DNA of 64,000 bases from Levilactobacillus angrenensis. GTDB lineage: Bacteria > Bacillota > Bacilli > Lactobacillales > Lactobacillaceae. The stretch is taken from the NCBI RefSeq assembly GCF_003946085.1, contig NZ_RHOB01000005.1, positions 57,716 to 121,715 on the forward strand, written 5' to 3'. The first letter of the stretch is position 1. Each line of letters opens with the position of its first letter. Of the stretch, positions 1 through 64,000 are shown piece after piece. Under the pieces are notes generated by a model. The model saw nothing but the letters and a program-made list of their open reading frames with translations. It did not search any database and was not told the origin of the DNA. Position numbers and translations under genes: made by a program.

Positions 1-1
1 A

Positions 2-511
2 ACCATTGTTCTCTTCGGACTCTCAGTTGCTTTTCCTGGTTCGTCAACAGACAATGCATCTTCAACCAACGAAAGCAGTACCTCCTCAGCTACATCCAGT
101 TCCAGTGCTTCATCAGCTGAGAAAGATGAAAATGATGTTTTACAGAACTTGTCCGCAAAAGAGCTGAAAAAATACAATTCGGGACTGATTGATAGCTTAT
201 CAGAAGAGCAGCAGTGGGCATCCGACGGAAAGACAAAGTATAATGCTTCTCTTTACATCGACAATATGAAATACGACGGCAACCGCGGCTTGCTTGTATA
301 TGTCTCAGATGAATTTCCATCTTTAAGCAAGGATGACAAGACCACCGTAGCCAAGCACGCTCAAAGCATCGCAAACACTCAAGTGGTAATTTTAGGAAAA
401 GATGTAGAAGCAGAGTCTTCCCCTTCAACCAACGTATATAGTGGTTCCAAGAAATTAGGACGCTCTACGATGACTTCCAACGACACAGAATTTAAATGGT
501 TCAAATCATAA
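2..511 (+). CDS. C-terminal part of a membrane-anchored or secreted protein next to an integrase (partial)
   Basis: The reading frame is open from the left edge, so the start lies outside the window; an internal TTG at 149 is not a convincing start. The visible part begins with a hydrophobic stretch (TIVLFGLSVAF), then about 30 residues very rich in Ser and Thr, then a soluble domain of about 120 residues ending KWFKS. This order (membrane segment, low-complexity linker, small outer domain) suggests a cell-surface or lipoprotein-like product. I do not recognise the soluble domain. Its position directly before a phage-type integrase suggests it belongs to the integrated element, where such proteins sometimes affect superinfection; that role is inference. 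Confidence 0.6.
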   Translation, partial: TIVLFGLSVAFPGSSTDNASSTNESSTSSATSSSSASSAEKDENDVLQNLSAKELKKYNSGLIDSLSEEQQWASDGKTKYNASLYIDNMKYDGNRGLLVYVSDEFPSLSKDDKTTVAKHAQSIANTQVVILGKDVEAESSPSTNVYSGSKKLGRSTMTSNDTEFKWFKS

Positions 512-518
512 AAATTAA

Positions 519-624
519 AAAAGCGCATCCCCTCCCGCCAAGAAGTAAGATGCGCTAGCCTAATACATATACGCTTGTAGATAAATCCGCAAGCTCTTTT
601 AAGAATACATAGTTGTACCCTATT
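519..624 (-). ncRNA. Candidate small RNA on the minus strand beside the integrase
   Basis: On the minus strand a promoter with a perfect TATAAT is followed about 100 nt later by a stem AGCGCATC/GATGCGCT (522-556) and then an A/T-rich tract that reads as T residues on that strand, a standard intrinsic terminator. No ORF lies between them. The unit therefore looks like a short untranslated RNA of about 105 nt transcribed away from the integrase. It could be a type I antitoxin-like or regulatory RNA, or a relative of the Rfam Lacto-int motif, which is known near lactic phage integrases. I cannot test which. Confidence 0.4.
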
Positions 625-630
625 GGATTA

Positions 631-659
631 ATTATAAATTAAAGGAGGTGATGACACAA
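631..659 (-). promoter_or_regulatory. Promoter of the minus-strand small RNA
   Basis: Read on the minus strand, TTGTGT (654-659) is followed after exactly 17 nt by TATAAT (631-636). The spacer overlaps the strong plus-strand Shine-Dalgarno-like AAAGGAGGTG at 641-650, just upstream of the integrase, so transcription of the small RNA and the integrase leader share this DNA. Confidence 0.5.
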
Positions 660-702
660 CCTCTCCTAAACGGCGCTGTCCACGCATTTAAGGAGAATAA
701 TA

Positions 703-1824
703 ATGAAACCAACAAAAACAGATTATAACAACGTTTTTTCGTATGAAACCAAGAAAGGTACACGCTGGATGTTCCGCTACCCCTTCCGCGACTCCTTTGG
801 CAAGCGCCATGAGAAACAGGAACGTGGGTTCACCACGCCAATTGCTGCCCATAAAGCAGAGTTGGAAGCTGAGGTAATGGTTGTCAACGACGAAGCCAAT
901 CAGCTACTAGATTCGAACACGACGGTCCGTCAGTGGACGAAACATTTTCTCACTATGCGGCGTGCTGAATGGCGCCCCAACTACCGTCAAAATATGGAAA
1001 CAGCTATCAATCGGTATATTCTGCCACTTCTTGGTGACCGTAAACTCGGCAAGCTAACCAAGATGGAATACAACTACCTGTTTATCCAACCGCAGCTGGA
1101 ACATCTCAAACCGTCTTCTGTTCAAGCAAATCATCGATACTTCATGGTGATTATGAACGCCGCGGAAGAAAACGAAGTTATCACCCGTAACAAGCTCAAG
1201 GGCGTTCGCTTTAAAAAATCAGAACGGCGCAAACCATTCAGTGAGGATGATCTAGCTCGTTTCAACAAGCAGCTCCGAAAAGAACCAGCACCCCAGCGCA
1301 TATTCTTCCAGTTATTAGAATCAACTGGTCTGCGACTGAGTGAGGGGCTTGGTCTTGAATGGCGCGACATTGACTTCAAAGCAAAGACGCTATCGGTTCA
1401 GCGGGCCCGAACGGCTAAGGGAATTGGGCCTACTAAGACCCCTTCCAGTGTTCGTACTATTTCAATTGATGAGAGTATGCTTGCTAGCCTACACAAGTTT
1501 ATGATTCAAGCCAAATCTGATAGTCTCCAGATGGGCAACAAGTATACTGACAAGCAATTCATCTTCGCTTTCAAACATGTCTCAGCACATTACTACTTCC
1601 AAAACATCATCGAATCAGCGGGCATTGAGTCAGGCCGTTACGTCATCCACAGTTTGCGCCACACCCATGCGACCATTTTGATGGGTGCCGGCGTGAGCCC
1701 GGTCGATGTCGCCAATCGCCTTGGTCATTCTGACCCGGCTATTACCCTAAGAATCTACGCTCACGCGATTAAAGGCAACGACCAGAAGAACGCTGAACTC
1801 TTCGCTAAAATTGCTAACCTTTAG
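703..1824 (+). CDS. int: Phage-type tyrosine integrase
   Basis: Site-specific recombinase of 373 residues that would integrate and excise the element whose edge lies here. Residues about 15-55 form the AP2-like arm-binding domain (RWMFRYPF then KQERGFTT), about 70-165 the SAM-like core-binding domain, and about 180-365 the catalytic domain. The catalytic set is visible: Arg211 (TGLRLSE), His316 and Arg319 (HSLRH), His342 (LGH) and the nucleophile Tyr352. The start at 703 has AAGGAG eight bases upstream. A second strong SD at 641 precedes an ATG at 651 opening a 25-codon frame that overlaps the integrase start, a possible leader peptide. The att site should lie just downstream. Confidence 0.93.
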   Translation: MKPTKTDYNNVFSYETKKGTRWMFRYPFRDSFGKRHEKQERGFTTPIAAHKAELEAEVMVVNDEANQLLDSNTTVRQWTKHFLTMRRAEWRPNYRQNMETAINRYILPLLGDRKLGKLTKMEYNYLFIQPQLEHLKPSSVQANHRYFMVIMNAAEENEVITRNKLKGVRFKKSERRKPFSEDDLARFNKQLRKEPAPQRIFFQLLESTGLRLSEGLGLEWRDIDFKAKTLSVQRARTAKGIGPTKTPSSVRTISIDESMLASLHKFMIQAKSDSLQMGNKYTDKQFIFAFKHVSAHYYFQNIIESAGIESGRYVIHSLRHTHATILMGAGVSPVDVANRLGHSDPAITLRIYAHAIKGNDQKNAELFAKIANL

Positions 1825-1828
1825 TCAG

Positions 1829-1852
1829 CTGTGGGAGATTCTGTGGGAGATT
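1829..1852. repeat. Tandem 12-bp direct repeat after the integrase
   Basis: CTGTGGGAGATT occurs twice head to tail immediately after the integrase stop. Short direct repeats here are typical arm-type integrase binding sites; the assignment is inference. Confidence 0.45.
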
Positions 1853-1904
1853 TTATTTTTCGAAATACGGAATCCCTTGATACCAGTGCATTGAAGCCCA
1901 TTTC

Positions 1905-1926
1905 TTGTAGTAAATGAATACTACAA
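1905..1926. repeat. Inverted repeat, possible integrase core region
   Basis: TTGTAGTA and TACTACAA form a perfect 8-bp inverted repeat with a six-base centre, about 80 bp after the integrase. This geometry fits a recombinase core or regulatory site, but no second copy is visible in the window to prove an att site. Confidence 0.3.
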
Positions 1927-1957
1927 CCGTTAAGATTAATTCTGACTGGTTTAAAAG

Positions 1958-1984
1958 ATCTCGCCTTTGGGCGGGATTTTTTGT
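1958..1984 (+). terminator. Intrinsic terminator after the integrase region
   Basis: ATCTCGCC and GGCGGGAT pair (one G-U) across a short loop, followed by six T residues on the plus strand. Confidence 0.7.
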
Positions 1985-2012
1985 TTGGGCACTTTTTTGA
2001 TCAATTTGACCA

Positions 2013-2044
2013 AAAGACGCCAGGCCCCCCGGCCCAGCGTCTTT
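2013..2044 (-). terminator. Terminator of the AI-2E-type permease gene
   Basis: AAAGACGC and GCGTCTTT with inner GC-rich pairing form a strong hairpin directly after the stop of the minus-strand gene; flanking A and T runs allow it to work in both directions. Confidence 0.7.
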
Positions 2045-2051
2045 CCTTTAC

Positions 2052-3095
2052 TCACTTTTCACTCGCCTGTTCCGAAGTGATTCGGTGGGGCTTCAGCTGA
2101 ACGTCAAAGACTTCCAGGAAGAATGCCACGAGTGGTACCCCTACGATCAGGCCCCAGGCACCGAAAATCCGCTCACTGACAATCAACGTGATGAAGGTCA
2201 CGAAGATTGGCAAGTTGGTGGCGTTGGCCATCAGCCGTGGGTGTAAGAAGTATGATTCGAACATGTGAATCAAAATCACTAACACCAAAACTGCCACGAC
2301 ACGAATCAGACCGCCCGTTAAGAAGGCGACGACCGTTAATGGAATCAAGGAGATCAAGACCCCCGCTACCGGAATCAAACCCAGGAAGAAAACCATGATG
2401 CCCAGGATCAACAGGCTAGGCATACCAATGATCCACAGTCCCAAGACCATCAAAATCGTGTTGATGGTGCAGATAATCAGTTGGGTTTCGATGACCGTCC
2501 CAAAGATTCGAACGAATTTCAAAATCAGCTGACCCATCGGCACGAACAATCCCGCAAAGCGGCTCTTCGTAAAGGCGTGGACAAATGTCTTCAACTGATT
2601 TTTCGTCAGGTTAAAGATGAAACTGAAGAAAAATGCCAGCAGAATCGTTTCCACTCCTGAACTAAAGCGAGACAACTGACCCATTCCACTGGTCAGAATC
2701 GTCTTCCCATTACTGATGACGGAAGCGTTCTGCGAGAGATTTTTAATCAGTCGGGTCAGCTCCGTCTCCAGTTGTGGGTAAGTATTAATCAATTTATCAA
2801 GTGCATTGGGCAAATTTGACGCCTCGGAAACCAGCGGCGGGATGATTTGGCCAAATGCCGCGACTAAGATGGCCAGGAACAACACGTAGACCAGCAGTGT
2901 TGACCACAGATGGTGCACGTGAAAATGATGTTCGATGCCCGTGATGGCCGCATCCCCCAGATAAATGAAAATCACCGTAAACAGGGCTAACGACAAAAAG
3001 GCGTGCGCTTCCCAGGCAATGATGATCAGCAGTACCAAGGCGATATAGGTCATCGTCAGCGGATTTTTCCACACCCGCTTGAATAAGTTACTCAC
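2052..3095 (-). CDS. AI-2E family transporter (membrane permease)
   Basis: Polytopic membrane protein of 347 residues, the usual size for the AI-2E/PerM family. It begins with a short cytoplasmic segment and a first pair of helices (YIALVLLIIIAW, LALFTVIFIYLGD), then a soluble region of about 60 residues rich in Asn and Leu, then a block of about five helices. Diagnostic parts are LGLIPVAGVLISLIP and the C-terminal segment around LHPRLMANATNLPIFVT. Family members are usually annotated as AI-2 exporters or Na+/H+-type antiporters; the substrate cannot be told here. The gene is monocistronic, with its own terminator, and lies just downstream of the DUF1054 gene. Confidence 0.85.
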   Translation of the reverse strand: MSNLFKRVWKNPLTMTYIALVLLIIIAWEAHAFLSLALFTVIFIYLGDAAITGIEHHFHVHHLWSTLLVYVLFLAILVAAFGQIIPPLVSEASNLPNALDKLINTYPQLETELTRLIKNLSQNASVISNGKTILTSGMGQLSRFSSGVETILLAFFFSFIFNLTKNQLKTFVHAFTKSRFAGLFVPMGQLILKFVRIFGTVIETQLIICTINTILMVLGLWIIGMPSLLILGIMVFFLGLIPVAGVLISLIPLTVVAFLTGGLIRVVAVLVLVILIHMFESYFLHPRLMANATNLPIFVTFITLIVSERIFGAWGLIVGVPLVAFFLEVFDVQLKPHRITSEQASEK

Positions 3096-3117
3096 AGAAA
3101 AACTCCCTTCGTTGCGG

Positions 3118-3717
3118 TCAGATACGAATCAGTTGGTCATACAGCGGCAACAACGCCGCCACCGTGTCTTGGATGACCTGAACCTGCTGGGCGGGCGTCC
3201 CGGTAAAGAAATCGCTGCCCCGCAAAAAATTCCGGCCGACCTGCCATTCAGCGTGCCGCTGCGGCTGTTGGCGCATCAGCTCCTGATACGTTTCACGCGT
3301 CAGTGGCCGCCCACAATTCTTATCCGTATGGTCCCCACCGCATTCAAACCCCGCCGGCAGTTGGCACACCAAGTCCTCGGCCAGGCTACTCAACAACGCT
3401 TGGCGATTCTTCGCCTCCTGCAAGACAGCCAGCCAAATAAAGAACCGGTCATCCCAGAAGCCGACCTCGATATGCGGCAACATTTTATAGCCCCGCTTCG
3501 ACGTACTAAAGGCCACCCAAGTATCTGGCGGCGGATTTTTAGACCGCCGACGATGCTGCGAAATGTGGTCGTAGATGGGCACCGCCAATTTGGCAAAGAC
3601 CGGGTCCAGGTCCGTCACGGTCGCCTGAAACTTCGGGTCGATCTGTGCTCGAATCTTCCCCAATCGTCCAGGCAACGTGGTGTCGTCCCAAACGTGAAAG
3701 TCTTGATCCACGTACAT
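3118..3717 (-). CDS. DUF1054 family protein (YktB-like)
   Basis: Protein of 199 residues with the DUF1054/UPF0637 pattern: an N-terminal YVDQDFHVWDDTTLPGRLGKIRAQIDPKF region, then DTWVAFSTSKRGYKMLPHIEVGFWDDRFFIWL and a C-terminal helical part. No biochemical function is established. The frame is open further upstream, but ATG 3717 is preceded by AAGGAGA at good spacing and starts where homologues start, so the longer version is rejected. It is divergent from the yueI-like gene, with about 80 bp between them. Confidence 0.8.
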   Translation of the reverse strand: MYVDQDFHVWDDTTLPGRLGKIRAQIDPKFQATVTDLDPVFAKLAVPIYDHISQHRRRSKNPPPDTWVAFSTSKRGYKMLPHIEVGFWDDRFFIWLAVLQEAKNRQALLSSLAEDLVCQLPAGFECGGDHTDKNCGRPLTRETYQELMRQQPQRHAEWQVGRNFLRGSDFFTGTPAQQVQVIQDTVAALLPLYDQLIRI

Positions 3718-3735
3718 TTGGTAAAGTCTCCTTCC

Positions 3736-3765
3736 CTGAAACTCTTTACCATTCCATGTTATACT
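3736..3765 (+). promoter_or_regulatory. Probable promoter of the yueI-rarA unit
   Basis: CTGAAA (3736-3741) and TATACT (3760-3765) are 18 nt apart, and the ATG lies about 30 nt after the -10 box. The -35 box is only a partial match. Confidence 0.4.
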
Positions 3766-3795
3766 AGTAAAACTAACTTGAAAAGAGGGAAACGC

Positions 3796-4248
3796 ATGGC
3801 TGAGAAGAGTCAAATGGAACAACATTTACAGAATTCTGTCTACGGCACCCCGAAAATCAATCCGGACGAGCAACGCCACTACCTGGGCACCTTCCGGGAA
3901 CGGGTCTCGCTAGCGATGACGATTGCGGAGGTTACGGACCGGGAGAACTTGGACGCCTTTGTGACGGAGATTTCGGCCCATCCGGACTATCAGGTCATCT
4001 TAAACGGCCACATCGACCAAGCCGACCTCGCCCCCTACCTCAAGCTGGCGAGCCAACACAATTTAAAATTCACGATTCGCCAAGACACCATCTATGGCGT
4101 GAACGACAGTGACCTGGGACTGGTCGTGGCTAGTGATACCGCCATCAACCAGAACCCCATTAGCTTAAGCAAAAAGTATCCCGCTAAACCGGCAGAAAAA
4201 GCCGCTGCCCCCAAGAAAAGTTGGTTCGATAAATTAATCGGCCACTAG
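3796..4248 (+). CDS. yueI: YueI family protein (DUF1694)
   Basis: Small cytoplasmic protein of 150 residues. The core matches the YueI family: YLGTFRERVSLAMTIAE, then DYQVILNGHIDQADLAPYLKLASQHNLKFTI and GVNDSDLGLVVAS, followed by a Lys/Pro/Ala linker and a short C-terminal KSWFDKLIGH. No function is known for the family. The frame is open far upstream, but ATG 3796 follows AAGAGGGAAACGC and begins the conserved part. Only 16 nt separate it from rarA, so the two are probably cotranscribed. Confidence 0.75.
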   Translation: MAEKSQMEQHLQNSVYGTPKINPDEQRHYLGTFRERVSLAMTIAEVTDRENLDAFVTEISAHPDYQVILNGHIDQADLAPYLKLASQHNLKFTIRQDTIYGVNDSDLGLVVASDTAINQNPISLSKKYPAKPAEKAAAPKKSWFDKLIGH

Positions 4249-4264
4249 GAAAGGAGTCTCATTT

Positions 4265-5545
4265 TTGGCACAACATCCCTTAGCTTACCGCATGCGGCCG
4301 CAACGTTTGGAAGACATCGTTGGCCAACAAGACCTGGTCGGGCCGGGTAAAATCATCGCCCGGATGGTGGCGGCTAAGCTACTTTCATCAATGATTTTAT
4401 ATGGGCCGCCGGGTACCGGGAAGACCAGCATTGCCAGCGCGATTGCTGGATCCACCAAATACGCCTTCCGGAAGCTCAACGCGGCCACGGATTCCAAGAA
4501 GGACCTGCAAGTCGTGGCCGAAGAAGCCAAGATGAGCGGCACCGTCATTTTACTACTGGATGAAATCCACCGGTTGGACAAGACCAAGCAAGACTTCCTG
4601 TTGCCCCACCTGGAAAGCGGCCGCATCATTTTGATTGGCGCGACCACCGAAAATCCCTATATCAACATCAACCCCGCCATTCGCAGTCGAACGCAGATCT
4701 TTGAGGTTCATCCCCTCTCGCTCGACGACATTAAGACCGCGCTGAATCGGGCCATCACTGATAAGGAACGTGGGCTGGGCCAACTCGATTTGCACGTGGA
4801 TGACGACGCCTTAGCCTTCATGGCTGGCGCCACCAACGGCGATTTGCGCAGTGCACTGAACGGCCTAGAATTAGCCGCCCAATCCACCCCACCAGCTGAC
4901 GATGGTGAAATTCACGTGACCTTGACCGTGGCCGAGGCCTGTTTTCAACGCAAAGCCCTGGTCGGCGATAAAAATGGTGACGCCCACTACGACGTCATCT
5001 CGGCCTTCCAGAAATCCATCCGGGGAAGCGACACCGATGCTGCCTTGCATTACCTGGCCCAACTGGTTGCGGCGGGCGACCTCCCGTCGATCTGCCGGCG
5101 ACTGATGGTCATCGCCTACGAAGATATCGGCATGGCCAACCTCCCCGCGGCGGCCCGCACCGTGCAGGCCGTTCAGGCTGCGCAACAATTGGGTCTCCCT
5201 GAGGGGCGGATTCCACTGGCCGATGCCGTCATCGAGCTGTGTTTGTCCCCTAAGTCCAATTCCGGGATTGCTGCCGTTGACGCGGCTTTGGCTGACGTCA
5301 TGAACGGCCACAACGGCGCAGTGCCCGCCCACTTGAAGGACGCCCATTACAGTGGCGCCAAGAAGTTGGGACACGGCAACGGGTATCAATTTCCACACAA
5401 TTTTCCCGGCGACTGGGTCCAACAACAATATCTGCCGGACGACCTCAAGCACGCGGAGTACTATCACCCGAAGGCCAATGGCCGCTTTGAAACACAATTA
5501 GGCGAACAGTACCAACGTCTTTTACGGGCCAATCGACGTCGCTAA
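4265..5545 (+). CDS. rarA: Replication-associated recombination protein RarA (MgsA), AAA ATPase
   Basis: AAA+ ATPase of 426 residues related to clamp loaders and RuvB; family members act at stalled replication forks together with SSB. Walker A is GPPGTGKT at residues 47-54 and Walker B is LLLDEIHRLD around 97-106. A sensor-1 TTEN follows, and the C-terminal domain with YEDIGMA is the tetramerisation region of MgsA/RarA proteins. Translation starts at a TTG (4265), chosen because AAAGGAG lies 8-9 bases upstream and MAQHPLAYRMRP is the normal N-terminus. The 6S-like RNA promoter begins directly after its stop codon. Confidence 0.93.
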   Translation: MAQHPLAYRMRPQRLEDIVGQQDLVGPGKIIARMVAAKLLSSMILYGPPGTGKTSIASAIAGSTKYAFRKLNAATDSKKDLQVVAEEAKMSGTVILLLDEIHRLDKTKQDFLLPHLESGRIILIGATTENPYININPAIRSRTQIFEVHPLSLDDIKTALNRAITDKERGLGQLDLHVDDDALAFMAGATNGDLRSALNGLELAAQSTPPADDGEIHVTLTVAEACFQRKALVGDKNGDAHYDVISAFQKSIRGSDTDAALHYLAQLVAAGDLPSICRRLMVIAYEDIGMANLPAAARTVQAVQAAQQLGLPEGRIPLADAVIELCLSPKSNSGIAAVDAALADVMNGHNGAVPAHLKDAHYSGAKKLGHGNGYQFPHNFPGDWVQQQYLPDDLKHAEYYHPKANGRFETQLGEQYQRLLRANRRR

Positions 5546-5574
5546 TTGATATTTTAATATTTATATGCTAATAT
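5546..5574 (+). promoter_or_regulatory. Strong promoter of the 6S-like RNA
   Basis: TTGATA (5546-5551), a 17-nt spacer and an extended -10 TGCTAATAT give a near-consensus sigma-A promoter. It predicts a start about position 5581, at the base of the closing stem of the RNA. Confidence 0.75.
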
Positions 5575-5580
5575 ACAAGT

Positions 5581-5768
5581 GGTTCTAAGGTGTACGCGTT
5601 GTCTCACTACAAGTTGCCGATCAAGTAATTTATAAACGGGATTGCAAGACGCTAGAGAACATGACATGCCTTTTCACTTGGAAGTCAGACGCTCTAGCTA
5701 GCTTTCCCCCCTGCATTGTCATCGCGGGTCAACATGACTAGACAATTAACGGCACCACTTAGATCATC
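5581..5768 (+). ncRNA. ssrS: 6S-like regulatory RNA (Lacto-usp arrangement)
   Basis: About 185 nt without an ORF, framed by a strong promoter and a terminator. The two ends pair: CTAAGGTG near the 5' end (5585-5592) with CACCACTTAG near the 3' end (5753-5762), giving the long closing stem expected of 6S RNA, which mimics an open promoter and binds sigma-A RNA polymerase. A second internal helix pairs GCTAGAG with CTCTAGC. The order rarA, RNA, small membrane gene, usp gene is the context described for the Rfam Lacto-usp motif, itself proposed to be the 6S RNA of lactic acid bacteria. Exact ends are estimates. Confidence 0.75.
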
Positions 5769-5782
5769 AAAGCTCTGCTTTG

Positions 5783-5815
5783 GAGGCCATTCCTTTGAAT
5801 GGTCTTTTTCTTTTG
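5783..5815 (+). terminator. Terminator of the 6S-like RNA
   Basis: GGCCATTC and GAATGGTC pair across CTTT, followed by TTTTTCTTTT. Confidence 0.8.
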
Positions 5816-5827
5816 GCTAAAATCGGA

Positions 5828-5930
5828 CTGGCCGCCTGACCGTTCGCTAGCAATGAGTGAGAATGCTGGGCGCGCTGGGCCGAGCCACCGGGCGGTCTCA
5901 ACCCGCAACTTCATCCCCGCTAGTGAATAA
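5828..5930 (+). repeat. Partial copy of intergenic repeat R1
   Basis: The left third of R1 is recognisable: CTGGCCGCCTGACC, then the outer-arm segment GTTCGCTAGCAATGAGTG, a GAATGCTGGGCG block and the first hairpin with its GAGCC...CGGTCTC core. The second and third hairpins and the closing arm are missing or degenerate. It lies between the 6S-like RNA and the small membrane gene. Confidence 0.55.
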
Positions 5931-6006
5931 AACCCGTCTTGGGTTCTGGCGCGTAATCGGGTATACTTAATCTCACAGAACCAAATTTTTAAGGAGGAGT
6001 CATCCC

Positions 6007-6294
6007 TTGGCCATTACGATTTTAATGATTTGCTACACCCTGTTAGCCCTTGGTATTGGCTGGTATTTTTACAGTCATCGCAAGCGGGCTTTCTTGGTTT
6101 TCCATCCCGAAGAATCCGCTGCCCTCAGCAACGTTTTAAGCATTGGTGGTATCCTCATGATGCTGATTGGCGTCGTTGCCGCCGTGGCCACGTTCATGAA
6201 CAATACGATTTTCATTTCCGCCGTTTTATTGGTGGGGGTTATCGTTGTGATTGGCCTACAGTTGATTCTTGTTCGGTGGTTGCCTAAGGGGTAA
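6007..6294 (+). CDS. Small three-helix membrane protein upstream of usp
   Basis: Hydrophobic protein of 95 residues with three predicted membrane segments: residues about 2-20, 42-65 and 68-90, with a basic YSHRKRAF loop after the first. It starts with TTG 6007, supported by AAGGAGGAG nine bases upstream; there is no nearby ATG. I cannot name a family with certainty. It occupies the place of the hypothetical gene that sits between the Lacto-usp RNA and the usp gene in lactic acid bacteria, suggesting a shared stress-related operon. The other reading frame over this span is a shadow. Confidence 0.65.
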   Translation: MAITILMICYTLLALGIGWYFYSHRKRAFLVFHPEESAALSNVLSIGGILMMLIGVVAAVATFMNNTIFISAVLLVGVIVVIGLQLILVRWLPKG

Positions 6295-6390
6295 CCGGTT
6301 TCACTTTTCTTTCATTTTTTGACCATTTCGCTTTTTATTTCACGTTAAATAACGTATGATAAGAGTATAAAGTAATGAGAGGTGAACAAT

Positions 6391-6870
6391 ATGTTACAAC
6401 AATACAAGCACATTTTAGTCCCAGTTGACGGTTCCTACGAAGCAGAATTAGCTTTTAAGAAAGCGGTTGCTGTGGCTAAGCGTAACGATGCTGATTTACA
6501 TCTCGTTCACGTTGTTGATACGCGGGCTTTCCAAAACATTTCCAGCTTCGATACCAGCATGGTTGAACAAGTTACGGAAACGGCAAAGAAGACACTCGAT
6601 AAGTACGTGGCTGATGCGAAGGCTGATGGCCTGGCAAACATTGACTACGCGATCGAATACGGCGCACCGAAGACCATTATCGCCCGGGACGTTCCTCGTG
6701 ATAATGACACGGACCTGATTATGATTGGGGCCACCGGGTTAAACGCCGTGGAACGCCTCTTGATTGGTTCTGTCACCGAATACGTTACCCGGACGGCCGT
6801 TTGTGACGTCATCGTGGTACGGACGGATCTCAACAACCAACCGGCTAAAGTGACCCACGCCGAAGCTTAA
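6391..6870 (+). CDS. usp: Universal stress protein, UspA family
   Basis: Cytoplasmic protein of 159 residues with one Usp domain: N-terminal KHILVPVDGSYEAELAFKKAV, a central LVHVVD strand, and the ATP-binding signature GATGLNAVERLLIGSVTEYV (the G-x2-G-x9-G-S pattern of nucleotide-binding Usp proteins). ATG 6391 is preferred over an in-frame GTG at 6382 because AGAGGTG sits six bases before it. The family is induced under growth arrest and stress. A bidirectional terminator follows. Confidence 0.9.
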   Translation: MLQQYKHILVPVDGSYEAELAFKKAVAVAKRNDADLHLVHVVDTRAFQNISSFDTSMVEQVTETAKKTLDKYVADAKADGLANIDYAIEYGAPKTIIARDVPRDNDTDLIMIGATGLNAVERLLIGSVTEYVTRTAVCDVIVVRTDLNNQPAKVTHAEA

Positions 6871-6889
6871 AAGTTAAGATTGAAATTGA

Positions 6890-6926
6890 AAAACGTCGCT
6901 GCTATTAAGCAGTGGCGTTTTTATTT
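6890..6926. terminator. Bidirectional terminator between usp and the Rgg-type regulator
   Basis: AAACGTCGCTGC and GCAGTGGCGTTT pair with two G-U pairs, with T residues on one side and A residues on the other, so it can serve both convergent genes. Confidence 0.75.
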
Positions 6927-6941
6927 ACCCATCATTTTGAG

Positions 6942-7799
6942 TTAATCCGCAATGGCTGACCCGGCGGCTGGTGCCAAACGTTGTTGTAAGGCAATGTTGT
7001 GGGTGACCAGCGCCAGAGTCTTGGCAATCGTCAGGCTCCGGCGAGCGGCTGCCTTGGCACTCAACGCCACTTCTGCTTGACCACGAATTTCGTAGAGAAC
7101 GTCAATCAGGTAAAGGGACGCCTGTTGTTTAACTGCCCGCAAGGCCGATTCCACACTTTCAATTACCAATTGCGGTTGCTGGAGTTCCAGATACATTTGG
7201 GCAATGCGGTACCGGGCCCAGATCAACCGACGGAAATCCGATTCATCGTGCCATTCGAATTCATCGAGATAGCCCACCGCTTCGCTCAGGTAGTAACGGG
7301 CCTTCTCCAATTCCTGCCGCCGCAAATAAGCCGCCGCCATCCCCACGTTGCCAACGATAGCGTACAGATCCCATGGCATTTGATAAGAGCGGTGCAACAA
7401 CAAGTTGAAGTGGAAAATGGCTTCGTCGGGCCGTTCGTGAGCACCCAATTCGATAAAACCGCGATAGTAATGATAGCGTTCGCGGTCAAAGGCGCTGGCG
7501 ACATCTGACATTTCAACGGCCGCTAACAAGTTGGCCGCCGCCCGGAAATTCTCCTGACGAATGGCCGTCGAGATTTCATCGAACTGCTCATCCATGCCAC
7601 TGCCGACACCCGCCAAAATATCATTGAAGGACACATTTAACCGGCGGCAAACCTGTAGCATGATCTTAATGCTTGGAATCTTATTTTTCTTTTCCATCAG
7701 GCTCACCGTAGCTTGGGTACAAATGCCATCAGCGAGTTCTTGCTGTGACATGTTTTTTTGTTTCCGATACTGTTTTACCTTATTCCCTAATAAACGCAT
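6942..7799 (-). CDS. XRE-family regulator with Rgg/PlcR-like helical domain
   Basis: DNA-binding protein of 285 residues. Residues about 5-60 are an XRE helix-turn-helix (KVKQYRKQKNMSQQELADGICTQATVSLMEKK), a form typical of Rgg, PlcR and related peptide-sensing regulators. The remaining 220 residues are an all-helical TPR-like array (ARYRIAQMYLELQQPQLVIESVESAL and similar segments). Start ATG 7799 follows GGGAGAG; the longer open frame has no ribosome site. Partner peptides are usually tiny secreted genes beside the regulator, but none is evident here, so the ligand is unknown. Confidence 0.8.
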   Translation of the reverse strand: MRLLGNKVKQYRKQKNMSQQELADGICTQATVSLMEKKNKIPSIKIMLQVCRRLNVSFNDILAGVGSGMDEQFDEISTAIRQENFRAAANLLAAVEMSDVASAFDRERYHYYRGFIELGAHERPDEAIFHFNLLLHRSYQMPWDLYAIVGNVGMAAAYLRRQELEKARYYLSEAVGYLDEFEWHDESDFRRLIWARYRIAQMYLELQQPQLVIESVESALRAVKQQASLYLIDVLYEIRGQAEVALSAKAAARRSLTIAKTLALVTHNIALQQRLAPAAGSAIAD

Positions 7800-8057
7800 C
7801 TGCTTTCTCTCCCTCACGTATCGCACGTTGGTCAGTTGCCAATTCCGATAAAGCCGAACATTACTTGATAATTGCGAGCGACGGTCCACAACGTTAACTT
7901 ACCGTCTGGCACCTCCGGATTTTCCTAAAAAAGCGATAGCCACGTCCAGCTGTTTATCATTAATACTAATAATAAGGGATTTATCCCCGAATACAAGTGA
8001 TATGCGAGTTTATTAAGGAACTCTAATTTGTCTAGTCCATTTTATCATCTTTATATA
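7800..8057. other. Gene-free region upstream of the Rgg-type regulator
   Basis: AT-rich DNA holding the regulator's promoter, which I cannot place with confidence. A short GGGAT-TT-ATCCC inverted repeat lies at about 7976-7987 and could be an operator. I checked for a short peptide gene that might encode a pheromone and found none with a good ribosome site and signal-like sequence. Confidence 0.4.
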
Positions 8058-8100
8058 AAAAGAATTATAAACGGTCATCTATGCCGGATATAATTCTTTT
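8058..8100 (-). terminator. AT-rich inverted repeat, probable terminator of the GDPD gene
   Basis: AAAAGAATTATA and TATAATTCTTTT are perfect 12-bp inverted repeats, 50 bp beyond the GDPD stop codon. On the minus strand the hairpin is followed by T residues. The low GC content makes it a weaker terminator, and an operator role is also possible. Confidence 0.5.
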
Positions 8101-8150
8101 AATAGTGATAATCATTCGTATTTAATCCATTAATTGGCTTGGCCGCCAAT

Positions 8151-9752
8151 CTATACACAGCTGAACACAAAGTTCTGCACGACGGCCCACCAATTTTCAC
8201 GCGGTGACTGGCGCATGACTTGTTGTAAGCGTGAGAGTTCGTTGGTAATCTCGCCATCCGCGCCCAGTGCCCACATGCGGGTCATGGCCGCCCGTGAATC
8301 CGGTGTCCAGACCCAAGCTGGTGCCCCGGCCTGATGTGCCGCTAAAATAAACTGCTGGCTGAGGGAGATTCGCTGAAACGAATAGAAATCAGCGGGCACG
8401 GCTGCCGGTGATACCCAATTAAAGGGGGTGATGTACCCCACGCGCAACCGCGGCGTCGTTGCCTTCAGCTGGGTCACCACCCGATAGTCCAATGAATGGA
8501 CCGCGGAACCCTCTCGTCGCAAACGGGGCCCGTACTGCCGGGCGAATCGCCGCACCGCATGCACGGAATCCTGCGGCGTCGTCTTGATTTCGACCAGGAG
8601 TGGTTGGTGCAGGCGCTCTGCCACGCGCAAGTAAGTCGGCCACCCTACCAAGCGGTCGTGATAGCCATTCTCGCGGACTGTCAGCCGTTCTAACTGAGCC
8701 AACGTCAACTGGTGAGGCGTTACGTTACGCTGGGCTAGGACGGCCAAATTTTCATCATGGAGGACGACCCACTGGCGGTCGCGCGTCTCGTGCAAGTCCA
8801 TTTCAACATAGGCTGGGTGATATTGGCTCACATGACGCAAGGCCCCCAGCGTATTTTGCACGCCAACCCCGTGATCCACGCCCCGATGACTGATAGCCAC
8901 CATCGGCGCAAACTGCGGCGCGCTGAATAATGCCTGGCTACTGACGCAACCACCGGCGATCACCAGCAAGCCGACCAGCCACCACCCCTGTCGCCGGGGT
9001 ACTGGTCGACTCACGGACGGCTGGCCACACCAACTCCAGACTAGCGTGATGGCCGCTAAAATGACCGCCACCACGAACCCCAGGAAAATCAAAAGGAGCG
9101 ACCCCGCCGCTAAGAGTTTTGCTGAAACGGCGGTCAAGCGGGCATCACCCCACCAGTTCAAGGCGACGAGACCTTCTGCTAGGCCCCACCAAACTGCCAG
9201 CAATCCAGCACTGACTAGCACTGTCGCAGCCATTTGCCGCCAGGTCCCGGGGTGCTGAATCTGTGGCGCCAACCGCCGAAAGACCCACGGCCCGCGCAAC
9301 ACACAAATGCCCGCTACCAGCACGTAAATGAGGGCCACGACCAAACCGACTGGTCGCCGGTGCAGGCCCACGTAATTGATGAAATCAGCCGGCAATGGAA
9401 GCCGGACTAACAGCCGACTACTAAGACCGCCCAATCCCAAGGGCAAGGCCAAAATTGTCAGGCCCAATTCGACTAGCACCCAAGTCCCCTTGTGGCGCCA
9501 AACCAGTTGCCAGCTTTGCCAGCCAGCGGGGCGGCGGCCAATCAGGGTCAATGCCAGGTGGGTCAGTTGCCAGGCGCTCAGCACCATGAGTCCCCCAATC
9601 AACACGACCAAATCAACGTGCCAACCAGGACGCTGACCCAGTAGCCGCAGACCCGCGAAGAGCAACACTGCTAGGCACCAGCCAAGCGCCAGACCGGGAG
9701 CCAAAATACCGGTTCGCCAGGCTTGCTTCAGTTGTCGTCCCCAAGATCGCAC
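8151..9752 (-). CDS. Glycerophosphodiester phosphodiesterase with N-terminal membrane domain
   Basis: Protein of 533 residues. Residues 1-270 are a membrane domain with about seven or eight helices, matching the glycerophosphodiesterase membrane domain. Residues about 285-520 are the GDPD catalytic barrel: ISHRG with the catalytic His, EMDLHETRD for the metal site, VVLHDENL with the second His, and LVEIKTT. It would hydrolyse glycerophosphodiesters, possibly released from lipids or teichoic acid at the membrane. The start is GTG 9752, supported by GGAGGAGAGG upstream. The end WWAVVQNFVFSCV is unusual for the family. It is transcribed alone. Confidence 0.88.
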   Translation of the reverse strand: MRSWGRQLKQAWRTGILAPGLALGWCLAVLLFAGLRLLGQRPGWHVDLVVLIGGLMVLSAWQLTHLALTLIGRRPAGWQSWQLVWRHKGTWVLVELGLTILALPLGLGGLSSRLLVRLPLPADFINYVGLHRRPVGLVVALIYVLVAGICVLRGPWVFRRLAPQIQHPGTWRQMAATVLVSAGLLAVWWGLAEGLVALNWWGDARLTAVSAKLLAAGSLLLIFLGFVVAVILAAITLVWSWCGQPSVSRPVPRRQGWWLVGLLVIAGGCVSSQALFSAPQFAPMVAISHRGVDHGVGVQNTLGALRHVSQYHPAYVEMDLHETRDRQWVVLHDENLAVLAQRNVTPHQLTLAQLERLTVRENGYHDRLVGWPTYLRVAERLHQPLLVEIKTTPQDSVHAVRRFARQYGPRLRREGSAVHSLDYRVVTQLKATTPRLRVGYITPFNWVSPAAVPADFYSFQRISLSQQFILAAHQAGAPAWVWTPDSRAAMTRMWALGADGEITNELSRLQQVMRQSPRENWWAVVQNFVFSCV

Positions 9753-9880
9753 TTGCCTCTCCTCCTCTACGCTGTTAAAGCTAAAAAATATTGTAAACGA
9801 TTAAACATCAGGTGACAGCGCCTTCTAGACAGGCAGCTGATGCCATTGGATAAACCAGTTATTAGTGACCACCGCCACTG

Positions 9881-10072
9881 TAGCCGTGAGTTCGCTAGAG
9901 ATGAGTTCAGCCGTGGGAGTTCCCTTAGTGGCAAGGTTCACGCCGCTTAGGGAACTGACAACTTGAAGACACGATTTTCGGCTTCAAGTTGAGGGTCGAG
10001 ACCGCCCTGTGGCTCGACCCGGCGCCCACCGCATTCCAACTCATCTCTAGCGAACGGTAAGGTGGCCAGCGC
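9881..10072 (-). repeat. Structured intergenic repeat R1, full copy B
   Basis: Read on the minus strand, the element starts GCGCTGGCCACCTTACC. It then has outer arm GTTCGCTAGAGATGAGTT (10038-10055), whose exact complement returns at 9890-9907. Inside are three hairpins: 9993-10020 (GGGTCGAG/CTCGACCC), 9959-9991 (CAACTTGAAG/CTTCAAGTTG) and 9918-9956 (AGTTCCCTAAG/CTAAGGGAACT). The conserved blocks GCGGTGGGC and CCCACGGCTG can pair as a short second helix inside the outer arm. There is no ORF. Two other full copies lie at 32291-32470 and 35306-35500, with different but equally complementary stems. Confidence 0.85.
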
Positions 10073-10105
10073 AACCCATGTGTCACTAAAACCAGTGATC
10101 AAAGA

Positions 10106-10143
10106 AAAAGCCGGCCGGAACGTTTCCGCTCCTGACCGGCTTT
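10106..10143 (-). terminator. Terminator of ddl
   Basis: AAAGCCGG and CCGGCTTT pair around a GC-rich inner stem, followed on the minus strand by T residues, six bases after the ddl stop codon. Confidence 0.8.
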
Positions 10144-10148
10144 GACCT

Positions 10149-11303
10149 TTATTGTTTAGGCTTGTAAGTTGACGCTGCCGAGTGGTCATCCAATGGAATA
10201 AAGTCATAGGCCAGTTCGTCTTGGTACTTGAACTCGTCTAAGCCTAATTGGATCAACCGGTCAATCAGGTCAGCGTAATTGATGCCCGTTGCCTGCCACA
10301 GTTGTGGGTACAGGCTAATGTTGGTGAACCCTGGTAAGGTGTTGACTTCGCCCACGTAAGGCACACCATCCTTAGAGACCAGGTAATCGATTCGGGCCAT
10401 CCCCTTCAACCCTAAGGCTGCATAGGTTTGTAGCCCCATCTGGGTGATTTCCTTCGTCAGGTCAGCTGGTAAGTCAACTGGCACTTCAAAGGTCACCCCA
10501 CTGGCATCCACGAACTTGTTGTTGTAGTCGTAGAATACGTCAGAATCGGGCACCCGAATGGCGCCTAATTTAGAGGCGACCGGTTCTTCATTCCCCAAAA
10601 TGGAAATCTCGACTTCTTCTGGGCCGTCGATGGTCTGTTCCACCAGTACCTTGTAATCGTACCGGAAGGCGTCTTCAATCCCATCATTGTATTCCGCAGC
10701 GTTCCCCGCCTTGTGAATTCCCACTGATGAGCCTTGGTTAGCTGGCTTGATGAAGACGTTCGTGCCCAGTTTGGCCTGAACAGTGTCATAGTCAAACGCA
10801 TCCCGGTTTTCTGGCGTCAAGACCAGATACTTGGTGTTGCGAATGCCATGGGCCGTTAAGACCTGCTTCGTCATGTCCTTATCAAAGGCCACGGCCGATG
10901 CCAAGACGCCACTCCCCACGTAAGGCTTTTTCAACAAACGGAAAAGCCCTTGGATCGTACCGTCTTCACCCAGGTTACCATGAATAATCGGGAAGAAGAC
11001 ATCGATGTCCTTTGCTTGGGATAAATTCCAAATGGGTGCCAATGGGTTAGAAGCGTCTACTTTGGTTTGTTCCGCCGCCGCAACAGTCGCTTCATCTTCG
11101 CCATCAAAAACCCGGCGTGAAGCGGCATCACTCAGGACAAAACCGTCACGGGTCAGTAAGAATAAACTGACCTCGTAGCGGGACTTATCCATTGCATCGT
11201 AAATGTTGTGCGCTGAGCGTTTAGAAACGTCATGCTCAGAAGAATTTCCACCGAATAATAGACCTACGTGAATCTTCGTTTTCTTTTCCATGTTGTCACT
11301 CAT
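10149..11303 (-). CDS. ddl: D-alanine--D-alanine ligase, probable D-Ala-D-Lac type
   Basis: ATP-grasp ligase of 384 residues that makes the terminal dipeptide or depsipeptide of peptidoglycan precursors. Visible are the N-terminal LLFGGNSSEHDVSKRSA, HGNLGEDGTIQG, the ATP-grasp loop KPANQGSSVGIHK (186-198) and the C-terminal YVGEVNTLPGFTNISLYP. In the omega loop the sequence is NNKFVDASG: Phe264 stands where D-Ala-D-Ala ligases have Tyr. In Leuconostoc and vancomycin-resistant lactobacilli this Phe marks D-Ala-D-Lac synthesis. Two starts are possible: ATG 11303, and ATG 11291 with AGGATGAG upstream; the second is equally likely. Transcribed alone, with its own terminator. Confidence 0.93.
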   Translation of the reverse strand: MSDNMEKKTKIHVGLLFGGNSSEHDVSKRSAHNIYDAMDKSRYEVSLFLLTRDGFVLSDAASRRVFDGEDEATVAAAEQTKVDASNPLAPIWNLSQAKDIDVFFPIIHGNLGEDGTIQGLFRLLKKPYVGSGVLASAVAFDKDMTKQVLTAHGIRNTKYLVLTPENRDAFDYDTVQAKLGTNVFIKPANQGSSVGIHKAGNAAEYNDGIEDAFRYDYKVLVEQTIDGPEEVEISILGNEEPVASKLGAIRVPDSDVFYDYNNKFVDASGVTFEVPVDLPADLTKEITQMGLQTYAALGLKGMARIDYLVSKDGVPYVGEVNTLPGFTNISLYPQLWQATGINYADLIDRLIQLGLDEFKYQDELAYDFIPLDDHSAASTYKPKQ

Positions 11304-11366
11304 CCTATCGTATATATTTCGGTTAGCCTTCAGTATACCATTTCTCGAAAAAATTGAGAATAAAAA

Positions 11367-12341
11367 TCAACCTAAAAAATCGATAGTTGAGCTCAAATAG
11401 CCCTTGAGTGCGGCCGGCAAGTCTTGGCGTAACCGTAACGCGTCCAGGAGGCGCTTACGATTGAAGAACCGGTTCCACCCCGCAATGTTATCTGGCCGCC
11501 GCTTCAAGGCTACCTGTTGCCGCCAATTTTTCAAGATCAGCACCAGGAAATCCGCATACAGCCCACTCCGATTGGTGATTTCTGTCAGGTAATTGGCGAT
11601 GCGGTCGTTTTCGCCGTAGATCAGCGGCGTGTTCAACCGTTTCATCCGTTCCATCAGTGCCGTCATCAAGAAAAGCTTATCGGCTCGCGGCAATCGTAGA
11701 CTATTTGACAAAACGGCCAACAAATCCGCAATCGCGGTAAAGGCGTGCGCCCAGCCCGATTGGTTAACGAAGCCACGGGTATCCGTTTCCAAACACAGAT
11801 ACGTGGCGGCTAAAATCACGATTTGGTGGAGCTTGTCTTTGTCGACGTGTTCGATCATTTGGTCCAGAAAGTGCAAGACCACGCCCAGCATGGCCACGTG
11901 TCCGGCCCGGCCGAAGACAGCGTTGTTGGCTGGCTCCAAGATGTGGGCAAATAAGGCTTCTGGCTGGGACAACTGATCTAAGATAAACCGAATCTGCTGC
12001 GAATCTAAGGCATCCTGTTGGAAGGCGTCGTAGAACGTGAAGTTGATGCCCTGGTAGCGGAGCTTGGCATCAGTCGACGCCAAGTGTGCCAGTAACAATT
12101 TGATATTCTCCTGTGTCAACGTTACCGGTACCTGTTGGTCCAGTTGATGGCGAAAGTCAGCTAAGACGTCTTGGACCCCGTCTTGGTCGTCCGGGAGCGT
12201 CACGGTCGTGCGACGATGTCGTTTGATACCGTCCATAATTTGGCCCAAACGTCGCCCCAGGGACTGGTAAACTTCACCTTGTCTGACTTGTTCGCTAAGG
12301 ACTGCGACGTCACTTAACACCTTTTTGAGCTGTGCATCCAT
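11367..12341 (-). CDS. DUF2785 family protein
   Basis: Helical cytoplasmic protein of 324 residues matching DUF2785: LAHLASTDAKLRYQGINFTFYDA, then HILEPANNAVFGRAGHVAMLGVVL, LETDTRGFVNQSGWAHAFTAIADLL and the C-terminal IYGENDRIANYLTEI...LKNWRQQ. The family has no assigned function. Start ATG 12341 follows GGAGG at good spacing; the frame extends a little upstream without a better site. It begins 22 nt after the SPFH gene ends, so the pair is an operon. Confidence 0.8.
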   Translation of the reverse strand: MDAQLKKVLSDVAVLSEQVRQGEVYQSLGRRLGQIMDGIKRHRRTTVTLPDDQDGVQDVLADFRHQLDQQVPVTLTQENIKLLLAHLASTDAKLRYQGINFTFYDAFQQDALDSQQIRFILDQLSQPEALFAHILEPANNAVFGRAGHVAMLGVVLHFLDQMIEHVDKDKLHQIVILAATYLCLETDTRGFVNQSGWAHAFTAIADLLAVLSNSLRLPRADKLFLMTALMERMKRLNTPLIYGENDRIANYLTEITNRSGLYADFLVLILKNWRQQVALKRRPDNIAGWNRFFNRKRLLDALRLRQDLPAALKGYLSSTIDFLG

Positions 12342-12363
12342 CAAGAAACCTCCAGTATTTGTC

Positions 12364-13212
12364 TTACTCCGCAACCTTCCCGGTATTGATCACCGGTTGG
12401 GAGCCCCGTTCATTAATAATTGAAACCATCATGTTGTTAATTAATTGAATCTTTTGATTGTCAGATAAATTCAAACTCGTTTCCGCCGATAACCGTTCGA
12501 TGGCACCCTCGGTAATGGAGACCGCCCCTTCCACGATAATCTTCCGTGCGGATAAAATCGCTTGGGATTGTTGCCGCTGCAGCATGGCTGAGGCAATTTC
12601 GGTGGCGTAGGCCAAGTGGGTCAACCGCGTCTCAATGATCTCGACGCCGGCCACGTTCAGCCGTTCTTGTAATTCCTCGGTCAAATGGTTGGAGACCTCA
12701 GTCGGGTTACTCCGTAGGGTCAGTTCCTTACCATCCCCAAAGTTATCGTAAGCGTATTCCGAAGCCACGTGCCGGATGGCCGATTCACTTTGAATCTCCA
12801 CGAATTGCTCGTAGTCTTCGACGGCAAACAGTGCCTTACTGGTGTCGACCACCTTAAAGACGATGACGGCCGCAATTTCCACTGGGTTCCCTTGCAAATC
12901 GTTGACCTTCAAGATGGCACTGTTAAAGTTCCGCACCCGCAAGGAAACTGTTGACTTATTAGTCAATGGCACGGTCAAATACAACCCGGCTTCACGAATC
13001 GTCCCGATGTAACGGCCAAAGAAGGTCAGCACCTTGGATTGATTGGGGCTGATGATTGTCAAACTACTAGCAGCCAAGACTGCCAGGACCACCAAGATAC
13101 CACCAATCACGGGCGCTGTGGCAATACTTAGATAGATGCCCCCAGCCAACACCAGCAAAACCAAGACCAAGCCAAGATAACCATTAATGTGAAAGACATT
13201 CTTTTCGTTCAT
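12364..13212 (-). CDS. SPFH/Band 7 domain membrane protein
   Basis: Protein of 282 residues. Two adjacent N-terminal membrane helices (residues about 9-55) are followed by an SPFH/Band 7 domain: SPNQSKVLTFFGRYIGTIREAGLYLTVPL, then VEIAAVIVFKVVDT, a coiled-coil-prone region with RQQSQAILSARKIIVEGAVSI, and a short tail. SPFH proteins scaffold membrane microdomains and often hold proteases or cell-envelope complexes; no partner can be named here apart from the cotranscribed DUF2785 gene. Start ATG 13212 follows GGAGGAG. Confidence 0.85.
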   Translation of the reverse strand: MNEKNVFHINGYLGLVLVLLVLAGGIYLSIATAPVIGGILVVLAVLAASSLTIISPNQSKVLTFFGRYIGTIREAGLYLTVPLTNKSTVSLRVRNFNSAILKVNDLQGNPVEIAAVIVFKVVDTSKALFAVEDYEQFVEIQSESAIRHVASEYAYDNFGDGKELTLRSNPTEVSNHLTEELQERLNVAGVEIIETRLTHLAYATEIASAMLQRQQSQAILSARKIIVEGAVSITEGAIERLSAETSLNLSDNQKIQLINNMMVSIINERGSQPVINTGKVAE

Positions 13213-13327
13213 GCGGGTCTCCTCCAATTGCTTTGATACTCCCATTATACCCGACTACGGCGGAAAACCCCAAAGAAGCGCCAGAAATGACTGAGTCGTT
13301 ACGCTATTTCCAGCTACCTCGTTCATC

Positions 13328-13390
13328 CTGGCCGCCTTACCGTCCGCTAACTATGAGTTGGAACGCAGTGGGCGGACGGTAGGCGGCCAG
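13328..13390 (+). repeat. R1 deletion derivative with terminal inverted repeats
   Basis: A 63-nt version of R1. It begins CTGGCCGCCTTACCGTCCGC and keeps the outer-arm start and the GGAACGCAGTGGGC block, then jumps to GCGGACGGTAGGCGGCCAG, the near-perfect inverse of its first 20 bases (one bulged base). The three inner hairpins are absent. This looks like a miniature element bounded by terminal inverted repeats, and it would form a very stable hairpin. Confidence 0.75.
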
Positions 13391-13445
13391 CTAAGACCAT
13401 TGTATCTGTGCTGAGCAAACGGCCCAAAGCTATAAAACGCAACAA

Positions 13446-13467
13446 GGCCGGGACAAATGCCCCGACC
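13446..13467 (-). terminator. Probable terminator of the lipoyl-domain gene
   Basis: GGCCGGGA and TCCCGGCC-like arms pair with one G-U, 20 bp beyond the stop codon; the T tract on the minus strand is interrupted (TTGTTGCGTTTT). Confidence 0.55.
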
Positions 13468-13488
13468 CTGTCGTGTAATGCCTGTTGA

Positions 13489-13791
13489 TTAGTCTTCTTG
13501 AACGTCGACAAACCAAGCAGCATCAGTATCGCTACCGTTTAAAGCGTCGAAATCGTTACCTAAAGCTGGGTTAACCGCCGTAACCTTACCGGAAACGGGG
13601 CTAGGAATGTCAGAAACCGCCTTGTCAGCTTCAACGCTCAACAGGTTTTCACCCTTCTTCACGTCATCGCCGACAGCTGGTAACTTAGCAAACTTGATGG
13701 TCCCTAATTCGTCTTGGCCTTCTGTGGTCAAACCGATTCGCGTACCGTCGTTAACACCTTTGGTCCAGAAATACTTTACCATTTCACTCAT
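13489..13791 (-). CDS. Short glycine cleavage H-like lipoyl-domain protein
   Basis: Protein of 100 residues with a GcvH-type lipoyl domain: FWTKGVNDGTRIGLTTEGQDELGTIKFAKLP, then LLSVEADKAVSDIPSPVSGKVTAVN, in which the Lys of DKAVSD (about residue 57) is the expected lipoylation site. GcvH proteins are about 125-130 residues, so this one is short. No other glycine cleavage gene is near. It starts 16 nt after rodA and is probably cotranscribed. GcvH-like proteins can also be lipoyl-relay carriers, a role I infer only as an option. Confidence 0.78.
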   Translation of the reverse strand: MSEMVKYFWTKGVNDGTRIGLTTEGQDELGTIKFAKLPAVGDDVKKGENLLSVEADKAVSDIPSPVSGKVTAVNPALGNDFDALNGSDTDAAWFVDVQED

Positions 13792-13807
13792 GCTAAATAA
13801 TCTCCTT

Positions 13808-15013
13808 CTACTTAAACGATTCGTTACGACTAAACATGTAACTCTTATAATGATACCGCATTGACATGATTAAGCCAATACCTATCAGGTTCCCAATCAA
13901 CGCGGAACCCCCTTGACTAACAAACGGCAACGGAATCCCGGTCAATGGCAAGAGCCCAATACTCATCCCAATGTTTTCAAACACGTGGAACAAGATCATC
14001 ATGATGACCCCGGTCGAGATGTAAGCGTAGAACACATTTTTCGTGTCGAACGTGACCCGAATCATTTGATAGATCAATAAGAAGTACAGGAAAATCAGCA
14101 CACAGCCGCCGATGAAGCCGAAGTTTTCACCAATGACGGAGAAAATCATATCGGATTCACGCACGGGTACGTAGACGTGTGACACGTTAAAGCCGGTCCC
14201 AAAGATGCCACCGGACCCGATGGCTTTCATACTTTGCCACAACTGATACCCGGTGTCTGACGTATCTTGGGACGGGTGTAGCCAGGTGTCGACCCGGGAG
14301 AATTGGTAGGCCTGAAACCCGACCTTTTCCAAAATCTTCCGGCCGGCATCGGTCGTAACCAGCGCTAACGCCGTCCCCCCGACTACCGCAATCGCACTAA
14401 AGGCGGGCGCAATGATCTTCCAAGTGATTCCGGAGACCAAGATGACGCCACCCACGATGGCAAAGAACACCAGCATGGTCCCGAAGTCATTTTGTAGCTT
14501 CAATAACAAGGCGACTGGTAACGTCCACAGAATCAATTTGCCAATCAAGACCCAGTCGGTTCGGACGGTGTGAATCGGATTCGCATTGTTGTGCTCAGTC
14601 ACGACCCGCGCCAACATCAAGATGAAGGCGGGCTTCATAACTTCAGACGGTTGAAAGGTCAAGCTCCCAATCGCAAACCAACTCCGCGCCCCCGTATTGA
14701 CGTAGTACGCCCGACTGTAGAAAATCAAAACAGCCGCTAGCAGGAAAATCCCTAAACCATACAGCAGCGGAGCCACCTTCCACAGTTGCTCTGAATCAAA
14801 TTGCATGATGATGATAATGGCGACGGTCCCAATGACGTACCATGCCAATTGGGAGACCACGGCCGACGTAATGCTCGTGGCACTACTATCGTGGGTCGCC
14901 GCCACATAGATCGACGCAAGGCCAATCAACGCCAACATGAGGACACAGAAGATGATTCCCCAGTCGATTCGTGATTCCGTCTCGCCTCGCCGTTCAGTCG
15001 CATTCTTTGCCAC
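13808..15013 (-). CDS. rodA: SEDS peptidoglycan polymerase RodA
   Basis: Membrane protein of 401 residues with about ten helices, the FtsW/RodA/SpoVE (SEDS) family, which polymerises lipid II during cell elongation together with a class B penicillin-binding protein. Diagnostic parts are GARSWFAIGSLTFQPSEVMKPAFIL, LQNDFGTMLVF, GTGFNVSHVYVPVRESDMIFSVIGENFGFIG, and LPLTGIPLPFVSQGGSALIGN near the C-terminus. Neighbouring mreB, murA and yidD agree with RodA rather than FtsW. Start ATG 15013 has AAGGAG upstream. Confidence 0.92.
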   Translation of the reverse strand: MAKNATERRGETESRIDWGIIFCVLMLALIGLASIYVAATHDSSATSITSAVVSQLAWYVIGTVAIIIIMQFDSEQLWKVAPLLYGLGIFLLAAVLIFYSRAYYVNTGARSWFAIGSLTFQPSEVMKPAFILMLARVVTEHNNANPIHTVRTDWVLIGKLILWTLPVALLLKLQNDFGTMLVFFAIVGGVILVSGITWKIIAPAFSAIAVVGGTALALVTTDAGRKILEKVGFQAYQFSRVDTWLHPSQDTSDTGYQLWQSMKAIGSGGIFGTGFNVSHVYVPVRESDMIFSVIGENFGFIGGCVLIFLYFLLIYQMIRVTFDTKNVFYAYISTGVIMMILFHVFENIGMSIGLLPLTGIPLPFVSQGGSALIGNLIGIGLIMSMRYHYKSYMFSRNESFK

Positions 15014-15061
15014 AATGATTGCTCCTTAATTCAAACTAAAATTTGTTCTAAGCCTAGTATA

Positions 15062-15094
15062 AAGGCCGAAGTGAAATTCGACGTTTCGCTCCGG
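15062..15094 (-). terminator. Terminator after the DUF2969 gene
   Basis: GGCCGGAG and CTTCGGCC pair, followed by TTTATA on the minus strand. The same T-rich end contains TATACT, so the rodA promoter may overlap it. Confidence 0.6.
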
Positions 15095-15113
15095 CCAACT
15101 TTACTAAAATTTA

Positions 15114-15338
15114 TTAACCGCGATGCAGGTGGTAGTCCTTTAACAGGAGTTCGACCCCTTCGTCGACGGTCTTGACGCGGTACACATCCCCGTCGTTCAA
15201 TTGTGCTTCTAACCGGTCTTCTACCGGGGTGACCGTCCCAATGGTTTCGTCACCGATCTTGAGCACGGACATCGTGCCGCCGTCTGGGAGCTTTTGCTCG
15301 TCAATGGTTACTTGTACAGATTTTTCTCGTTTGCTCAT
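15114..15338 (-). CDS. DUF2969 family protein
   Basis: Acidic protein of 74 residues matching the DUF2969 family of lactobacilli and relatives: SVQVTIDEQKLPDGGTMSVLKIGDETIGTVTPVEDRL and a C-terminal VDEGVELLLKDYHLHRG. Function unknown. It begins 12 nt after yidD, with AGGAGAG before its ATG, and is cotranscribed with it; the position beside rodA and mreB is conserved in lactobacilli. Confidence 0.8.
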   Translation of the reverse strand: MSKREKSVQVTIDEQKLPDGGTMSVLKIGDETIGTVTPVEDRLEAQLNDGDVYRVKTVDEGVELLLKDYHLHRG

Positions 15339-15350
15339 GCCAACTCTCCT

Positions 15351-15644
15351 TTATTTGTTGGGAGTCTCTTCGTCTAAGTTCATCGCCTGTCGATAGGCTT
15401 TTTCTGCTGCCACGTTTCGTCGCAAGGTAAAGTGATCCGGAACTGGATCGACCCCACCGTGGACAAATGGCTGACAGCGCAAGATTCGGGCGATTCCCAT
15501 GAGACCACCCTTGATTGCGCCGTGCTTCGCCAAGGCCTGTAGCATGTAATTGGAACAGGTCGGATAGTACCGGCAAGTAGGCGGAAATAGCGGTGAAATC
15601 CACCGCTGATACCCGCGCACTAACCAGGTCAACAGCTGCCGCAT
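15351..15644 (-). CDS. yidD: Membrane protein insertion efficiency factor YidD
   Basis: Small amphipathic protein of 97 residues. The YidD core is clear: [35 protein letters not shown] with the three conserved Cys, then [29 protein letters not shown]. YidD assists YidC and Sec in inserting membrane proteins. A second reading frame over the same DNA also looks open but lacks the conserved pattern. The gene follows mreB by 36 nt. Confidence 0.93.
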
Positions 15645-15680
15645 CGTCAGACCTCCCTTTGAATGAACCGTCTCAAACCT

Positions 15681-16685
15681 TTAGTTATTTTCTTTAGCCG
15701 TCTTGGTGTCCATATGTTCCAGCAAGACACCGGCCCCTTTGGCCACGTTGTCCAGTGGGTCTTCGGAAATGATGACGGGGACGGTCAACCGTTCGGAGAA
15801 CAGCTTGTCGATGCCGTCGAGCAAAGCGCCCCCACCGGTCAACATGATCCCGCGGTCAATGATGTCAGCGGCCAATTCTGGTGGTGTCGTTTCCAACACA
15901 GCCATGGCAGCGGAAACGATTTGTTCCACGGAGTCATGAATGGCAACTTCCACTTCAGCGGCGTTAATCGTCGTGGTGGTTGGCATACCGCTAACGGAGT
16001 CCCGCCCACGCACTTCCATGGTCTTTTCCTTGTTCCCTGGTTCAGGGTAAGCCGTCCCAATCTTGATCTTAATGGTTTCGGCGGTCCGTTCCCCAATGAT
16101 CAAGTTGTGGTTGTGCTTTAAGTAGTTCACGATTTCCGAGTTCATGCGGTCACCGGCCACCCGAATCGAGCGACTGGAAACGATGTCCCCTAAGGACAGA
16201 ATGGCGATGTCGGAAGTCCCACCACCCATGTCGATAACCATGTTACCACTTGGCTTGAAGATGTCCATACCGGCACCCAAGGCAGCGACCTTTGGTTCAG
16301 CTTCCAAATAAACCTTCGCGCCACCAGATTTTTCCGCGGCCTGAATAATTGCCTTGCGTTCAATCTCAGTAATGTTCGTTGGCGCACAGATCATGATGTT
16401 TGGCTTGGATAAGAAGCCCTTTACACTTAATTTATTGATGAAATAGGAGAGCATGGCTTCGGTGATATCAAAATCAGAAATGACCCCATCCTTCAACGGA
16501 CGAATTGCCCGGATATTACCAGGAGTCCGACCCACCATCCGGTAGGCTTCAGAGCCCACTGCTAATACCTTGTCAGTCTTCGTGTCGATTGCCACGACTG
16601 ATGGTTCATTTAATACGATTCCTTTGCCGACTACGTAGATTAAAACGTTCGCCGTACCTAGGTCAATGCCAATGTCTTTCGCCAT
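15681..16685 (-). CDS. mreB: Rod shape-determining actin homologue MreB/Mbl
   Basis: Actin-fold protein of 334 residues that forms membrane-bound filaments guiding cell elongation. Visible are phosphate-1 IGIDLGTANVLIYV (6-19), the NIRAIRPLKDGVISDF loop, the connecting CAPTNITEIERKA, phosphate-2 MVIDMGGGTSDIAIL and adenosine motif IMLTGGGALLDGID. The length is normal. It could be the Mbl paralogue rather than MreB. It heads a wall-related minus-strand cluster with yidD, the DUF2969 gene and rodA. Confidence 0.93.
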   Translation of the reverse strand: MAKDIGIDLGTANVLIYVVGKGIVLNEPSVVAIDTKTDKVLAVGSEAYRMVGRTPGNIRAIRPLKDGVISDFDITEAMLSYFINKLSVKGFLSKPNIMICAPTNITEIERKAIIQAAEKSGGAKVYLEAEPKVAALGAGMDIFKPSGNMVIDMGGGTSDIAILSLGDIVSSRSIRVAGDRMNSEIVNYLKHNHNLIIGERTAETIKIKIGTAYPEPGNKEKTMEVRGRDSVSGMPTTTTINAAEVEVAIHDSVEQIVSAAMAVLETTPPELAADIIDRGIMLTGGGALLDGIDKLFSERLTVPVIISEDPLDNVAKGAGVLLEHMDTKTAKENN

Positions 16686-16811
16686 ACTTATGCGTCCTCC
16701 TGAATTTTAATGCCAATTTTCAACATTTCATTATACCATAAACCGCGTGAACTCTAAACGGTTTCTCTCCCGCTCTTGCAAAACTTCTCTTCTCGCTGCC
16801 AAACCAGATGA

Positions 16812-16859
16812 TACTGGTGGTTACTGGGCGGCTACTGGGCGGCTACTGGGCGGCTACTG
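16812..16859. repeat. Short tandem repeat, 11-bp unit
   Basis: ACTGGGCGGCT occurs three times in tandem (16823-16855), preceded by a degenerate ACTGGTGGTT and followed by ACTGAG. It lies between mreB and murA in non-coding DNA. Confidence 0.7.
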
Positions 16860-16904
16860 AGTGTGCTTGCTAGTAACAGTTAGTTTAGCCACAAGTAGCG
16901 ACTG

Positions 16905-17013
16905 ATTTGACAACTAGTCCTTAATTAAGACAAGGTTGCTGATAACCACTAACCCGCCGGAGGCAGGTCCTAGTTTCACTAATTTTAGTGGACAGAACAC
17001 TGCCATTCCGGGA
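16905..17013 (-). repeat. Intergenic repeat R2, copy a
   Basis: On the minus strand: TCCCGGAATGGCAGTGTTCTG region, then hairpin CACTA-AAAT-TAGTG (16977-16990), CCTGCCTCCGGCGGG, TTATCAGCAA and GACTAGTTGTC. The same blocks recur in order at 34951-35254, and the first half recurs at 36847-36935. No ORF. Confidence 0.65.
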
Positions 17014-17073
17014 ACTACCGCGCCAAGGCTACTTTCTTTAGCCACATTGCTCAAAGCGTTTGCGGGGACAAGA

Positions 17074-17099
17074 AAAAGGCGGCATTGCTGCCACCTTTT
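17074..17099 (-). terminator. Terminator of murA
   Basis: AAAGGTGGCA and TGCCGCCTTT pair with one G-U, followed by T residues on the minus strand; ten bases after the murA stop. Confidence 0.8.
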
Positions 17100-17108
17100 A
17101 TAAGTTTC

Positions 17109-18416
17109 TTAGTTATTCACGTGCGCGTTCTTCAAAACCACAGTGTCATCGTCAGCCACAGAGACCCGCTTGATTTCAGCGCCCAAGGCAGCTAGCTTCT
17201 TGTGGAAGTCGTAATAACCTCGGTCCAGGTACTTCAAGTTGGTGACTTGCGTGTAACCATCGGCCACTAAACCGGCCAGTACCAAGGCTGCGGCTGCCCG
17301 TAAATCGGTTGCCGCGACCTCAGCCCCGTTGAAGTCAGTTGGGCCGTGCATGACGACCGTCCGTCCGTTGACCTGGTACTTGGCGTTCATCCGCCGTAAT
17401 TCTTCCAGGTGCATGAAACGGTTTTCAAAGACAGTTTCCGTCATGGTACTGGTGCCTTCAGCAGCCAGTTGTAAAATCGTCATTTGTGGTTGCATGTCCG
17501 TTGGGAAACCTGGGTATGGCAACGTTTTAACGTCGGTGGCTTGTAATCTGTCTGGGCCGATAACCCGAATGCCGGCTGGCTCATCGATCACTTGCGCGCC
17601 CATTTCTTGTAATTTAGAAATCAATGGCTTGTTGTGTTCGACGATACCATCTTGGATCAAGACGTTACCGTGCGTCAATGCCGCGCCAACCATGAAGGTG
17701 CCGGCTTCGATCCGGTCTTGAACCACACTGTGTTCAGTTCCGTGCATCGTAGCCACCCCATCAATTCGCAACGTTTCCGTTCCCGCACCGCGAACGTGGG
17801 CGCCCATCTTGTTGAGGATGTTAGCCAAGTCGACGATTTCTGGTTCACGGGCAACGTTATCGATCACGGTCGTGCCTTCAGCCAAGCACGCAGCCATCAA
17901 GATGTTTTGCGTCGCGCCCACACTTGGGAAATCTAAGTAGATATGTGCCCCTTTAAGCCGGTCAGCGAAGGCTTCAATGTACCCGTCATGTTGTTCGATC
18001 CGGGCACCTAGCGCTTCTAGACCCTTTAAGTGTAAATCAATCGGCCGCGTTCCAATCGCACAGCCACCTGGCAAGGCAACCCGCGCGTGACCTAACCGCG
18101 CCAACAGTGGTCCCATGACCACGATGGAAGCGCGCATCTTAGACACGTATTCAAACGGCGCTTCACTAGAAAGTTGCTTAGTCGCGTCAATCGTCACTTC
18201 TCGTTTGGCCTCATCAAAATCAACGGACAAATTCAAGAAGCGTAAGACTTTATTCATCGTATACACATCAGACAAAACCGGAACATTTGCTAAGTGAGTG
18301 ATGCCCTCTTCGCCCAAAATCGACGCTGCCAAGATTGGCAGGACGGCATTTTTGGCCCCTTCAATATGGACCACACCAGTTAAGCGGTTCCCACCATGAA
18401 CAATAATTTTTTCCAT
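17109..18416 (-). CDS. murA: UDP-N-acetylglucosamine 1-carboxyvinyltransferase MurA
   Basis: Enzyme of 435 residues catalysing the first committed step of peptidoglycan synthesis, transfer of enolpyruvate from PEP to UDP-GlcNAc. Residues at both halves of the active site are seen: Lys22 and Asn23 in [15 protein letters not shown], the fosfomycin-reactive Cys119 in [15 protein letters not shown], and the [12 protein letters not shown] segment. Lactobacilli usually carry two MurA paralogues; the one next to the ATP synthase operon and the DUF1146 gene is MurA1. It follows the DUF1146 gene by 27 nt. Confidence 0.95.
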
Positions 18417-18443
18417 GGGATACCTCCAAAGATTTTTATGGGT

Positions 18444-18674
18444 CTAACGTAACAGATAGCCCAGATTACGAACGTTATCGATGAAGTCCAAAAAGAACGA
18501 ACTGCAAGCGAATCCAACTGCGACCGACAGCATCACGATTAAGACGCGTGATTGCCGCGGGTAAAACGTCATCAATCGCTCAATGTGTAACGCAGAGATA
18601 GCCCAAAAGGCTAACCCGATGAAAAATAAATGACTGATGATGGTTAGAATTCCTTGTAATCCAATGAGTGACAT
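18444..18674 (-). CDS. DUF1146 family membrane protein (YwzB-like)
   Basis: Protein of 76 residues with two membrane helices (about 8-28 and 44-64) and the family ends LFFIGLAFWAISALHIERLM and FLDFIDNVRNLGYLLR. Function unknown. In Bacillales and Lactobacillales it sits between the ATP synthase operon and murA, as here. Confidence 0.85.
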   Translation of the reverse strand: MSLIGLQGILTIISHLFFIGLAFWAISALHIERLMTFYPRQSRVLIVMLSVAVGFACSSFFLDFIDNVRNLGYLLR

Positions 18675-18704
18675 TCGCTCAATCCTTTCTAAACATTCTC
18701 ACTA

Positions 18705-18733
18705 ACTATAGCATAATTTTCCGGCCTTGTCCT
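18705..18733 (-). promoter_or_regulatory. Promoter of the DUF1146-murA operon
   Basis: On the minus strand AGGACA (18728-18733), 17 nt, then TATAGT (18705-18710) preceded by TGC, an extended -10. The start would lie about 25 nt before the gene. Confidence 0.55.
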
Positions 18734-18751
18734 TGAGATACCCATAAAATC

Positions 18752-18775
18752 GGCGTTTGTAATATTACAAATGCC
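18752..18775. promoter_or_regulatory. Palindrome upstream of the murA operon
   Basis: TTTGTAATATTACAAA is a perfect 16-bp palindrome, extended by GGC and GCC on either side with one mismatched pair. It lies about 20 bp upstream of the -35 box of the DUF1146-murA promoter and looks like an operator. I cannot match it to a known regulator with confidence. Confidence 0.4.
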
Positions 18776-19189
18776 CTGATTCACTGTTTAAACCACCTAG
18801 TGGATTAGTTAAATCACTGTGATAACTTCTAAGCCATTAATTTAACATGCGCCAAAATAACCGCTCGCCCCGCACCACTCCGGGCCTGAACAATGCTCAC
18901 TAATTATCGTCATTTGATAATTAATCCCTCCGCCAGACTATTAGTGAAGTATCCCAACTAAACCCGAAAATTAATTGATGATCGTCCGGCCACCAAAAAA
19001 AGCCGTCAACGCGCCAATCCCTTGTCGCTCTAGTCATTTCGGTGATTTTGTTTAAATTTCTGTCAAATTTAAACGTGAATGTCGTGCTTTTTGACCCAAT
19101 CCCCCTTTCGCCCCTTCTTTCGGGTAAACTGGAAATCCATCGCATTGATTGTGGTCGTAATCTGGTCCGCCTACCGTCCTACTTTTCAA
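18776..19189. other. Gene-free region between atpC and the DUF1146-murA promoter
   Basis: AT-rich, without a supported gene; a 74-codon open frame on the minus strand lacks a ribosome site and family resemblance. A fragment like the end of R1 (CTGGTCCGCCTACCGTCC) occurs at about 19162-19179. Confidence 0.5.
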
Positions 19190-19228
19190 AAAAAGCGACC
19201 ATCCACCAACAAAGGTGAATGGTCGCTA
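19190..19228 (-). terminator. Terminator of the ATP synthase operon
   Basis: AGCGACCATTCACC and GGTGGATGGTCGCT pair with one mismatched or wobble position, then a run of T residues on the minus strand. It lies 24 bp after the atpC stop. Confidence 0.9.
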
Positions 19229-19251
19229 GAAACACGCGAACGTATTTTAAA

Positions 19252-19671
19252 TTAGTGCTTAGCCACGTTGATCCGGTTGATTGCTCGCCGCAACGCTACC
19301 TCAGCCCGTGCAAGGGAATCGGCATCGTGCGCAGCTTGCGCCTTTTCAATCGTTGCTTTGGCACGTTCCCGGGCACTTTCAGCCCGATTGACGTCAATAT
19401 CGTCTTGACGTTCCGCACTGTCTGCAACAATGGTCGCCACGTTGTCAGAGAATTCCAAGAAACCACCGTTAACGGCGATTTTATCTTCGTTTTCACCTAA
19501 CTTGACCCGGGTCTCATCGACTTCCAGAGAAGCGATGAGGGGGACGTGGTTATACATAATCCCAAGTTCACCAATGGTCGTCTTCACAACTAATAAGTCG
19601 CTTTTACCTTCGTAAACTTGGCCATCAGGGGTAACGATACTAACAGATAACACTGATTGATTATCAGCCAA
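19252..19671 (-). CDS. atpC: F1Fo ATP synthase epsilon subunit
   Basis: Protein of 139 residues, last gene of the operon. The N-terminal beta-barrel (LSVSIVTPDGQVYEGKSDLLVVKTTIGELGIMYNHVPLIASLEV) and C-terminal helical pair (RAESARERAKATIEKAQAAHDADSLARAEVALRRAINRINVA) are both present. Epsilon sits on the rotor and inhibits ATP hydrolysis. It follows atpD by 13 nt. Confidence 0.95.
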   Translation of the reverse strand: MADNQSVLSVSIVTPDGQVYEGKSDLLVVKTTIGELGIMYNHVPLIASLEVDETRVKLGENEDKIAVNGGFLEFSDNVATIVADSAERQDDIDVNRAESARERAKATIEKAQAAHDADSLARAEVALRRAINRINVAKH

Positions 19672-19684
19672 TTAGAATCCCTCC

Positions 19685-21106
<1,422 letters not shown>

Positions 21107-21122
21107 TTAATTCCTCCCGTCA

Positions 21123-22025
21123 TTAATTATTTAAGGCTTCTTGTCCACCAGTAATTTCGGTGATTTCAGTCGTAATCTGTGCTTGACGTGCACGGTTATA
21201 GTGCAGTTGCAGCGTCGCGATTAAATCATCAGCATTATCAGTGGCAGACTGCATCGCGTTGGTACTTGATGCATGTTCGGCCGTCTTTGCGTCCAAGATC
21301 GCACCGTAGACCAGGCTTTCCGCGTATTGCGGTAAGACCACTTGGAGCACCGCTTCATCAGAAGGCTCCGTGTCATATTCAGCGGTCAACGGTGTTGCTT
21401 GCGTATCCTCTGCCGCGTCAGTCGTCATTGTTTCCTTGTCGACTGGCAACATCTTTTCTGCCCGGAAGCGGGAAGAAATTCGGTTAACAAAATGGTTGTA
21501 GCAAACGAAGAGTTCATCGAAGACTTCGTTGTTGAACATCGTAGTGACGGTCTTTACGATTTCCCGAACTTCATTGAATTCAGGGACATCGCTGACCCCA
21601 CGGTATTCATAAGCCACGTTGACACCCCGGTGCTTGTAGAAATCAGCCCCGGTGCCTCCAACGGCTAACACCATGTAGTCGTCAGGGTTCGGCGTCCGTT
21701 CTTTAATGAACGCATTTGCATCCCGTAAGACACTGCTATTGTAGCTCCCAACCATTCCACGATCGGAGGTGATCACTAAATATGCGGTTTTCTTTACTGG
21801 ACGGTTCGACTGTAGGCTACTTGAGGAATTATCATCCAATAGATGAGACTGCGAAAGATGCATGACGACAGCCTTAACCTTAGAAACATAGTCTTGGTAG
21901 CCGACTGCTTGTTTCTGAATCTTATTTAACTTCGCCGTCGAAACCATGTGCATGGCCGCCGTAATTTGGCGGGTCGCTTTCGTGGAATTAATCCGACGTT
22001 GAACGTCATGAATTGATTCAGCCAT
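21123..22025 (-). CDS. atpG: F1Fo ATP synthase gamma subunit
   Basis: Rotor shaft subunit of 300 residues. N-terminal helix [33 protein letters not shown] and C-terminal [35 protein letters not shown] form the coiled coil. The middle carries [14 protein letters not shown]; this region and the acidic insertion around [13 protein letters not shown] are typical of lactobacilli. Confidence 0.95.
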
Positions 22026-22054
22026 TATTTCTCACCATCCTTCCTTCAAGTATC

Positions 22055-23608
<1,554 letters not shown>

Positions 23609-23623
23609 TTATCACCGAATTCG

Positions 23624-24166
23624 TTATGCTAGCAGTTGCTGCCGTAAACGATTAATTTTAGTTCGTAAGCTACCATCGAGAACCGTGTCTGCGGCCTTGA
23701 TAATAACTCCACCAATCACAGCAGGGTCAACCTTGCTGCTCAAGATGACCTTCTTTGCCCCAACGCGCTTAGCGTAAACGGTCTCGATCTGTGACTTCTG
23801 TTCAGCCGTCAATTCGACTGCCGTCGTCACTTCAGCATAGACCGTGTCATGGGCATCGTCATACAGCTTTTGGAAAGCGTCGATAATATCGACAAGGTTT
23901 TCCATCCGACCGTAATCGTAGGCCATTTGAATCAGGTTTTTGATATACGGTGAGGCTTGCTTCAACAATGGTTGGAGCAAAGCTTCGCGTTCAGCAACCT
24001 GCAGGCTAGCGTCTGAGAGCATCGTGCTCAACTGTGGGTTGTCCTGGAAGATACGCCGAAGTTCCTCTAGCTCTGTGTAGCCTGACTCCAGTTGGTCTTT
24101 TTCGGACAACAAATCAAATAATGCTTTGGAGTAGCGCTTTGCTACCGTTGCCCTATTAAGACTCAT
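23624..24166 (-). CDS. atpH: F1Fo ATP synthase delta subunit
   Basis: Stalk subunit of 180 residues linking F1 to the b-subunit. It begins [25 protein letters not shown] and ends with [36 protein letters not shown], the OSCP signature. ATG 24166 lies inside the last codons of atpF (11-nt overlap), with GGGGAAG before it, indicating translational coupling; a longer upstream start would bury the conserved N-terminus. Confidence 0.93.
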
Positions 24167-24671
24167 GTTGCTTCCCCAACCCTTCGATATAAGAATCAAT
24201 TAATGCCTTTTGGTCGTCACCTTTTAATTCTCGTTGAATGATCTTGGAAGCAATCTCAATAGATAGGTCCGCCACATCGTTACGGGCATTGGACAGCGCG
24301 TCTTGACGCTCCTGTTCGATATCCTTTTGGGCATTTTGCTTCATCGTTTGAACATCTGCTTGGGCTTGGTTCACGATTTGTTCGCGTTGTTGTTGACCGT
24401 TAGTCTTTGCATCGCTGACAATCGTTTGGGCCTCAGAACGAGAATTTGCTAATGCTGCTTGGCGCTTTTGCACCAGGTCGGCAGCATCGTTACGGGACTT
24501 TTCGGCAGAATCAATATCATTACTGATCTTGTCAGCCCGGTCTTGCATCATCTTCGTGACTGGACCCCACGCCACAACCTTAATGATCCACATCAACAGT
24601 AAGAACGTGACAATGTAGAACAGAGAATCTCCAAAGTAAAGCGACTGACCAATTACTAAATGTGAGAGCAT
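24156..24671 (-). CDS. atpF: F1Fo ATP synthase b subunit
   Basis: Peripheral stalk subunit of 171 residues: one N-terminal membrane helix ([20 protein letters not shown], about 16-35), then a long charged coiled coil rich in Ala, Gln, Asp and Arg, ending LGKQHES. Overlaps atpH by 11 nt. Confidence 0.95.
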
Positions 24672-24726
24672 CTATTGACACCTCCTTTTGCTATCAGATA
24701 TTTAAAACTAAACCGGTTCATTGTTA

Positions 24727-24960
<234 letters not shown>

Positions 24961-24971
24961 TTAGATAAAAC

Positions 24972-25691
24972 TTATTCCTCGACTTCTAGCTTTTGAGAAA
25001 TATAAACTGATGACAACGTGACGAAAACGAACGCTTGGATAGCCCCCAAGAACGCGGAGAACCCTTGCCAAGCCATTTCGATCGGCACCGCAACGATCAT
25101 CGTTGCAATACCATGTGAAGCTGCCAGATCCCAGATTACCCCTAATAGCATTTCACCAGAGAAGATAACCCCGAAGATACGGAGACCCAACGTCAGAAAG
25201 TTCGTGAATTCCTCAAAGATACTAATCGGAAGCCAGAACACGAAAGGTTTCAGGTAGTTTGTGAAGTGACGCTTATACCCTAATTTCCAAACACCAGCAA
25301 ATTGGGCAATCATCATCGTCATTAACGAGAACGTTAATGTTGTCAGCGGGTCCGACGTTGGACTGCGAACAATCGTCGCACCCCCACGGGTCGCTACTTG
25401 GATGAATAACCCCAATTCGTTAGACAGGAAGAGAAATAGGAATAACGTGAATCCCCACAAGCCAAACTTACCGACATCGCCGGCTGGAATGGACCCCTTC
25501 AAAATTCCGTTGGTAAAATCAATTAGCCACTCCAAAAAGTTTTGCCCCTTGGTAGGCTTCATGGCCAATTTTCTGGAAGTGAAAAAAATGACTGCCACCA
25601 TCAGCACAAATACGACTAGGCCGGATACAACGTTGGCAGTACTAAAAGTCAGTCCCAGAAATTGGAAGGTTGAAACTGGATCACCATTCAC
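24972..25691 (-). CDS. atpB: F1Fo ATP synthase a subunit
   Basis: Membrane stator subunit of 239 residues and first gene of the operon. The C-terminal helix pair carries FTNFLTLGLRIFGVIFSGEML with the essential Arg (LGLRIFG), and the last helix QAFVFVTLSSVYI ends the channel. No atpI gene precedes it, as usual in lactobacilli. Confidence 0.95.
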   Translation of the reverse strand: MNGDPVSTFQFLGLTFSTANVVSGLVVFVLMVAVIFFTSRKLAMKPTKGQNFLEWLIDFTNGILKGSIPAGDVGKFGLWGFTLFLFLFLSNELGLFIQVATRGGATIVRSPTSDPLTTLTFSLMTMMIAQFAGVWKLGYKRHFTNYLKPFVFWLPISIFEEFTNFLTLGLRIFGVIFSGEMLLGVIWDLAASHGIATMIVAVPIEMAWQGFSAFLGAIQAFVFVTLSSVYISQKLEVEE

Positions 25692-25818
25692 CGAATATCA
25701 CCTCTTTTCCACACTATATGAACGCATTTCTCTGTTAAATTCCTCACTCATGTCAGGCAATTTTGTAAGAAAAGCGGAATAGTGAACGAAGCGAGCGCTC
25801 CATTCAAATACACTGGAA

Positions 25819-25847
25819 ATGATACCACCAATCTAGATAAAAGACAA
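25819..25847 (-). promoter_or_regulatory. Promoter of the ATP synthase operon
   Basis: On the minus strand TTGTCT (25842-25847), exactly 17 nt, TATCAT (25819-25824). The leader to atpB is about 120 nt. A hairpin CACAGGA-TAAACAT-TCCTGTG lies just upstream at about 25858-25878. Confidence 0.6.
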
Positions 25848-25879
25848 AACAATTTTTCACAGGATAAACATTCCTGTGA

Positions 25880-26241
25880 GTAAGATTAAAATCCAGGTCT
25901 CGAAAGGGTTGTTATCGGTTTCACAGTATACTTGCGTGCGCACTCGCCACGATAAAAATTTTTAGTCAACTTTCACGATCATTGCCCCAAAAATCTACTT
26001 CAGATCCACTGAGCAAGCTCTCGTAACAGCCGCCTAAAATGACGCTAAACAGACGTCCATTGGTCACCTGGCTTATCACCTAGTTAGTGACATGAAATGC
26101 CCAGGAGCGTCTATTATGAGCCTTGACGGCTACTTAGCTACGTGTCCTGACCTAGCCACGTAACACACTGATGGTCACCCGGACCAGCGCAGTAAAGTTA
26201 GCCGCCACCTCACACGGCAATGGTATGTTCCATTTCCTAAC
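25880..26241. other. Gene-free, hairpin-rich region between upp and atpB
   Basis: No supported gene. At about 26050-26160 there are nested complementary segments (AGACGTCC with GGAGCGTCT, GTCAC with GTGAC, TACGTG with CACGTA), so this DNA can fold strongly. Parts resemble repeat R2, but too weakly to call it a copy. Confidence 0.4.
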
Positions 26242-26278
26242 AAAGAAGAGACTCGACCATCACGGCCGAATCTCTTTA
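26242..26278 (-). terminator. Terminator of upp
   Basis: AAGAGA and TCTCTT plus inner GGCC-type pairing, followed by T residues on the minus strand, directly after the upp stop codon. Confidence 0.7.
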
Positions 26279-26282
26279 ACGT

Positions 26283-26918
26283 TTACTTCGTTCCAAACAA
26301 ACGGTCACCGGCATCACCGAGACCTGGCACAATGTAGCCATCTTCGTTCAGATGATCATCTAACGCTGCCGTGTAAATATCAACGTCGGGTTGGGCTTCA
26401 CGTAAAGCCTTGACCCCTTCTGGTGCGGAAACCAGGCAAACAAACTTCATGTTCTTTGGATCAGCGCCACGCTTTTCCAAAGCTTCGATGGCCATCATGG
26501 CTGAACCACCAGTTGCCAACATTGGGTCAACGATAAAGATTTGCCGTTGGTCAATGTCTGAAGGCATCTTCACGAAGTATTCATGAGGCTGTAAGGTCGT
26601 CTCGTCACGATACATCCCGATGTGACCGACTTTAGCAGCTGGAATCAATTCCAAAATACCATCAACCATACCGATACCGGCACGTAAGATTGGTACAATG
26701 GCGACCTTTTTACCAGAGAGTTCCTTGGCAGTCATCTTGCCCATTGGTGTTTCGATTTCCTTATCTTTCAAAGGCATATCGCGCGAAACTTCGTAGGCCA
26801 TTAAGGTCGAGATTTCGTTGACAACCTCCCGAAAACTGCGGGTCCCACAGTCTTTGTTCCGGATAATCGTCAGTTTGTGTTGAATCAACGGGTGGTCAAG
26901 TACTTGAAACTTCCCCAT
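26283..26918 (-). CDS. upp: Uracil phosphoribosyltransferase
   Basis: Pyrimidine salvage enzyme of 211 residues making UMP from uracil and PRPP. Visible: the N-terminal [28 protein letters not shown], the [13 protein letters not shown] loop, the PRPP-binding site [12 protein letters not shown] (about 128-139), and the C-terminal uracil-binding [15 protein letters not shown]. It follows glyA, as is usual in Lactobacillales. Confidence 0.96.
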
Positions 26919-26989
26919 GAATGAGCGCTCCTTTATGATTTCTTACAATTGTACCATGAATTTCCGCTACCAAAACGGTTAATTTCAAA

Positions 26990-27003
26990 TGAAAACGTTT
27001 TTA
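26990..27003. promoter_or_regulatory. Candidate cre (CcpA) site between glyA and upp
   Basis: TGAAAACGTTTTTA matches the catabolite-responsive element pattern TGAAAACGTTTTCA at 13 of 14 positions. It lies about 70 bp upstream of the upp start. One changed base in the conserved CA makes it uncertain. Confidence 0.35.
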
Positions 27004-27014
27004 CAATAAATTTT

Positions 27015-28262
27015 TTAGTCCAACGCTGATAAAGGGTGGGCACTGGTCAGCTCATGGACCCGTTGCCGCACGTCTGCCAAGACTTTTTCATCGGTTGGGT
27101 TCAGTAACGTCTTAACGATCAGCCGGGCCACTTCCCGTGATTCGTCGGCGTTGAATCCACGCGTCGTGATGGCTGGCGTTCCCAGTCGAATACCAGACGT
27201 CTTGAACGGGCTCAACGTTTCGTTAGGGATGGCTTCCTTGTTGGTCGTGATCATCACGCTGTCCAGCAATTCTTGGGCTTGTTTCCCGTTGAGGTCCGTT
27301 GCGGATAAGTCGAGCGTCATCAAGTGGTTATCCGTCCCGCCGGAAACGACCCGAACCTGCGGCAATTGGTTGAACTCGTCGGCCATGGCGTGGGCGTTGG
27401 CAATGATTTGCTTGCCATAATCGGTGAATGCCGGTTGGAGGTCTTCAAAGAACGCCGCAGCCTTACCCGCAATCACGTGTTCCAACGGCCCACCCTGGGT
27501 ACCAGGGAAGACGGCTGAGTTGATGCGCTTGGCATTTTCAGCTTGGGATAAGATCATCCCGCCCCGTGGTCCGCGCAGCGTCTTGTGCGTCGTCGTGGTG
27601 ACCACGTCGGCGATGCCCACTGGACTGGGGTGCAAACCAGCGGCGACTAACCCAGCAATGTGGGCCATGTCGACCATCAAATAGGCACCGACTTCATCCG
27701 CAATGTCGCGGAAGGCTTGCCAGTCAATGAACCGGGAGTATGCAGAGGCCCCGGCAACGATCAGTTGTGGCTTGACCTTACGCGCTAAGTCGCGAATCAT
27801 GTCGTAGTCCAGGAGTTCAGTGTCCGGGTTCAACGCATAGCTGTAGGCGTTGTACAACTTACCGGAGAAGTTGACCTTGGCACCATGGGTCAAATGGCCC
27901 CCAGCATCCAGGCCCATCCCCAAGATGGTGTCTCCAGGCTTCAAAAATGCCGCATAGACGGCCTGGTTAGCCTGAGAGCCAGAGTGGGGCTGTACGTTGG
28001 CGTATTCCGCGTTAAACAGCTTCTTAGCCCGGTCAATGGCCAGTTGTTCGACCACGTCGATATACTGCGTGCCCCCGTAATAACGTTTGCCCGGGTACCC
28101 TTCTGCATACTTGTTCGTTAATACGGACCCTTGGGCCGTCCGCACGGCTTCACTGACGATATTTTCTGAAGCGATCAATTCAATGGTTTCTTCTTGACGG
28201 TCTTCTTCTTTGGCAATAGCGCCCCATAATTCTGGATCTTTTTCTTTGAAATTCACTGGCAA
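27015..28262 (-). CDS. glyA: Serine hydroxymethyltransferase
   Basis: PLP enzyme of 415 residues interconverting serine and glycine with tetrahydrofolate, the main source of one-carbon units. Seen are [46 protein letters not shown], the [16 protein letters not shown] loop, and the Schiff-base lysine in [15 protein letters not shown]. The start is TTG 28262 preceded by [21 protein letters not shown] is a plausible N-terminus. Confidence 0.96.
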
Positions 28263-28470
28263 TTCCCCCTGAACTGTAATTGGTCCTATTTTACCAAATT
28301 TTTCGGGCCAGTGGGACTACTTCGCATTATTTATTATTTTATAAAACGCCGACCTGACCAGCTAATTGTTGACTGCTGATAACGACAATGTTTTTACCCA
28401 CTGCGGTTGGCAAACCCAATTACCAGCGACGGCCAGCCTCACCCGCGTCACCTCAAAGATTTTGGCCAAA
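28263..28470. other. Intergenic region between sua5 and glyA
   Basis: No gene or clear structure seen; it should contain the glyA promoter. Confidence 0.4.
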
Positions 28471-28498
28471 ATAAAAAGACCGGAAAAACTTCCAGTCT
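28471..28498 (-). terminator. Terminator of the tdk-prfA-prmC-sua5 operon
   Basis: AGACTGGAA and TTCCGGTCT pair with one G-U, followed by TTTTTATTTT on the minus strand, just after the sua5 stop. Confidence 0.8.
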
Positions 28499-28505
28499 CC
28501 AAAAC

Positions 28506-29522
28506 TTATTTTTCAAAATGTTGTTGGCCAGCTGACTTATTCAACCGGTTCATGTAAGCCGCACCTAAACCCGTAGCCGCAAAACCTTGGGCCAGGATAC
28601 CCGTCACAGGTGATTCCAGGTCAAAGTGCCGCAAGCCGGCAAACAACCGGTGGCTGGCACTAGCCATGTCGGCGCCTAACGAGAAGGCCTCCGTGTTGGC
28701 TGGCAACGTTTCGTTAGCCAACGTGTGGTCCAACGCCATCACCCCAATGGTGCCAGACTGTTGAGCCGCCCACGCGAGTGCTGCCGGCCAGTCCGCTTCG
28801 TCATCCACGATGGTGACCTGCGCATTGGGTGCGTAGTGCTTGTATTTCATCCCCGGTGCCTTAGGAATCTCACCCTTGCCCACCTTGTGATGGTTCGACT
28901 GCACCGGCCCAATCACAGCGGCCAGCTGCTCTTCGGTCACGCCACCCGGACGTAAAATCGTCGGAATGTCCGTGGACATATCCAAGACCGTCGATTCAAC
29001 CCCCACCTTGGTCGGCCCATCATCCAAGATACCGGCAATCTTGCCGTTCAAATCATGGTAAACGTGCTTGGCCAGCGTCGGACTGGGTTTACCTGACGTG
29101 TTGGCGGACGGCCCGACTAGTGGTACCCCGGCTGCCTTGATCAGGTCTAACGTGACTTGATTAGCGGGATTACGAAAGGCCGCCGTATCCAAGCCCCCGG
29201 TGACAGCCTTGGAGAAGGCCCCCGGTTGGAGCTTGAAAATCAACGTCAACGGCCCCGGCCAAAACGCCTTGATCAGCGCCTCCGCCTTGTCTGACAACGG
29301 CTGGGCGTATTGCTTGACCGTGTCTTCGCCCGTCACGTGCACGATCAAGGGATTGTCACTTGGCCGCCCTTTGGCCAAATAGACCTGCTTGACCGCTGCT
29401 TCGTTCGTCGCATCGGCACCCAGCCCGTAGACCGTTTCCGTGGGGAAGGCCACGAGTTGGCCGGCCTGAATCGCCGCAGCCGCAGCCGCGATTTCAGTTG
29501 GTTGAAAAATCTTGGTTTCCAT
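28506..29522 (-). CDS. L-threonylcarbamoyladenylate synthase (Sua5/YrdC)
   Basis: Enzyme of 338 residues making threonylcarbamoyl-AMP for the universal t6A37 tRNA modification. Residues about 1-205 are the YrdC domain: GQLVAFPTETVYGLGADA, KGRPSDNPLIVHV, FWPGPLTLIF, PSANTSGKPSPT and GVESTVLDM. Residues about 220-338 are the Sua5 C-terminal domain, joined by the KAPGMKYKHYAP linker that marks the long Sua5 form. It follows prmC by 27 nt. Confidence 0.93.
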   Translation of the reverse strand: METKIFQPTEIAAAAAAIQAGQLVAFPTETVYGLGADATNEAAVKQVYLAKGRPSDNPLIVHVTGEDTVKQYAQPLSDKAEALIKAFWPGPLTLIFKLQPGAFSKAVTGGLDTAAFRNPANQVTLDLIKAAGVPLVGPSANTSGKPSPTLAKHVYHDLNGKIAGILDDGPTKVGVESTVLDMSTDIPTILRPGGVTEEQLAAVIGPVQSNHHKVGKGEIPKAPGMKYKHYAPNAQVTIVDDEADWPAALAWAAQQSGTIGVMALDHTLANETLPANTEAFSLGADMASASHRLFAGLRHFDLESPVTGILAQGFAATGLGAAYMNRLNKSAGQQHFEK

Positions 29523-29549
29523 AACTATTCTCTAATCTCCCATCTAAAT

Positions 29550-30386
29550 TCACAATTGCACGCGGACCATGCGATCATGGCCGTTGATGTCCGCCTTGAT
29601 AGTCACCGTCGCCTGGGGCAGTGCCGTTGCAAATAACTGACGAACCGCTGGCCCCTGTTGGTACCCGATTTCCGCAAAGAACTGGCCGTGTGGCGCCAAA
29701 TAATCGCCTAATGACTGGGCGAAACGTTGGTAAAACGCCAGACCGTGGTTCGCCGCAAACAGTGCCGTTGCTGGTTCAAAGCGTTTGACCGAATCGTCCA
29801 TCACGGCAAGCTCATTGTGGTCAATGTAAGGCGGATTGGACACGATCACGTCGAATCGTTGACCAGCTACTGGGGCCAAGAGGTCGCCCACCGCAAACGT
29901 CACGGCTGTCCCCAACGCCTGAGCATTGGTTTTGGCGACTGCCACCGCTTCCGCCGAAATATCCGTGGCCGTCACGTCCCAAGTCGGTCGTTCCGCCTTT
30001 AAGGTGACGGCAATCGCCCCGCTACCCGTCCCCACGTCTAAGACGCGTTGCGGTGTCGCGGGCAATTGTAACAGCCACTCGACCAATTCCTCGGTCTCAG
30101 GCCGGGGGATCAGCGTCGCCGGAGTCACGTGAAACTCGCGACCGTAAAACGGCGCGTGGCCCAAAACGTATTGCGCCGGTTCACCGGTACAAACGCGGTC
30201 CACCTGTTGTTGGTAAACAACTAATTGGTCAGCGGATAGCGGTTCACGGTAGTGTTGGACCAATTGGGTAAAGGACCAGCCTTGCCCTTCCTGCATTAAG
30301 TAGGTGGCAACGCTGGTCTCCTGGCCGGCCGCCGCGAGTTGGTGCTCGGCGGCCTTTAACGCCATCAAAGTGGTGGTATTAGCCAT
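29550..30386 (-). CDS. prmC: Release factor glutamine methyltransferase PrmC
   Basis: Methyltransferase of 278 residues that N5-methylates the Gln of the GGQ motif in release factors. The helical N-terminal domain is followed by an SAM fold with [14 protein letters not shown] (116-129) and the catalytic NPPY at 184-187. It overlaps prfA, its substrate gene, by 8 nt, which is the usual coupled arrangement. Confidence 0.94.
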
Positions 30387-31464
30387 TATTCTTTAAGTCT
30401 TCTAGTTTGGCCGCTTGATCGGACAGAATCAAGGCATCAATGATGTCGTCTAATTCCCCGTTCATGACCCGGTCCAACTTGTTCAACGTCAAGCCGATAC
30501 GGTGATCCGTCACCCGGTTTTGTGGGTAGTTGTAAGTCCGGATCCGTTCGGAACGATCCCCGGTCCCCACGGCCGACTTCCGTTCAGCGTTGTAGGCGTC
30601 TTCTTCTTGTTGCTTGTAGTAGTCGTAGACCCGGGCCCGTAAAATGGTCATGGCCTTAGCCCGGTTTTGTTGCTGCGACCGTTCATCTTGCATGGCGACC
30701 ACGATTCCAGTTGGCAAGTGGGTCATCCGCACGGCCGAAGAGGTCTTGTTGATGTGTTGCCCACCGGCACCAGAGGAACGGTAAACGTCGGTCCGAATAT
30801 CCTTCGGGTCGATGTCGATATCGACGTCTTCTTCTTCAGGCATCACGCCGACTGTGGCGGTACTGGTATGGACCCGGCCAGCGGATTCCGTGGCGGGAAC
30901 CCGTTGGACCCGGTGCGCGCCGTTTTCATACTTGAGCTTGGAGTAGACCTTGTCGCCAGTGATCATCAAGACGATTTCCTTGAAACCACCGACTTCAGTC
31001 GCGTTTTCGTCGACGATTTCGATCTTCCAACCTTGGCGTTCAGCGTACTTGGAGTACATGCTAAAGAGGTCCGCCGCAAATAAGCTGGCTTCGTCCCCAC
31101 CAGCGGCCCCGTGGATTTCCATGATGATGTTCTTGTCATCGTTCGGATCCTTAGGCAACAGTAAGACCTTGATGTCGTCTTCGAGTTTTTCCTTTTGGGC
31201 CGTTAAGTCCTTGAGCTCTTCTTTGACCATGGCGTCCATGTCATCGTCGAGCTTTTCCCGGAGCATCTCGTCGTCATCCGCAATTTGCTTGGTGACGTCT
31301 TGGTATTGGTGGTACTTGTCCACCGTTTCCCGTAGCTCCCCTTCTTCTTTGGACAGCTTCATGAATTTCTGCGTGTCCGCGATGACTTCGGGGTCACTGA
31401 TCAATTCATTGAGCTCGTCGTAGCGGTCGGCTACAGCTTGGAGCTTGTCAAACATTTCATCCAT
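30379..31464 (-). CDS. prfA: Peptide chain release factor 1
   Basis: Translation termination factor of 361 residues that reads UAA and UAG. The helical N-terminal domain is rich in Asp, Glu and Lys; the [11 protein letters not shown] region and [13 protein letters not shown] follow, where PAT is the codon-recognition tripeptide of RF1. The peptidyl hydrolysis loop [16 protein letters not shown] carries GGQ, the target of PrmC. Confidence 0.96.
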
Positions 31465-31557
31465 TCGATTTAACCTCGTTTCAAAATTAACTTACGTCAG
31501 GCAAGACGGTCTTCTCACCGCCTTGCAACCTGTTGCGTCGCGTCGGCTTTGCTCAGC

Positions 31558-32154
31558 CTACTTTGGCCGCGACTTACCAATCTGATCCAATGGTGGGTTG
31601 AAATAGTGGCGCCGGCAGACGGGATAATACGCCTCGTTGCCGCCAATCTGAACCTGTTCACCCTCGTAAACCGGCCGATTATCATGGAACCGCAGATTCA
31701 TGATGGCCTTCTTGGTGCAGAACCAGCAAATGGTCTTCATTTCCTCGATCTTGTCCGCGTAAAGCAAGAGGTACTTGGACCCTTCAAACAGTTCGTTCTT
31801 GAAATCATTCTTCAGGCCAAAAGTCATGACCGGAATGTGGAGGTCATCGACTACCTTGGCCAATTGAAACACATGGTCTTTGGTCATGAACTGTGCTTCG
31901 TCGATCAACACACAGTTGGCCTGCGCATCAATGCGTTGCACCTCATCGTAGAGGTTGGTTTCCTTAAAAATGGGATGAGCCGTGCGTTTCAAGCCAATCC
32001 GACTTGAGACGTGGCCGACCCCATCTCTGGTATCCAAGCCACTGGTCATGATGATGACCCGCTTGCCCTGTTCCTCATAGTTATGGGCGACCTTTAAGAT
32101 TTCAATGGTCTTCCCGCTATTCATTGCGCCGTACCGAAAAAATAGCTGCGCCAC
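31558..32154 (-). CDS. tdk: Thymidine kinase
   Basis: Salvage enzyme of 198 residues phosphorylating thymidine. P-loop [13 protein letters not shown] lies at residues 8-20, the lasso region contains [15 protein letters not shown], and Cys in CWFC and YPVCRRH forms the zinc site. The start is GTG 32154 with GGGAG upstream. It heads the tdk-prfA-prmC-sua5 group; a 90-nt gap before prfA leaves room for a second promoter. Confidence 0.94.
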
Positions 32155-32290
32155 GTTGCTCCCACCTTTTTGACAGTTTCTATCTATTATAGCCGATTAC
32201 GCTAGAAAATTCGACTGTCGCGGCCAATTGGTGATAGATTTCTTCCACGAAACCGTTACCAACTGGATGGTCACTGACTCGTTGCGGAAA

Positions 32291-32470
32291 TGGACCGCCT
32301 TACCGTTCGCGAAATAGGCGCTGGAACGCGGTGGGCAGGACCGGCCTGAGCCAAAGTACGGTCTCAGGCCTCGCTGGGAACCGAACCCCGCGTTTCCCAG
32401 ACGCCATTTTCTAAGCAGAACACTTAGAAAATCCCACGGCTGAGCGCCTATTTCGCTTCACTCTCGGCTA
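32291..32470 (+). repeat. Structured intergenic repeat R1, full copy D
   Basis: Plus-strand element. After GGACCGCCTTACCGTTC comes outer arm GCGAAATAGGCGCT (32309-32322), perfectly complementary to AGCGCCTATTTCGC (32443-32456). Three inner hairpins follow: 32343-32370 (GGCCTGAG/CTCAGGCC), 32374-32400 (CTGGGAA/TTCCCAG) and 32406-32432 (ATTTTCTAAG/CTTAGAAAAT). Shared blocks GGAACGCGGTGGGC, GAGCC...CGGTCTC, CCGAA...CGCGT, CCCACGGCTG and CTCTCGGCTAC match copies B and C, although every stem sequence differs. Confidence 0.88.
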
Positions 32471-32790
32471 CATCAGTCTTTGCCAAACCCAATCACTCGG
32501 CCCGTAGGCATCAGTTTGCTCGACCATAGTTACCTGATAATCTCAGCCCATGTCATTATCAACCATAGCGTGACCAGTAAGCCATGGTGCAACGCCCCAG
32601 ACTTAAGACCCAGTCGGTTAGTTGCTGACAATGTTCCACGTAGACAAGAGTCCGCCAGCCCCACCCAACTTGTCAGCTAACCAGCCCAACTCCTTGCGAT
32701 TTGGGAAAGTTCAAGCAGAGTGCTCCCTTTCAGGCGGAAAAAATGCTAAAATTAAGGCTTGAATATTAAGGAAACCGACATTAAAAAATC
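32471..32790. other. Gene-free region upstream of murT
   Basis: No gene is supported in this stretch; a 66-codon frame lacks a ribosome site. An extended -10 TGCTAAAAT at about 32744-32752 is the best candidate for the murT promoter; its -35 box is poor. Confidence 0.45.
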
Positions 32791-32815
32791 TTGTCGCGAT
32801 TAAGGAGCGAATTGC

Positions 32816-34165
32816 ATGTCATTCAGAAGCGGCGTTGCCACCTTCGCGGGGAAATCCTCTTACTGGTTTCTCCACACGTTTCTACACGGGGGAAGTTCTC
32901 TCCCCGGAAAAATTACGTTAAAACTCGATCCCAACATTTTGCGGACCTTGGGCGCCAAGTATGACGTCATCGTTATCACGGGCACTAACGGGAAGACGCT
33001 GACCACGGCATTAACGGTCTCCGTGCTCCACGAAAAGTATCCCGATATTTTGACGAATCCCACCGGTTCTAACATGGAACAAGGAATCGTCACCACCTTC
33101 TTAAACGCCAAGAACCCCAAAACTGGCCGGCCACTGGCGGTTTTGGAAGTCGATGAGGCCAACGTTATCAAGGTGACCCAATATATTGAACCAAAAGCCT
33201 TTGTGTTCACGAACATTTTTCGGGACCAAATGGATCGCTACGGAGAAATTTACACCACTTATCAAAAGATTCTCGATGGCGTGGCGCTGGCACCGAACGC
33301 AACCATCATTGCCAACGGCGACTCACCGATTTTCCATTCCAAGGAATTGCCTAACCCGATTCAGTATTACGGGTTTGACGACCAGCCCGACGGCGACTTC
33401 AAAGCCAAGCCCAACACGGATGGTGTGTTGTGCCCCAACTGTGAGCACATCTTGCATTACCACTCCCTGACCTACAGTAACCAAGGCAAGTATTTCTGCC
33501 CGAACTGTGGGTTCTCGCGGCCTGAGCTGACTTATCGACTGACTAAATTGGGCGAGCAAACGCCGACATCTTCGAAATTTGAAATCGACGGCCACCCCTT
33601 CAAGATTCAGGTCGGTGGGACCTACAACATCTACAACGCCCTCGCGGCTTACGCGGTGGGTCGGTTCATGGGCGTGACGCCAGAACAAGTCAGTGACGCC
33701 TTCAACGCCAACCAACAGGTCTTCGGCCGCCAAGAAGTCATCAACGTGGATGGCAAGCGCGTGACCATTATTCTGGTCAAGAACCCCGTCGGCTTGGACC
33801 AAGTGCTACACATGATTGGCACCGACACCCATCCATTTTCACTGGTGGGTCTGCTCAACGCCAACTATGCGGATGGCATCGATACCAGCTGGATTTGGGA
33901 CGGCGACTTTGAACAATTGGCCGACCGGGATATTCCAACGGTCATCACCGGGGGCGAACGCTACAAGGACATCACGTTCCGGTTGAAGGTCGCGGGGATC
34001 CCTGACGACCGTCACATCGTTGAACCCAATTTGGAAAAAGTCGTCGAGGAAATCAAGAAGGTCTCGACCGACCGCGTTTACGTGCTGGCGACCTACACTG
34101 CCATGCTACAAATGCGTAAAATTTTAGCTGATAAAGGCTACGTCAAGGAGGGACTCGGTCTATGA
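32816..34165 (+). CDS. murT: Lipid II isoglutaminyl synthase, MurT subunit
   Basis: Mur-ligase-like subunit of 449 residues. With GatD it amidates the alpha-carboxyl of D-Glu in lipid II, using glutamine-derived ammonia and ATP. The ATP loop ITGTNGKTLTTAL is at about residues 54-66; a Cys4 zinc ribbon follows in the middle domain (CPNCEHILHY and YFCPNCGFSRPE, about 203-238), and the C-terminal DUF1727 domain ends the protein. An acidic GDFEQLADRDIPTV segment precedes the end. It overlaps gatD by 4 nt (ATGA). Confidence 0.95.
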   Translation: MSFRSGVATFAGKSSYWFLHTFLHGGSSLPGKITLKLDPNILRTLGAKYDVIVITGTNGKTLTTALTVSVLHEKYPDILTNPTGSNMEQGIVTTFLNAKNPKTGRPLAVLEVDEANVIKVTQYIEPKAFVFTNIFRDQMDRYGEIYTTYQKILDGVALAPNATIIANGDSPIFHSKELPNPIQYYGFDDQPDGDFKAKPNTDGVLCPNCEHILHYHSLTYSNQGKYFCPNCGFSRPELTYRLTKLGEQTPTSSKFEIDGHPFKIQVGGTYNIYNALAAYAVGRFMGVTPEQVSDAFNANQQVFGRQEVINVDGKRVTIILVKNPVGLDQVLHMIGTDTHPFSLVGLLNANYADGIDTSWIWDGDFEQLADRDIPTVITGGERYKDITFRLKVAGIPDDRHIVEPNLEKVVEEIKKVSTDRVYVLATYTAMLQMRKILADKGYVKEGLGL

Positions 34166-34866
34166 GTTACGAATTAAACGTCGCCCACCTGTACGGCGAC
34201 TTGATGAACACTTACGGTGACGTTGGTAATATTTTGGCGTTGAACTACTATGCTAAGCAAATGGATGTCACCTTAAACGTCAAGGTAGTCAGCCTGGAGG
34301 AAGACTTTCACGCCGCCGACTACGATTTGGCTTTCTTCGGCGGTGGCCAAGACTTTGAACAGACTATCGTATCCCAGGATATCCAAACCAAGAAGGCCGA
34401 ACTGATCAAATTCATTGAATCTGACGGTCCCCTGTTGGCTATCTGTGGTGGTTTCCAATTACTGGGCCATTACTACATCGGCGCGGACGGCGAAAAGTTG
34501 CCGGGTATCGGTGCGTTGGACCACTACACACTGGCTCAAGACCACAACCGCTTCATCGGTGACATCGTCATCAAGAACCAAGAGACCGGCGAAACCTACC
34601 ACGGATTTGAAAACCATCAAGGGTTGACCTACCTGGGCAAGGGCGAACGGCCCCTGGGTAACGTCGTTTCTGGTAAAGGCAACAACGGCGAAGATGGCAC
34701 GGAAGGTGCTATTTACAAGAACGTCTACTGTTCTTACTTCCACGGCCCAATTTTGACGCGTAACGGCGACATCGCCAAGCACCTACTGGTGGCCGCTTTG
34801 AAGCGTAAATATCCGGACGCCGACTTCAGCCAACAAGAAGCCCTGCCGATTCCGGCAACGTTCTAG
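34162..34866 (+). CDS. gatD: Lipid II isoglutaminyl synthase, glutaminase subunit GatD
   Basis: Class I glutamine amidotransferase-like (CobB/CobQ-type) subunit of 234 residues. The nucleophile is Cys in PLLAICGGFQLLGHYY (about residue 94) and the conserved His lies in CSYFHGPIL near residue 195. It supplies ammonia to MurT. Start ATG overlaps the murT stop, indicating coupled translation. Confidence 0.95.
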   Translation: MSYELNVAHLYGDLMNTYGDVGNILALNYYAKQMDVTLNVKVVSLEEDFHAADYDLAFFGGGQDFEQTIVSQDIQTKKAELIKFIESDGPLLAICGGFQLLGHYYIGADGEKLPGIGALDHYTLAQDHNRFIGDIVIKNQETGETYHGFENHQGLTYLGKGERPLGNVVSGKGNNGEDGTEGAIYKNVYCSYFHGPILTRNGDIAKHLLVAALKRKYPDADFSQQEALPIPATF

Positions 34867-34893
34867 CCAAACTGCACCTATTCTGAAAACAAA

Positions 34894-34948
34894 AGAAGTT
34901 CCCATCGCAATGGTCAAGTAGACATTTGCGGTGGGAACTTTTATTTTC
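34894..34948 (+). terminator. Terminator of murT-gatD
   Basis: AAGTTCCCATCGCAATG and CATTTGCGGTGGGAACTT form a long imperfect stem, followed by TTATTTT. Confidence 0.85.
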
Positions 34949-34950
34949 TA

Positions 34951-35254
34951 AAGGTTGAAAGTTGAATTAATGTCTTGACTCCCGAAACGACAGCGTTTTG
35001 TCCACCAGAACTAGTGAAACCCGGGCCTGCGTCAGCCAGGGTTCCGCCTGCTCTGGGGAACACCTCCAGCCTGAGAAACGGTCTTCCGGTTCGCTTGAAA
35101 GCCTGGCCAAAACCGCCAGTCTCCCAAGTCGCCCCACGCTGTAGGCTGAGACAAAACCTCAGCCAACCCCGTCGTCACAGCTGGCTCCACCCTGGCTGCC
35201 TCCGGCGGGGTTGGCGATTATCAGCAAGATGGCGTTAGTTAAAGACTAGTTGCC
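34951..35254 (+). repeat. Intergenic repeat R2, long copy b
   Basis: Contains, in order, GTTGAATTAAT, CTCCCGAAACGACAGCGTT, TTGTCCACCAGAACTAGTG, GGGCCTGCGTCAGCCAGGGT, then about 120 nt of additional hairpin-forming sequence (for example GGCTGAG/CTCAGCC), and finally GCTGCCTCCGGCGGG, TTATCAGCAAG and GACTAGTTGCC. Copies a and c share these blocks. No gene is present. It is followed closely by an R1 copy. Confidence 0.65.
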
Positions 35255-35305
35255 AAAACAGCTGCTACCTGGGGCTAAGCCGACTTTTACTGGCAAGCAC
35301 TTCTG

Positions 35306-35500
35306 TAGCCGAGAGTCCGCCAACTATGGGTTCAGCCGTGGGAGTTGCCTTAGTGGCATGGGGTTCATGCCGCTTAGGCAACTGGCGTCTTTGAGACGCG
35401 GGCTTTCGGCTCAAAGCGAGGCCGAGACCGTCCCTCAGGCTCGGTCCGGTCCGCCCACCGCGTTCCAACCCATAGTTGGCGGACGGTAGGCGGCCAGCGC
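35306..35500 (-). repeat. Structured intergenic repeat R1, full copy C
   Basis: Minus-strand element. Outer arm GTCCGCCAACTATGGGTT (read at 35467-35484) is exactly complementary to the arm at 35315-35332. Hairpins lie at 35422-35444 (CCGAG/CTCGG), 35389-35416 (CTTTGAG/CTCAAAG) and 35343-35383 (AGTTGCCTAAG/CTAAGGCAACT). It shares all loop and junction blocks with copies B and D. The outer-arm pairs differ from copy B at several positions, with both partners changed together. Confidence 0.88.
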
Positions 35501-35593
35501 AAACTACGAAGCTGTAAACGACTAATTCTTAAGCCATGAGTCGCGTGGTGACAATGCTTCTAGCTGATTTTCATCTTTCAACCTTCAGTTATT

Positions 35594-36631
35594 TTACGAA
35601 AAATCATGATTGGCGTAGCGACTCTTCTCCGCCAGATACGTGCCAATGACCGCGTTACGCTGGTCTAGGTACGGTTCGTTAGGCGCTACGGGATGGACGC
35701 GGTTCGTCAAGAAGACCATCGCTTGCTGGGCTGCCTGGTCGATAACCAAATACGTACCGGTAAAGCCGGAATGCCAGATGACCCGATGAGCTTGCGGCCA
35801 CTGCGTTGCGGTCAGCGCCCAGCCTAATGAACGGCCTGCCCGACCATCCGGTGTCCAGTCGTTGGTTAGCTGATTGACATAGCGCGGCGGCAGCACGGCG
35901 GGAACCGTTTCCGGATGACAGTATGCCTGACAGAACCGGATCAGGTCGTCGATGGTGCTGAACAATCCCGCGGACCCGCATCGGCGCTGCAATACGTAGC
36001 CCTTGGGATCATGGACTTCGCCGCGAACCAGCCCTCGCGTCACGGTCACCGCCGTAGGGATACAGGCCGCCGGATCACTGGGGGTAAACGTACTGTGGGT
36101 CATCCCCAGTGGCGTCAACACGCGCTGTTGCACGGCCGCCTGAATCGGTTCGCCCAAGATTTGTTCAACGATCCAGCCCAGGAAAATGTAGTTGACGTCA
36201 GCGTAGACCATTTTTCGTCCAAAGGTCGGTCCCACGTGCAAATGCAACAGAGCGTGGGTCAACGCCGGGGCGTCCAGCTGGTTGCGGTTGGGGATGTAGC
36301 CCGTAATGCCTGACGTGTGGGTGAGTAGATGCCGTACCGTTACCCGTTTATCCTGCCACTCCGGCAAGTAGTCGTGAACCCGGTCGGTCAACCGTAATCG
36401 GCCCGTGGCCAATAGCTGTAAGACCACACTCAACGTTCCCACGACTTTGGTCAGCGAGGCCACATCGTACAGCATTCCCGGCCGCAGTGGTTCCGTATGG
36501 GGCACAATGGCGGCGACACCATACTGTCCCGTTTCCACCCGGTCGCCGTCGATCAAAGCAAAGCTCACCCCGGGTACCACTTTTTCTGCGACCAGCCGCT
36601 TGAGGGCCGCTTTCGTTTCTACATACGCCAT
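35594..36631 (-). CDS. Serine hydrolase of the beta-lactamase class C family
   Basis: Protein of 345 residues with the penicillin-binding fold of class C beta-lactamases and related esterases. The SxxK motif is SLTK (about residue 60), followed by the YxN-like YADVNY around 145, and the third motif is HSGFTG near residue 292. No signal peptide is visible, so it is probably cytoplasmic; substrates of this family include esters and peptides, and true beta-lactamase activity cannot be assumed. Start ATG 36631 has AGAGGTG upstream. Confidence 0.85.
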   Translation of the reverse strand: MAYVETKAALKRLVAEKVVPGVSFALIDGDRVETGQYGVAAIVPHTEPLRPGMLYDVASLTKVVGTLSVVLQLLATGRLRLTDRVHDYLPEWQDKRVTVRHLLTHTSGITGYIPNRNQLDAPALTHALLHLHVGPTFGRKMVYADVNYIFLGWIVEQILGEPIQAAVQQRVLTPLGMTHSTFTPSDPAACIPTAVTVTRGLVRGEVHDPKGYVLQRRCGSAGLFSTIDDLIRFCQAYCHPETVPAVLPPRYVNQLTNDWTPDGRAGRSLGWALTATQWPQAHRVIWHSGFTGTYLVIDQAAQQAMVFLTNRVHPVAPNEPYLDQRNAVIGTYLAEKSRYANHDFS

Positions 36632-36735
36632 GGACCGCACCTCTCTCTTTCTCTGTCCCCATTGTACCCATCCCGCCTGGCAAATGGCAATTCAAGATTG
36701 TCTTAAACTCGTAGTTGGCAATCCTCTAGACGTAA

Positions 36736-36756
36736 TTGGCCACCTACCATTCGCCA
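36736..36756 (+). repeat. R1 terminal fragment
   Basis: TTGGCCACCTACCATTCGCC matches the first 20 bases of R1. With the inverse fragment near 36962-36978 (GTAACGGTAAGGCGGAC) it flanks an R2 copy. Confidence 0.4.
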
Positions 36757-36846
36757 ACACGTTTCCATCTACATTTTAAAATTCGTTAAATATCCGCCAG
36801 AACTGGTTACAAAACACGCCCCCATTTCGTTGGTATCTTTAGAGAC

Positions 36847-36935
36847 AGGGAATCCTGGTTGACGTAGGCCCTGCTTTCGCTAGCTTTAGCGGACAAACCA
36901 CTGGCGCTCCGTGAGGCAACGTATTAATTCAGCTT
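36847..36935 (-). repeat. Intergenic repeat R2, copy c
   Basis: Minus-strand blocks GCTGAATTAATACG, CTCACGGAGCGCCAGTGG, TTTGTCCGCTAAAGCTAGCG, GGGCCTACGTCAACCAGGAT align with copy b. The hairpin CGCTA-AAGC-TAGCG has a G-C pair where copy a has A-T. Confidence 0.6.
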
Positions 36936-37005
36936 AGTATCTTTAGCTGGCAGCCAGTAAAGTAACGGTAAGGCGGACGCTTTCACCCAAAGCCGGCGCA
37001 AAAAA

Positions 37006-37035
37006 AGCGCCCTGCCACTAACGGCAAGACGCTTC
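37006..37035 (-). terminator. Terminator of the ABC exporter operon
   Basis: AGCG...TGCC and GGCA...CGCT arms pair, followed by seven T residues on the minus strand, 15 bp after the stop codon. Confidence 0.85.
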
Positions 37036-37049
37036 CAAATCCTATGGTA

Positions 37050-38891
37050 TTATGCCAAATCGTTCCCCGTAAACTGACTGTTGTAGAGGTCGGCGTAAAA
37101 GCCATTGGCCGCTAGCAGACTGTTGTGGTTCCCTGTTTCGACAATGTGACCGTGGTTCATGACCACAATGTTCTCTGCATTTTGAATCGTAGACAACCGG
37201 TGAGCGACCACGAAGCTCGTCCGTCCCGCCAGCAGGCTTTGCATGGCGTGTTGAATCAGCATTTCCGTCCGAGTGTCGACCGAACTGGTGGCTTCATCCA
37301 AGATCAAGACATCTGGATCCGCCACGAAGGCCCGGGCAATCGTCAATAATTGCCGTTGGCCTTGCGAAATATTCGTTGCCGCTTCGTTCAAGATGGTGTC
37401 ATAACCATCCGGTAATTGACGAATGAAGGTGTCGGCATGGGCCGCCTTGGCCGCCGCGTACACGTCTTCTTCCGTGGCATCCTCGCGACCGTAACGGATG
37501 TTGTCGAAGATTGACCCGGTAAATAACCAGGTATCCTGCAGCACCATCGCGAAGTGCCGGCGCAAGTCCGTCCGCCCCACGGCGTGCGTGTCTTGCCCCC
37601 GATACTTGATTTGACCCGAGTCCACGTCGTAGAAGCGTTCCAACAAGTTGATGATGGTCGTCTTCCCGGCCCCGGTTGGCCCAACGATAGCGACCATTTC
37701 ACCCGGCTTGACTTTCAGGTTAAAGTCTTCGATCAGCGGATTATTTTCCACGTACTTGAAGGCGACGTTGTCAAATTCAATGACGTTGCCATCTGGCGCC
37801 GTGGCACTTGGCACTTCTGCAGTCTTGGTCTCGACCATATCATCCTCATCCAAGACGGAGAAAATCCGTTCCGCAGAGGCAATCGTCGCTTGAATCGTGT
37901 TGGTCAAGTTGGCCATTTGCGTGATTGGCTGGGAGAACTGGTTGGTATATTGCAGGAAGGCCTGCACGTTCCCCAAGCTGACAGTCCCGTTGGCCACTTG
38001 AATCCCACCAATAACGGCAACGGCCAGGTAGTCCAAGTTCTTCACGAAGTTCATCAGTGGGAAGATCAGACTGGAGACAAATTGAGCCTTCCACGCAGAT
38101 TGGTAGTACTTCCGGTTGTGTTCTTCGAATTCTTCTTGGGTGGCGCCTTCACGGTTGAACGTCTTGACCACCGTGTGGCCAGCGTACGTTTCTTCAACCG
38201 TGTTGTTTAATAGCCCTAAGTTCTTCTGTTGACTAGCAAAGAACCGCTGTGACTTTGGTGCCACGATACCGACCACCAAGATACTCAGTGGAACGGAAAT
38301 CAAGGCAACCAACGTTAACCAGCCACTGATGGTCAACATCATGTACAAGACCCCAAAGAAGGTCAAAACACTCGTCACCATTTGCGACAAAGTCTGTTGG
38401 AGCGTGCCCCCGATGTTATCCATATCGTTGGCCATCCGGGACATCAAGTCCCCGTTACTATGGGTATCGTAGTAGCTGATGGGTAACCGTTGCATCTTTT
38501 CCTTTAAGTCGCGCCGCAAGCGGTAAACGACCTTCTGGGAAATCCAACTCATAATCAGTTGTTGGACGATGCCAAATAACGCAGCTCCGGCATACATGAT
38601 ACCAACGACCAATAAGATGTGGCCGATTTTGCCAAAGTCAACGGGCAGGCTGTGAATGGCGATTCCGGCCTTTAACTCGGCGGTCCCCTTCATCACACCC
38701 TTGAACAGTTCCGTGGTGGCTTCACCTAAGATCTTCGGCGTCTTGATCTGCAAGATCACCGAGACGATAGCGAAGACTAACACTACGAAGATACCGGGAA
38801 GCCAGGCTTTCATGTAGCGGAACAGCCGGATCGTCGTTCCCCAGAAATTTTGTGGCCGCTGTTTTGTTGCGGCACCACGTCCATTACGCAT
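37050..38891 (-). CDS. ABC exporter half-transporter with canonical ATP site (YfiC/LmrD-type)
   Basis: Membrane-ATPase fusion of 613 residues: about six helices in residues 30-340, then a nucleotide-binding domain. Walker A GPTGAGKT, signature NISQGQRQL, Walker B VLILDEATSS with the catalytic Glu, and switch His in VVAHRLST are all intact. An extra N-terminal tail of about 25 residues is present. It overlaps the next gene by 8 nt, and together they should form a heterodimeric multidrug or peptide exporter. Confidence 0.9.
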   Translation of the reverse strand: MRNGRGAATKQRPQNFWGTTIRLFRYMKAWLPGIFVVLVFAIVSVILQIKTPKILGEATTELFKGVMKGTAELKAGIAIHSLPVDFGKIGHILLVVGIMYAGAALFGIVQQLIMSWISQKVVYRLRRDLKEKMQRLPISYYDTHSNGDLMSRMANDMDNIGGTLQQTLSQMVTSVLTFFGVLYMMLTISGWLTLVALISVPLSILVVGIVAPKSQRFFASQQKNLGLLNNTVEETYAGHTVVKTFNREGATQEEFEEHNRKYYQSAWKAQFVSSLIFPLMNFVKNLDYLAVAVIGGIQVANGTVSLGNVQAFLQYTNQFSQPITQMANLTNTIQATIASAERIFSVLDEDDMVETKTAEVPSATAPDGNVIEFDNVAFKYVENNPLIEDFNLKVKPGEMVAIVGPTGAGKTTIINLLERFYDVDSGQIKYRGQDTHAVGRTDLRRHFAMVLQDTWLFTGSIFDNIRYGREDATEEDVYAAAKAAHADTFIRQLPDGYDTILNEAATNISQGQRQLLTIARAFVADPDVLILDEATSSVDTRTEMLIQHAMQSLLAGRTSFVVAHRLSTIQNAENIVVMNHGHIVETGNHNSLLAANGFYADLYNSQFTGNDLA

Positions 38892-40617
38892 CGACGGTAT
38901 CCCCCTTCCGCAATTGTGATTCTAGAATTTCTTGGTAAGTCTTGTTGGTAGCTTTCAACTCGTCATGAGTCCCTTGACCCACGATGTTCCCACCGTCGAT
39001 CACTAAGATCAAATCGGCATCCGCCACCGTGGAGACCCGTTGGGCAACGATGACCGTCACGCCGGCTTGGACCTGCTCATCCTTACGCAGTTCTTGCCGC
39101 AACAGTGCATCGGTCTTGAAGTCCAAGGCAGAAAACGAGTCGTCGAAAATGTAGACACTGGCCCGCTTCAAAATCGTCCGGGCAATGACTAACCGTTGCC
39201 GTTGACCACCGGAGAAGTTGTCCCCGTTTTGTTCAACGACGCCGTCTAAGCCGCCCTCTTCTTTAATGAAGTCGCTGGCCTGCGCCACGTCCAAAGCGTG
39301 CCAAATCTGGCTGTCGCTGGCGTCAGGCATCCCAAAGGTCATGTTACTGCGGACTGTCCCAGAGAACAGCACCGCCTTTTGTTGGGTAATGGAAACGGCT
39401 TCGTGCAGCGCTTTTTGGCTCAGCGCTGTGAGTGGCGTGCCGTTCAGTTTGATTTGACCACTTTCCGGATCAAATAACCGGGGAATCAGGTTGACCAGCG
39501 TGGATTTCCCTGAACCGGTCCCCCCAATGATGGCCACGGTTTGGCCGGCTGTGGCAGTGAAGTTCACGTCAGTCAGGGCTAATTTTTCCGCCCCGGTGTA
39601 CCGGAAGTTCACGTGATCAAACGTCAGACTGGCCGTTGCTGGATTCAGCTCTTTGGGTTGGTCAGCATCATTGATTTTGCTCTTCAAGTCCATGACTTCG
39701 TTGATCCGTGCCGCAGACGCTTGGGCCCGAGGCAAGAAGACGAAGACCATTGAAACCATCATAAAACTAATCAGCAATTGTGTGGCGTAAGTCATGAACG
39801 CCACCAAGTTACCGACTTCCATGGCTTGGCTCCCAATCAATTTACCACCGTACCAAACAATCCCGATGTTGGTCCCACTCACGATCAACGTGATAACGGG
39901 TAGCATCAGGGAAACGATCATGAAGACCTTGATCCCGGTGGATGTGTAATCTTGGTTGGCGTCTTCAAAGCGGTCTTGTTCGAATTGGTCCTGGTTGAAC
40001 GCCCGGATGACCCGGACCCCCGTCAGGCCTTCACGAAAGACCAGGTTGATGCGGTCGATCTTCTTTTGCAGGCTCTTGAATAACGGCACCGCAAAGTACA
40101 TAATCAGCCCGGTGAAAAAGGCCAAGACTGGCAACGCCACTAAGAAGACCATGGTCAGCCGGGGACTCTTGACGTAAGCCAAGACGCCAGCACCTACCAA
40201 CATGATAGGCGCCATCAGCATCATCCGCAGCATTTGGACCATGACGTTTTGAATCTGCACCACGTCGTTGGTCGTCCGCGTGATCAGTGACGCGTTCCCC
40301 ACTGTTTCAAATTCTTCAGTGGACGCGTAGGTAACTTTCTTGAATAAATCAGTTCTGATTCGTTGGCCCATCCGTTGCGACTGCGTAGACGCATAATACA
40401 CGTTGCCGGCGGCCCCCAATACTCCAATAAAACTCAAAAGGAGCATCAGGCCACCCGTGCGCCAGATGTAGCCGATATCGTTGTTGGCGATCCCTTTATC
40501 GATGATGTCAGAAGTCAACGTCGGTAAGGAGAGATCACAGGCAACTTGAATAATCATAAACCCAACAGCAAGGACTACTGCCCACCAGTCCAAGTGTTTT
40601 CGGGCAAGTCGCATCAT
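38884..40617 (-). CDS. ABC exporter half-transporter with degenerate ATP site (YfiB/LmrC-type)
   Basis: Protein of 577 residues with six helices followed by a nucleotide-binding domain. Walker A GGTGSGKST and signature NFSGGQRQRL are good, but Walker B reads YIFDDSFSALD, with Asp in place of the catalytic Glu, and the switch position reads VVAQRVST, with Gln instead of His. One of the two ATP sites of the heterodimer should therefore be non-hydrolytic, as in LmrC of LmrCD and BmrC of BmrCD. It is the first gene of the pair; its start is ATG 40617. Confidence 0.9.
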   Translation of the reverse strand: MMRLARKHLDWWAVVLAVGFMIIQVACDLSLPTLTSDIIDKGIANNDIGYIWRTGGLMLLLSFIGVLGAAGNVYYASTQSQRMGQRIRTDLFKKVTYASTEEFETVGNASLITRTTNDVVQIQNVMVQMLRMMLMAPIMLVGAGVLAYVKSPRLTMVFLVALPVLAFFTGLIMYFAVPLFKSLQKKIDRINLVFREGLTGVRVIRAFNQDQFEQDRFEDANQDYTSTGIKVFMIVSLMLPVITLIVSGTNIGIVWYGGKLIGSQAMEVGNLVAFMTYATQLLISFMMVSMVFVFLPRAQASAARINEVMDLKSKINDADQPKELNPATASLTFDHVNFRYTGAEKLALTDVNFTATAGQTVAIIGGTGSGKSTLVNLIPRLFDPESGQIKLNGTPLTALSQKALHEAVSITQQKAVLFSGTVRSNMTFGMPDASDSQIWHALDVAQASDFIKEEGGLDGVVEQNGDNFSGGQRQRLVIARTILKRASVYIFDDSFSALDFKTDALLRQELRKDEQVQAGVTVIVAQRVSTVADADLILVIDGGNIVGQGTHDELKATNKTYQEILESQLRKGDTVDA

Positions 40618-40960
40618 GAAATTTTGGCCTTCTTTCTTCTAAGGTTACTCTATAAAACATCAAAAAAGCATATGCGATAATTATACTCGCTTGAATCGTG
40701 TTTGCAATCAAGGATTATCGCTTAAATTAGTCAGTGGTGCAAAAAAACTGTCAGGGTAATCACTGGTTTACCGTTTCGACAAAAAATAGTCAGTCGCTAC
40801 CAATTCGGACCAGTGGTTGACCCGCTGTCCTGTAACCTCGCTAGGACTGAGTGAAGCGACAACAGCCGCCATGAAAGCGTTTGCGGAGCGTTTTTTACCA
40901 TTCATAAAGCTGGTAATGTTGTCAATATTTGTTACAATGGGGACACTGAAGGGAGTAAGA
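40618..40960. other. Divergent promoter region between the ABC exporter and a small unknown gene
   Basis: No gene found. The region must hold promoters in both directions; a TACAAT at about 40930 is a candidate -10 for the rightward gene but has no clear -35. Confidence 0.35.
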
Positions 40961-40962
40961 GC

Positions 40963-41292
40963 ATGGCGAGCAACTCAGATTCAATCTATAACGTCTTAAC
41001 CTATATCCACCGTCATCAAGATCAGGTCCGCTTTATCCAACAGCGCAATAGCAACGTCATCGCGATTGGCGTCCCCGACTCGGTGCCGGTAGCGAATCAG
41101 GAACTCTACTTCCCCGTTGGCCACCTGTTGGTCAATCGGATGGACGATGACTTTTTAGCTAAAAACGGTGAGCTGTTAAACGACTTCTTCGACCGCACGC
41201 GCAGTTCCAAAGAGGACTACCGCGAAGTCTGGATCACCACTAGCTATATCCCCACTGAGCACATGTACTTGGTGGAAATGTCTTTTGAATGA
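40963..41292 (+). CDS. Small cytoplasmic protein of unknown function
   Basis: Hydrophilic protein of 109 residues without signal or membrane segment. It begins MASNSDSIYNVLTYIHRHQDQVRFIQQRNSNVIAIGVPDSV and continues with an acidic-aromatic part (DDDFLAKNGELLNDFFDRTRSSKEDY) and a final EHMYLVEMSFE strand. I do not recognise a family. GGGAG lies eight bases before ATG 40963, and a bidirectional terminator follows, so the gene is likely real and monocistronic. Confidence 0.65.
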   Translation: MASNSDSIYNVLTYIHRHQDQVRFIQQRNSNVIAIGVPDSVPVANQELYFPVGHLLVNRMDDDFLAKNGELLNDFFDRTRSSKEDYREVWITTSYIPTEHMYLVEMSFE

Positions 41293-41298
41293 TGACTT

Positions 41299-41338
41299 AA
41301 AAACGGGCAGCCCAGTGGTGGGTTGCCCGTTTCGTTTA
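41299..41338. terminator. Bidirectional terminator between two small genes
   Basis: AAACGGGCAGCCCA and TGGGTTGCCCGTTT pair, flanked by A and T residues, serving the two convergent small genes. Confidence 0.8.
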
Positions 41339-41367
41339 TCATTTATGAAGTTGCGGTCGCAACGTGT

Positions 41368-41574
41368 TTAGCTAAAGATGGCGTGAGACGCCCAGATACC
41401 GCCACCGATGACCAGCACCGCCACAATAAAGAAGCGAAAGAGCGCGGCAAACGCCACCAGAACGATGGCCCCAATAATCAGCGTGCCCACGATTCCCAGC
41501 AACCAGCCGGCCAAGCCGAAGACCAATCGCAACAATGGAAAGAGCAGCAACAATAACAATAGTAATAAAATCAC
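41368..41574 (-). CDS. Small hydrophobic membrane protein
   Basis: Protein of 68 residues, almost entirely hydrophobic: MILLLLLLLLLFPLLRL, a GLAGWLLGIVGTLIIGAIVLVAFAALF segment and FFIVAVLVIGGGIWASHAIF, giving about three helices. It starts with GTG 41574; GGAG lies nine bases upstream. No family recognised, and the low complexity means the call is less certain than for longer genes. Confidence 0.55.
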   Translation of the reverse strand: MILLLLLLLLLFPLLRLVFGLAGWLLGIVGTLIIGAIVLVAFAALFRFFIVAVLVIGGGIWASHAIFS

Positions 41575-41801
41575 GATGATCGCTCCATTCTGCCCGGGAA
41601 ATCCCCCGGTTAACCTGTATTCTACACGCTTTTTTCAGCGGGGACACGGATTTAATATTTAAAAATTTATAAACAGAAGGAACGACCACCAATCGGCGCC
41701 GTTCCTCATAGTTACTAGTGACTTATTACTCGATGCCTTTTCCCCAAGCAGATGATCAGTCGGCTCGGCAGCTAACCGACCACCATGGTAGGCGGATACT
41801 A

Positions 41802-42926
41802 CTAGCTAGCCGTAATGCGGTGCCGCCCGGTTTGCTTGGAGTGGTACAGGTTGGCATCGACGCGCTTGTAGAAGTCCAGCGGGTTACGGTCGCGTTCATG
41901 CAGAACGGACACCCCCACGGAGATGGTGACGTTTAAGTCTTGCCCATTGTAAGTCGTCGTTAACCCTTTAACCGCATCAAATACTTCCTGGGCGATTGGT
42001 CGCGCCCGATTTAAGTCGCGGTCAGGCAGTAAGATATTGAACTCCTCGCCCCCGGTACGGTACAAGATAACGTCGCTCCCGAACGGCTTCAAGATTGTAG
42101 TAACAGTACTGGCGACTTGCTTGAGCACCTCGTCGCCGGCCAAATGGCCATAGGTATCGTTGATGTGCTTGAAATGGTCGATGTCAAACATGATCATCCC
42201 CAGATTACGTTGATGCGCAGCGCTTTGATGGAAATGAAAGCTCACGGCCCGGTCATACGCCGCGTAATTTTGCACGTGCGTCAGGGCATCCCAATTGGCA
42301 GACTGGAATAAGCGGTCCTTGATGCGCCGGTCCTTGTCTTGAATCTTGAAGTAACCATACATCAGACTCGCCAAGACCAGGTAGTCGCCAATTTCAGTCC
42401 AGTAAGTCGTCCATGGCAATTGAAAGCGCGTCTTAACGAACAGCCACAAAACGAGACCAAATACCGCGGCAACCGAGATGTAGCGGGTGTACGGGGCTCG
42501 CCAAAGATGGGTGCTTTGCTGGTAAGATAGCCAGTAGAACAGCACGTAGACGAAGGTGTACCCCCAAGACAAGACGGCGGTCACGTTGCCGTTTAGTAGC
42601 ATGAACCCCACCCCCGCCAGCAAAATCAGCCAGTTGGGAATCTTTAACGCCAAAAAGTACGCCACAAAAATCAACAGTAGCAGTTGAAAGTTGGTAAATG
42701 TCCAAGACAGATGACTATCCCGCACAATCAGCTGTAGGGCGAAGACGGACACCACCGCGCAGGTAGTCCCAACGATGACCTGGACCCGTTTGATATTATA
42801 CGGTCGCCGACTGGATTCAGCCTTGGCCGTGACCCAAGTAAAAATCGACCAGTACAGGGTGATGATTCCCAGGGTGAAGAAAATACTGGTGATGATGGGC
42901 GGTACTAACCACATTGTCCATGACAT
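41802..42926 (-). CDS. Membrane diguanylate cyclase (GGDEF domain)
   Basis: Protein of 374 residues. Residues 1-195 hold about six to seven membrane helices; residues about 205-370 are a GGDEF domain with DALTHVQNYAAYDRA, MFDIDHFKHINDTYGHLAGDEVL and the active-site YRTGGEEFNILLP. All catalytic residues appear intact, so it should synthesise cyclic di-GMP from two GTP. No RxxD inhibitory site is evident before GGEEF. Start ATG 42926 follows AAGGAG. It is divergent from an EAL gene about 280 bp away. Confidence 0.9.
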   Translation of the reverse strand: MSWTMWLVPPIITSIFFTLGIITLYWSIFTWVTAKAESSRRPYNIKRVQVIVGTTCAVVSVFALQLIVRDSHLSWTFTNFQLLLLIFVAYFLALKIPNWLILLAGVGFMLLNGNVTAVLSWGYTFVYVLFYWLSYQQSTHLWRAPYTRYISVAAVFGLVLWLFVKTRFQLPWTTYWTEIGDYLVLASLMYGYFKIQDKDRRIKDRLFQSANWDALTHVQNYAAYDRAVSFHFHQSAAHQRNLGMIMFDIDHFKHINDTYGHLAGDEVLKQVASTVTTILKPFGSDVILYRTGGEEFNILLPDRDLNRARPIAQEVFDAVKGLTTTYNGQDLNVTISVGVSVLHERDRNPLDFYKRVDANLYHSKQTGRHRITAS

Positions 42927-43203
42927 GGAATCGATCTCCTTGTTCAGTGATTTAAGAATTAATCCAGCAATTGGTTCTTTAATTCAGGTATTAGTATAAC
43001 GCATTAATTTACTCTAACACCCACTATAAAACATTTCATATAATAAAACCATAACTATTTATATAAAATAGTGTGTCACGGGCTGAACGGTTCGCCACTT
43101 TGCTATTTCCCTCCACTCCCAAATTTCTGGTCATTTATACTATCCGTATTCGTTAAAATAAAGTATGATGGGAGCAGACACTTGAAAGGAGGAACCATTC
43201 GAC

Positions 43204-43866
43204 ATGTACCGTTATTTTCTACAGCCCCAGTTAGATGTCTCAAACAACTCGCTGATTGGCTACGAAATGCTCATTCGCCAGCAAGTCGACGACAAATGGG
43301 TCCTGCCCAAAGATTTTGAGTCGATTCCGATTGACATCCAAGCGGACTTAATCAAACGGACGGCGCAAAAGTTGCGACTGAAGATTGGCTCGGTTTCTTA
43401 CAACGTCAACCAACGGCAGTTTATCGACTGCACGATTGCCCAGGCGATTGTGACCGCTCAGCAACAAATCTATCCCGTGAAACTGATTCTCGAAGTGACC
43501 GAAGAAGAAACGGATACCGCGGTCTCGAATCAGGATATTATCGATCAAGTTCATTTTTTTGACGACCACGGGATTCAACTTAGTCTAGATGATATTGGGA
43601 CCGGTATCAATACTTTTGACCACATCAAGCCGATTCTGCCCTACGCCAGCGAAATCAAATTCGCCATGCAAAATTTCCGGGCCGAGGGTCGTGCCGCTGA
43701 GATTCCCGATAACCTGATCTTTTGGAAAAAAGTCGCGCAAGACTACAAGTTGCGCTTGATCCTTGAAGGTGTGGAAAACGCTGACGAGGACCAGATGGCT
43801 AATGGCCTAGAAATCGACCTCCGCCAAGGCTGGTATTACGGCAAGCCTCACCTGTTCCAGTTATAA
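43204..43866 (+). CDS. Stand-alone EAL-domain protein (c-di-GMP phosphodiesterase or receptor)
   Basis: Protein of 220 residues that is only an EAL domain. Most metal and substrate residues are present: Glu21 (GYEMLIRQ, EML for EAL), Asn68 (NVNQRQF), Glu97 (LEVTEEE), Asp129-Asp130 (LDDIGTG), Lys152, Glu188 (ILEGVE) and Gln208 (QGWYYGKP). The KID motif reads KFA, so one metal-associated Asp is replaced by Ala; activity may be reduced. It would degrade c-di-GMP or bind it. GGAGG precedes ATG 43204. It pairs with the divergent GGDEF gene. Confidence 0.87.
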   Translation: MYRYFLQPQLDVSNNSLIGYEMLIRQQVDDKWVLPKDFESIPIDIQADLIKRTAQKLRLKIGSVSYNVNQRQFIDCTIAQAIVTAQQQIYPVKLILEVTEEETDTAVSNQDIIDQVHFFDDHGIQLSLDDIGTGINTFDHIKPILPYASEIKFAMQNFRAEGRAAEIPDNLIFWKKVAQDYKLRLILEGVENADEDQMANGLEIDLRQGWYYGKPHLFQL

Positions 43867-43904
43867 TTTTTGCAATACTTTTTATTAATAATATTATTTA
43901 TTTT

Positions 43905-43953
43905 AAAGACTACTAATAGGTTGTGCTGGGTCACAATCTCTGGTAGTCTTTTA
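43905..43953 (+). terminator. Terminator of the EAL gene
   Basis: AAGACTACTA and GGTAGTCTT arms with inner TTGTG/CACAA pairing, followed by TTTT. Confidence 0.8.
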
Positions 43954-44020
43954 CTTATCAAAAAAAGTTTTGTAGTCAGCTAGACTGGCTAATCATGAGT
44001 CTACTTAGGAGGCGTTCCCC

Positions 44021-44389
44021 CTGCACTGGTCATTTTTTCAGCACCGCTGTTCCCATTGCGGGCAAAAGCTCCCTTCATTTCACGCACAATGCCCAAGCTG
44101 TGGCACCCGGCGCCTGACCTGGTTCACGTCTCACGGTCCGCTCAGTCGCGGTGTTTACTGGCGGCGTATGGGTGTGCTTACGTTGTTGACGGTCGGCCTA
44201 CTGAGCACGCTGATGAGTACGGTCCTGCAGTACCCGGCGTTTCGCTTACACCCCGCCCACTTTAATCCTGAGAAAACACTGTTACTGTTGGTCGTTGCTG
44301 GGGGATTAGTTAGCTGTACTCTGGCCACGTTGGCCGTCACCCGCCAACGTCTGCATGACCGCCAGCGGACCGGCCGCTGGTTATGGTGA
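44021..44389 (+). CDS. Zinc-ribbon membrane protein with CTG start, possibly interrupted
   Basis: The frame opens at a CTG (44021) eight bases after a perfect AGGAGG (44007-44012); no ATG, GTG or TTG fits. The 122-residue product starts HWSFFQHRCSHCGQKLPSF, then CPSCGTRR, a four-Cys zinc ribbon, followed by two membrane helices (about 50-67 and 85-106). It stops at TGA 44387. In the same frame after the stop, LALPIIGWGIVVVQLLG reads as a further good helix up to TAA 44507, so the TGA may be a recent TGG-to-TGA change truncating the gene. Function unknown. Confidence 0.55.
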   Translation: MHWSFFQHRCSHCGQKLPSFHAQCPSCGTRRLTWFTSHGPLSRGVYWRRMGVLTLLTVGLLSTLMSTVLQYPAFRLHPAHFNPEKTLLLLVVAGGLVSCTLATLAVTRQRLHDRQRTGRWLW

Positions 44390-45078
44390 CTGGCCTTGCC
44401 CATCATCGGTTGGGGAATCGTGGTGGTCCAACTGCTCGGTCCGAGTCAAGGCCCCCCGCACCGGTTACCACCAACTCACTACACGGCATACGAGCACGCA
44501 ACTGGCTAATTTTTATCGGTGGCACACTGTTGTATGCCATCAGCTTCAACTTCGTGGGCATTGCCGCACTCAACGGCGAACAGCAGTCCCTGACTGCCGC
44601 CAATCAACTGACACTGGGACGCCACCACCTTTCACTGGCGAACCAACGGACTTACCCCATGGCCTACCATAACAGTCGGTGGGCCCACACGACGTTTGCC
44701 ATCGACCAAGTCACGGTCTACCGCACCCAGCGCCCCTACCGCATCCCCAGTAACGACGGACCGCTCACCATCACCGGCATCATTCGCGTCCACATGAAGA
44801 TTCACGCGGGCGCCAATATCCAGACCTATCCCGCCGCCAAAATGTTGACACTCAATGACGGCCAACGCCTGATTGCGGACCGCTCCAACAGTGATGTCTT
44901 CGCGGGTGACTTGAACCAGGGGATCCGGACTGCGGGTAATATTTATTTTCTTGTACCCCGCTTAAATGAGGTGTCTGACGTGACTGCCCTGGACCTTGCT
45001 TGGGACGCAGCGTTACGGTCACGACCGCAGGCAATCCGGCCATTTCACGCCAAGGTTACCTTGGACAGTAAAAAATAA
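44383..45078 (+). CDS. Membrane-anchored protein of unknown function, start uncertain
   Basis: Open frame of up to 231 residues. The ATG at 44383 overlaps the preceding TGA (ATGGTGA), which would allow coupled initiation. The natural N-terminus, however, looks like RARNWLIFIGGTLLYAISFNFVGIAALNG, a signal anchor that begins at an ATA codon (44488) without a ribosome site. After the anchor comes an extracellular-looking domain of about 180 residues with HTTFAIDQVTVYRTQRPY and DLNQGIRTAGNIYFLVPRL, somewhat like DUF4352/DUF5067-type domains. The original start codon may be lost. It ends at a terminator. Confidence 0.5.
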   Translation: MVTGLAHHRLGNRGGPTARSESRPPAPVTTNSLHGIRARNWLIFIGGTLLYAISFNFVGIAALNGEQQSLTAANQLTLGRHHLSLANQRTYPMAYHNSRWAHTTFAIDQVTVYRTQRPYRIPSNDGPLTITGIIRVHMKIHAGANIQTYPAAKMLTLNDGQRLIADRSNSDVFAGDLNQGIRTAGNIYFLVPRLNEVSDVTALDLAWDAALRSRPQAIRPFHAKVTLDSKK

Positions 45079-45112
45079 TGCTCTCCTAGTAAGTTTTAGG
45101 AGAACATTATTT
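45072..45112. terminator. Bidirectional terminator between the zinc-ribbon pair and the WxL gene
   Basis: ATGCTCTCCT and AGGAGAACAT pair, with T-rich flanks on both strands, between convergent genes. Confidence 0.75.
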
Positions 45113-45123
45113 GGGCATCATTT

Positions 45124-47610
45124 TTAACTTGGTGCATTCGACAAATTCCAGATAATTTCGCCAGAGTAGTCGCCTTGCATCGCACTGCCATTGACCCTCA
45201 GTAGGATCCCTTGTTTGGGGCCCCAATCACTGGCAATGTTTGTTTTCTTGTCAGTTCCGTCGGCCTTGCCAGAGTCGATCAAAGTCGTGTCATCGGCATT
45301 TAGCGTTTGGGTTGTCCCATCGCTACCAACATAGATGAGGTTGCCATCCAGTCGCGTATCCACAGCCGTATCAAGGGTCATCCCCGTCGTCCTAGCAGAC
45401 AGGTACCAGTCACCGCTTTGACGAGAATCATCAATGTAAAATGACCAATCGTTTGCACGTTCAATAGTCGTCGTGGTCCCGCTTAGCACGGTGGGCGCAA
45501 ATACCAGATTACCACTGGTATCGCCGTAACCCAAGGAGCCAGCAGTGACGGTCGTTGAATCCTCATTAGATCTTTCGTCAGGTTCAGATTTACTAGTGCT
45601 GTAAAGGGTGATGGTATTCGCACCTTTCTTGAGCAGGCTGTTATCAACCTCATACTGGAAGACAAATGGATCACTACCGCGGTTCACTAGAATATTCGGT
45701 AACGCCTTAGATCCCTGGCTATGGCCGTTGACTTTCAGGTGGACAACGATATCTTCGGGACTCATCGCAGCAGCCCCATAAGCAGGACCATAAGGGTATT
45801 TAGCCTGTCCCACAATTTCAGCAGGCTGTTTGGAGTCTCCGTAGTCAACACTGGTGGTACTTTCTTCCGGAGCAATTGTCATCGTTAGGTCGGAGGCTTT
45901 TACGTTAAACGCAGGTAACTTGGCGGTAGCCGAGGCATTAGACCCATTGAAATAGCTGGTCGCTTCCGCCTCAGTTGCCGCTGAAGTCCCAACGGTCCCA
46001 TACAGGGTAATGTGCGCTTCATCTGAACCAGTCAAGGTGAGCCCTTGGCCATCACTGCCTAAGCTAACAGGAAGAGTTGTCCCCTCCCGTTTAGAAATAT
46101 CCACCTTGCTAGTGGAATTATCAGGATTGGTAATACTTCCAGAGCTCAGAGTAATACTCTTGGGAACATTCAACGAAGCATTAATGTCTTTCCAGTCCTT
46201 CGTACCACCATCTCGTTTGAATGTATAATCTAATTTAACCGGCATTCCGCCAAAAATTGTCGGTGTTGAACTGGTATCAACCGGCGAGTAGGTGTCTGCG
46301 TCGTTATCCTGCGTGCTGAGCGTCGCCTTCGCACTGTTCTCGACATCACCAGGCACTTGATCAAAGACGACTAAGTTATTTTCCGTACTGGTACCCGTAG
46401 AACCAGTGAAGCCCCAACGAACTTTTTTGTCCCAATCATCCTGTCCGTCCTGCTTGAATTCATCTAGTTTAAGCGGAACTGTTGCCTTATTAGCCGGCGT
46501 CTTAGGTTGACCAGTATCAGAATTTTTATCATCGTACACATACGTCATTTCTCCAATACTGCCGCCATCTGTTGGTGGTGTGTAGGTTAAAGTGACGTGG
46601 TGCCACCGGTGATCCGTCATCTTATCCGTGTTCGCATCAGCATTTTTTCCTTCGTCTAGGTAGCCTAGATGCGTCATCTTATAGAAATAATACGATGAAC
46701 TGGTATACTTCGACGTATACCAAAGCGGAATAGGTACCAAGGCCGATACCAGCCCCCAGATATTTGTCTTATAACCATCCCGAGCAACACCTGTGTACGT
46801 ACTTGAATCTCCAGGGTAGTTCGATGCAATGTGATTGTCCTGCGCATTGATTGTACCCGCCGTACCAGTTGGATCACCCTTTGAATCAAAATTATTATAA
46901 TAATTCCCTAAATCAAATGAAGATGGCGCTGATTCATCAAGATCCCATTGAGGTTGAGCCAAAATTTTTTCGGGTGGATTGTAATTATTAACAAACGTAT
47001 CGAATTCCAAAGCCCAACTATGGTCTATGGCGTTGCCTGCCAAATCAGTCTTATGCCAGTCCTCAGGATCCATTCCCCAAACGCCCATGCTTTCACCAAC
47101 ACCGGGTGTCACAACATCATTTTTATTTTTATCCTGAGTTATCGCTTTAGAAAAGGCATTGACACCATCTTTGGAGTTCTGCAAAACGAAGGCCATACCA
47201 TCGCCTATACCCCACTTCTTCTGGAGATATTGTTGTTCGGTACTAGCGTAAATCCACATGGAAACAGTCTCCGGCTTCGAGAGGTCAAAGACGGTTTTCT
47301 CCGACCAAATCGCCCCCCAACTGTCTTGTTGGCTGGCCTTAGAAATTCGAATCGCAGAATTTTTCGCCCCAGACGGGCTACCAGCGTCAACTATGCCGGC
47401 CATATTACCACCCGTGGCCACGCCATTATCTTCATTCCAAAAATAGTCTTTATACTCATCCGAGCTTAAATCAACCCCCTGTGGTGCCCCTGCCAATGCT
47501 TCACTATAGCTGTTATACGTTGACTCAGCAGCGTACCCCGGCGCACTCAACCACAGCCCTAGTCCGGCCACCGCCGCCGTTGTTAGCGCTGCCAATATTC
47601 CTTTCTTCAT
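45124..47610 (-). CDS. Secreted lectin-domain protein with C-terminal WxL domain
   Basis: Protein of 828 residues. A signal peptide (MKKGILAALTTAAVAGLGLWL, cleaved near GYA-AES) is followed by an L-type lectin-like domain at about 35-330 (DSWGAIWSEKTVFDLSKPETVSMWIYAS, IGDGMAFVLQNSKDG, HSWALEFDTFVNNY). Then come beta-rich segments and a C-terminal WxL domain with GDWYLSA and YSGEIIWNLSNAP. WxL domains attach proteins non-covalently to peptidoglycan, and the lectin part suggests carbohydrate binding. Such genes usually cluster with DUF916-type partners; none is near. Start ATG 47610 is chosen because it begins the signal peptide. Confidence 0.85.
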   Translation of the reverse strand: MKKGILAALTTAAVAGLGLWLSAPGYAAESTYNSYSEALAGAPQGVDLSSDEYKDYFWNEDNGVATGGNMAGIVDAGSPSGAKNSAIRISKASQQDSWGAIWSEKTVFDLSKPETVSMWIYASTEQQYLQKKWGIGDGMAFVLQNSKDGVNAFSKAITQDKNKNDVVTPGVGESMGVWGMDPEDWHKTDLAGNAIDHSWALEFDTFVNNYNPPEKILAQPQWDLDESAPSSFDLGNYYNNFDSKGDPTGTAGTINAQDNHIASNYPGDSSTYTGVARDGYKTNIWGLVSALVPIPLWYTSKYTSSSYYFYKMTHLGYLDEGKNADANTDKMTDHRWHHVTLTYTPPTDGGSIGEMTYVYDDKNSDTGQPKTPANKATVPLKLDEFKQDGQDDWDKKVRWGFTGSTGTSTENNLVVFDQVPGDVENSAKATLSTQDNDADTYSPVDTSSTPTIFGGMPVKLDYTFKRDGGTKDWKDINASLNVPKSITLSSGSITNPDNSTSKVDISKREGTTLPVSLGSDGQGLTLTGSDEAHITLYGTVGTSAATEAEATSYFNGSNASATAKLPAFNVKASDLTMTIAPEESTTSVDYGDSKQPAEIVGQAKYPYGPAYGAAAMSPEDIVVHLKVNGHSQGSKALPNILVNRGSDPFVFQYEVDNSLLKKGANTITLYSTSKSEPDERSNEDSTTVTAGSLGYGDTSGNLVFAPTVLSGTTTTIERANDWSFYIDDSRQSGDWYLSARTTGMTLDTAVDTRLDGNLIYVGSDGTTQTLNADDTTLIDSGKADGTDKKTNIASDWGPKQGILLRVNGSAMQGDYSGEIIWNLSNAPS

Positions 47611-47683
47611 TCTAAGTAACCCCCTGTCCAAAGATAATGGACTTTTCATCCTCAACTTTGTCATCATTGATACTAGCTAGTAG

Positions 47684-47699
47684 TCAATTAGCTAATTGA
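47684..47699. promoter_or_regulatory. Palindrome upstream of the WxL gene
   Basis: TCAATTAGCTAATTGA is a perfect 16-bp palindrome about 75 bp upstream of the WxL start, in the promoter region, and may be an operator. No regulator can be named. Confidence 0.4.
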
Positions 47700-48195
47700 T
47701 TGTGGTCCACTAAAGACATTCAATTGACGTCTGTATTTTCAGTGAACTTACCAGTAGGCCCACAATCTATGTTTATTGAAATATTTAACTGTCCTAATAA
47801 ATATAGTATACCATCAACCGTGCGGGATTGTAAGTTTAAATGTCAATGGATTTGTAAATGGCCTGTTATTTTTTAAGAACGCCTTTGTGACAGGGATTGA
47901 GGCAATTCAATCTGTATTTTGTTCTTCACTAATAGTAAGCGCCGGCTTGCGGTATTAATCACAGTTTTATTCACAAGAATTCATTTATGTAACACTGTTT
48001 AATTAGACCATTGAACGGTATCTCTCGCTGGCACATTTCCTATTGATGCGCCATCCCCTAGATGCAGGTCCCACGAAAAATCTAGCTCAGAAATATGCAA
48101 CCGACTTCCTAGTTGTCAATACAATCGGGGCCCTTTAGAATTGGTCTAGTCCACAAGCTTTTACCCGCCAATTGCTTTTCCTTTTTGTGCGCAAC
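47700..48195. other. Gene-free AT-rich region between the WxL gene and tRNA-Glu
   Basis: No gene supported; a 60-codon frame at about 47776 has neither ribosome site nor recognisable sequence. The region shows no repeats shared with the rest of the window. Confidence 0.5.
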
Positions 48196-48236
48196 AAAAA
48201 AAGTCCACAAACGCTGTTTTACCAACGTTTGTGGAC
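48196..48236 (-). terminator. Terminator of tRNA-Glu
   Basis: GTCCACAAACG and CGTTTGTGGAC are perfect 11-bp arms followed by seven T residues on the minus strand, seven bases beyond the tRNA. Confidence 0.9.
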
Positions 48237-48242
48237 CACTTA

Positions 48243-48316
48243 TCACCCGCACGGGGCTCGAACCCGTAACTCCGCCTTGAGAGGGCGACGTCTTAAACCA
48301 GTTTGACCAGCGGGCA
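48243..48316 (-). tRNA. tRNA-Glu (anticodon CTC)
   Basis: Minus-strand cloverleaf: acceptor TGCCCGC/GCGGGTG, D stem GTC/GAC, anticodon stem TCGCC/GGCGG with loop CTCTCAA (anticodon CTC), T arm ACGGG-TTCGAGC-CCCGT, discriminator A, no encoded CCA. The body strongly resembles lactobacillar tRNA-Glu. The first two acceptor pairs are U-G and G-U rather than Watson-Crick, which is unusual and raises the chance of a diverged or weakened tRNA. A promoter and terminator frame it as a single unit. Confidence 0.75.
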
Positions 48317-48338
48317 ATACTATCAACTAGCAGTATCT

Positions 48339-48367
48339 AATTTACGCTATTCTCCTAAAATTGTCAA
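48339..48367 (-). promoter_or_regulatory. Promoter of tRNA-Glu
   Basis: TTGACA (48362-48367), 17 nt, TAAATT (48339-48344) on the minus strand; transcription would start about 15 nt before the tRNA. Confidence 0.65.
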
Positions 48368-48437
48368 TCCTTGAATGAATAAATTTACACAGAAATGGGA
48401 ATTCATACAGGAATTCGTCTTTTTTCGGCAAAATCGG

Positions 48438-48466
48438 TTGACACCAAAAGCGGAACAAGTTACTAT
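48438..48466 (+). promoter_or_regulatory. Promoter of tRNA-Gln
   Basis: TTGACA (48438-48443), 17 nt, TACTAT (48461-48466), about 30 nt before the tRNA. Confidence 0.7.
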
Positions 48467-48498
48467 TAAATAGTTGTTTACGCAACGTGTAACCTTAT

Positions 48499-48571
48499 TG
48501 GGTATTCGCCAAATTGGTAAGGCAGCGGACTCTGAATCCGTAATTTACTGGTTCGAGCCCAGTATACCCAA
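48499..48571 (+). tRNA. tRNA-Gln (anticodon CTG)
   Basis: Cloverleaf with acceptor TGGGTAT/ATACCCA, anticodon stem GCGGA/TCCGT and loop CTCTGAA (anticodon CTG), T arm ACTGG-TTCGAGC-CCAGT, discriminator A, no encoded CCA. An integrase gene points at its 3' end from 130 bp away, so the tRNA is a likely integration target. Confidence 0.9.
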
Positions 48572-48584
48572 TCACAGAGTTTAA

Positions 48585-48635
48585 AAAAGTCATTATAGGA
48601 GCTGACAAAGCCCGCTATGATGGCTTTTCTTTTTG
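48585..48635 (+). terminator. Terminator of tRNA-Gln
   Basis: AAAAGTCATTATAG and CTATGATGGCTTTT pair with two mismatched or wobble positions, followed by TCTTTTT. Confidence 0.7.
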
Positions 48636-48703
48636 TCAGCAATGCCCTCCCCAGTGACTGTCAACGGCCCATAACTGGTAGTCACTTTTTTAACCTCACC
48701 CGT

Positions 48704-49849
48704 TTAGAAATTCAAATAGTTGGCCAATTTTTCTGTCGCCTCATTTTTCTCCTTCGCCGTCACGGCGGTATAGAGGTCCAGCGTCGTTTGGTAACTCGCG
48801 TGGCCGAGCTGATCCTGGACTGATTTGATGGACGCTCCCGCTTCAAAGGCCAGCGTGGCGTAGGTGTGGCGAAAGGCGTGCATGGTAATGTGCTTCAGCC
48901 CATATTTCTTAAGCGTGTGCTCCAACCATTTTCTTGGCTTCGTCGGCTGGCACATCTCGTTTTTCTCGTTGGCAAAGACCAGTTGGCTCCCATCACTGTC
49001 ACCCCCAGCTAACCATTGCTGTTGGTCAAGCTGCCACTGTCGCAAGATTTGGCCGGTCTTGGCATCCAGGTAAACGGTGCGGTTACTGCGCAGCGTCTTT
49101 GGTGATTGGACCAGCAAGCGGGCGTTGTCCCCCCGAGATTGCGTCTTCGAAACGGTCACCGTGTTCTTGGCAAAATCAATATCCGACCATTGCAGACACA
49201 GCATTTCTGATTTGCGCATCCCACTGAAGGCTGCCAAACGGAAGAATACGTTGGCTTGCGGGTCATTGTCGTCTTCGTTCAGGCAATCGAAGAAGTGTTT
49301 GAGTTCAGCCCGGTCGAAATAATTTGCCAGATTTTCACGCGCCCGATTATCCTTGTTCACGGGCACGATGACGTGTTTCGCTGGGTTGTCGGTGATCAGC
49401 TGCAGGGTAATAGCGAAATTCAACACGCTGGCGGTATAGTTCAGGAGCGTGTGGTATTTCGTCAGCCCCGCGGCAAACCAGCTATTAATGGCATCTTGAC
49501 AGTCCAGAACGCCAATCTGCGTGATGCGGTCATTTCCCAGTACCGGCAAAATGTGGAGCCGAAATAACCGCTTGGTAGTCGCCCACGTGCTCTCCTTGAC
49601 CGTGTTCTGGTAGAGAGGAAACCAGCGCAGATAAACATCCCTAAAAGTCGCTTTATCCTGCTCATGAGAAGGTTTCCCGGTCGTCGTGCCCAGCAACCGA
49701 TCACCAATCGAGCGCGCTTCCTGTCTGGTCTTCAAGCCACGACGTGTGGTCCGCCGCGGCTTTCTCGTCACTGGGTCGATGCCCAAGTAAACTTGGACCT
49801 TATAGCGTGTGTGACCATGTTTATCGTGATATTTTTGGATACTAGCCAT
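48704..49849 (-). CDS. int: Tyrosine integrase beside tRNA-Gln
   Basis: Site-specific recombinase of 381 residues. Residues about 1-60 are the arm-binding domain (YKVQVYLGIDPVTRKPRRTTRRGLKT), 65-165 the core-binding domain, 175-375 the catalytic domain with Arg212 (SGMRKSE), His324 and Arg327 (HAFRH), His350 (LGH) and Tyr360. Start ATG 49849 has AGGAGG seven bases upstream; a longer open frame is rejected. It is the Tn916/phage type. Its 3' end faces tRNA-Gln, but no second copy of the tRNA end is visible to the right, so the element's size is unknown or it is a remnant. Confidence 0.92.
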   Translation of the reverse strand: MASIQKYHDKHGHTRYKVQVYLGIDPVTRKPRRTTRRGLKTRQEARSIGDRLLGTTTGKPSHEQDKATFRDVYLRWFPLYQNTVKESTWATTKRLFRLHILPVLGNDRITQIGVLDCQDAINSWFAAGLTKYHTLLNYTASVLNFAITLQLITDNPAKHVIVPVNKDNRARENLANYFDRAELKHFFDCLNEDDNDPQANVFFRLAAFSGMRKSEMLCLQWSDIDFAKNTVTVSKTQSRGDNARLLVQSPKTLRSNRTVYLDAKTGQILRQWQLDQQQWLAGGDSDGSQLVFANEKNEMCQPTKPRKWLEHTLKKYGLKHITMHAFRHTYATLAFEAGASIKSVQDQLGHASYQTTLDLYTAVTAKEKNEATEKLANYLNF

Positions 49850-50035
49850 GATAGACCTCCTAAAGTCCTGTGCGTCCAACGGAGTAACTTCAAGATTATT
49901 ATAAGCTCTGAAGGCTCGTCTACCGAAGTCGAGGCCCATCTGCCCAGAAACTTCTTTCAGAGGGCTTAGACGCTAATTTTACGGGGGTTGACGTCATCTA
50001 CACGCTTTTTTTCACCTCACACAGCAAATTTCCGC

Positions 50036-50064
50036 TTGCGTTATCGAACGTTTGTTCGTATAAT
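50036..50064 (+). promoter_or_regulatory. Promoter overlapped by a LexA (SOS) box
   Basis: TTGCGT (50036-50041), 17 nt, perfect TATAAT (50059-50064). Between them CGAACGTTTGTTCG (50045-50058) matches the Gram-positive LexA/DinR operator CGAAC-N4-GTTCG in full, so LexA binding would block the promoter. Confidence 0.8.
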
Positions 50065-50082
50065 ACTACTGAGGTGATAACC

Positions 50083-50340
50083 ATGAAAGAACTTGCCATC
50101 AACGGCACCATCGCTAGCGACCCCAAAGTACTCAAGCTGAATCCCCTGCTTATCTTCGTCAAGGTCACTGATGACGCGGACCAGGTGCACAACTGCCTGA
50201 TTCATCAGCACGGGCTTAATTTTCTCTACCAAGCCACCAGTGGTGCTCGTGTGGCCCTCTTTGGCCATGACAACCAACGCCATCAGTTTGTGATTACCCA
50301 TTTCACGGTTATCGCTAGCTCGGCCGCAGCGGCTTCTTAA
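50083..50340 (+). CDS. SOS-controlled small protein, possible OB fold
   Basis: Protein of 85 residues: MKELAINGTIASDPKVLKLNPLLIFVKVTDD, then VHNCLIHQHGLNFLYQATSGARVALFGHDNQRHQFVITHFTVI. The strand pattern with central GARVALFGH and a final VITHFTV strand resembles the OB fold of SSB-like proteins, and a DNA-binding role would suit SOS control; this is inference, and no family is confidently recognised. GAGGTG lies six bases before ATG 50083. It is preceded by a LexA-controlled promoter and followed by its own terminator. It may belong with the neighbouring integrase or be part of the host SOS regulon. Confidence 0.65.
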   Translation: MKELAINGTIASDPKVLKLNPLLIFVKVTDDADQVHNCLIHQHGLNFLYQATSGARVALFGHDNQRHQFVITHFTVIASSAAAAS

Positions 50341-50354
50341 TTCAGATCAACCAC

Positions 50355-50408
50355 AAAAATCACGCGCAACACCCCGCCTCTTCAGGCAAGTGTTTGCGCG
50401 TGGTTTTC
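50355..50408 (+). terminator. Terminator of the SOS-controlled gene
   Basis: AAAATCACGCGCAACAC and GTGTTTGCGCGTGGTTTT form a long stem with two G-U pairs, ending in T residues. Confidence 0.85.
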
Positions 50409-50528
50409 TGCTCCCGAATGGGGGGATCTAAGCTTCGGGAAATGAGGTCAAGCGGTCAGGGAACTTTTGTGTGGAAAGACCGACCGCCATCACATCCTCA
50501 GTGAAGTCAGCTGGTTAGCTGCTTTCGG

Positions 50529-50558
50529 CATTGCCACACCCGTGGGGATGTGGCAATG
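50529..50558 (-). terminator. Hairpin at the end of the secreted-protein operon
   Basis: CATTGCCACA and TGTGGCAATG are perfect 10-bp arms, five bases after the last stop codon of the operon. No T tract follows, so it may protect the mRNA end rather than terminate on its own. Confidence 0.5.
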
Positions 50559-50562
50559 GGGA

Positions 50563-51141
50563 TTACTTGGCGCCGTAGTGGTCAGCGTAATTGTGCCCCT
50601 TGGGGTTGGTCTGCTTGGCTAGTTTCTTACTGGTGTAGTAGTACATAGTATTTTGGGGAAGGGACGGCAAAATAGTGTCATGCAAAACCTTGACCTTCTT
50701 ACCATTGACCTTAGCCGTTACAACCTTGTATTGTTCCCGGGAGCGCTTATAAGTCATGTCTTTCGGGAACTCCGGATTCCAGGAATCAAGCCGCGTCTTG
50801 GCACCGGACTTGTAAGCAAAGATCCAGTTATCCTTGCCCTTTTGTAATTTCTTAGCCGGATTGTATTGATGCAAATTAGACTTTGTCGTAAAAACCTTAC
50901 TAGTATCATAACCATTCCAGTTGCTCACAATCTTCTTGGCCGAAATCTTCAGCTTACTGTAGACCAATTTACCTTTACCATTTTTCTCATAGTGGTACCA
51001 GGTCCGCCGCAAAGACTTGGGAAAGGTCTTCAATGACTTCTTTGCCTTGGCATCCGCCGTCACGCTCGGCGTTACAACGGTCACCGCTGCACCCAGGGTA
51101 GTTGCGACCATGACGGCGCTAAAGATTTTCATTAGTTTCAT
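50563..51141 (-). CDS. Secreted basic protein of unknown function (operon gene 4)
   Basis: Protein of 192 residues. A signal peptide (MKLMKIFSAVMVATTLGAAVTVVTP, cleavage near ADAKA) is followed by a Lys- and Tyr-rich domain with LRRTWYHYEKNGKGKLVYSKLKISAKKIV and TMYYYTSKKLAKQ. Proteins of this make-up are common and unassigned in lactobacilli. GGAGACAGC precedes ATG 51141. It is the last of four consecutive secreted-protein genes. Confidence 0.7.
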   Translation of the reverse strand: MKLMKIFSAVMVATTLGAAVTVVTPSVTADAKAKKSLKTFPKSLRRTWYHYEKNGKGKLVYSKLKISAKKIVSNWNGYDTSKVFTTKSNLHQYNPAKKLQKGKDNWIFAYKSGAKTRLDSWNPEFPKDMTYKRSREQYKVVTAKVNGKKVKVLHDTILPSLPQNTMYYYTSKKLAKQTNPKGHNYADHYGAK

Positions 51142-51174
51142 GTGGGCTGTCTCCTTTAATTTTGTAACAATTAA

Positions 51175-51897
51175 CTAGCTCAAGTCACGCACAGCGGTAC
51201 TCAACGTCTGCGCAAACGTTTCCTCGTTGGAAGAGAATTGATCTAAATTATCCATCGTAACTTGCATATTATCTAATTCCTTCGCCATTGCATCCATGTC
51301 AGAACGCCGAGAACCTGAGAAACGATTCTTAAACACGCCGTAGATTTTTACCAGTGCATTTTTATCTTTCGTGGCGTCCTTCTGAACATCACTATCGCTG
51401 TAGTCGTAGTATACATTTCCGAAATTATCTGAAATTGAATCGGCCATGCCCTCATACCCATCATCTCTATTAGGTGTTCTCTGACTCCCAGCACTAGCCT
51501 GCATCAAAGCCTTCATATAAGCAGAATAAGTATTATACAACCGCTTTTGCTTATTAAACGGTGCCTTCCCAGCCGTCAAATACTTTTTGTAGATCCAACC
51601 GGCCTTCTTCCCGGACTTGATGTAAGCCAGGGTCGCCTTCTTACCATGATTCTTGATAACGGCCTTCTTCGTCGCCGTCCAAGTCGTGTAGCGGTACTTG
51701 CTCATCTTGTATTTACGGTGGGTCAGCTTGGCACTGCTGTAGATGTTCCCGTGCTTGCCGTGATACGTCTTGTGCGCCACCTTGCTAGTCGAAATGACCT
51801 TGACCTTACTCTTGGCACTAGCTGGTGTGGTCAGGCTTGGGGCGACTAATACAAAACTTAATGCGGCAATGAGACTTGCTTTGAATAATTTTTTCAT
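51175..51897 (-). CDS. Secreted SH3-like protein (operon gene 3)
   Basis: Protein of 240 residues with signal peptide MKKLFKASLIAALSFVLVAP, cleaved near ASA-KSK. Residues about 35-110 are basic and aromatic (KTYHGKHGNIYSSAKLTHRKYKMSKYRYTTWTATKKAVI, then KKAGWIYKKYL), the pattern of bacterial SH3/GW or SLAP-like cell-wall-binding repeats. The C-terminal half is an acidic helical region. It is probably surface-attached; the target is unknown. It begins 15 nt after the previous gene. Confidence 0.7.
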   Translation of the reverse strand: MKKLFKASLIAALSFVLVAPSLTTPASAKSKVKVISTSKVAHKTYHGKHGNIYSSAKLTHRKYKMSKYRYTTWTATKKAVIKNHGKKATLAYIKSGKKAGWIYKKYLTAGKAPFNKQKRLYNTYSAYMKALMQASAGSQRTPNRDDGYEGMADSISDNFGNVYYDYSDSDVQKDATKDKNALVKIYGVFKNRFSGSRRSDMDAMAKELDNMQVTMDNLDQFSSNEETFAQTLSTAVRDLS

Positions 51898-51912
51898 GAT
51901 TTTCAGTCCTAT

Positions 51913-52506
51913 CTAGAACGGTATGTTCTTGTATAATTTTTTGAGATTCTTCTTGTCATACTTCGTGGGTTTATCAGATTTAAATGATGTATTGTTCATA
52001 ACGCTATCATAGTGCTTGGTCCAGTTCAGGCCCAACATATCGCCGATTGCCGTTTCTGCCCAGCCGCTCCGCTCAGTCTTGTCAAAATACATGCGCTTCA
52101 TCAGCTTTCGAGATAGTCGCAGCGAATAGCCCCAATCCTGAGTTTGAGTAAGGGTGCCATCTTCTCCTTCTTTCGTAACAAAATGCCCTTTTCCATAGTC
52201 ATAGGGACTTCCAGAATCAGAATAACTTTTAAACCCCACATTCTTAGTCGTCGTCAAAATCAAATCTGCATCAGAAGCCCGGCCAGTCTTGACCAACTTC
52301 ACAATCTTCAACTTATTCCAGTCCTTAACCGCCTTACGCCACACACTCCGATAGTAGCTTCCCGTCGAGTTAATGTGATAAGTGATTGTTTTTCGCGGAA
52401 ATCCTGGCTTCGCCTTGGCCTGAGCACTAATTGACCCAACACCTAAGCAACCAAAGCCAATGATGACTGCCAAACACAACAAAAATTTCTTTTTCAAAGA
52501 TGACAT
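51913..52506 (-). CDS. Secreted matrixin-like protein lacking zinc histidines (operon gene 2)
   Basis: Protein of 197 residues with signal peptide (LLCLAVIIGFGCLGVGSISA). The mature part starts FPRKTITYHINSTGSYYRSVWRKAVKDWNKL, then ASDADLILTTT and a GHFVTK turn, in the order seen in matrixin metalloproteases (N-terminal strand, helix with W, ADI strand). Where matrixins have HEIGHALGLGHS, this protein has TAIGDMLGLNWT (152-163): the fold-forming I, G, L and L are kept, the three zinc His become Thr, Asp and Trp, and the Glu becomes Ala. The Met-turn SVM (168-170) remains. It is therefore probably a non-catalytic binding protein. Confidence 0.65.
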   Translation of the reverse strand: MSSLKKKFLLCLAVIIGFGCLGVGSISAQAKAKPGFPRKTITYHINSTGSYYRSVWRKAVKDWNKLKIVKLVKTGRASDADLILTTTKNVGFKSYSDSGSPYDYGKGHFVTKEGEDGTLTQTQDWGYSLRLSRKLMKRMYFDKTERSGWAETAIGDMLGLNWTKHYDSVMNNTSFKSDKPTKYDKKNLKKLYKNIPF

Positions 52507-52522
52507 GTTCTGCCTCCTTAAA

Positions 52523-53053
52523 CTACTTCGTTACCTTAAAACTCTTATCCGCCGACAACACGTTAAAGGCCTTCAGCCTAGTCTTACCGGTGTATCCGGC
52601 CCGCAGCGTAACCTTCTTGACCTTCTTTTTGATTTTGAACGTCTTCTTAAATGTCAGCTTCTTGGTCAGCTTGGCGTGCTTGAGGCCGTTTTTGGTGATG
52701 ATTTGCACCTGCTTAGCTGGCGTGAACACACTGATTGGAATGTTGGTGACCACCAGCTTGCCAGAAATCTTCAGGGTCTTACCGGATTTACTGCGCTTAG
52801 CTTTCACGTTAGTCAGCTTGTAGGCCCACCGGTTCTCCTTGACACCATTTTTGGTAATAAGTCCCAGCTTAGCAGCCTGCCGCGGCGTGTAATTTTGGCC
52901 ATTATAGGTGTAAACTGTCTTGCCATCGACTACACTTTGCGTCGTCGTGACGACTTTTTTCTTTGCTTGCGCCACGGTCCCAGGACTCGCCACGACCACC
53001 CCGCCGAGCGTCACTGCTACCAGTAAACCGCTTACGATTTGCCTCAACTTCAT
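52523..53053 (-). CDS. Secreted Lys-rich protein (operon gene 1)
   Basis: Protein of 176 residues with signal peptide (MKLRQIVSGLLVAVTLGGVVV, cleaved near AQA-KKK). The mature protein is very basic, with YTYNGQNYTPRQAAKLGLITKNGVKENRWAYKLTNVKAKRSKSGKTLKISGKLVVTN, then a beta-sandwich-like C-terminal part. No family is recognised. ATG 53053 has GGAGG before it; a longer upstream frame has no ribosome site. It leads a four-gene operon (gaps 16, 15 and 33 nt). Confidence 0.7.
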   Translation of the reverse strand: MKLRQIVSGLLVAVTLGGVVVASPGTVAQAKKKVVTTTQSVVDGKTVYTYNGQNYTPRQAAKLGLITKNGVKENRWAYKLTNVKAKRSKSGKTLKISGKLVVTNIPISVFTPAKQVQIITKNGLKHAKLTKKLTFKKTFKIKKKVKKVTLRAGYTGKTRLKAFNVLSADKSFKVTK

Positions 53054-53242
53054 ATGTAAATTCCTCCTTCTAGCGGACAGTAGTCTCACCCACTGCCGCC
53101 TTGTTACGGTATCCTCGGCTCACTAGCCCTATCACTCACGAGTAGCTGACCGGTTCCCCCTAAACAATCTAAATCATACACTATGAGGGTGACACACTAT
53201 GACACTTGAAAAATATTTTTGCCTAAAAATCGTTTTTTTTCG

Positions 53243-53288
53243 CAAAAAAATCGCCTATCCAGCCAAATTACCTGCTGAATAGACGATC
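53243..53288 (-). terminator. Terminator of the yfhO-like gene
   Basis: ATCGTCTATTCAGC and GCTGGATAGGCGAT pair with two G-U or mismatched positions, then seven T residues on the minus strand. Confidence 0.85.
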
Positions 53289-53293
53289 ATGCT

Positions 53294-56200
53294 TTAATTT
53301 TTTCGTCGGTACCAAGTCCAGAGGCCTGTGATCACCAAGACCATAAATCCCAGCCCCGTCAACCAGCTTCCCAGGCGTAACCCCGGTGTGCGGTAGGTCA
53401 GCCGGATACGGTGCTGGCCCGCGGCTAAGCGCGCACCAATGAAGCCGACGTTAACCTTTTTCACCGGCGTCGGCTGGCCGTCAACCGTCAACTGCCAGCC
53501 CTTCGAATACGGAATCGACGTGGTCAAGACCGTGGGCTGCGATGCCGTAGCGACCCCGGTCACCCGGTTGTCCGTGACCCGCAAATGCCGCAACCCATTT
53601 TGTTTGAGCTGAGTCATGTGACGGTGGTACGACTGACCGAACGGCACGGCAATCAGCTTGGCCGATTTGAACGACAATTGCTTGACGCCCTTAAACGTCA
53701 GGTGAATCGTCTTGCGGGGCTGGGCCGTGTAGCCCAGGTTCAATAGTACCCGGTGCTTCGGCTGGAAATCCGACAAGTTGCCCTGCCCCAACTGACTGAA
53801 GCTCGTCACGTTTTGCTTGCTTCCCACGGTCATCGTGTAGGCACCATCCCCCACGTTCCACAGGGCATTGCGCAACCGGTTCAACCGCGCGATACCCGTG
53901 AACGCCTGGTTCTTAAACGCCTGGGTATTCTGAGAGCCGCGATACTTGTCGGCCACACTGAAGTCCTGCGTTTGAATGCCTGTTAGTTCCAAATAAAGCT
54001 CGGTCTTACGCGTCTGCTTGGGCGTCGTGACGTGCAGGTCGACTGCTAGCGGCTGATTTTGATTGTCACTGATCAACTGGCGCACGCCCGCACGATTTCG
54101 TGCTTGGTTTCGCTGGACGATTCGCCGATTCTCCCGGGTCAATCGTTTGAGCCGCGCCTGATCGTTGTGAATGTTCACGGAACGGTCCGGATTGTACTTG
54201 CGCAACGACGGGCGTTGGGGCAACAGCTCTGCTGGTAGCAGTCGGTTCCCTTGTTGCCGGTACTTGACCACTTGGTGCAAACTATCCAGCACCGTTTGGT
54301 CATCGGTGGTCGCCGTATAAGCAATCCGCCGGGACCGACTGTGATAGGTGGCTGCGGGCACGCCCGCGACCTGACCGCCGACCAAAGCCCCCGTCGTCAG
54401 CGCCTGTTCCCGGTCGATACCGTTGAGCCGGTCAAATTGGGTGGGCGTCAACCGTCGCTGCTGCAGATAAGCCAGCGGCAACGCATTGGCCGACTGTAGT
54501 ACGGTCGTGGCGTAGTTATTGCCCAAGCCATGGACCGGTCGATCACGGAACTTGACCACCTTACCGTGGCGCTTGGCCGGCCGATACCCTGCCGGTAAGG
54601 CTTGCATCCCCCGCTGATTACTGCGGGCAAAAATCGTGCGCACGCCTAACAGATTGTTCAGCGTGGTCCGGCTATCGGCCTGGTTAATGGGCTTATTCAT
54701 TTTAAATTGCGAATTGCCCAGTGCCTGGCTGAAATCGCCGACCGCGGCATTTTGCACGGAGAAATAGCTCATGATATCGTGGACGCCCAGGTTCATCCCC
54801 AGGTTGGTCTTCGCTTCATTACTGTAATTATAATATTTACTGGTGGCCGAACGGCTGAATCCCCGCTGGTTCTTGACCGCCGTTTCCGCGCCATCCAGCA
54901 TCTCGCGTTGGTACTTGCTGGCCACGCCGCGCGGCAACAACTGCTGACTGGCCCCGCCGGCGTTAGGATTGAAGTAACCGTAGCCGTTGACCACGATGTT
55001 CAGCCCCAACAATGGCACCAGCACGCGGGCCCATTGCCGCGACGACCAGTGTCCCCAGGTGCCCCACAACAAGGCCCCCAGCGTCAAGAGTAGGAGTCCG
55101 TAAATGATGAAATCATGCGGATGATTGCTGTAAATAAAGCCGTTAGCCGCCCAAATGGCGACCAGAAGCCCCACCACACTCCAGCACAACACCCGTAGAT
55201 CCGCGCGCGTCAAGCTGTCCAGGTGATCCAGCAACGTCATCGTCGCCAAGCCAAACGGCAAGGCGGCCAGCAACAGCCAACGTTGTGACGGCGTGGTCCC
55301 ACCGTTCATCAGCGCCGGCACTGCCGGTAGGAGCGTCCCCACGCCCAGCAGCACCAGGCTGACATTTAGCCACAGGTAGCGCCGGAAATGCCGGAGCACG
55401 TAGACGATGCCTAAAAACGTCAGGCCCGCCACGCCCAGGTTGACCCAAAACCGCATGGGATTGCCGGTCGTGACCAGCGCGTTGGGTAGCCGCAAGTAGT
55501 AGCTCACGGGAAACAGCCCGTAACCGTTGGCAAATTGCCCACCGGCTCGCGTCGAGGACAACACGCCCAGTAAGGACGGAATCAACAGGATACCCGCCAG
55601 CAAGAAACCCGTCAGCCCCGCACCAATCAAGCGCCAGCTGAGCCGGCCCAGCGGCAAGGTCTGCTCACGGCGCAAACGCAAGTAGCGCAAGACCGCGTAC
55701 ACCAGGCTACCAATCGCCAGGACGTAAGCAAAGTAAAAATTGCTGACGAGCGCTAGTCCCGTGACGACGGCCAGTGGGACCCACGACCGGCCCCGGTAAA
55801 CGTGGTCGATACCGTAAGCCAGCAATGGAAATAAGCTCATCGGCAACAAGAAAAACGGGTGCCGAATGCTAACGTAGAGACTGTAGCCGGTAAACGTGTA
55901 CGCTAGGGTCCCTAATAACGCGCTCAGCGGCCGAAACGACCGTTGCCGGGTAAAGAATAGGAAGGCCAGTCCGCTGGCGTACAGCCGCAGTAAAATCAGC
56001 AGGTTGTACCCCATTTCCAGATGGCGCTTGGGAAACAGGCCAATCAAGTAGCTGAACGGGTCTCCCAACACGTAGTAAGAAAAGGTCGTCAACTTGTCCG
56101 CGCCTAATCCAAGGTCCCACGACCAGCCCGTCAGGCCGCCGTGATGCAACCACGTGTAAAACTTTACTAAAACCGGATAGTGCTGCGCCAGGCCGTCACC

Positions 56201-56308
56201 TTCCCAGATGAACGACTTACCCGTCAATAGAAAAATACCATAGACCATTCCGACGAGTATCAGAAAACAGCCCGTATAGATCAGATACATACCCCGCGAC
56301 CGTTTCAA
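53294..56308 (-). CDS. YfhO family membrane glycosyltransferase
   Basis: Large membrane protein of 1004 residues. The N-terminal half has about twelve helices with YfhO marks: WEGDGLAQHYPVLVKFYTWL, DLGLGADKLTTFSYYVLGDPFSYL, and further helices to about residue 430. The C-terminal part is a large extracellular domain ending in a last helix and YRRKN. YfhO proteins transfer sugars to cell-wall polymers such as lipoteichoic acid. The start ATG 56308 has GGGGAG upstream. The gene is monocistronic with a terminator. Confidence 0.9.
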   Translation of the reverse strand: MKRSRGMYLIYTGCFLILVGMVYGIFLLTGKSFIWEGDGLAQHYPVLVKFYTWLHHGGLTGWSWDLGLGADKLTTFSYYVLGDPFSYLIGLFPKRHLEMGYNLLILLRLYASGLAFLFFTRQRSFRPLSALLGTLAYTFTGYSLYVSIRHPFFLLPMSLFPLLAYGIDHVYRGRSWVPLAVVTGLALVSNFYFAYVLAIGSLVYAVLRYLRLRREQTLPLGRLSWRLIGAGLTGFLLAGILLIPSLLGVLSSTRAGGQFANGYGLFPVSYYLRLPNALVTTGNPMRFWVNLGVAGLTFLGIVYVLRHFRRYLWLNVSLVLLGVGTLLPAVPALMNGGTTPSQRWLLLAALPFGLATMTLLDHLDSLTRADLRVLCWSVVGLLVAIWAANGFIYSNHPHDFIIYGLLLLTLGALLWGTWGHWSSRQWARVLVPLLGLNIVVNGYGYFNPNAGGASQQLLPRGVASKYQREMLDGAETAVKNQRGFSRSATSKYYNYSNEAKTNLGMNLGVHDIMSYFSVQNAAVGDFSQALGNSQFKMNKPINQADSRTTLNNLLGVRTIFARSNQRGMQALPAGYRPAKRHGKVVKFRDRPVHGLGNNYATTVLQSANALPLAYLQQRRLTPTQFDRLNGIDREQALTTGALVGGQVAGVPAATYHSRSRRIAYTATTDDQTVLDSLHQVVKYRQQGNRLLPAELLPQRPSLRKYNPDRSVNIHNDQARLKRLTRENRRIVQRNQARNRAGVRQLISDNQNQPLAVDLHVTTPKQTRKTELYLELTGIQTQDFSVADKYRGSQNTQAFKNQAFTGIARLNRLRNALWNVGDGAYTMTVGSKQNVTSFSQLGQGNLSDFQPKHRVLLNLGYTAQPRKTIHLTFKGVKQLSFKSAKLIAVPFGQSYHRHMTQLKQNGLRHLRVTDNRVTGVATASQPTVLTTSIPYSKGWQLTVDGQPTPVKKVNVGFIGARLAAGQHRIRLTYRTPGLRLGSWLTGLGFMVLVITGLWTWYRRKN

Positions 56309-56335
56309 AAAAAATCTCCCCTTACCTAATTGAGA

Positions 56336-56366
56336 TGGTCGGCTCCTTACCCCAAGGAACCGACCG
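56336..56366. repeat. Stable hairpin upstream of the yfhO-like gene
   Basis: GGTCGGCTCCTT and AAGGAACCGACC pair with one wobble or mismatched position across ACCCC, about 30 bp before the start codon. It has no T tract, so it may be a leader structure. Confidence 0.4.
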
Positions 56367-56548
56367 CTTACTTCCTCACTATACCGAGACCAGTAAGCAC
56401 CGACAAGGGATGACGACCATTTGTAACCTGACTTTACAGACTGTAACGTGACTGTAGCAAAACATTAACACTTGCAATATATTGTTGTTGCACAGATGTT
56501 GTTAGACTAACCATTTCTGGTTATAATCGTTGCTTAGACGCAATATAA

Positions 56549-56581
56549 AACGCCCAACCAGGGGTCCCCCAGTTGGGCGTT
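56549..56581 (-). terminator. Terminator of pgi
   Basis: AACGCCCAACTGGGG and CCCCTGGTTGGGCGTT arms pair, followed by TTTATATT on the minus strand. Confidence 0.85.
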
Positions 56582-56600
56582 CAGTCGTTTCATTTAAGTT

Positions 56601-57947
56601 TTAAAGCCGGGCGTTTAATTCCTTACCTAACTTTTCAAAACCAGGCTTGCCTAACAGGGCAAACATGTTGGTCTTGTAGGCTTCGACCCCAGGTTGGTTG
56701 AATGGGTTGATCCCGTTCAGGTAACCAGAGATGGCCACAGCCACTTCAAAGAAGTAAATCAGGTAACCCAACGTGTAAGGCGTTTGGTCAGGGATGTGGA
56801 CGCTCATGTTTGGTACGCCCCCATCGGTGTGGGCCAAAACGACCCCTTGGTATGCCTTGGTGTTGACAAAGCTCATTTGCTTGCCTTCCAAGTACTTCAA
56901 GCCGTCCAAGTCATCGTCTTCGCTTGGCACGTCAACGTCATTTTGTGGCTTGTCGACTGTGATGACCGTTTCCATCAAGTTCCGGCGGCCTTCTTGGATG
57001 TATTGGCCCAAGGAGTGCAAGTCGGTACTGAAGTTCGCGGAAGATGGGTAGATTCCCTTTTGGTCTTTCCCTTCGGACTCACCCATCAATTGCTTCCACC
57101 ATTCAGCGAAGTACTGCAGGCGTGGTTCGTAGTTTTCCAGCAATTCCGTCGTGTAACCCTTGCGGTATAAGATGTTCCGCAAAGCGGCGTATTGGTAAGC
57201 TTCGTTCTTGGTCAAATCCGGGTTGGTGTAGGCGTCTTGGGCGTCGGCAGCCCCCTTCATCAATTCGTTAATATCCGCACCAGAAGCGGCGATTGGCAAC
57301 AGCCCAACGGCCGTCAAGACGGAGTAACGCCCGCCGACGCCGTCAGGAATGACGAACGTTTCGTAGCCAGCAGCGTCGGCTTCGGTCTTCAAAGCCCCAC
57401 GTTGCTTGTCGGTCGTGGCGTAGATTCGGCTCTTAGCACCGTCTGCTCCGTACTTCTTGATCAACATGTCCTTGAAGATCCGGAAGGCGATGGAAGGTTC
57501 CGTCGTGGTCCCAGACTTTGAGATGACGTTGACGGAGAAGTCCCGGTCGCCAATCAAGTTGATCAGGTCATGCACGTAATCCGGGCTGATAGAGTTCCCG
57601 GCGAAGAAGACTTGAGGTCCCTGACGCTTTTCAGCTGGCAGGTAGTTGAAGAAGGTGTCGTGTAAGAAGTCCACGGCCATCTTGGCACCGAGGTAAGACC
57701 CCCCGATACCAATCACGATCAAGACTTCGGAATCAGACCGAATCTTCTTAGCTGCCGCTTTAATGCGGGCAAATTCAGCTTGATCATAATCGTGGGGCAA
57801 CGCCAACCAGTCACGGAAGTCGCTACCGGCCCCGGTACCCTGACGTAATTCTGCATCCGCAGCGGTCACGAGTGCTTGCATTTCTCCCAATTCATTGTCA
57901 TGAATAAACGGATCAAGTTTGGAACGATCAAAGGCGATATGTGCCAT
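56601..57947 (-). CDS. pgi: Glucose-6-phosphate isomerase
   Basis: Glycolytic isomerase of 448 residues interconverting glucose-6-phosphate and fructose-6-phosphate. The length fits the short Gram-positive form. Visible: [36 protein letters not shown] (sugar-phosphate SIS site), [17 protein letters not shown], and the C-terminal [14 protein letters not shown] that carries the second signature. It is monocistronic. Confidence 0.97.
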
Positions 57948-58041
57948 ATTCAGATAACCTCACTTTTATTGTTATTGACTAGTCCATTATAACGCATTCC
58001 CCCCAAATGTAAATGGTCTAGTCCACGATTTTTTAGAAAAT

Positions 58042-58072
58042 AAAAAGGGCGGCCAACCCACGTTAGCCGTCC
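58042..58072 (-). terminator. Terminator of the GlcU/RbsU-type gene
   Basis: GGACGGCTAAC and GTTGGCCGCCC arms pair with wobbles, then TTTTTATTTT on the minus strand. Confidence 0.75.
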
Positions 58073-58079
58073 ATTATAA

Positions 58080-58943
58080 CTATTTCATTAAACCAAGGGT
58101 CACCCCACCAACGACCACTAAAAGTGAACCGATGGTGATGTAGACCATTTCGCGACTGGTCTTCTTTTCACCCAGTAACCAGATGCTCCCGAAGGTGGAA
58201 ATGACAATCCCACATTGTGCCAGGGAGTAGCTGATCGCCAGGCCGACCGTTGGAATGGACATGAACATAAAGAAGTTCCCAATGCCCCAGACCAAACCAG
58301 TCATGATGTTCTTGGCCGTGGCCTTGTGCCACACCTTTTGCCGGGAGAACATCACGAAGATCAAGGCCCCTAAGACCATCCCCAAGGATTGCGGGAAGAT
58401 AATGGTCTTGGAATCCAGACCAGATGCCGTCACGATGACGGTGTAGAGGACGTACCCAATCGTGGAAATCACGATGGCCACGGTCCCCTTGCCGGCTTCG
58501 ACCGGTTGACTAGTACCGGCTGCGGCGCGCTTGTCTCGTAAGGAAGTCAAGGCTGCCCCGATAATCAAAACGATCACGGCGATGGTCCCCATCGTGACCA
58601 TCTTGCTGGTCTTCCATTCGTGGAACAGCAGAACGCCGGCCAACGCCGTCCCAACCAGTTGTAACCCGGTCGAAATCGGCACTGTCCGTGAAATCCCGAT
58701 GAACTTCATGGATTGGAACTGTTCAAACTGACCCACTGCCCAGCAGAGTCCGGAAGCAACCCCGACCAACATTGACATGCCCGTTAAGGCACTGTGGAAG
58801 TAGACCAATGAGAAGAGCCCGAACAAAACGGCCCCCGCGGTCATCCCCAGCGTTTGCTGGTAAGACGTCCCGCCCAAACGGCCACTGATCAACCCAATAC
58901 TACCCCAACATACCGCTGGGATTAAAGCTAATAATATACCCAT
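58080..58943 (-). CDS. GRP-type sugar uptake transporter (GlcU/RbsU family)
   Basis: Membrane protein of 287 residues with ten predicted helices of the drug/metabolite superfamily. Family marks: LALIPAVCWGSIGLISGRLGG at the N-terminus, GMTAGAVLFGL, SGLCWAVGQFEQFQSMKFIGISRTVPISTGLQL, and repeat-half GLVWGIGNFFMFMSIPTVGLAISYSLAQCGIVIS. GlcU takes up glucose and RbsU ribose in Gram-positives; the substrate cannot be told here. A possible cre site and its own terminator suggest carbon control. Confidence 0.88.
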   Translation of the reverse strand: MGILLALIPAVCWGSIGLISGRLGGTSYQQTLGMTAGAVLFGLFSLVYFHSALTGMSMLVGVASGLCWAVGQFEQFQSMKFIGISRTVPISTGLQLVGTALAGVLLFHEWKTSKMVTMGTIAVIVLIIGAALTSLRDKRAAAGTSQPVEAGKGTVAIVISTIGYVLYTVIVTASGLDSKTIIFPQSLGMVLGALIFVMFSRQKVWHKATAKNIMTGLVWGIGNFFMFMSIPTVGLAISYSLAQCGIVISTFGSIWLLGEKKTSREMVYITIGSLLVVVGGVTLGLMK

Positions 58944-58984
58944 AATGCAAACCTCAACTCTCGTTTCATTTCTGACAATCTCTC

Positions 58985-58998
58985 TGTAAGCGCTTTTT
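58985..58998. promoter_or_regulatory. Candidate cre (CcpA) site upstream of the sugar transporter
   Basis: TGTAAGCGCTTTTT matches the first part of the cre pattern TGNAANCGNWWNCA but lacks the terminal CA. It lies about 40 bp upstream of the transporter start. A second partial match, TGAAAACGATTGAA (minus strand), occurs at about 59111-59124. Confidence 0.3.
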
Positions 58999-59052
58999 AA
59001 ATTGCAATAGTAAGTTTAAATGTTTCTTTTCTAAAAGTAAACCATTATTGCA

Positions 59053-59098
59053 CAAAAAAAGGCCATTCGGTCAGTGGTCTATCCTACCGAGTGGTCTT
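59053..59098 (-). terminator. Terminator of the rRNA methyltransferase gene
   Basis: AAGACCACTCGGT and ACCGAATGGCCTT pair with two wobbles, followed by seven T residues on the minus strand. Confidence 0.8.
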
Positions 59099-59125
59099 TC
59101 TTGCTTGTGTTTTCAATCGTTTTCA

Positions 59126-60274
59126 TTAATCAACCGACAACAGTAAACCCTTTAATGCTTCACTCTGGCGGTCTGCAACGTTGGTGAGAAAATCATCTGG
59201 TGATAAGAAGTTATTGAAAGCTGTTACATGACCGGTATAATTTTCGACCGCAGTGTTAACTGTTTGTTGCAAATGCTTCAGTGAATAGCTGGGCGCCGTC
59301 GTCGTGACCAGAATCTTGGTCCCCGTCTTGGCGACCGCGAAGGCTTGTTCCAGCAATGCTGGCAAGTCCTGTTCCAGGGTGAAGGCGTGCTTCTTGCCCC
59401 GGATGAAGGCTGGCGGATTGATGGCAATCGTATCGAAGGTCAAGCCGTGCTTTTGTGCGTAGTCCAAGTAATTGGCAACGTCCATGGTCCGCATTTCTAC
59501 GGGCGCTTGTTCCAAGTTGTTGGCGGCCAATTGCGCTTGCAAGGCCGTCGTGGCCCGGTTAGTCGGGTCTACGGTAACGGCTTCCGTTGCGCCGCCGACC
59601 ATGGCTGCCGTGACGATCCCCGTTTCCGCACTGAACAGGTTCAAGACTTTCTTTTGCTTACTGGTCTGCTTGACCCAGTCTCGAATCTGTCGGAATTCCA
59701 AGGCCAATTGGGCGCGGCCCACGGTCAAGTCAACCGGGTAAGTGACCCCATTTTCCAAGACTGGCATTGGTTGATCGGGCAAGGTGCCCGTGATCAGCTG
59801 CGCCTTTTCTTGGCCCGGTGTCACGGCTACGACCGTCTTGCCCTTGCCCACGGCCCGTTCAAACCCAGCGTAGATCAGGCGCGCTTGTTGCTTCAACGCC
59901 GTGTTCTCCCACCGGAAAACGTAGATGCCGTTGAAAACGTCCACGGTTAAGCCACCTAGGCCATCCGCGGTCCCGTTGAACAGGCGGTAGGCTGACTGGT
60001 CAGCAAACGCCATCCGCCGCCCCACTGCGGACCGGAATTTGGCCGCAAAGAAGCGCTCGTCGATGGGTTCATTTTCCCGCAAGCTCAGGATGTACCCAAT
60101 GCCGCGGTGTTGCTTAGCAAAGTAAGCCGTCGCCGCAAAGTGGCCGTGGTTTTCCAATTGGACCCAGGCCCCATTTTCAAAATCATTGCGGTTCTCTAAG
60201 TCAGTTAAAGACACGATAGGATAGCCATCCTCAAATTTACGAACGGACTTCCCGATAATTTGTACTCGTTTCAA
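59126..60274 (-). CDS. Class I rRNA (cytosine-5) methyltransferase, RlmI/YxlB-like
   Basis: Protein of 382 residues. Residues about 1-70 are a PUA domain (RVQIIGKSVRKFEDGYPIVSLTDL), then an EEHEA-like linker with GIGYILSLRENEPIDERFF, and a methyltransferase domain with NLFSAETGIVTAAMVGG, VDPTNRA and the catalytic INPPAF. Homologues methylate C5 of cytosine in 23S rRNA; the exact site is unknown. The start is TTG 60274, chosen because AAGGAGG lies seven bases upstream and the PUA domain begins there; a longer open frame is rejected. Confidence 0.85.
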   Translation of the reverse strand: MKRVQIIGKSVRKFEDGYPIVSLTDLENRNDFENGAWVQLENHGHFAATAYFAKQHRGIGYILSLRENEPIDERFFAAKFRSAVGRRMAFADQSAYRLFNGTADGLGGLTVDVFNGIYVFRWENTALKQQARLIYAGFERAVGKGKTVVAVTPGQEKAQLITGTLPDQPMPVLENGVTYPVDLTVGRAQLALEFRQIRDWVKQTSKQKKVLNLFSAETGIVTAAMVGGATEAVTVDPTNRATTALQAQLAANNLEQAPVEMRTMDVANYLDYAQKHGLTFDTIAINPPAFIRGKKHAFTLEQDLPALLEQAFAVAKTGTKILVTTTAPSYSLKHLQQTVNTAVENYTGHVTAFNNFLSPDDFLTNVADRQSEALKGLLLSVD

Positions 60275-60415
60275 AAGTTTCCTCCTTAAGTGGTCCTCCC
60301 ATTGTACCATGTTTAAGGACCAACTTTGCTGTAAAAGTGACACTTTAATTGCTGACGATTGGCTTGTGGTTGGCCGCCTTACTGTTTGGCCAATCTGCGG
60401 CGGCAAATACGCGGC

Positions 60416-61885
60416 CTATTCCACTGGTTTAGCCCGTTGAGAATTGGTTTGGTGCTGGTCGGGGAAGATGACCGTAAACGTTGTACCGACGCCTTCCTTA
60501 CTGGTGACGCTGATCTTACCGTGATGGAGCTGAACCAATTGGTGGACAATGGATAGGCCTAAGCCGGATTCGCCGTATTTGGTGTTCTTCCGGGAGGGGT
60601 CCGCCTTGTAATACCGTTCCCAAATGTTTTGCAGCTGCTCATCACTCATCCCCATCCCGGTATCGGCGACCTTAACGATGGTTTCCTCATACCCCCGTTG
60701 CGCGGACAAGGTAATTTGGCCTTGCTGGGTAAATTGGATGGCGTTTTGCGTAATGTTGAACATGATTTGGACAAAGCGGTCGTAATCGGCGTACACGTCG
60801 ATTTCTTTAGGGGCCTGTAACTCCAGTGTGTCGCCAGAGTCGTCGGCCTTTTGTTTCAGCTGTTCAACGATGTTATGCAGCGCATCGACCGCATTGAATT
60901 CATGCAGGTTCAAGGCGATTTGGTTGGAGCGAATCTTTTCGTAATCCAGGTTCTCATTGACCAACCGAATCAGCCGACTGGTCTCGCTACGCATCAAGTC
61001 GATACTTTCTTCCTTGCTCTCCTCGGGGATGGCATCGTACGCTAAGCCCTCTAACAAGCCATTGATGGTCGTCAGCGGGGTCCGCATTTCGTGAGACGCG
61101 TTGGCCATGAATTCACGCCGCCGCTCTTCTTGACGCTGAATCTCTTCTTGTGATTCCTTTAACGAATGGGCCATGCCGTTGAAATCATTGATCAGGTCAT
61201 CGATTTCATCGCGGTCCCGACTGGCCATTTGGATATCGTAATTACCCTTGGCCACTTGATTCGTCGCCTTCCGCAGCCGGTTGATCCGCGACGTGTAGTA
61301 CCGCGCCAAGATGTAACTGGCCACGACCGCCACTAGGAAGGACACCAGCAACGCCTTCATTAGATTGTGATTGATCTGATTAACATTGGTATTGATATCG
61401 GAAACGAAGGCCCCCATCACCACGACCGCGACTAGTTTGTGATTATAAAAGTAAGGCTTCATCACTTCGGTCATGGCGGGACTGACCCGGCCATTTTTGT
61501 TCCGCACCCGCCGGTCAACGACCTTGTGAATGATTTGGTTTTTCTTTAATTTTTGCCAATCTGACTGGTCGATTGCCTGTTGGTACACGTTGGCCGGAAA
61601 CACGATTTTGTTGGTCGCACTGTAAATGGTGGTGCTAATGGCTTGGTTTTGCAGCAGCTGCTCACTACTCTCCAGCGAATTTGTATCAAACTGAACCGTA
61701 TTAGGCTTCTGTGAACTAATGCGCAGCGACTGTTCGATGAGACTGTTTGAATACTTTTCCAGGGAATTCCAGGTGTTACTGTACACCATGTGGCGGGTCA
61801 TCTGTGAATAGGATACCCCCATAATCACCAGAATAATCATAATCGCCGCAAAGAATCCTAACATCTGTTGATACATTAGTTTCAT
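60416..61885 (-). CDS. Sensor histidine kinase (HAMP, HisKA, HATPase)
   Basis: Membrane kinase of 489 residues. Helices at about 10-28 and 165-185 bracket an extracellular sensor region of about 135 residues with EQLLQNQAISTTIYSATNKIVF. Then a HAMP segment (RLRKATNQVAKGNYDI), HisKA with the phosphoacceptor His in NASHEMRTPLTTINGLLEG, and an ATPase domain with FVQIMFNITQNAIQF (N box), VADTGMGMSDEQL (G1) and GLGLSIVHQL (G2). It overlaps the response regulator by 4 nt (ATGA). The stimulus is unknown; envelope stress is a plausible guess. Confidence 0.93.
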   Translation of the reverse strand: MKLMYQQMLGFFAAIMIILVIMGVSYSQMTRHMVYSNTWNSLEKYSNSLIEQSLRISSQKPNTVQFDTNSLESSEQLLQNQAISTTIYSATNKIVFPANVYQQAIDQSDWQKLKKNQIIHKVVDRRVRNKNGRVSPAMTEVMKPYFYNHKLVAVVVMGAFVSDINTNVNQINHNLMKALLVSFLVAVVASYILARYYTSRINRLRKATNQVAKGNYDIQMASRDRDEIDDLINDFNGMAHSLKESQEEIQRQEERRREFMANASHEMRTPLTTINGLLEGLAYDAIPEESKEESIDLMRSETSRLIRLVNENLDYEKIRSNQIALNLHEFNAVDALHNIVEQLKQKADDSGDTLELQAPKEIDVYADYDRFVQIMFNITQNAIQFTQQGQITLSAQRGYEETIVKVADTGMGMSDEQLQNIWERYYKADPSRKNTKYGESGLGLSIVHQLVQLHHGKISVTSKEGVGTTFTVIFPDQHQTNSQRAKPVE

Positions 61886-62616
61886 TGCTGATCTGCTCCA
61901 CTATCATCAAATTTATAACCCACCCCCCAAACGGTTTGGATGATCTGAGGGCCAACCTTTTCAATCTTCTGCCGCAACTTCTTGATGTGGGCGTCCACTG
62001 TTCGCTCGTCACCGTAGTACTCGTAGTCCCAGACCAGTTGGAGTAACTGCTCACGGGAGAAGACCTGCCGCGGCTTTTGGGCCAGCGTCTTGAGCAAATC
62101 GAACTCTTTAGGCGTCAGGTCTTGAATCTGCCGGTCGTTCAGGTAGGCCTCCCGGGTCTTGGTGTTCAGCTTGAAGTTCTCCGTGACCACGTCAAACGCC
62201 TCAGTGTCGTTCAAGGCATCTTGCTCGTTAGACTTGGAAATCGGCCCGAGTTCGGCGCGCCGGTGTAAGGCCTTGATCCGGGCAATCAAGGTGATGGGAC
62301 TAAATGGCTTGGTGACGTAATCGTCAGCCCCCATTTCCAATCCCAACACTTGGTCGCTTTCAGAATCTCTGGCCGTTAACATGATGATGGGCACGGTCGG
62401 CGACAGCTTACGAATCTCGGCACTGACTTGCATACCGTCCATCCCGGGTAGGTTCAAGTCCAGCGTGATCATATCCCAATCATTGGGGGTCGCGGAGAAC
62501 ATTTCCATGGCTTCATTGCCATCATAGGCAAAGTGCGCGTCCCATTTTTCTTTTTTAAAAAACATTGACATCATTTGCGATACAGAATGGTTGTCTTCAA
62601 TCATTAATAACTTCAT
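61882..62616 (-). CDS. OmpR/PhoB-family response regulator
   Basis: Protein of 244 residues. The receiver domain begins MKLLMIEDNHSVSQMMSMF and carries the phosphoacceptor Asp in MITLDLNLPGMDGM (about residue 53), the Thr of LTARDSES and the Lys of VTKPFSP. The C-terminal winged helix has LTPKEFDLLKTLAQKPRQVFSREQLLQLVW and ERTVDAHIKKLRQKI. Start ATG 62616 follows GGAGGTAG. It is cotranscribed with its kinase. Confidence 0.95.
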   Translation of the reverse strand: MKLLMIEDNHSVSQMMSMFFKKEKWDAHFAYDGNEAMEMFSATPNDWDMITLDLNLPGMDGMQVSAEIRKLSPTVPIIMLTARDSESDQVLGLEMGADDYVTKPFSPITLIARIKALHRRAELGPISKSNEQDALNDTEAFDVVTENFKLNTKTREAYLNDRQIQDLTPKEFDLLKTLAQKPRQVFSREQLLQLVWDYEYYGDERTVDAHIKKLRQKIEKVGPQIIQTVWGVGYKFDDSGADQQ

Positions 62617-63023
62617 TGCTACCTCCACAGATTCACGTTTCGTTATTTTCGGAGCCGGCAAAAAGTTTGTGGGTCATAGTTGTCTTAAACCTACCAAGGG
62701 AAACGGAACTGGCGGTGACAGAACTATGAAGTTTCTGTAACTTTTCGCTGGTGTCCAGAAGTCGTGACAATCGGTTCTTTTCAATCAGTGCCGTTGTGGC
62801 TACCTAGTTCCCCCCCAACGGCCATTCGACGGAACGTCAACCTTAATTTACCACTAACCTAACAAACTTGCCACGGGTGCGTTCACTCAGCGCTGCCCCA
62901 TAGTCAGGTTCTACTTTCTATTATACTATACTGACTACCTGCAGCCGGGCTTAAATTCTTGGCGGTTAAGCAAATGTTTTGCAGAAAGCCTGAGATATGT
63001 TACACTGTATCAGTAACAAATAT
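62617..63023. other. Gene-free region upstream of the two-component genes and of tmRNA
   Basis: No gene found. A TATAAT-like box reading on the minus strand near 62930 may start the two-component operon. For tmRNA, TTGCAG then 16 nt then TACACT ends at about 63006. Confidence 0.45.
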
Positions 63024-63392
63024 GGGGCTGTTCTGGATTCGACTGGTATGGGTTGAAGCTTGACTGCGCGTCGTAGCGGCATCTACGTAAAAAGGTCCAG
63101 TTTATTAATAACTGCAAACAATAATAAAACTTCTTACGCTTTAGCTGCTTAATAGGCGCTTAACGTAGATCCTCCTAGGCTTGCCCGCGGTCTAGATCTG
63201 GGTCCTAACTTTAACGGGCTTACGCTAACGACTCCCACCTGAAGTACGTTAGAAGAGATGAATCAGGTTAGCTGAGTATGTGGGCCCTGACAGGCGGCAA
63301 GTTATTCAGTGAAACTTTAAATAGTCTGCCTATGCGTGTAGACGTTGAGTTGGCAATATGCTAGGACGCGGGTTCGATCCCCGCCAGCTCCA
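63024..63392 (+). ncRNA. ssrA: Transfer-messenger RNA
   Basis: The 5' end GGGGCTGTTCTGGATTCGAC and 3' end GGTTCGATCCCCGCCAGCTCCA-like sequence pair into the tRNA-like domain (GGGGCTG with CAGCTCC). The tag frame starts GCA at 63114 and reads ANNNKTSYALAA before TAA at 63150-63152; it ends YALAA, the normal degradation tag of lactobacilli, with the alanine from the charged tmRNA preceding it. The 3' CCA is not encoded. It rescues stalled ribosomes with SmpB. Confidence 0.96.
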
Positions 63393-63426
63393 TTGCGCAA
63401 CAGCAACGAGTTTAATAACCCCAAAG

Positions 63427-63456
63427 AAAATGTCGGCTTGCCGGCATTTTTATTTT
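63427..63456 (+). terminator. Terminator of ssrA
   Basis: AAATGTCGGC and GCCGGCATTT pair with one wobble across TT, followed by TTATTTT. Confidence 0.9.
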
Positions 63457-63856
63457 GCTTAAATTTACGGCAGACCACCCCCACTTTTGGCCATTTTCCA
63501 ATGCTAAGCGTTGGCCACTGCCCTAGTTCCAGGCTCGGAGAGATCGCGTCCGCCAAAGCTACCTATGCCGCCTACAGCGACCGTTCACTAACCTCCTTTG
63601 TTAACTCCTTAACTAACTTCACTGGTTTAGTATTACACCATGATATTATTTCACCGAAAAGAATTACAGCCAATACCTATCCTCAGTGATTTGGTTCTTT
63701 ACAATCATTGTTCAAATCGTTAATTACTAGTACAAACCCAGTAATAACACTAACACCCCTCCTAGCATTTACGATAGGCTAAACACGTAGATATCGTTAA
63801 CGTTGTCATCAAAAGGGGGAGAGAGAGGCCCGGGCGCACCGGTCCTTTCGTGTAAA
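63457..63856. other. Gene-free region after ssrA
   Basis: No supported gene; AT-rich in its second half. The 3' end of ssrA is a common integration site, and a change in base composition after about 63600 would fit an inserted element, but no att repeat is visible. Confidence 0.4.
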
Positions 63857-64000
63857 ATGAAAACTGAATTCCAGAACACCAAATATTTAGCCCACGCAAT
63901 GAAAAAGATTGCTGAAAAGTATGGTTTTGAGCTGTTTTCCGTTGACCTCATTGCTGCCTTTAACGAATCACCCTATCGGCAATGTCGGCCAAAGACGATA
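63857..64000 (+). CDS. Start of an unknown gene (truncated by the window edge)
   Basis: ATG 63857 opens a frame that runs to the edge: MKTEFQNTKYLAHAMKKIAEKYGFELFSVDLIAAFNESPY. The part is helical and charged with no recognised family. No good ribosome site precedes it (the GGGGGAGAGAGAGG run is more than 20 bases away), so the start is uncertain and ATG 63899 is an alternative. Confidence 0.45.
   Translation, partial: MKTEFQNTKYLAHAMKKIAEKYGFELFSVDLIAAFNESPYRQCRPKTI

Follow-up and report, generated by a model that had tools for sequence, protein, structure and literature searches.

A cloverleaf-forming intergenic repeat as the probable structured end module of a miniature, gene-less and apparently mobile DNA family in Levilactobacillus

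What kind of element is an intergenic repeat whose stems differ in sequence from copy to copy and nevertheless keep their pairing? The question is raised by R1, a cloverleaf of about 180 nt with three full copies in the 64-kb window (the whole stretch of DNA that was analysed). The preliminary description had placed three copies there, with exactly complementary outer arms, constant motifs between them and compensatory changes in the helices, and had taken these changes to imply selection on RNA or single-stranded DNA structure. It offered three identities, namely a non-coding RNA, a non-autonomous mobile element moved by a REP/IS200-like transposase, or a structured mRNA tail, and suggested a covariance-model search, a comparison with Rfam and a comparison of empty orthologous sites as checks. 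Our analysis indicates that R1 probably serves as a structured end module in a Levilactobacillus family of miniature, gene-less and apparently mobile DNA elements. Both the sequence and the covariance-model matches find the three copies where they had been placed:

9881-10060, minus strand: R1 copy 1, solo (covariance model 174.9 bits, E 1.8e-40)
32300-32470, plus strand: R1 copy 2, its conserved lead running from 32291 (covariance model 155.8 bits, E 6.9e-36)
32309-32322, plus strand: 5' arm of the outer helix P1 of copy 2, GCGAAATAGGCGCT, exact complement of 32443-32456
32443-32456, plus strand: 3' arm of the outer helix P1 of copy 2, AGCGCCTATTTCGC, read from the sequence
35306-35489, minus strand: R1 copy 3, forming the R1 part of a complete 641-bp element (covariance model 175.1 bits, E 1.6e-40)

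The covariance model recovered all three copies at 156-175 bits, and the next-best match in the window reached an E value of only 0.35. The model was built from 40 diverse copies, with window copies 1 and 2 included and copy 3 excluded, so the matches of copies 1 and 2 are partly by construction. The outer arms of all three copies are indeed exact complements, and in place of motifs described as constant copy 1 carries GGAATGCGGTGGGC and CTCACGGCTACA. The strands had gone unmentioned: copies 1 and 3 are minus-strand, copy 2 is plus-strand. The boundaries given for copy 3 were too narrow, because its R1 belongs to an element of 641 bp that spans 34948-35588. Folded singly as single-stranded DNA, on the strand complementary to that of the preliminary description, the copies gave z-scores of -6.9 (copy 2), -7.9 (copy 3) and -9.2 (copy 1) with 200 shuffles each. 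Elsewhere in the window, at 63024-63392 and 48242-48573, are a tmRNA with the tag ANNNKTSYALAA and two tRNA genes, for Glu and Gln.

The R1 consensus was derived from 197 distinct copies among 244 profile hits, partial and duplicate hits having been dropped; the alignments took in 20 loci (L111-L130) whatever their source organism. Its fold comprises a short GCC/GGC pairing and the outer helix P1, which is about 17 bp long; an internal loop containing GGAACG and CGGCTG; the inner helix GTGGG/CCCAC; and three hairpins, in whose loops the motifs AGCC..GCGGTCT and CCGAA..CGYGT are conserved. In a 40-copy alignment, 97.0% of 1868 cells were paired, and two-sided changes occurred in 31 of the 47 consensus pairs. 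These changes amounted to 315 cells, as against 89.8 in column-shuffled alignments and at most 50 with the partner slid, and the covariation score was 0.432 as against 0.132 after shuffling. Covariation in the helices exceeds both controls. The proposal that selection acts on a structure of RNA or single-stranded DNA is upheld, and of the two DNA is favoured. Rfam yielded no known RNA family for R1: there was no match at gathering score, either here or at four loci in other genomes, and an E-value scan of 32200-32600 returned three sub-threshold families, all unrelated.

Stem mismatches persist in sublineages (e.g., C-T in 25/197 and T-C in 42/197 copies), and the orthologous copy 2 differs in P1 between the window's genome and L. 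brevis CD0817 (G003) by two compensated and two broken pairs, both broken pairs being of the A.C type, so that this comparison gives mixed support. At the base of P1, a near-invariant G faces T in 191 of 197 copies (R1 columns 37/166) and in 41 of 41 copies of genome G035 (columns 28/125); this could reflect a fixed G.T pair, or the two bases may belong to the internal loop. Across the same 41 copies of G035, outer P1 takes many letter pairs with few mismatches (position 11/142: GC 28, AT 8, CG 3, TA 2) and hairpin 3 is likewise variable but paired, while GGCTGGAACGCCGTGGGC and TTCACGGCTGAGCC are almost unchanged, a constancy which is partly a selection artefact because the copies were chosen by patterns allowing at most 3 mismatches in these two motifs. 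At the G035 loci L255-L294, the outermost 5-8 bp of P1 are hypervariable and mostly complementary in otherwise similar copies, and the cause may be selection, copying of one arm from the other, or a sequence gained at insertion.

R1 turned out to be half of a unit. Comparison of the flanks of 36 copies from the window's genome, 14 of them aligned, separated solo copies from copies inside a longer repeat (about 640 bp). In a profile search the right half of this repeat, R2, matched R1 on the opposite strand. R2 is a diverged homologue of R1, lying about 90 nt off in inverted orientation. A profile seeded with R2 drifted into R1 upon iteration (three rounds), and the drifted profile was used only as evidence of homology; the R2 set itself comprised 96 copies from a single competitively scored pass, from which partial hits and hits scoring higher with R1 were dropped. 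On their own, these 96 copies gave a similar branched consensus fold. The repeat, which we call class B, is complete around copy 3 and is present as remnants elsewhere in the window:

34948-35588, minus strand: complete class B element, MITE-like, 641 bp, in the order terminal inverted repeat (TIR), R1, spacer, inverted R2, TIR (profile positions 2-639 of 640, E 1.9e-221)
35024-35216, plus strand: R2 module of the copy-3 element, from cross-strand profile matches, with coordinates from element positions 373-565
34948-34961, plus strand: terminal inverted repeat CTAAAGGTTGAAAG, read from the sequence
35575-35588, minus strand: terminal inverted repeat CTGAAGGTTGAAAG, from the sequence and a genome pattern search
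34941-34947, plus strand: target site duplication TTATTTT, first copy, exact 7 bp (element L131)
35589-35595, plus strand: target site duplication TTATTTT, second copy, exact 7 bp (element L131)
16851-17036, plus strand: deleted class B remnant, profile positions 275-389 joined to 557-631
36849-36944, plus strand: class B right-end remnant, profile positions 541-638
13305-13378, plus strand: R1 left-half remnant, profile positions 69-141, with a weak model match at 13337-13418 (E 0.35)
5823-5903, plus strand: weak R1 left-half remnant, profile positions 87-169 (E 6e-5)

Alongside copy 1, neither R2 nor a terminal repeat was recognised, and the class B profile matched there at 9833-10082 only (profile positions 79-328). 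The 14-bp TIR CTGAAGGTTGAAAG, allowing at most one mismatch, had 101 hits in the window's genome as against 1 for the reversed control, and the terminal repeat of L. brevis CD0817, CTRAAGGTTRMAAG, had 25 hits as against 0. The units of G035 are likewise composed of R1, a spacer and an inverted R2; they are mostly 398-591 bp long and bounded by CGCCTTACCGG and CCGGTAAGGCG, with TIRs visible and no target duplication obvious by eye. A right end was recognisable for 31 of 50 R1 cores of G035, a count that includes some chance matches or single units counted from both sides. When the window's genome (G000), G003 and G035 were compared, the modules were recognisably common to all and the outermost terminal repeats differed. 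The 22 elements of the window's genome that were examined for target duplications span 277-644 bp and are thus too short for a transposase gene of the usual size. We also observed six TIR elements of 277-468 bp (L165, L166, L167, L168, L169, L170) without R1 and/or R2 sequence, which keep both TIRs and the duplication with at most one mismatch; in some of them, the deletion seems to have fused R1 and R2 at corresponding points.

Evidence of movement as DNA comes from the junctions of these elements. In the TIR subfamily of the window's genome, 20 of the 22 elements that had both ends available were flanked by flush target duplications, 7 bp or longer and differing at one position at most, as against 9 of 462 control pairings between the flanks of different elements. 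Exact flush direct repeats of 7-9 bp were found at 13 of the 22, the control giving 2/462 (at least 6 bp). An empty orthologous site was found for one element (L010) in L. brevis CD0817, where a diverged intergenic stretch aligns across the joint at 70% identity. The surroundings of copy 2 vary between genomes as well:

32222-32690, no strand assigned: intergenic stretch with copy 2, 468 bp here

Among the 28 other genomes, this gap was resolved in 21 and not in 7; it measured 11-161 bp in 16 of the 21 and 688-1182 bp in 5, and all five long gaps carry modules. The gap of copy 3 (34865-35580) and its counterpart in G003 (L199-L202 joined, 35702-36419) each hold an R1-R2 unit adjoining a terminator-like hairpin, in opposite orientation and with 456 of 636 positions identical (72%). 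These two units are probably independent insertions at one spot; we rejected a single insertion that was later inverted, on the grounds of this identity as against 83-90% in the flanks. Taken together, the TIRs, the target duplications, the empty site and the many dispersed copies support the non-autonomous mobile element of the preliminary description. The REP/IS200-like mover that had been attached to it is not supported, PF01797 having no match in the window's genome and the elements examined having duplications.

The family is abundant and, in our samples, largely confined to the genus. The window's genome (2.80 Mb) holds at least 150 model matches, that is, all 150 candidates scored of 1224, with one place (C5:22053) counted on both strands. 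In the genus sample, 28 of 29 genomes matched at E 1e-4 and G034 had none; in G012, all 94 scored candidates matched R1. A DNA search called six of 17 other genus genomes empty, and the model finds 8-58 matches in each of the six. The modules measure 150-190 nt across subfamilies, those of G035 and G037 being about 150 nt and the G035 consensus having two hairpins. Order-wide, in a sample of 80 genomes counting the window's own, only one of the 79 others (G053, from another family of the order) matched, with three weak hits (L220, L222, L224; E 2.9e-5 to 0.004). These show an outer stem, a hairpin GAGCCGAAGAACGTGTCTC (in L222) very like hairpin 2 of R1, and CATGGCTAC near the end, and a distant relative outside the genus is possible. 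As only the best candidates were scored (150 in the window's genome, 94 per genus genome, and 34 with stricter filters per order genome), the copy numbers are lower bounds and the absences are soft. Plasmid and phage records had no match to a 691-bp query with the class B element at E 1e-5. DNA-pattern hits in 17 loci of other organisms (among 80 listed of 100) and in two viral contigs were set aside as chance-like, none having a model match at E 0.01.

Within genomes the copies are mainly intergenic. On gene calls that are longest-ORF guesses, of the 135 copies with genes on both sides, 122 stay clear of called ORFs or overlap them by 100 bp at most; convergent gaps account for 32 of 122 copies as against 105 of 685 gaps, and the copies between tandem genes lie evenly on the same strand (33) and the opposite strand (36). 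In a 67-kb stretch of L. brevis compared with the window, the R1 family fills many intergenic gaps. A literature search, with coverage of subscription papers mostly missing, found no title or abstract on the R1/R2 family among the entries listed.

The search for a mobilising enzyme covered, at the level of transposase families, Y1 (PF01797) only, and gave 0 matches in the window's genome and in G012. Y1 transposases are patchy in the genus (20 of 29 genomes), being absent from the R1-rich G000 and G012 and present in the R1-less G034. By eye, no transposase was recognised in the first 60 residues of the 25 largest ORF clusters near copies. Inward-facing TIR pairs at most 5 kb apart, inspected by eye among 100 listed of 101 hits in G000 and 25 in G003, included none with a transposase, and autonomous copies whose terminal repeats have more mismatches would be missed by this search. 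The two larger pairs of G000 enclose ordinary genes, as judged from translations read by eye: L163 (G000:C34:158905-160966, 2.1 kb apart) holds PAP2-like and methyltransferase-like genes, and L164 (G000:C61:64627-68545, 3.9 kb apart) holds a two-component pair and others. Both are most likely parts of separate damaged elements.

Whether the conserved structure is formed by DNA or RNA can be approached through pair statistics. We counted every pair of each consensus fold on the strand of the preliminary description. R1 had 537 G.T and 321 A.C in 12537 cells, R2 had 91 and 168 in 5724, and the 47-pair set had 19 and 21 in 1868; RNase P from 28 of the 29 genus genomes (leaving out the partial match L323) had 493 and 6 in 3284. 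The G.T share was hence 4.3% in R1 and 1.6% in R2 as against 15.0% in RNase P, a control which is not like for like, all its sequences being functional and 91% identical and the R1 copies being 68% identical and partly decayed. Position by position, G.T prevailed over all other pairs at 2 of 65 in R1, 0 of 61 in R2, 0 of 47 in the 47-pair set and 17 of 118 in RNase P. Over the whole R1 fold G.T does outnumber A.C, which weighs against the DNA reading; of these 537 G.T pairs, 379 are concentrated in just four places, namely two in hairpin 1 and two at the foot of P1, where one is the near-invariant G-T. At pairs that are mostly Watson-Crick, G.T and A.C numbered 152 and 237 in R1, 52 and 129 in R2, and 24 and 0 in RNase P, so that G.T is scarce there in RNase P too. 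A non-coding RNA on this strand, as proposed earlier, is thus not supported, G.T failing to exceed A.C in R2, in the 47-pair set and in the mostly Watson-Crick pairs of R1.

The excess of A.C has the same outward-facing sense in R1 and R2 although the modules are inverted. When counted by clusters, it held in R2 at four thresholds (p at most 3.1e-4) and in R1 at three of four, with p 0.15 at the coarsest (13 clusters); it was weak in G035 (p 0.05-0.79), and p was 0.064 in the 40-copy set. The counts therefore give no general G.U excess on the strand of the preliminary description and a modest one on its complement. The scarcity of G.T in the stems leans towards DNA structure over RNA, and we read the pair statistics as pointing to one DNA strand that folds at either end of the unit, with an RNA of that strand as the main rival.

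The best explanation of these observations, which we consider probable, is that R1 and R2 are the ends of gene-less mobile elements which a DDE-type enzyme acting in trans would read as folded cloverleaf DNA. The unit is R1, a spacer and an inverted R2, to which one subfamily in the window's genome adds 14-bp TIRs and 7-9-bp target duplications; in this model, the DDE-type transposase would be encoded elsewhere. Recognition of each end would depend on one strand adopting the cloverleaf, whether in single-stranded DNA or in a cruciform; the likelier folding strand would be 5'-GTAGCCG...CGGTAAGGCG-3', whose 3' end points outward to the terminus at either end of the element. Because the protein would contact the constant bases of loops and junctions, many stem letters would be free provided they pair. 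Solo R1 copies, of which there are some, may be remnants of R1-R2 units.

A bolder form of this model, which we put forward tentatively and hold to be a good deal less probable, is that of genus-wide mobile DNA whose ends are recognised by shape and not by sequence, a transposase or a host enzyme reading the cloverleaf of the 3'-outward strand and contacting only the constant loop bases. If true, covarying RNA would have its counterpart at the level of DNA, and the hairpin-ended termini of viruses an analogue in bacteria; the three weak matches in G053 hint that the shape-read class is possibly wider than the genus. Helix covariation is usually taken as a sign of functional RNA; here, strong covariation goes together with few G.U pairs and, in a subfamily, with the marks of DNA transposition. 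The family could mislead annotation and screens for non-coding RNA. It lends itself to testing whether pair statistics can distinguish RNA structure from DNA structure, and whether DNA shape can be read by a transposase.

Among the competing explanations, a non-coding RNA encoded by R1/R2 on the complement strand, which would serve the element or the host, for instance by guiding or regulating its transposase, and whose fold would be what is selected, comes closest. The strong covariation, the constant loops and the recurrence of the loop motifs in the subfamilies read would all be expected of it, and since A.C on one strand is G.U on the other, the A.C excess fits a structured complement strand. 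Nevertheless, G.U on the complement makes up just 2.6% of cells in R1 and 2.9% in R2, far from the share in RNase P; R1 and R2 being inverted, a single transcript cannot hold both in the favoured strand; and the lack of an Rfam family and the even orientation between tandem genes point the same way. We therefore regard RNA from the complement strand as less likely than folded DNA, and as rather unlikely in itself.

Lower still stands the explanation that these are ordinary mobile repeats in which template switching and quasi-palindrome correction, by which one arm is rewritten from the other, keep the arms paired in place of selection. Such correction would accord with the preponderance of two-sided changes and few intermediates, with the outer 5-8 bp of P1 in the 41 copies of G035, variable yet mostly complementary, and with the few G.T pairs. 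The loop and junction motifs are kept, however, while the arms vary between subfamilies, and the model finds diverged subfamilies by structure, for which correction alone is insufficient; the stem mismatches that persist in sublineages are also at odds with it. On balance we think it improbable.

More doubtful again, and in our judgement very unlikely, is the reading of R1 as a REP/REPIN-like palindrome that a Y1 transposase (RAYT or IS200-like) moves in the form of single-stranded DNA. The inverted doublets, the many intergenic copies and the GTAG with which the complement strand begins at its 5' end recall such elements, and REPINs are built as inverted doublets, for which a 'clover' alternative fold has been proposed (PMC3116915). 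Against it, PF01797 is unmatched in the window's genome and in the R1-rich G012 and present in the R1-less G034, target duplications of 7-9 bp occur, and modules of 150-190 nt contrast with the 20-40 bp given for REP modules in PMC3733652. Least credible of all is a 3'-UTR or terminator-like RNA structure serving neighbouring genes, which the position of most copies clear of ORFs and their share of convergent gaps would suit, but which the even tandem orientation (which likewise leaves the structured mRNA tail proposed earlier unsupported), the short copy-2 gap in most of the resolved genomes and the target duplications speak against.

Set beside known systems, the R1-R2 elements resemble several and coincide with none of those compared. 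IS200/IS605 elements rely on a Y1 enzyme and transpose without target duplication; with Y1 unmatched in the window's genome and target duplications present in the elements examined, the R1-R2 elements do not class as their derivatives. The bcr1 repeats of the Bacillus cereus group, like R1, lie between genes in Firmicutes; they measure about 155 bp, have a conserved secondary structure and are considered mobile, and they are not known to include an inverted paired module with TIRs. Parvovirus-type and Streptomyces-type terminal palindromes are long multibranch hairpin modules, inverted, at both ends. This likeness is an analogy only, as R1 elements have neither a replication protein nor a linear replicon, and copy 3 lies inside TIRs with a target duplication. 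MITEs share with the R1-R2 elements the short length without a transposase gene, the TIRs, the target duplications, the many dispersed copies and the internally deleted derivatives. Class B in particular has the size (below about 1 kb without transposase), TIRs and target duplications of MITEs, no parent element having been found for it among the terminal-repeat pairs inspected, and the R1-R2 elements differ from MITEs in carrying at each end a cloverleaf module of 150-190 nt kept by two-sided changes. REPIN/REP sequences with RAYT (PMC3116915, PMC3733652) are similar in their inverted palindromic doublets, in singles that may be remnants, in many intergenic copies and in the variation of stem letters. 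R1/R2 modules are several times larger than those and multibranch, have target duplications, lie in the window's case in a genome with no Y1 gene and contain few G.T pairs, which in GTAG repeats are often observed in stems, according to PMC3733652. MITEs and REPINs are the nearest kinds to the R1/R2 family.
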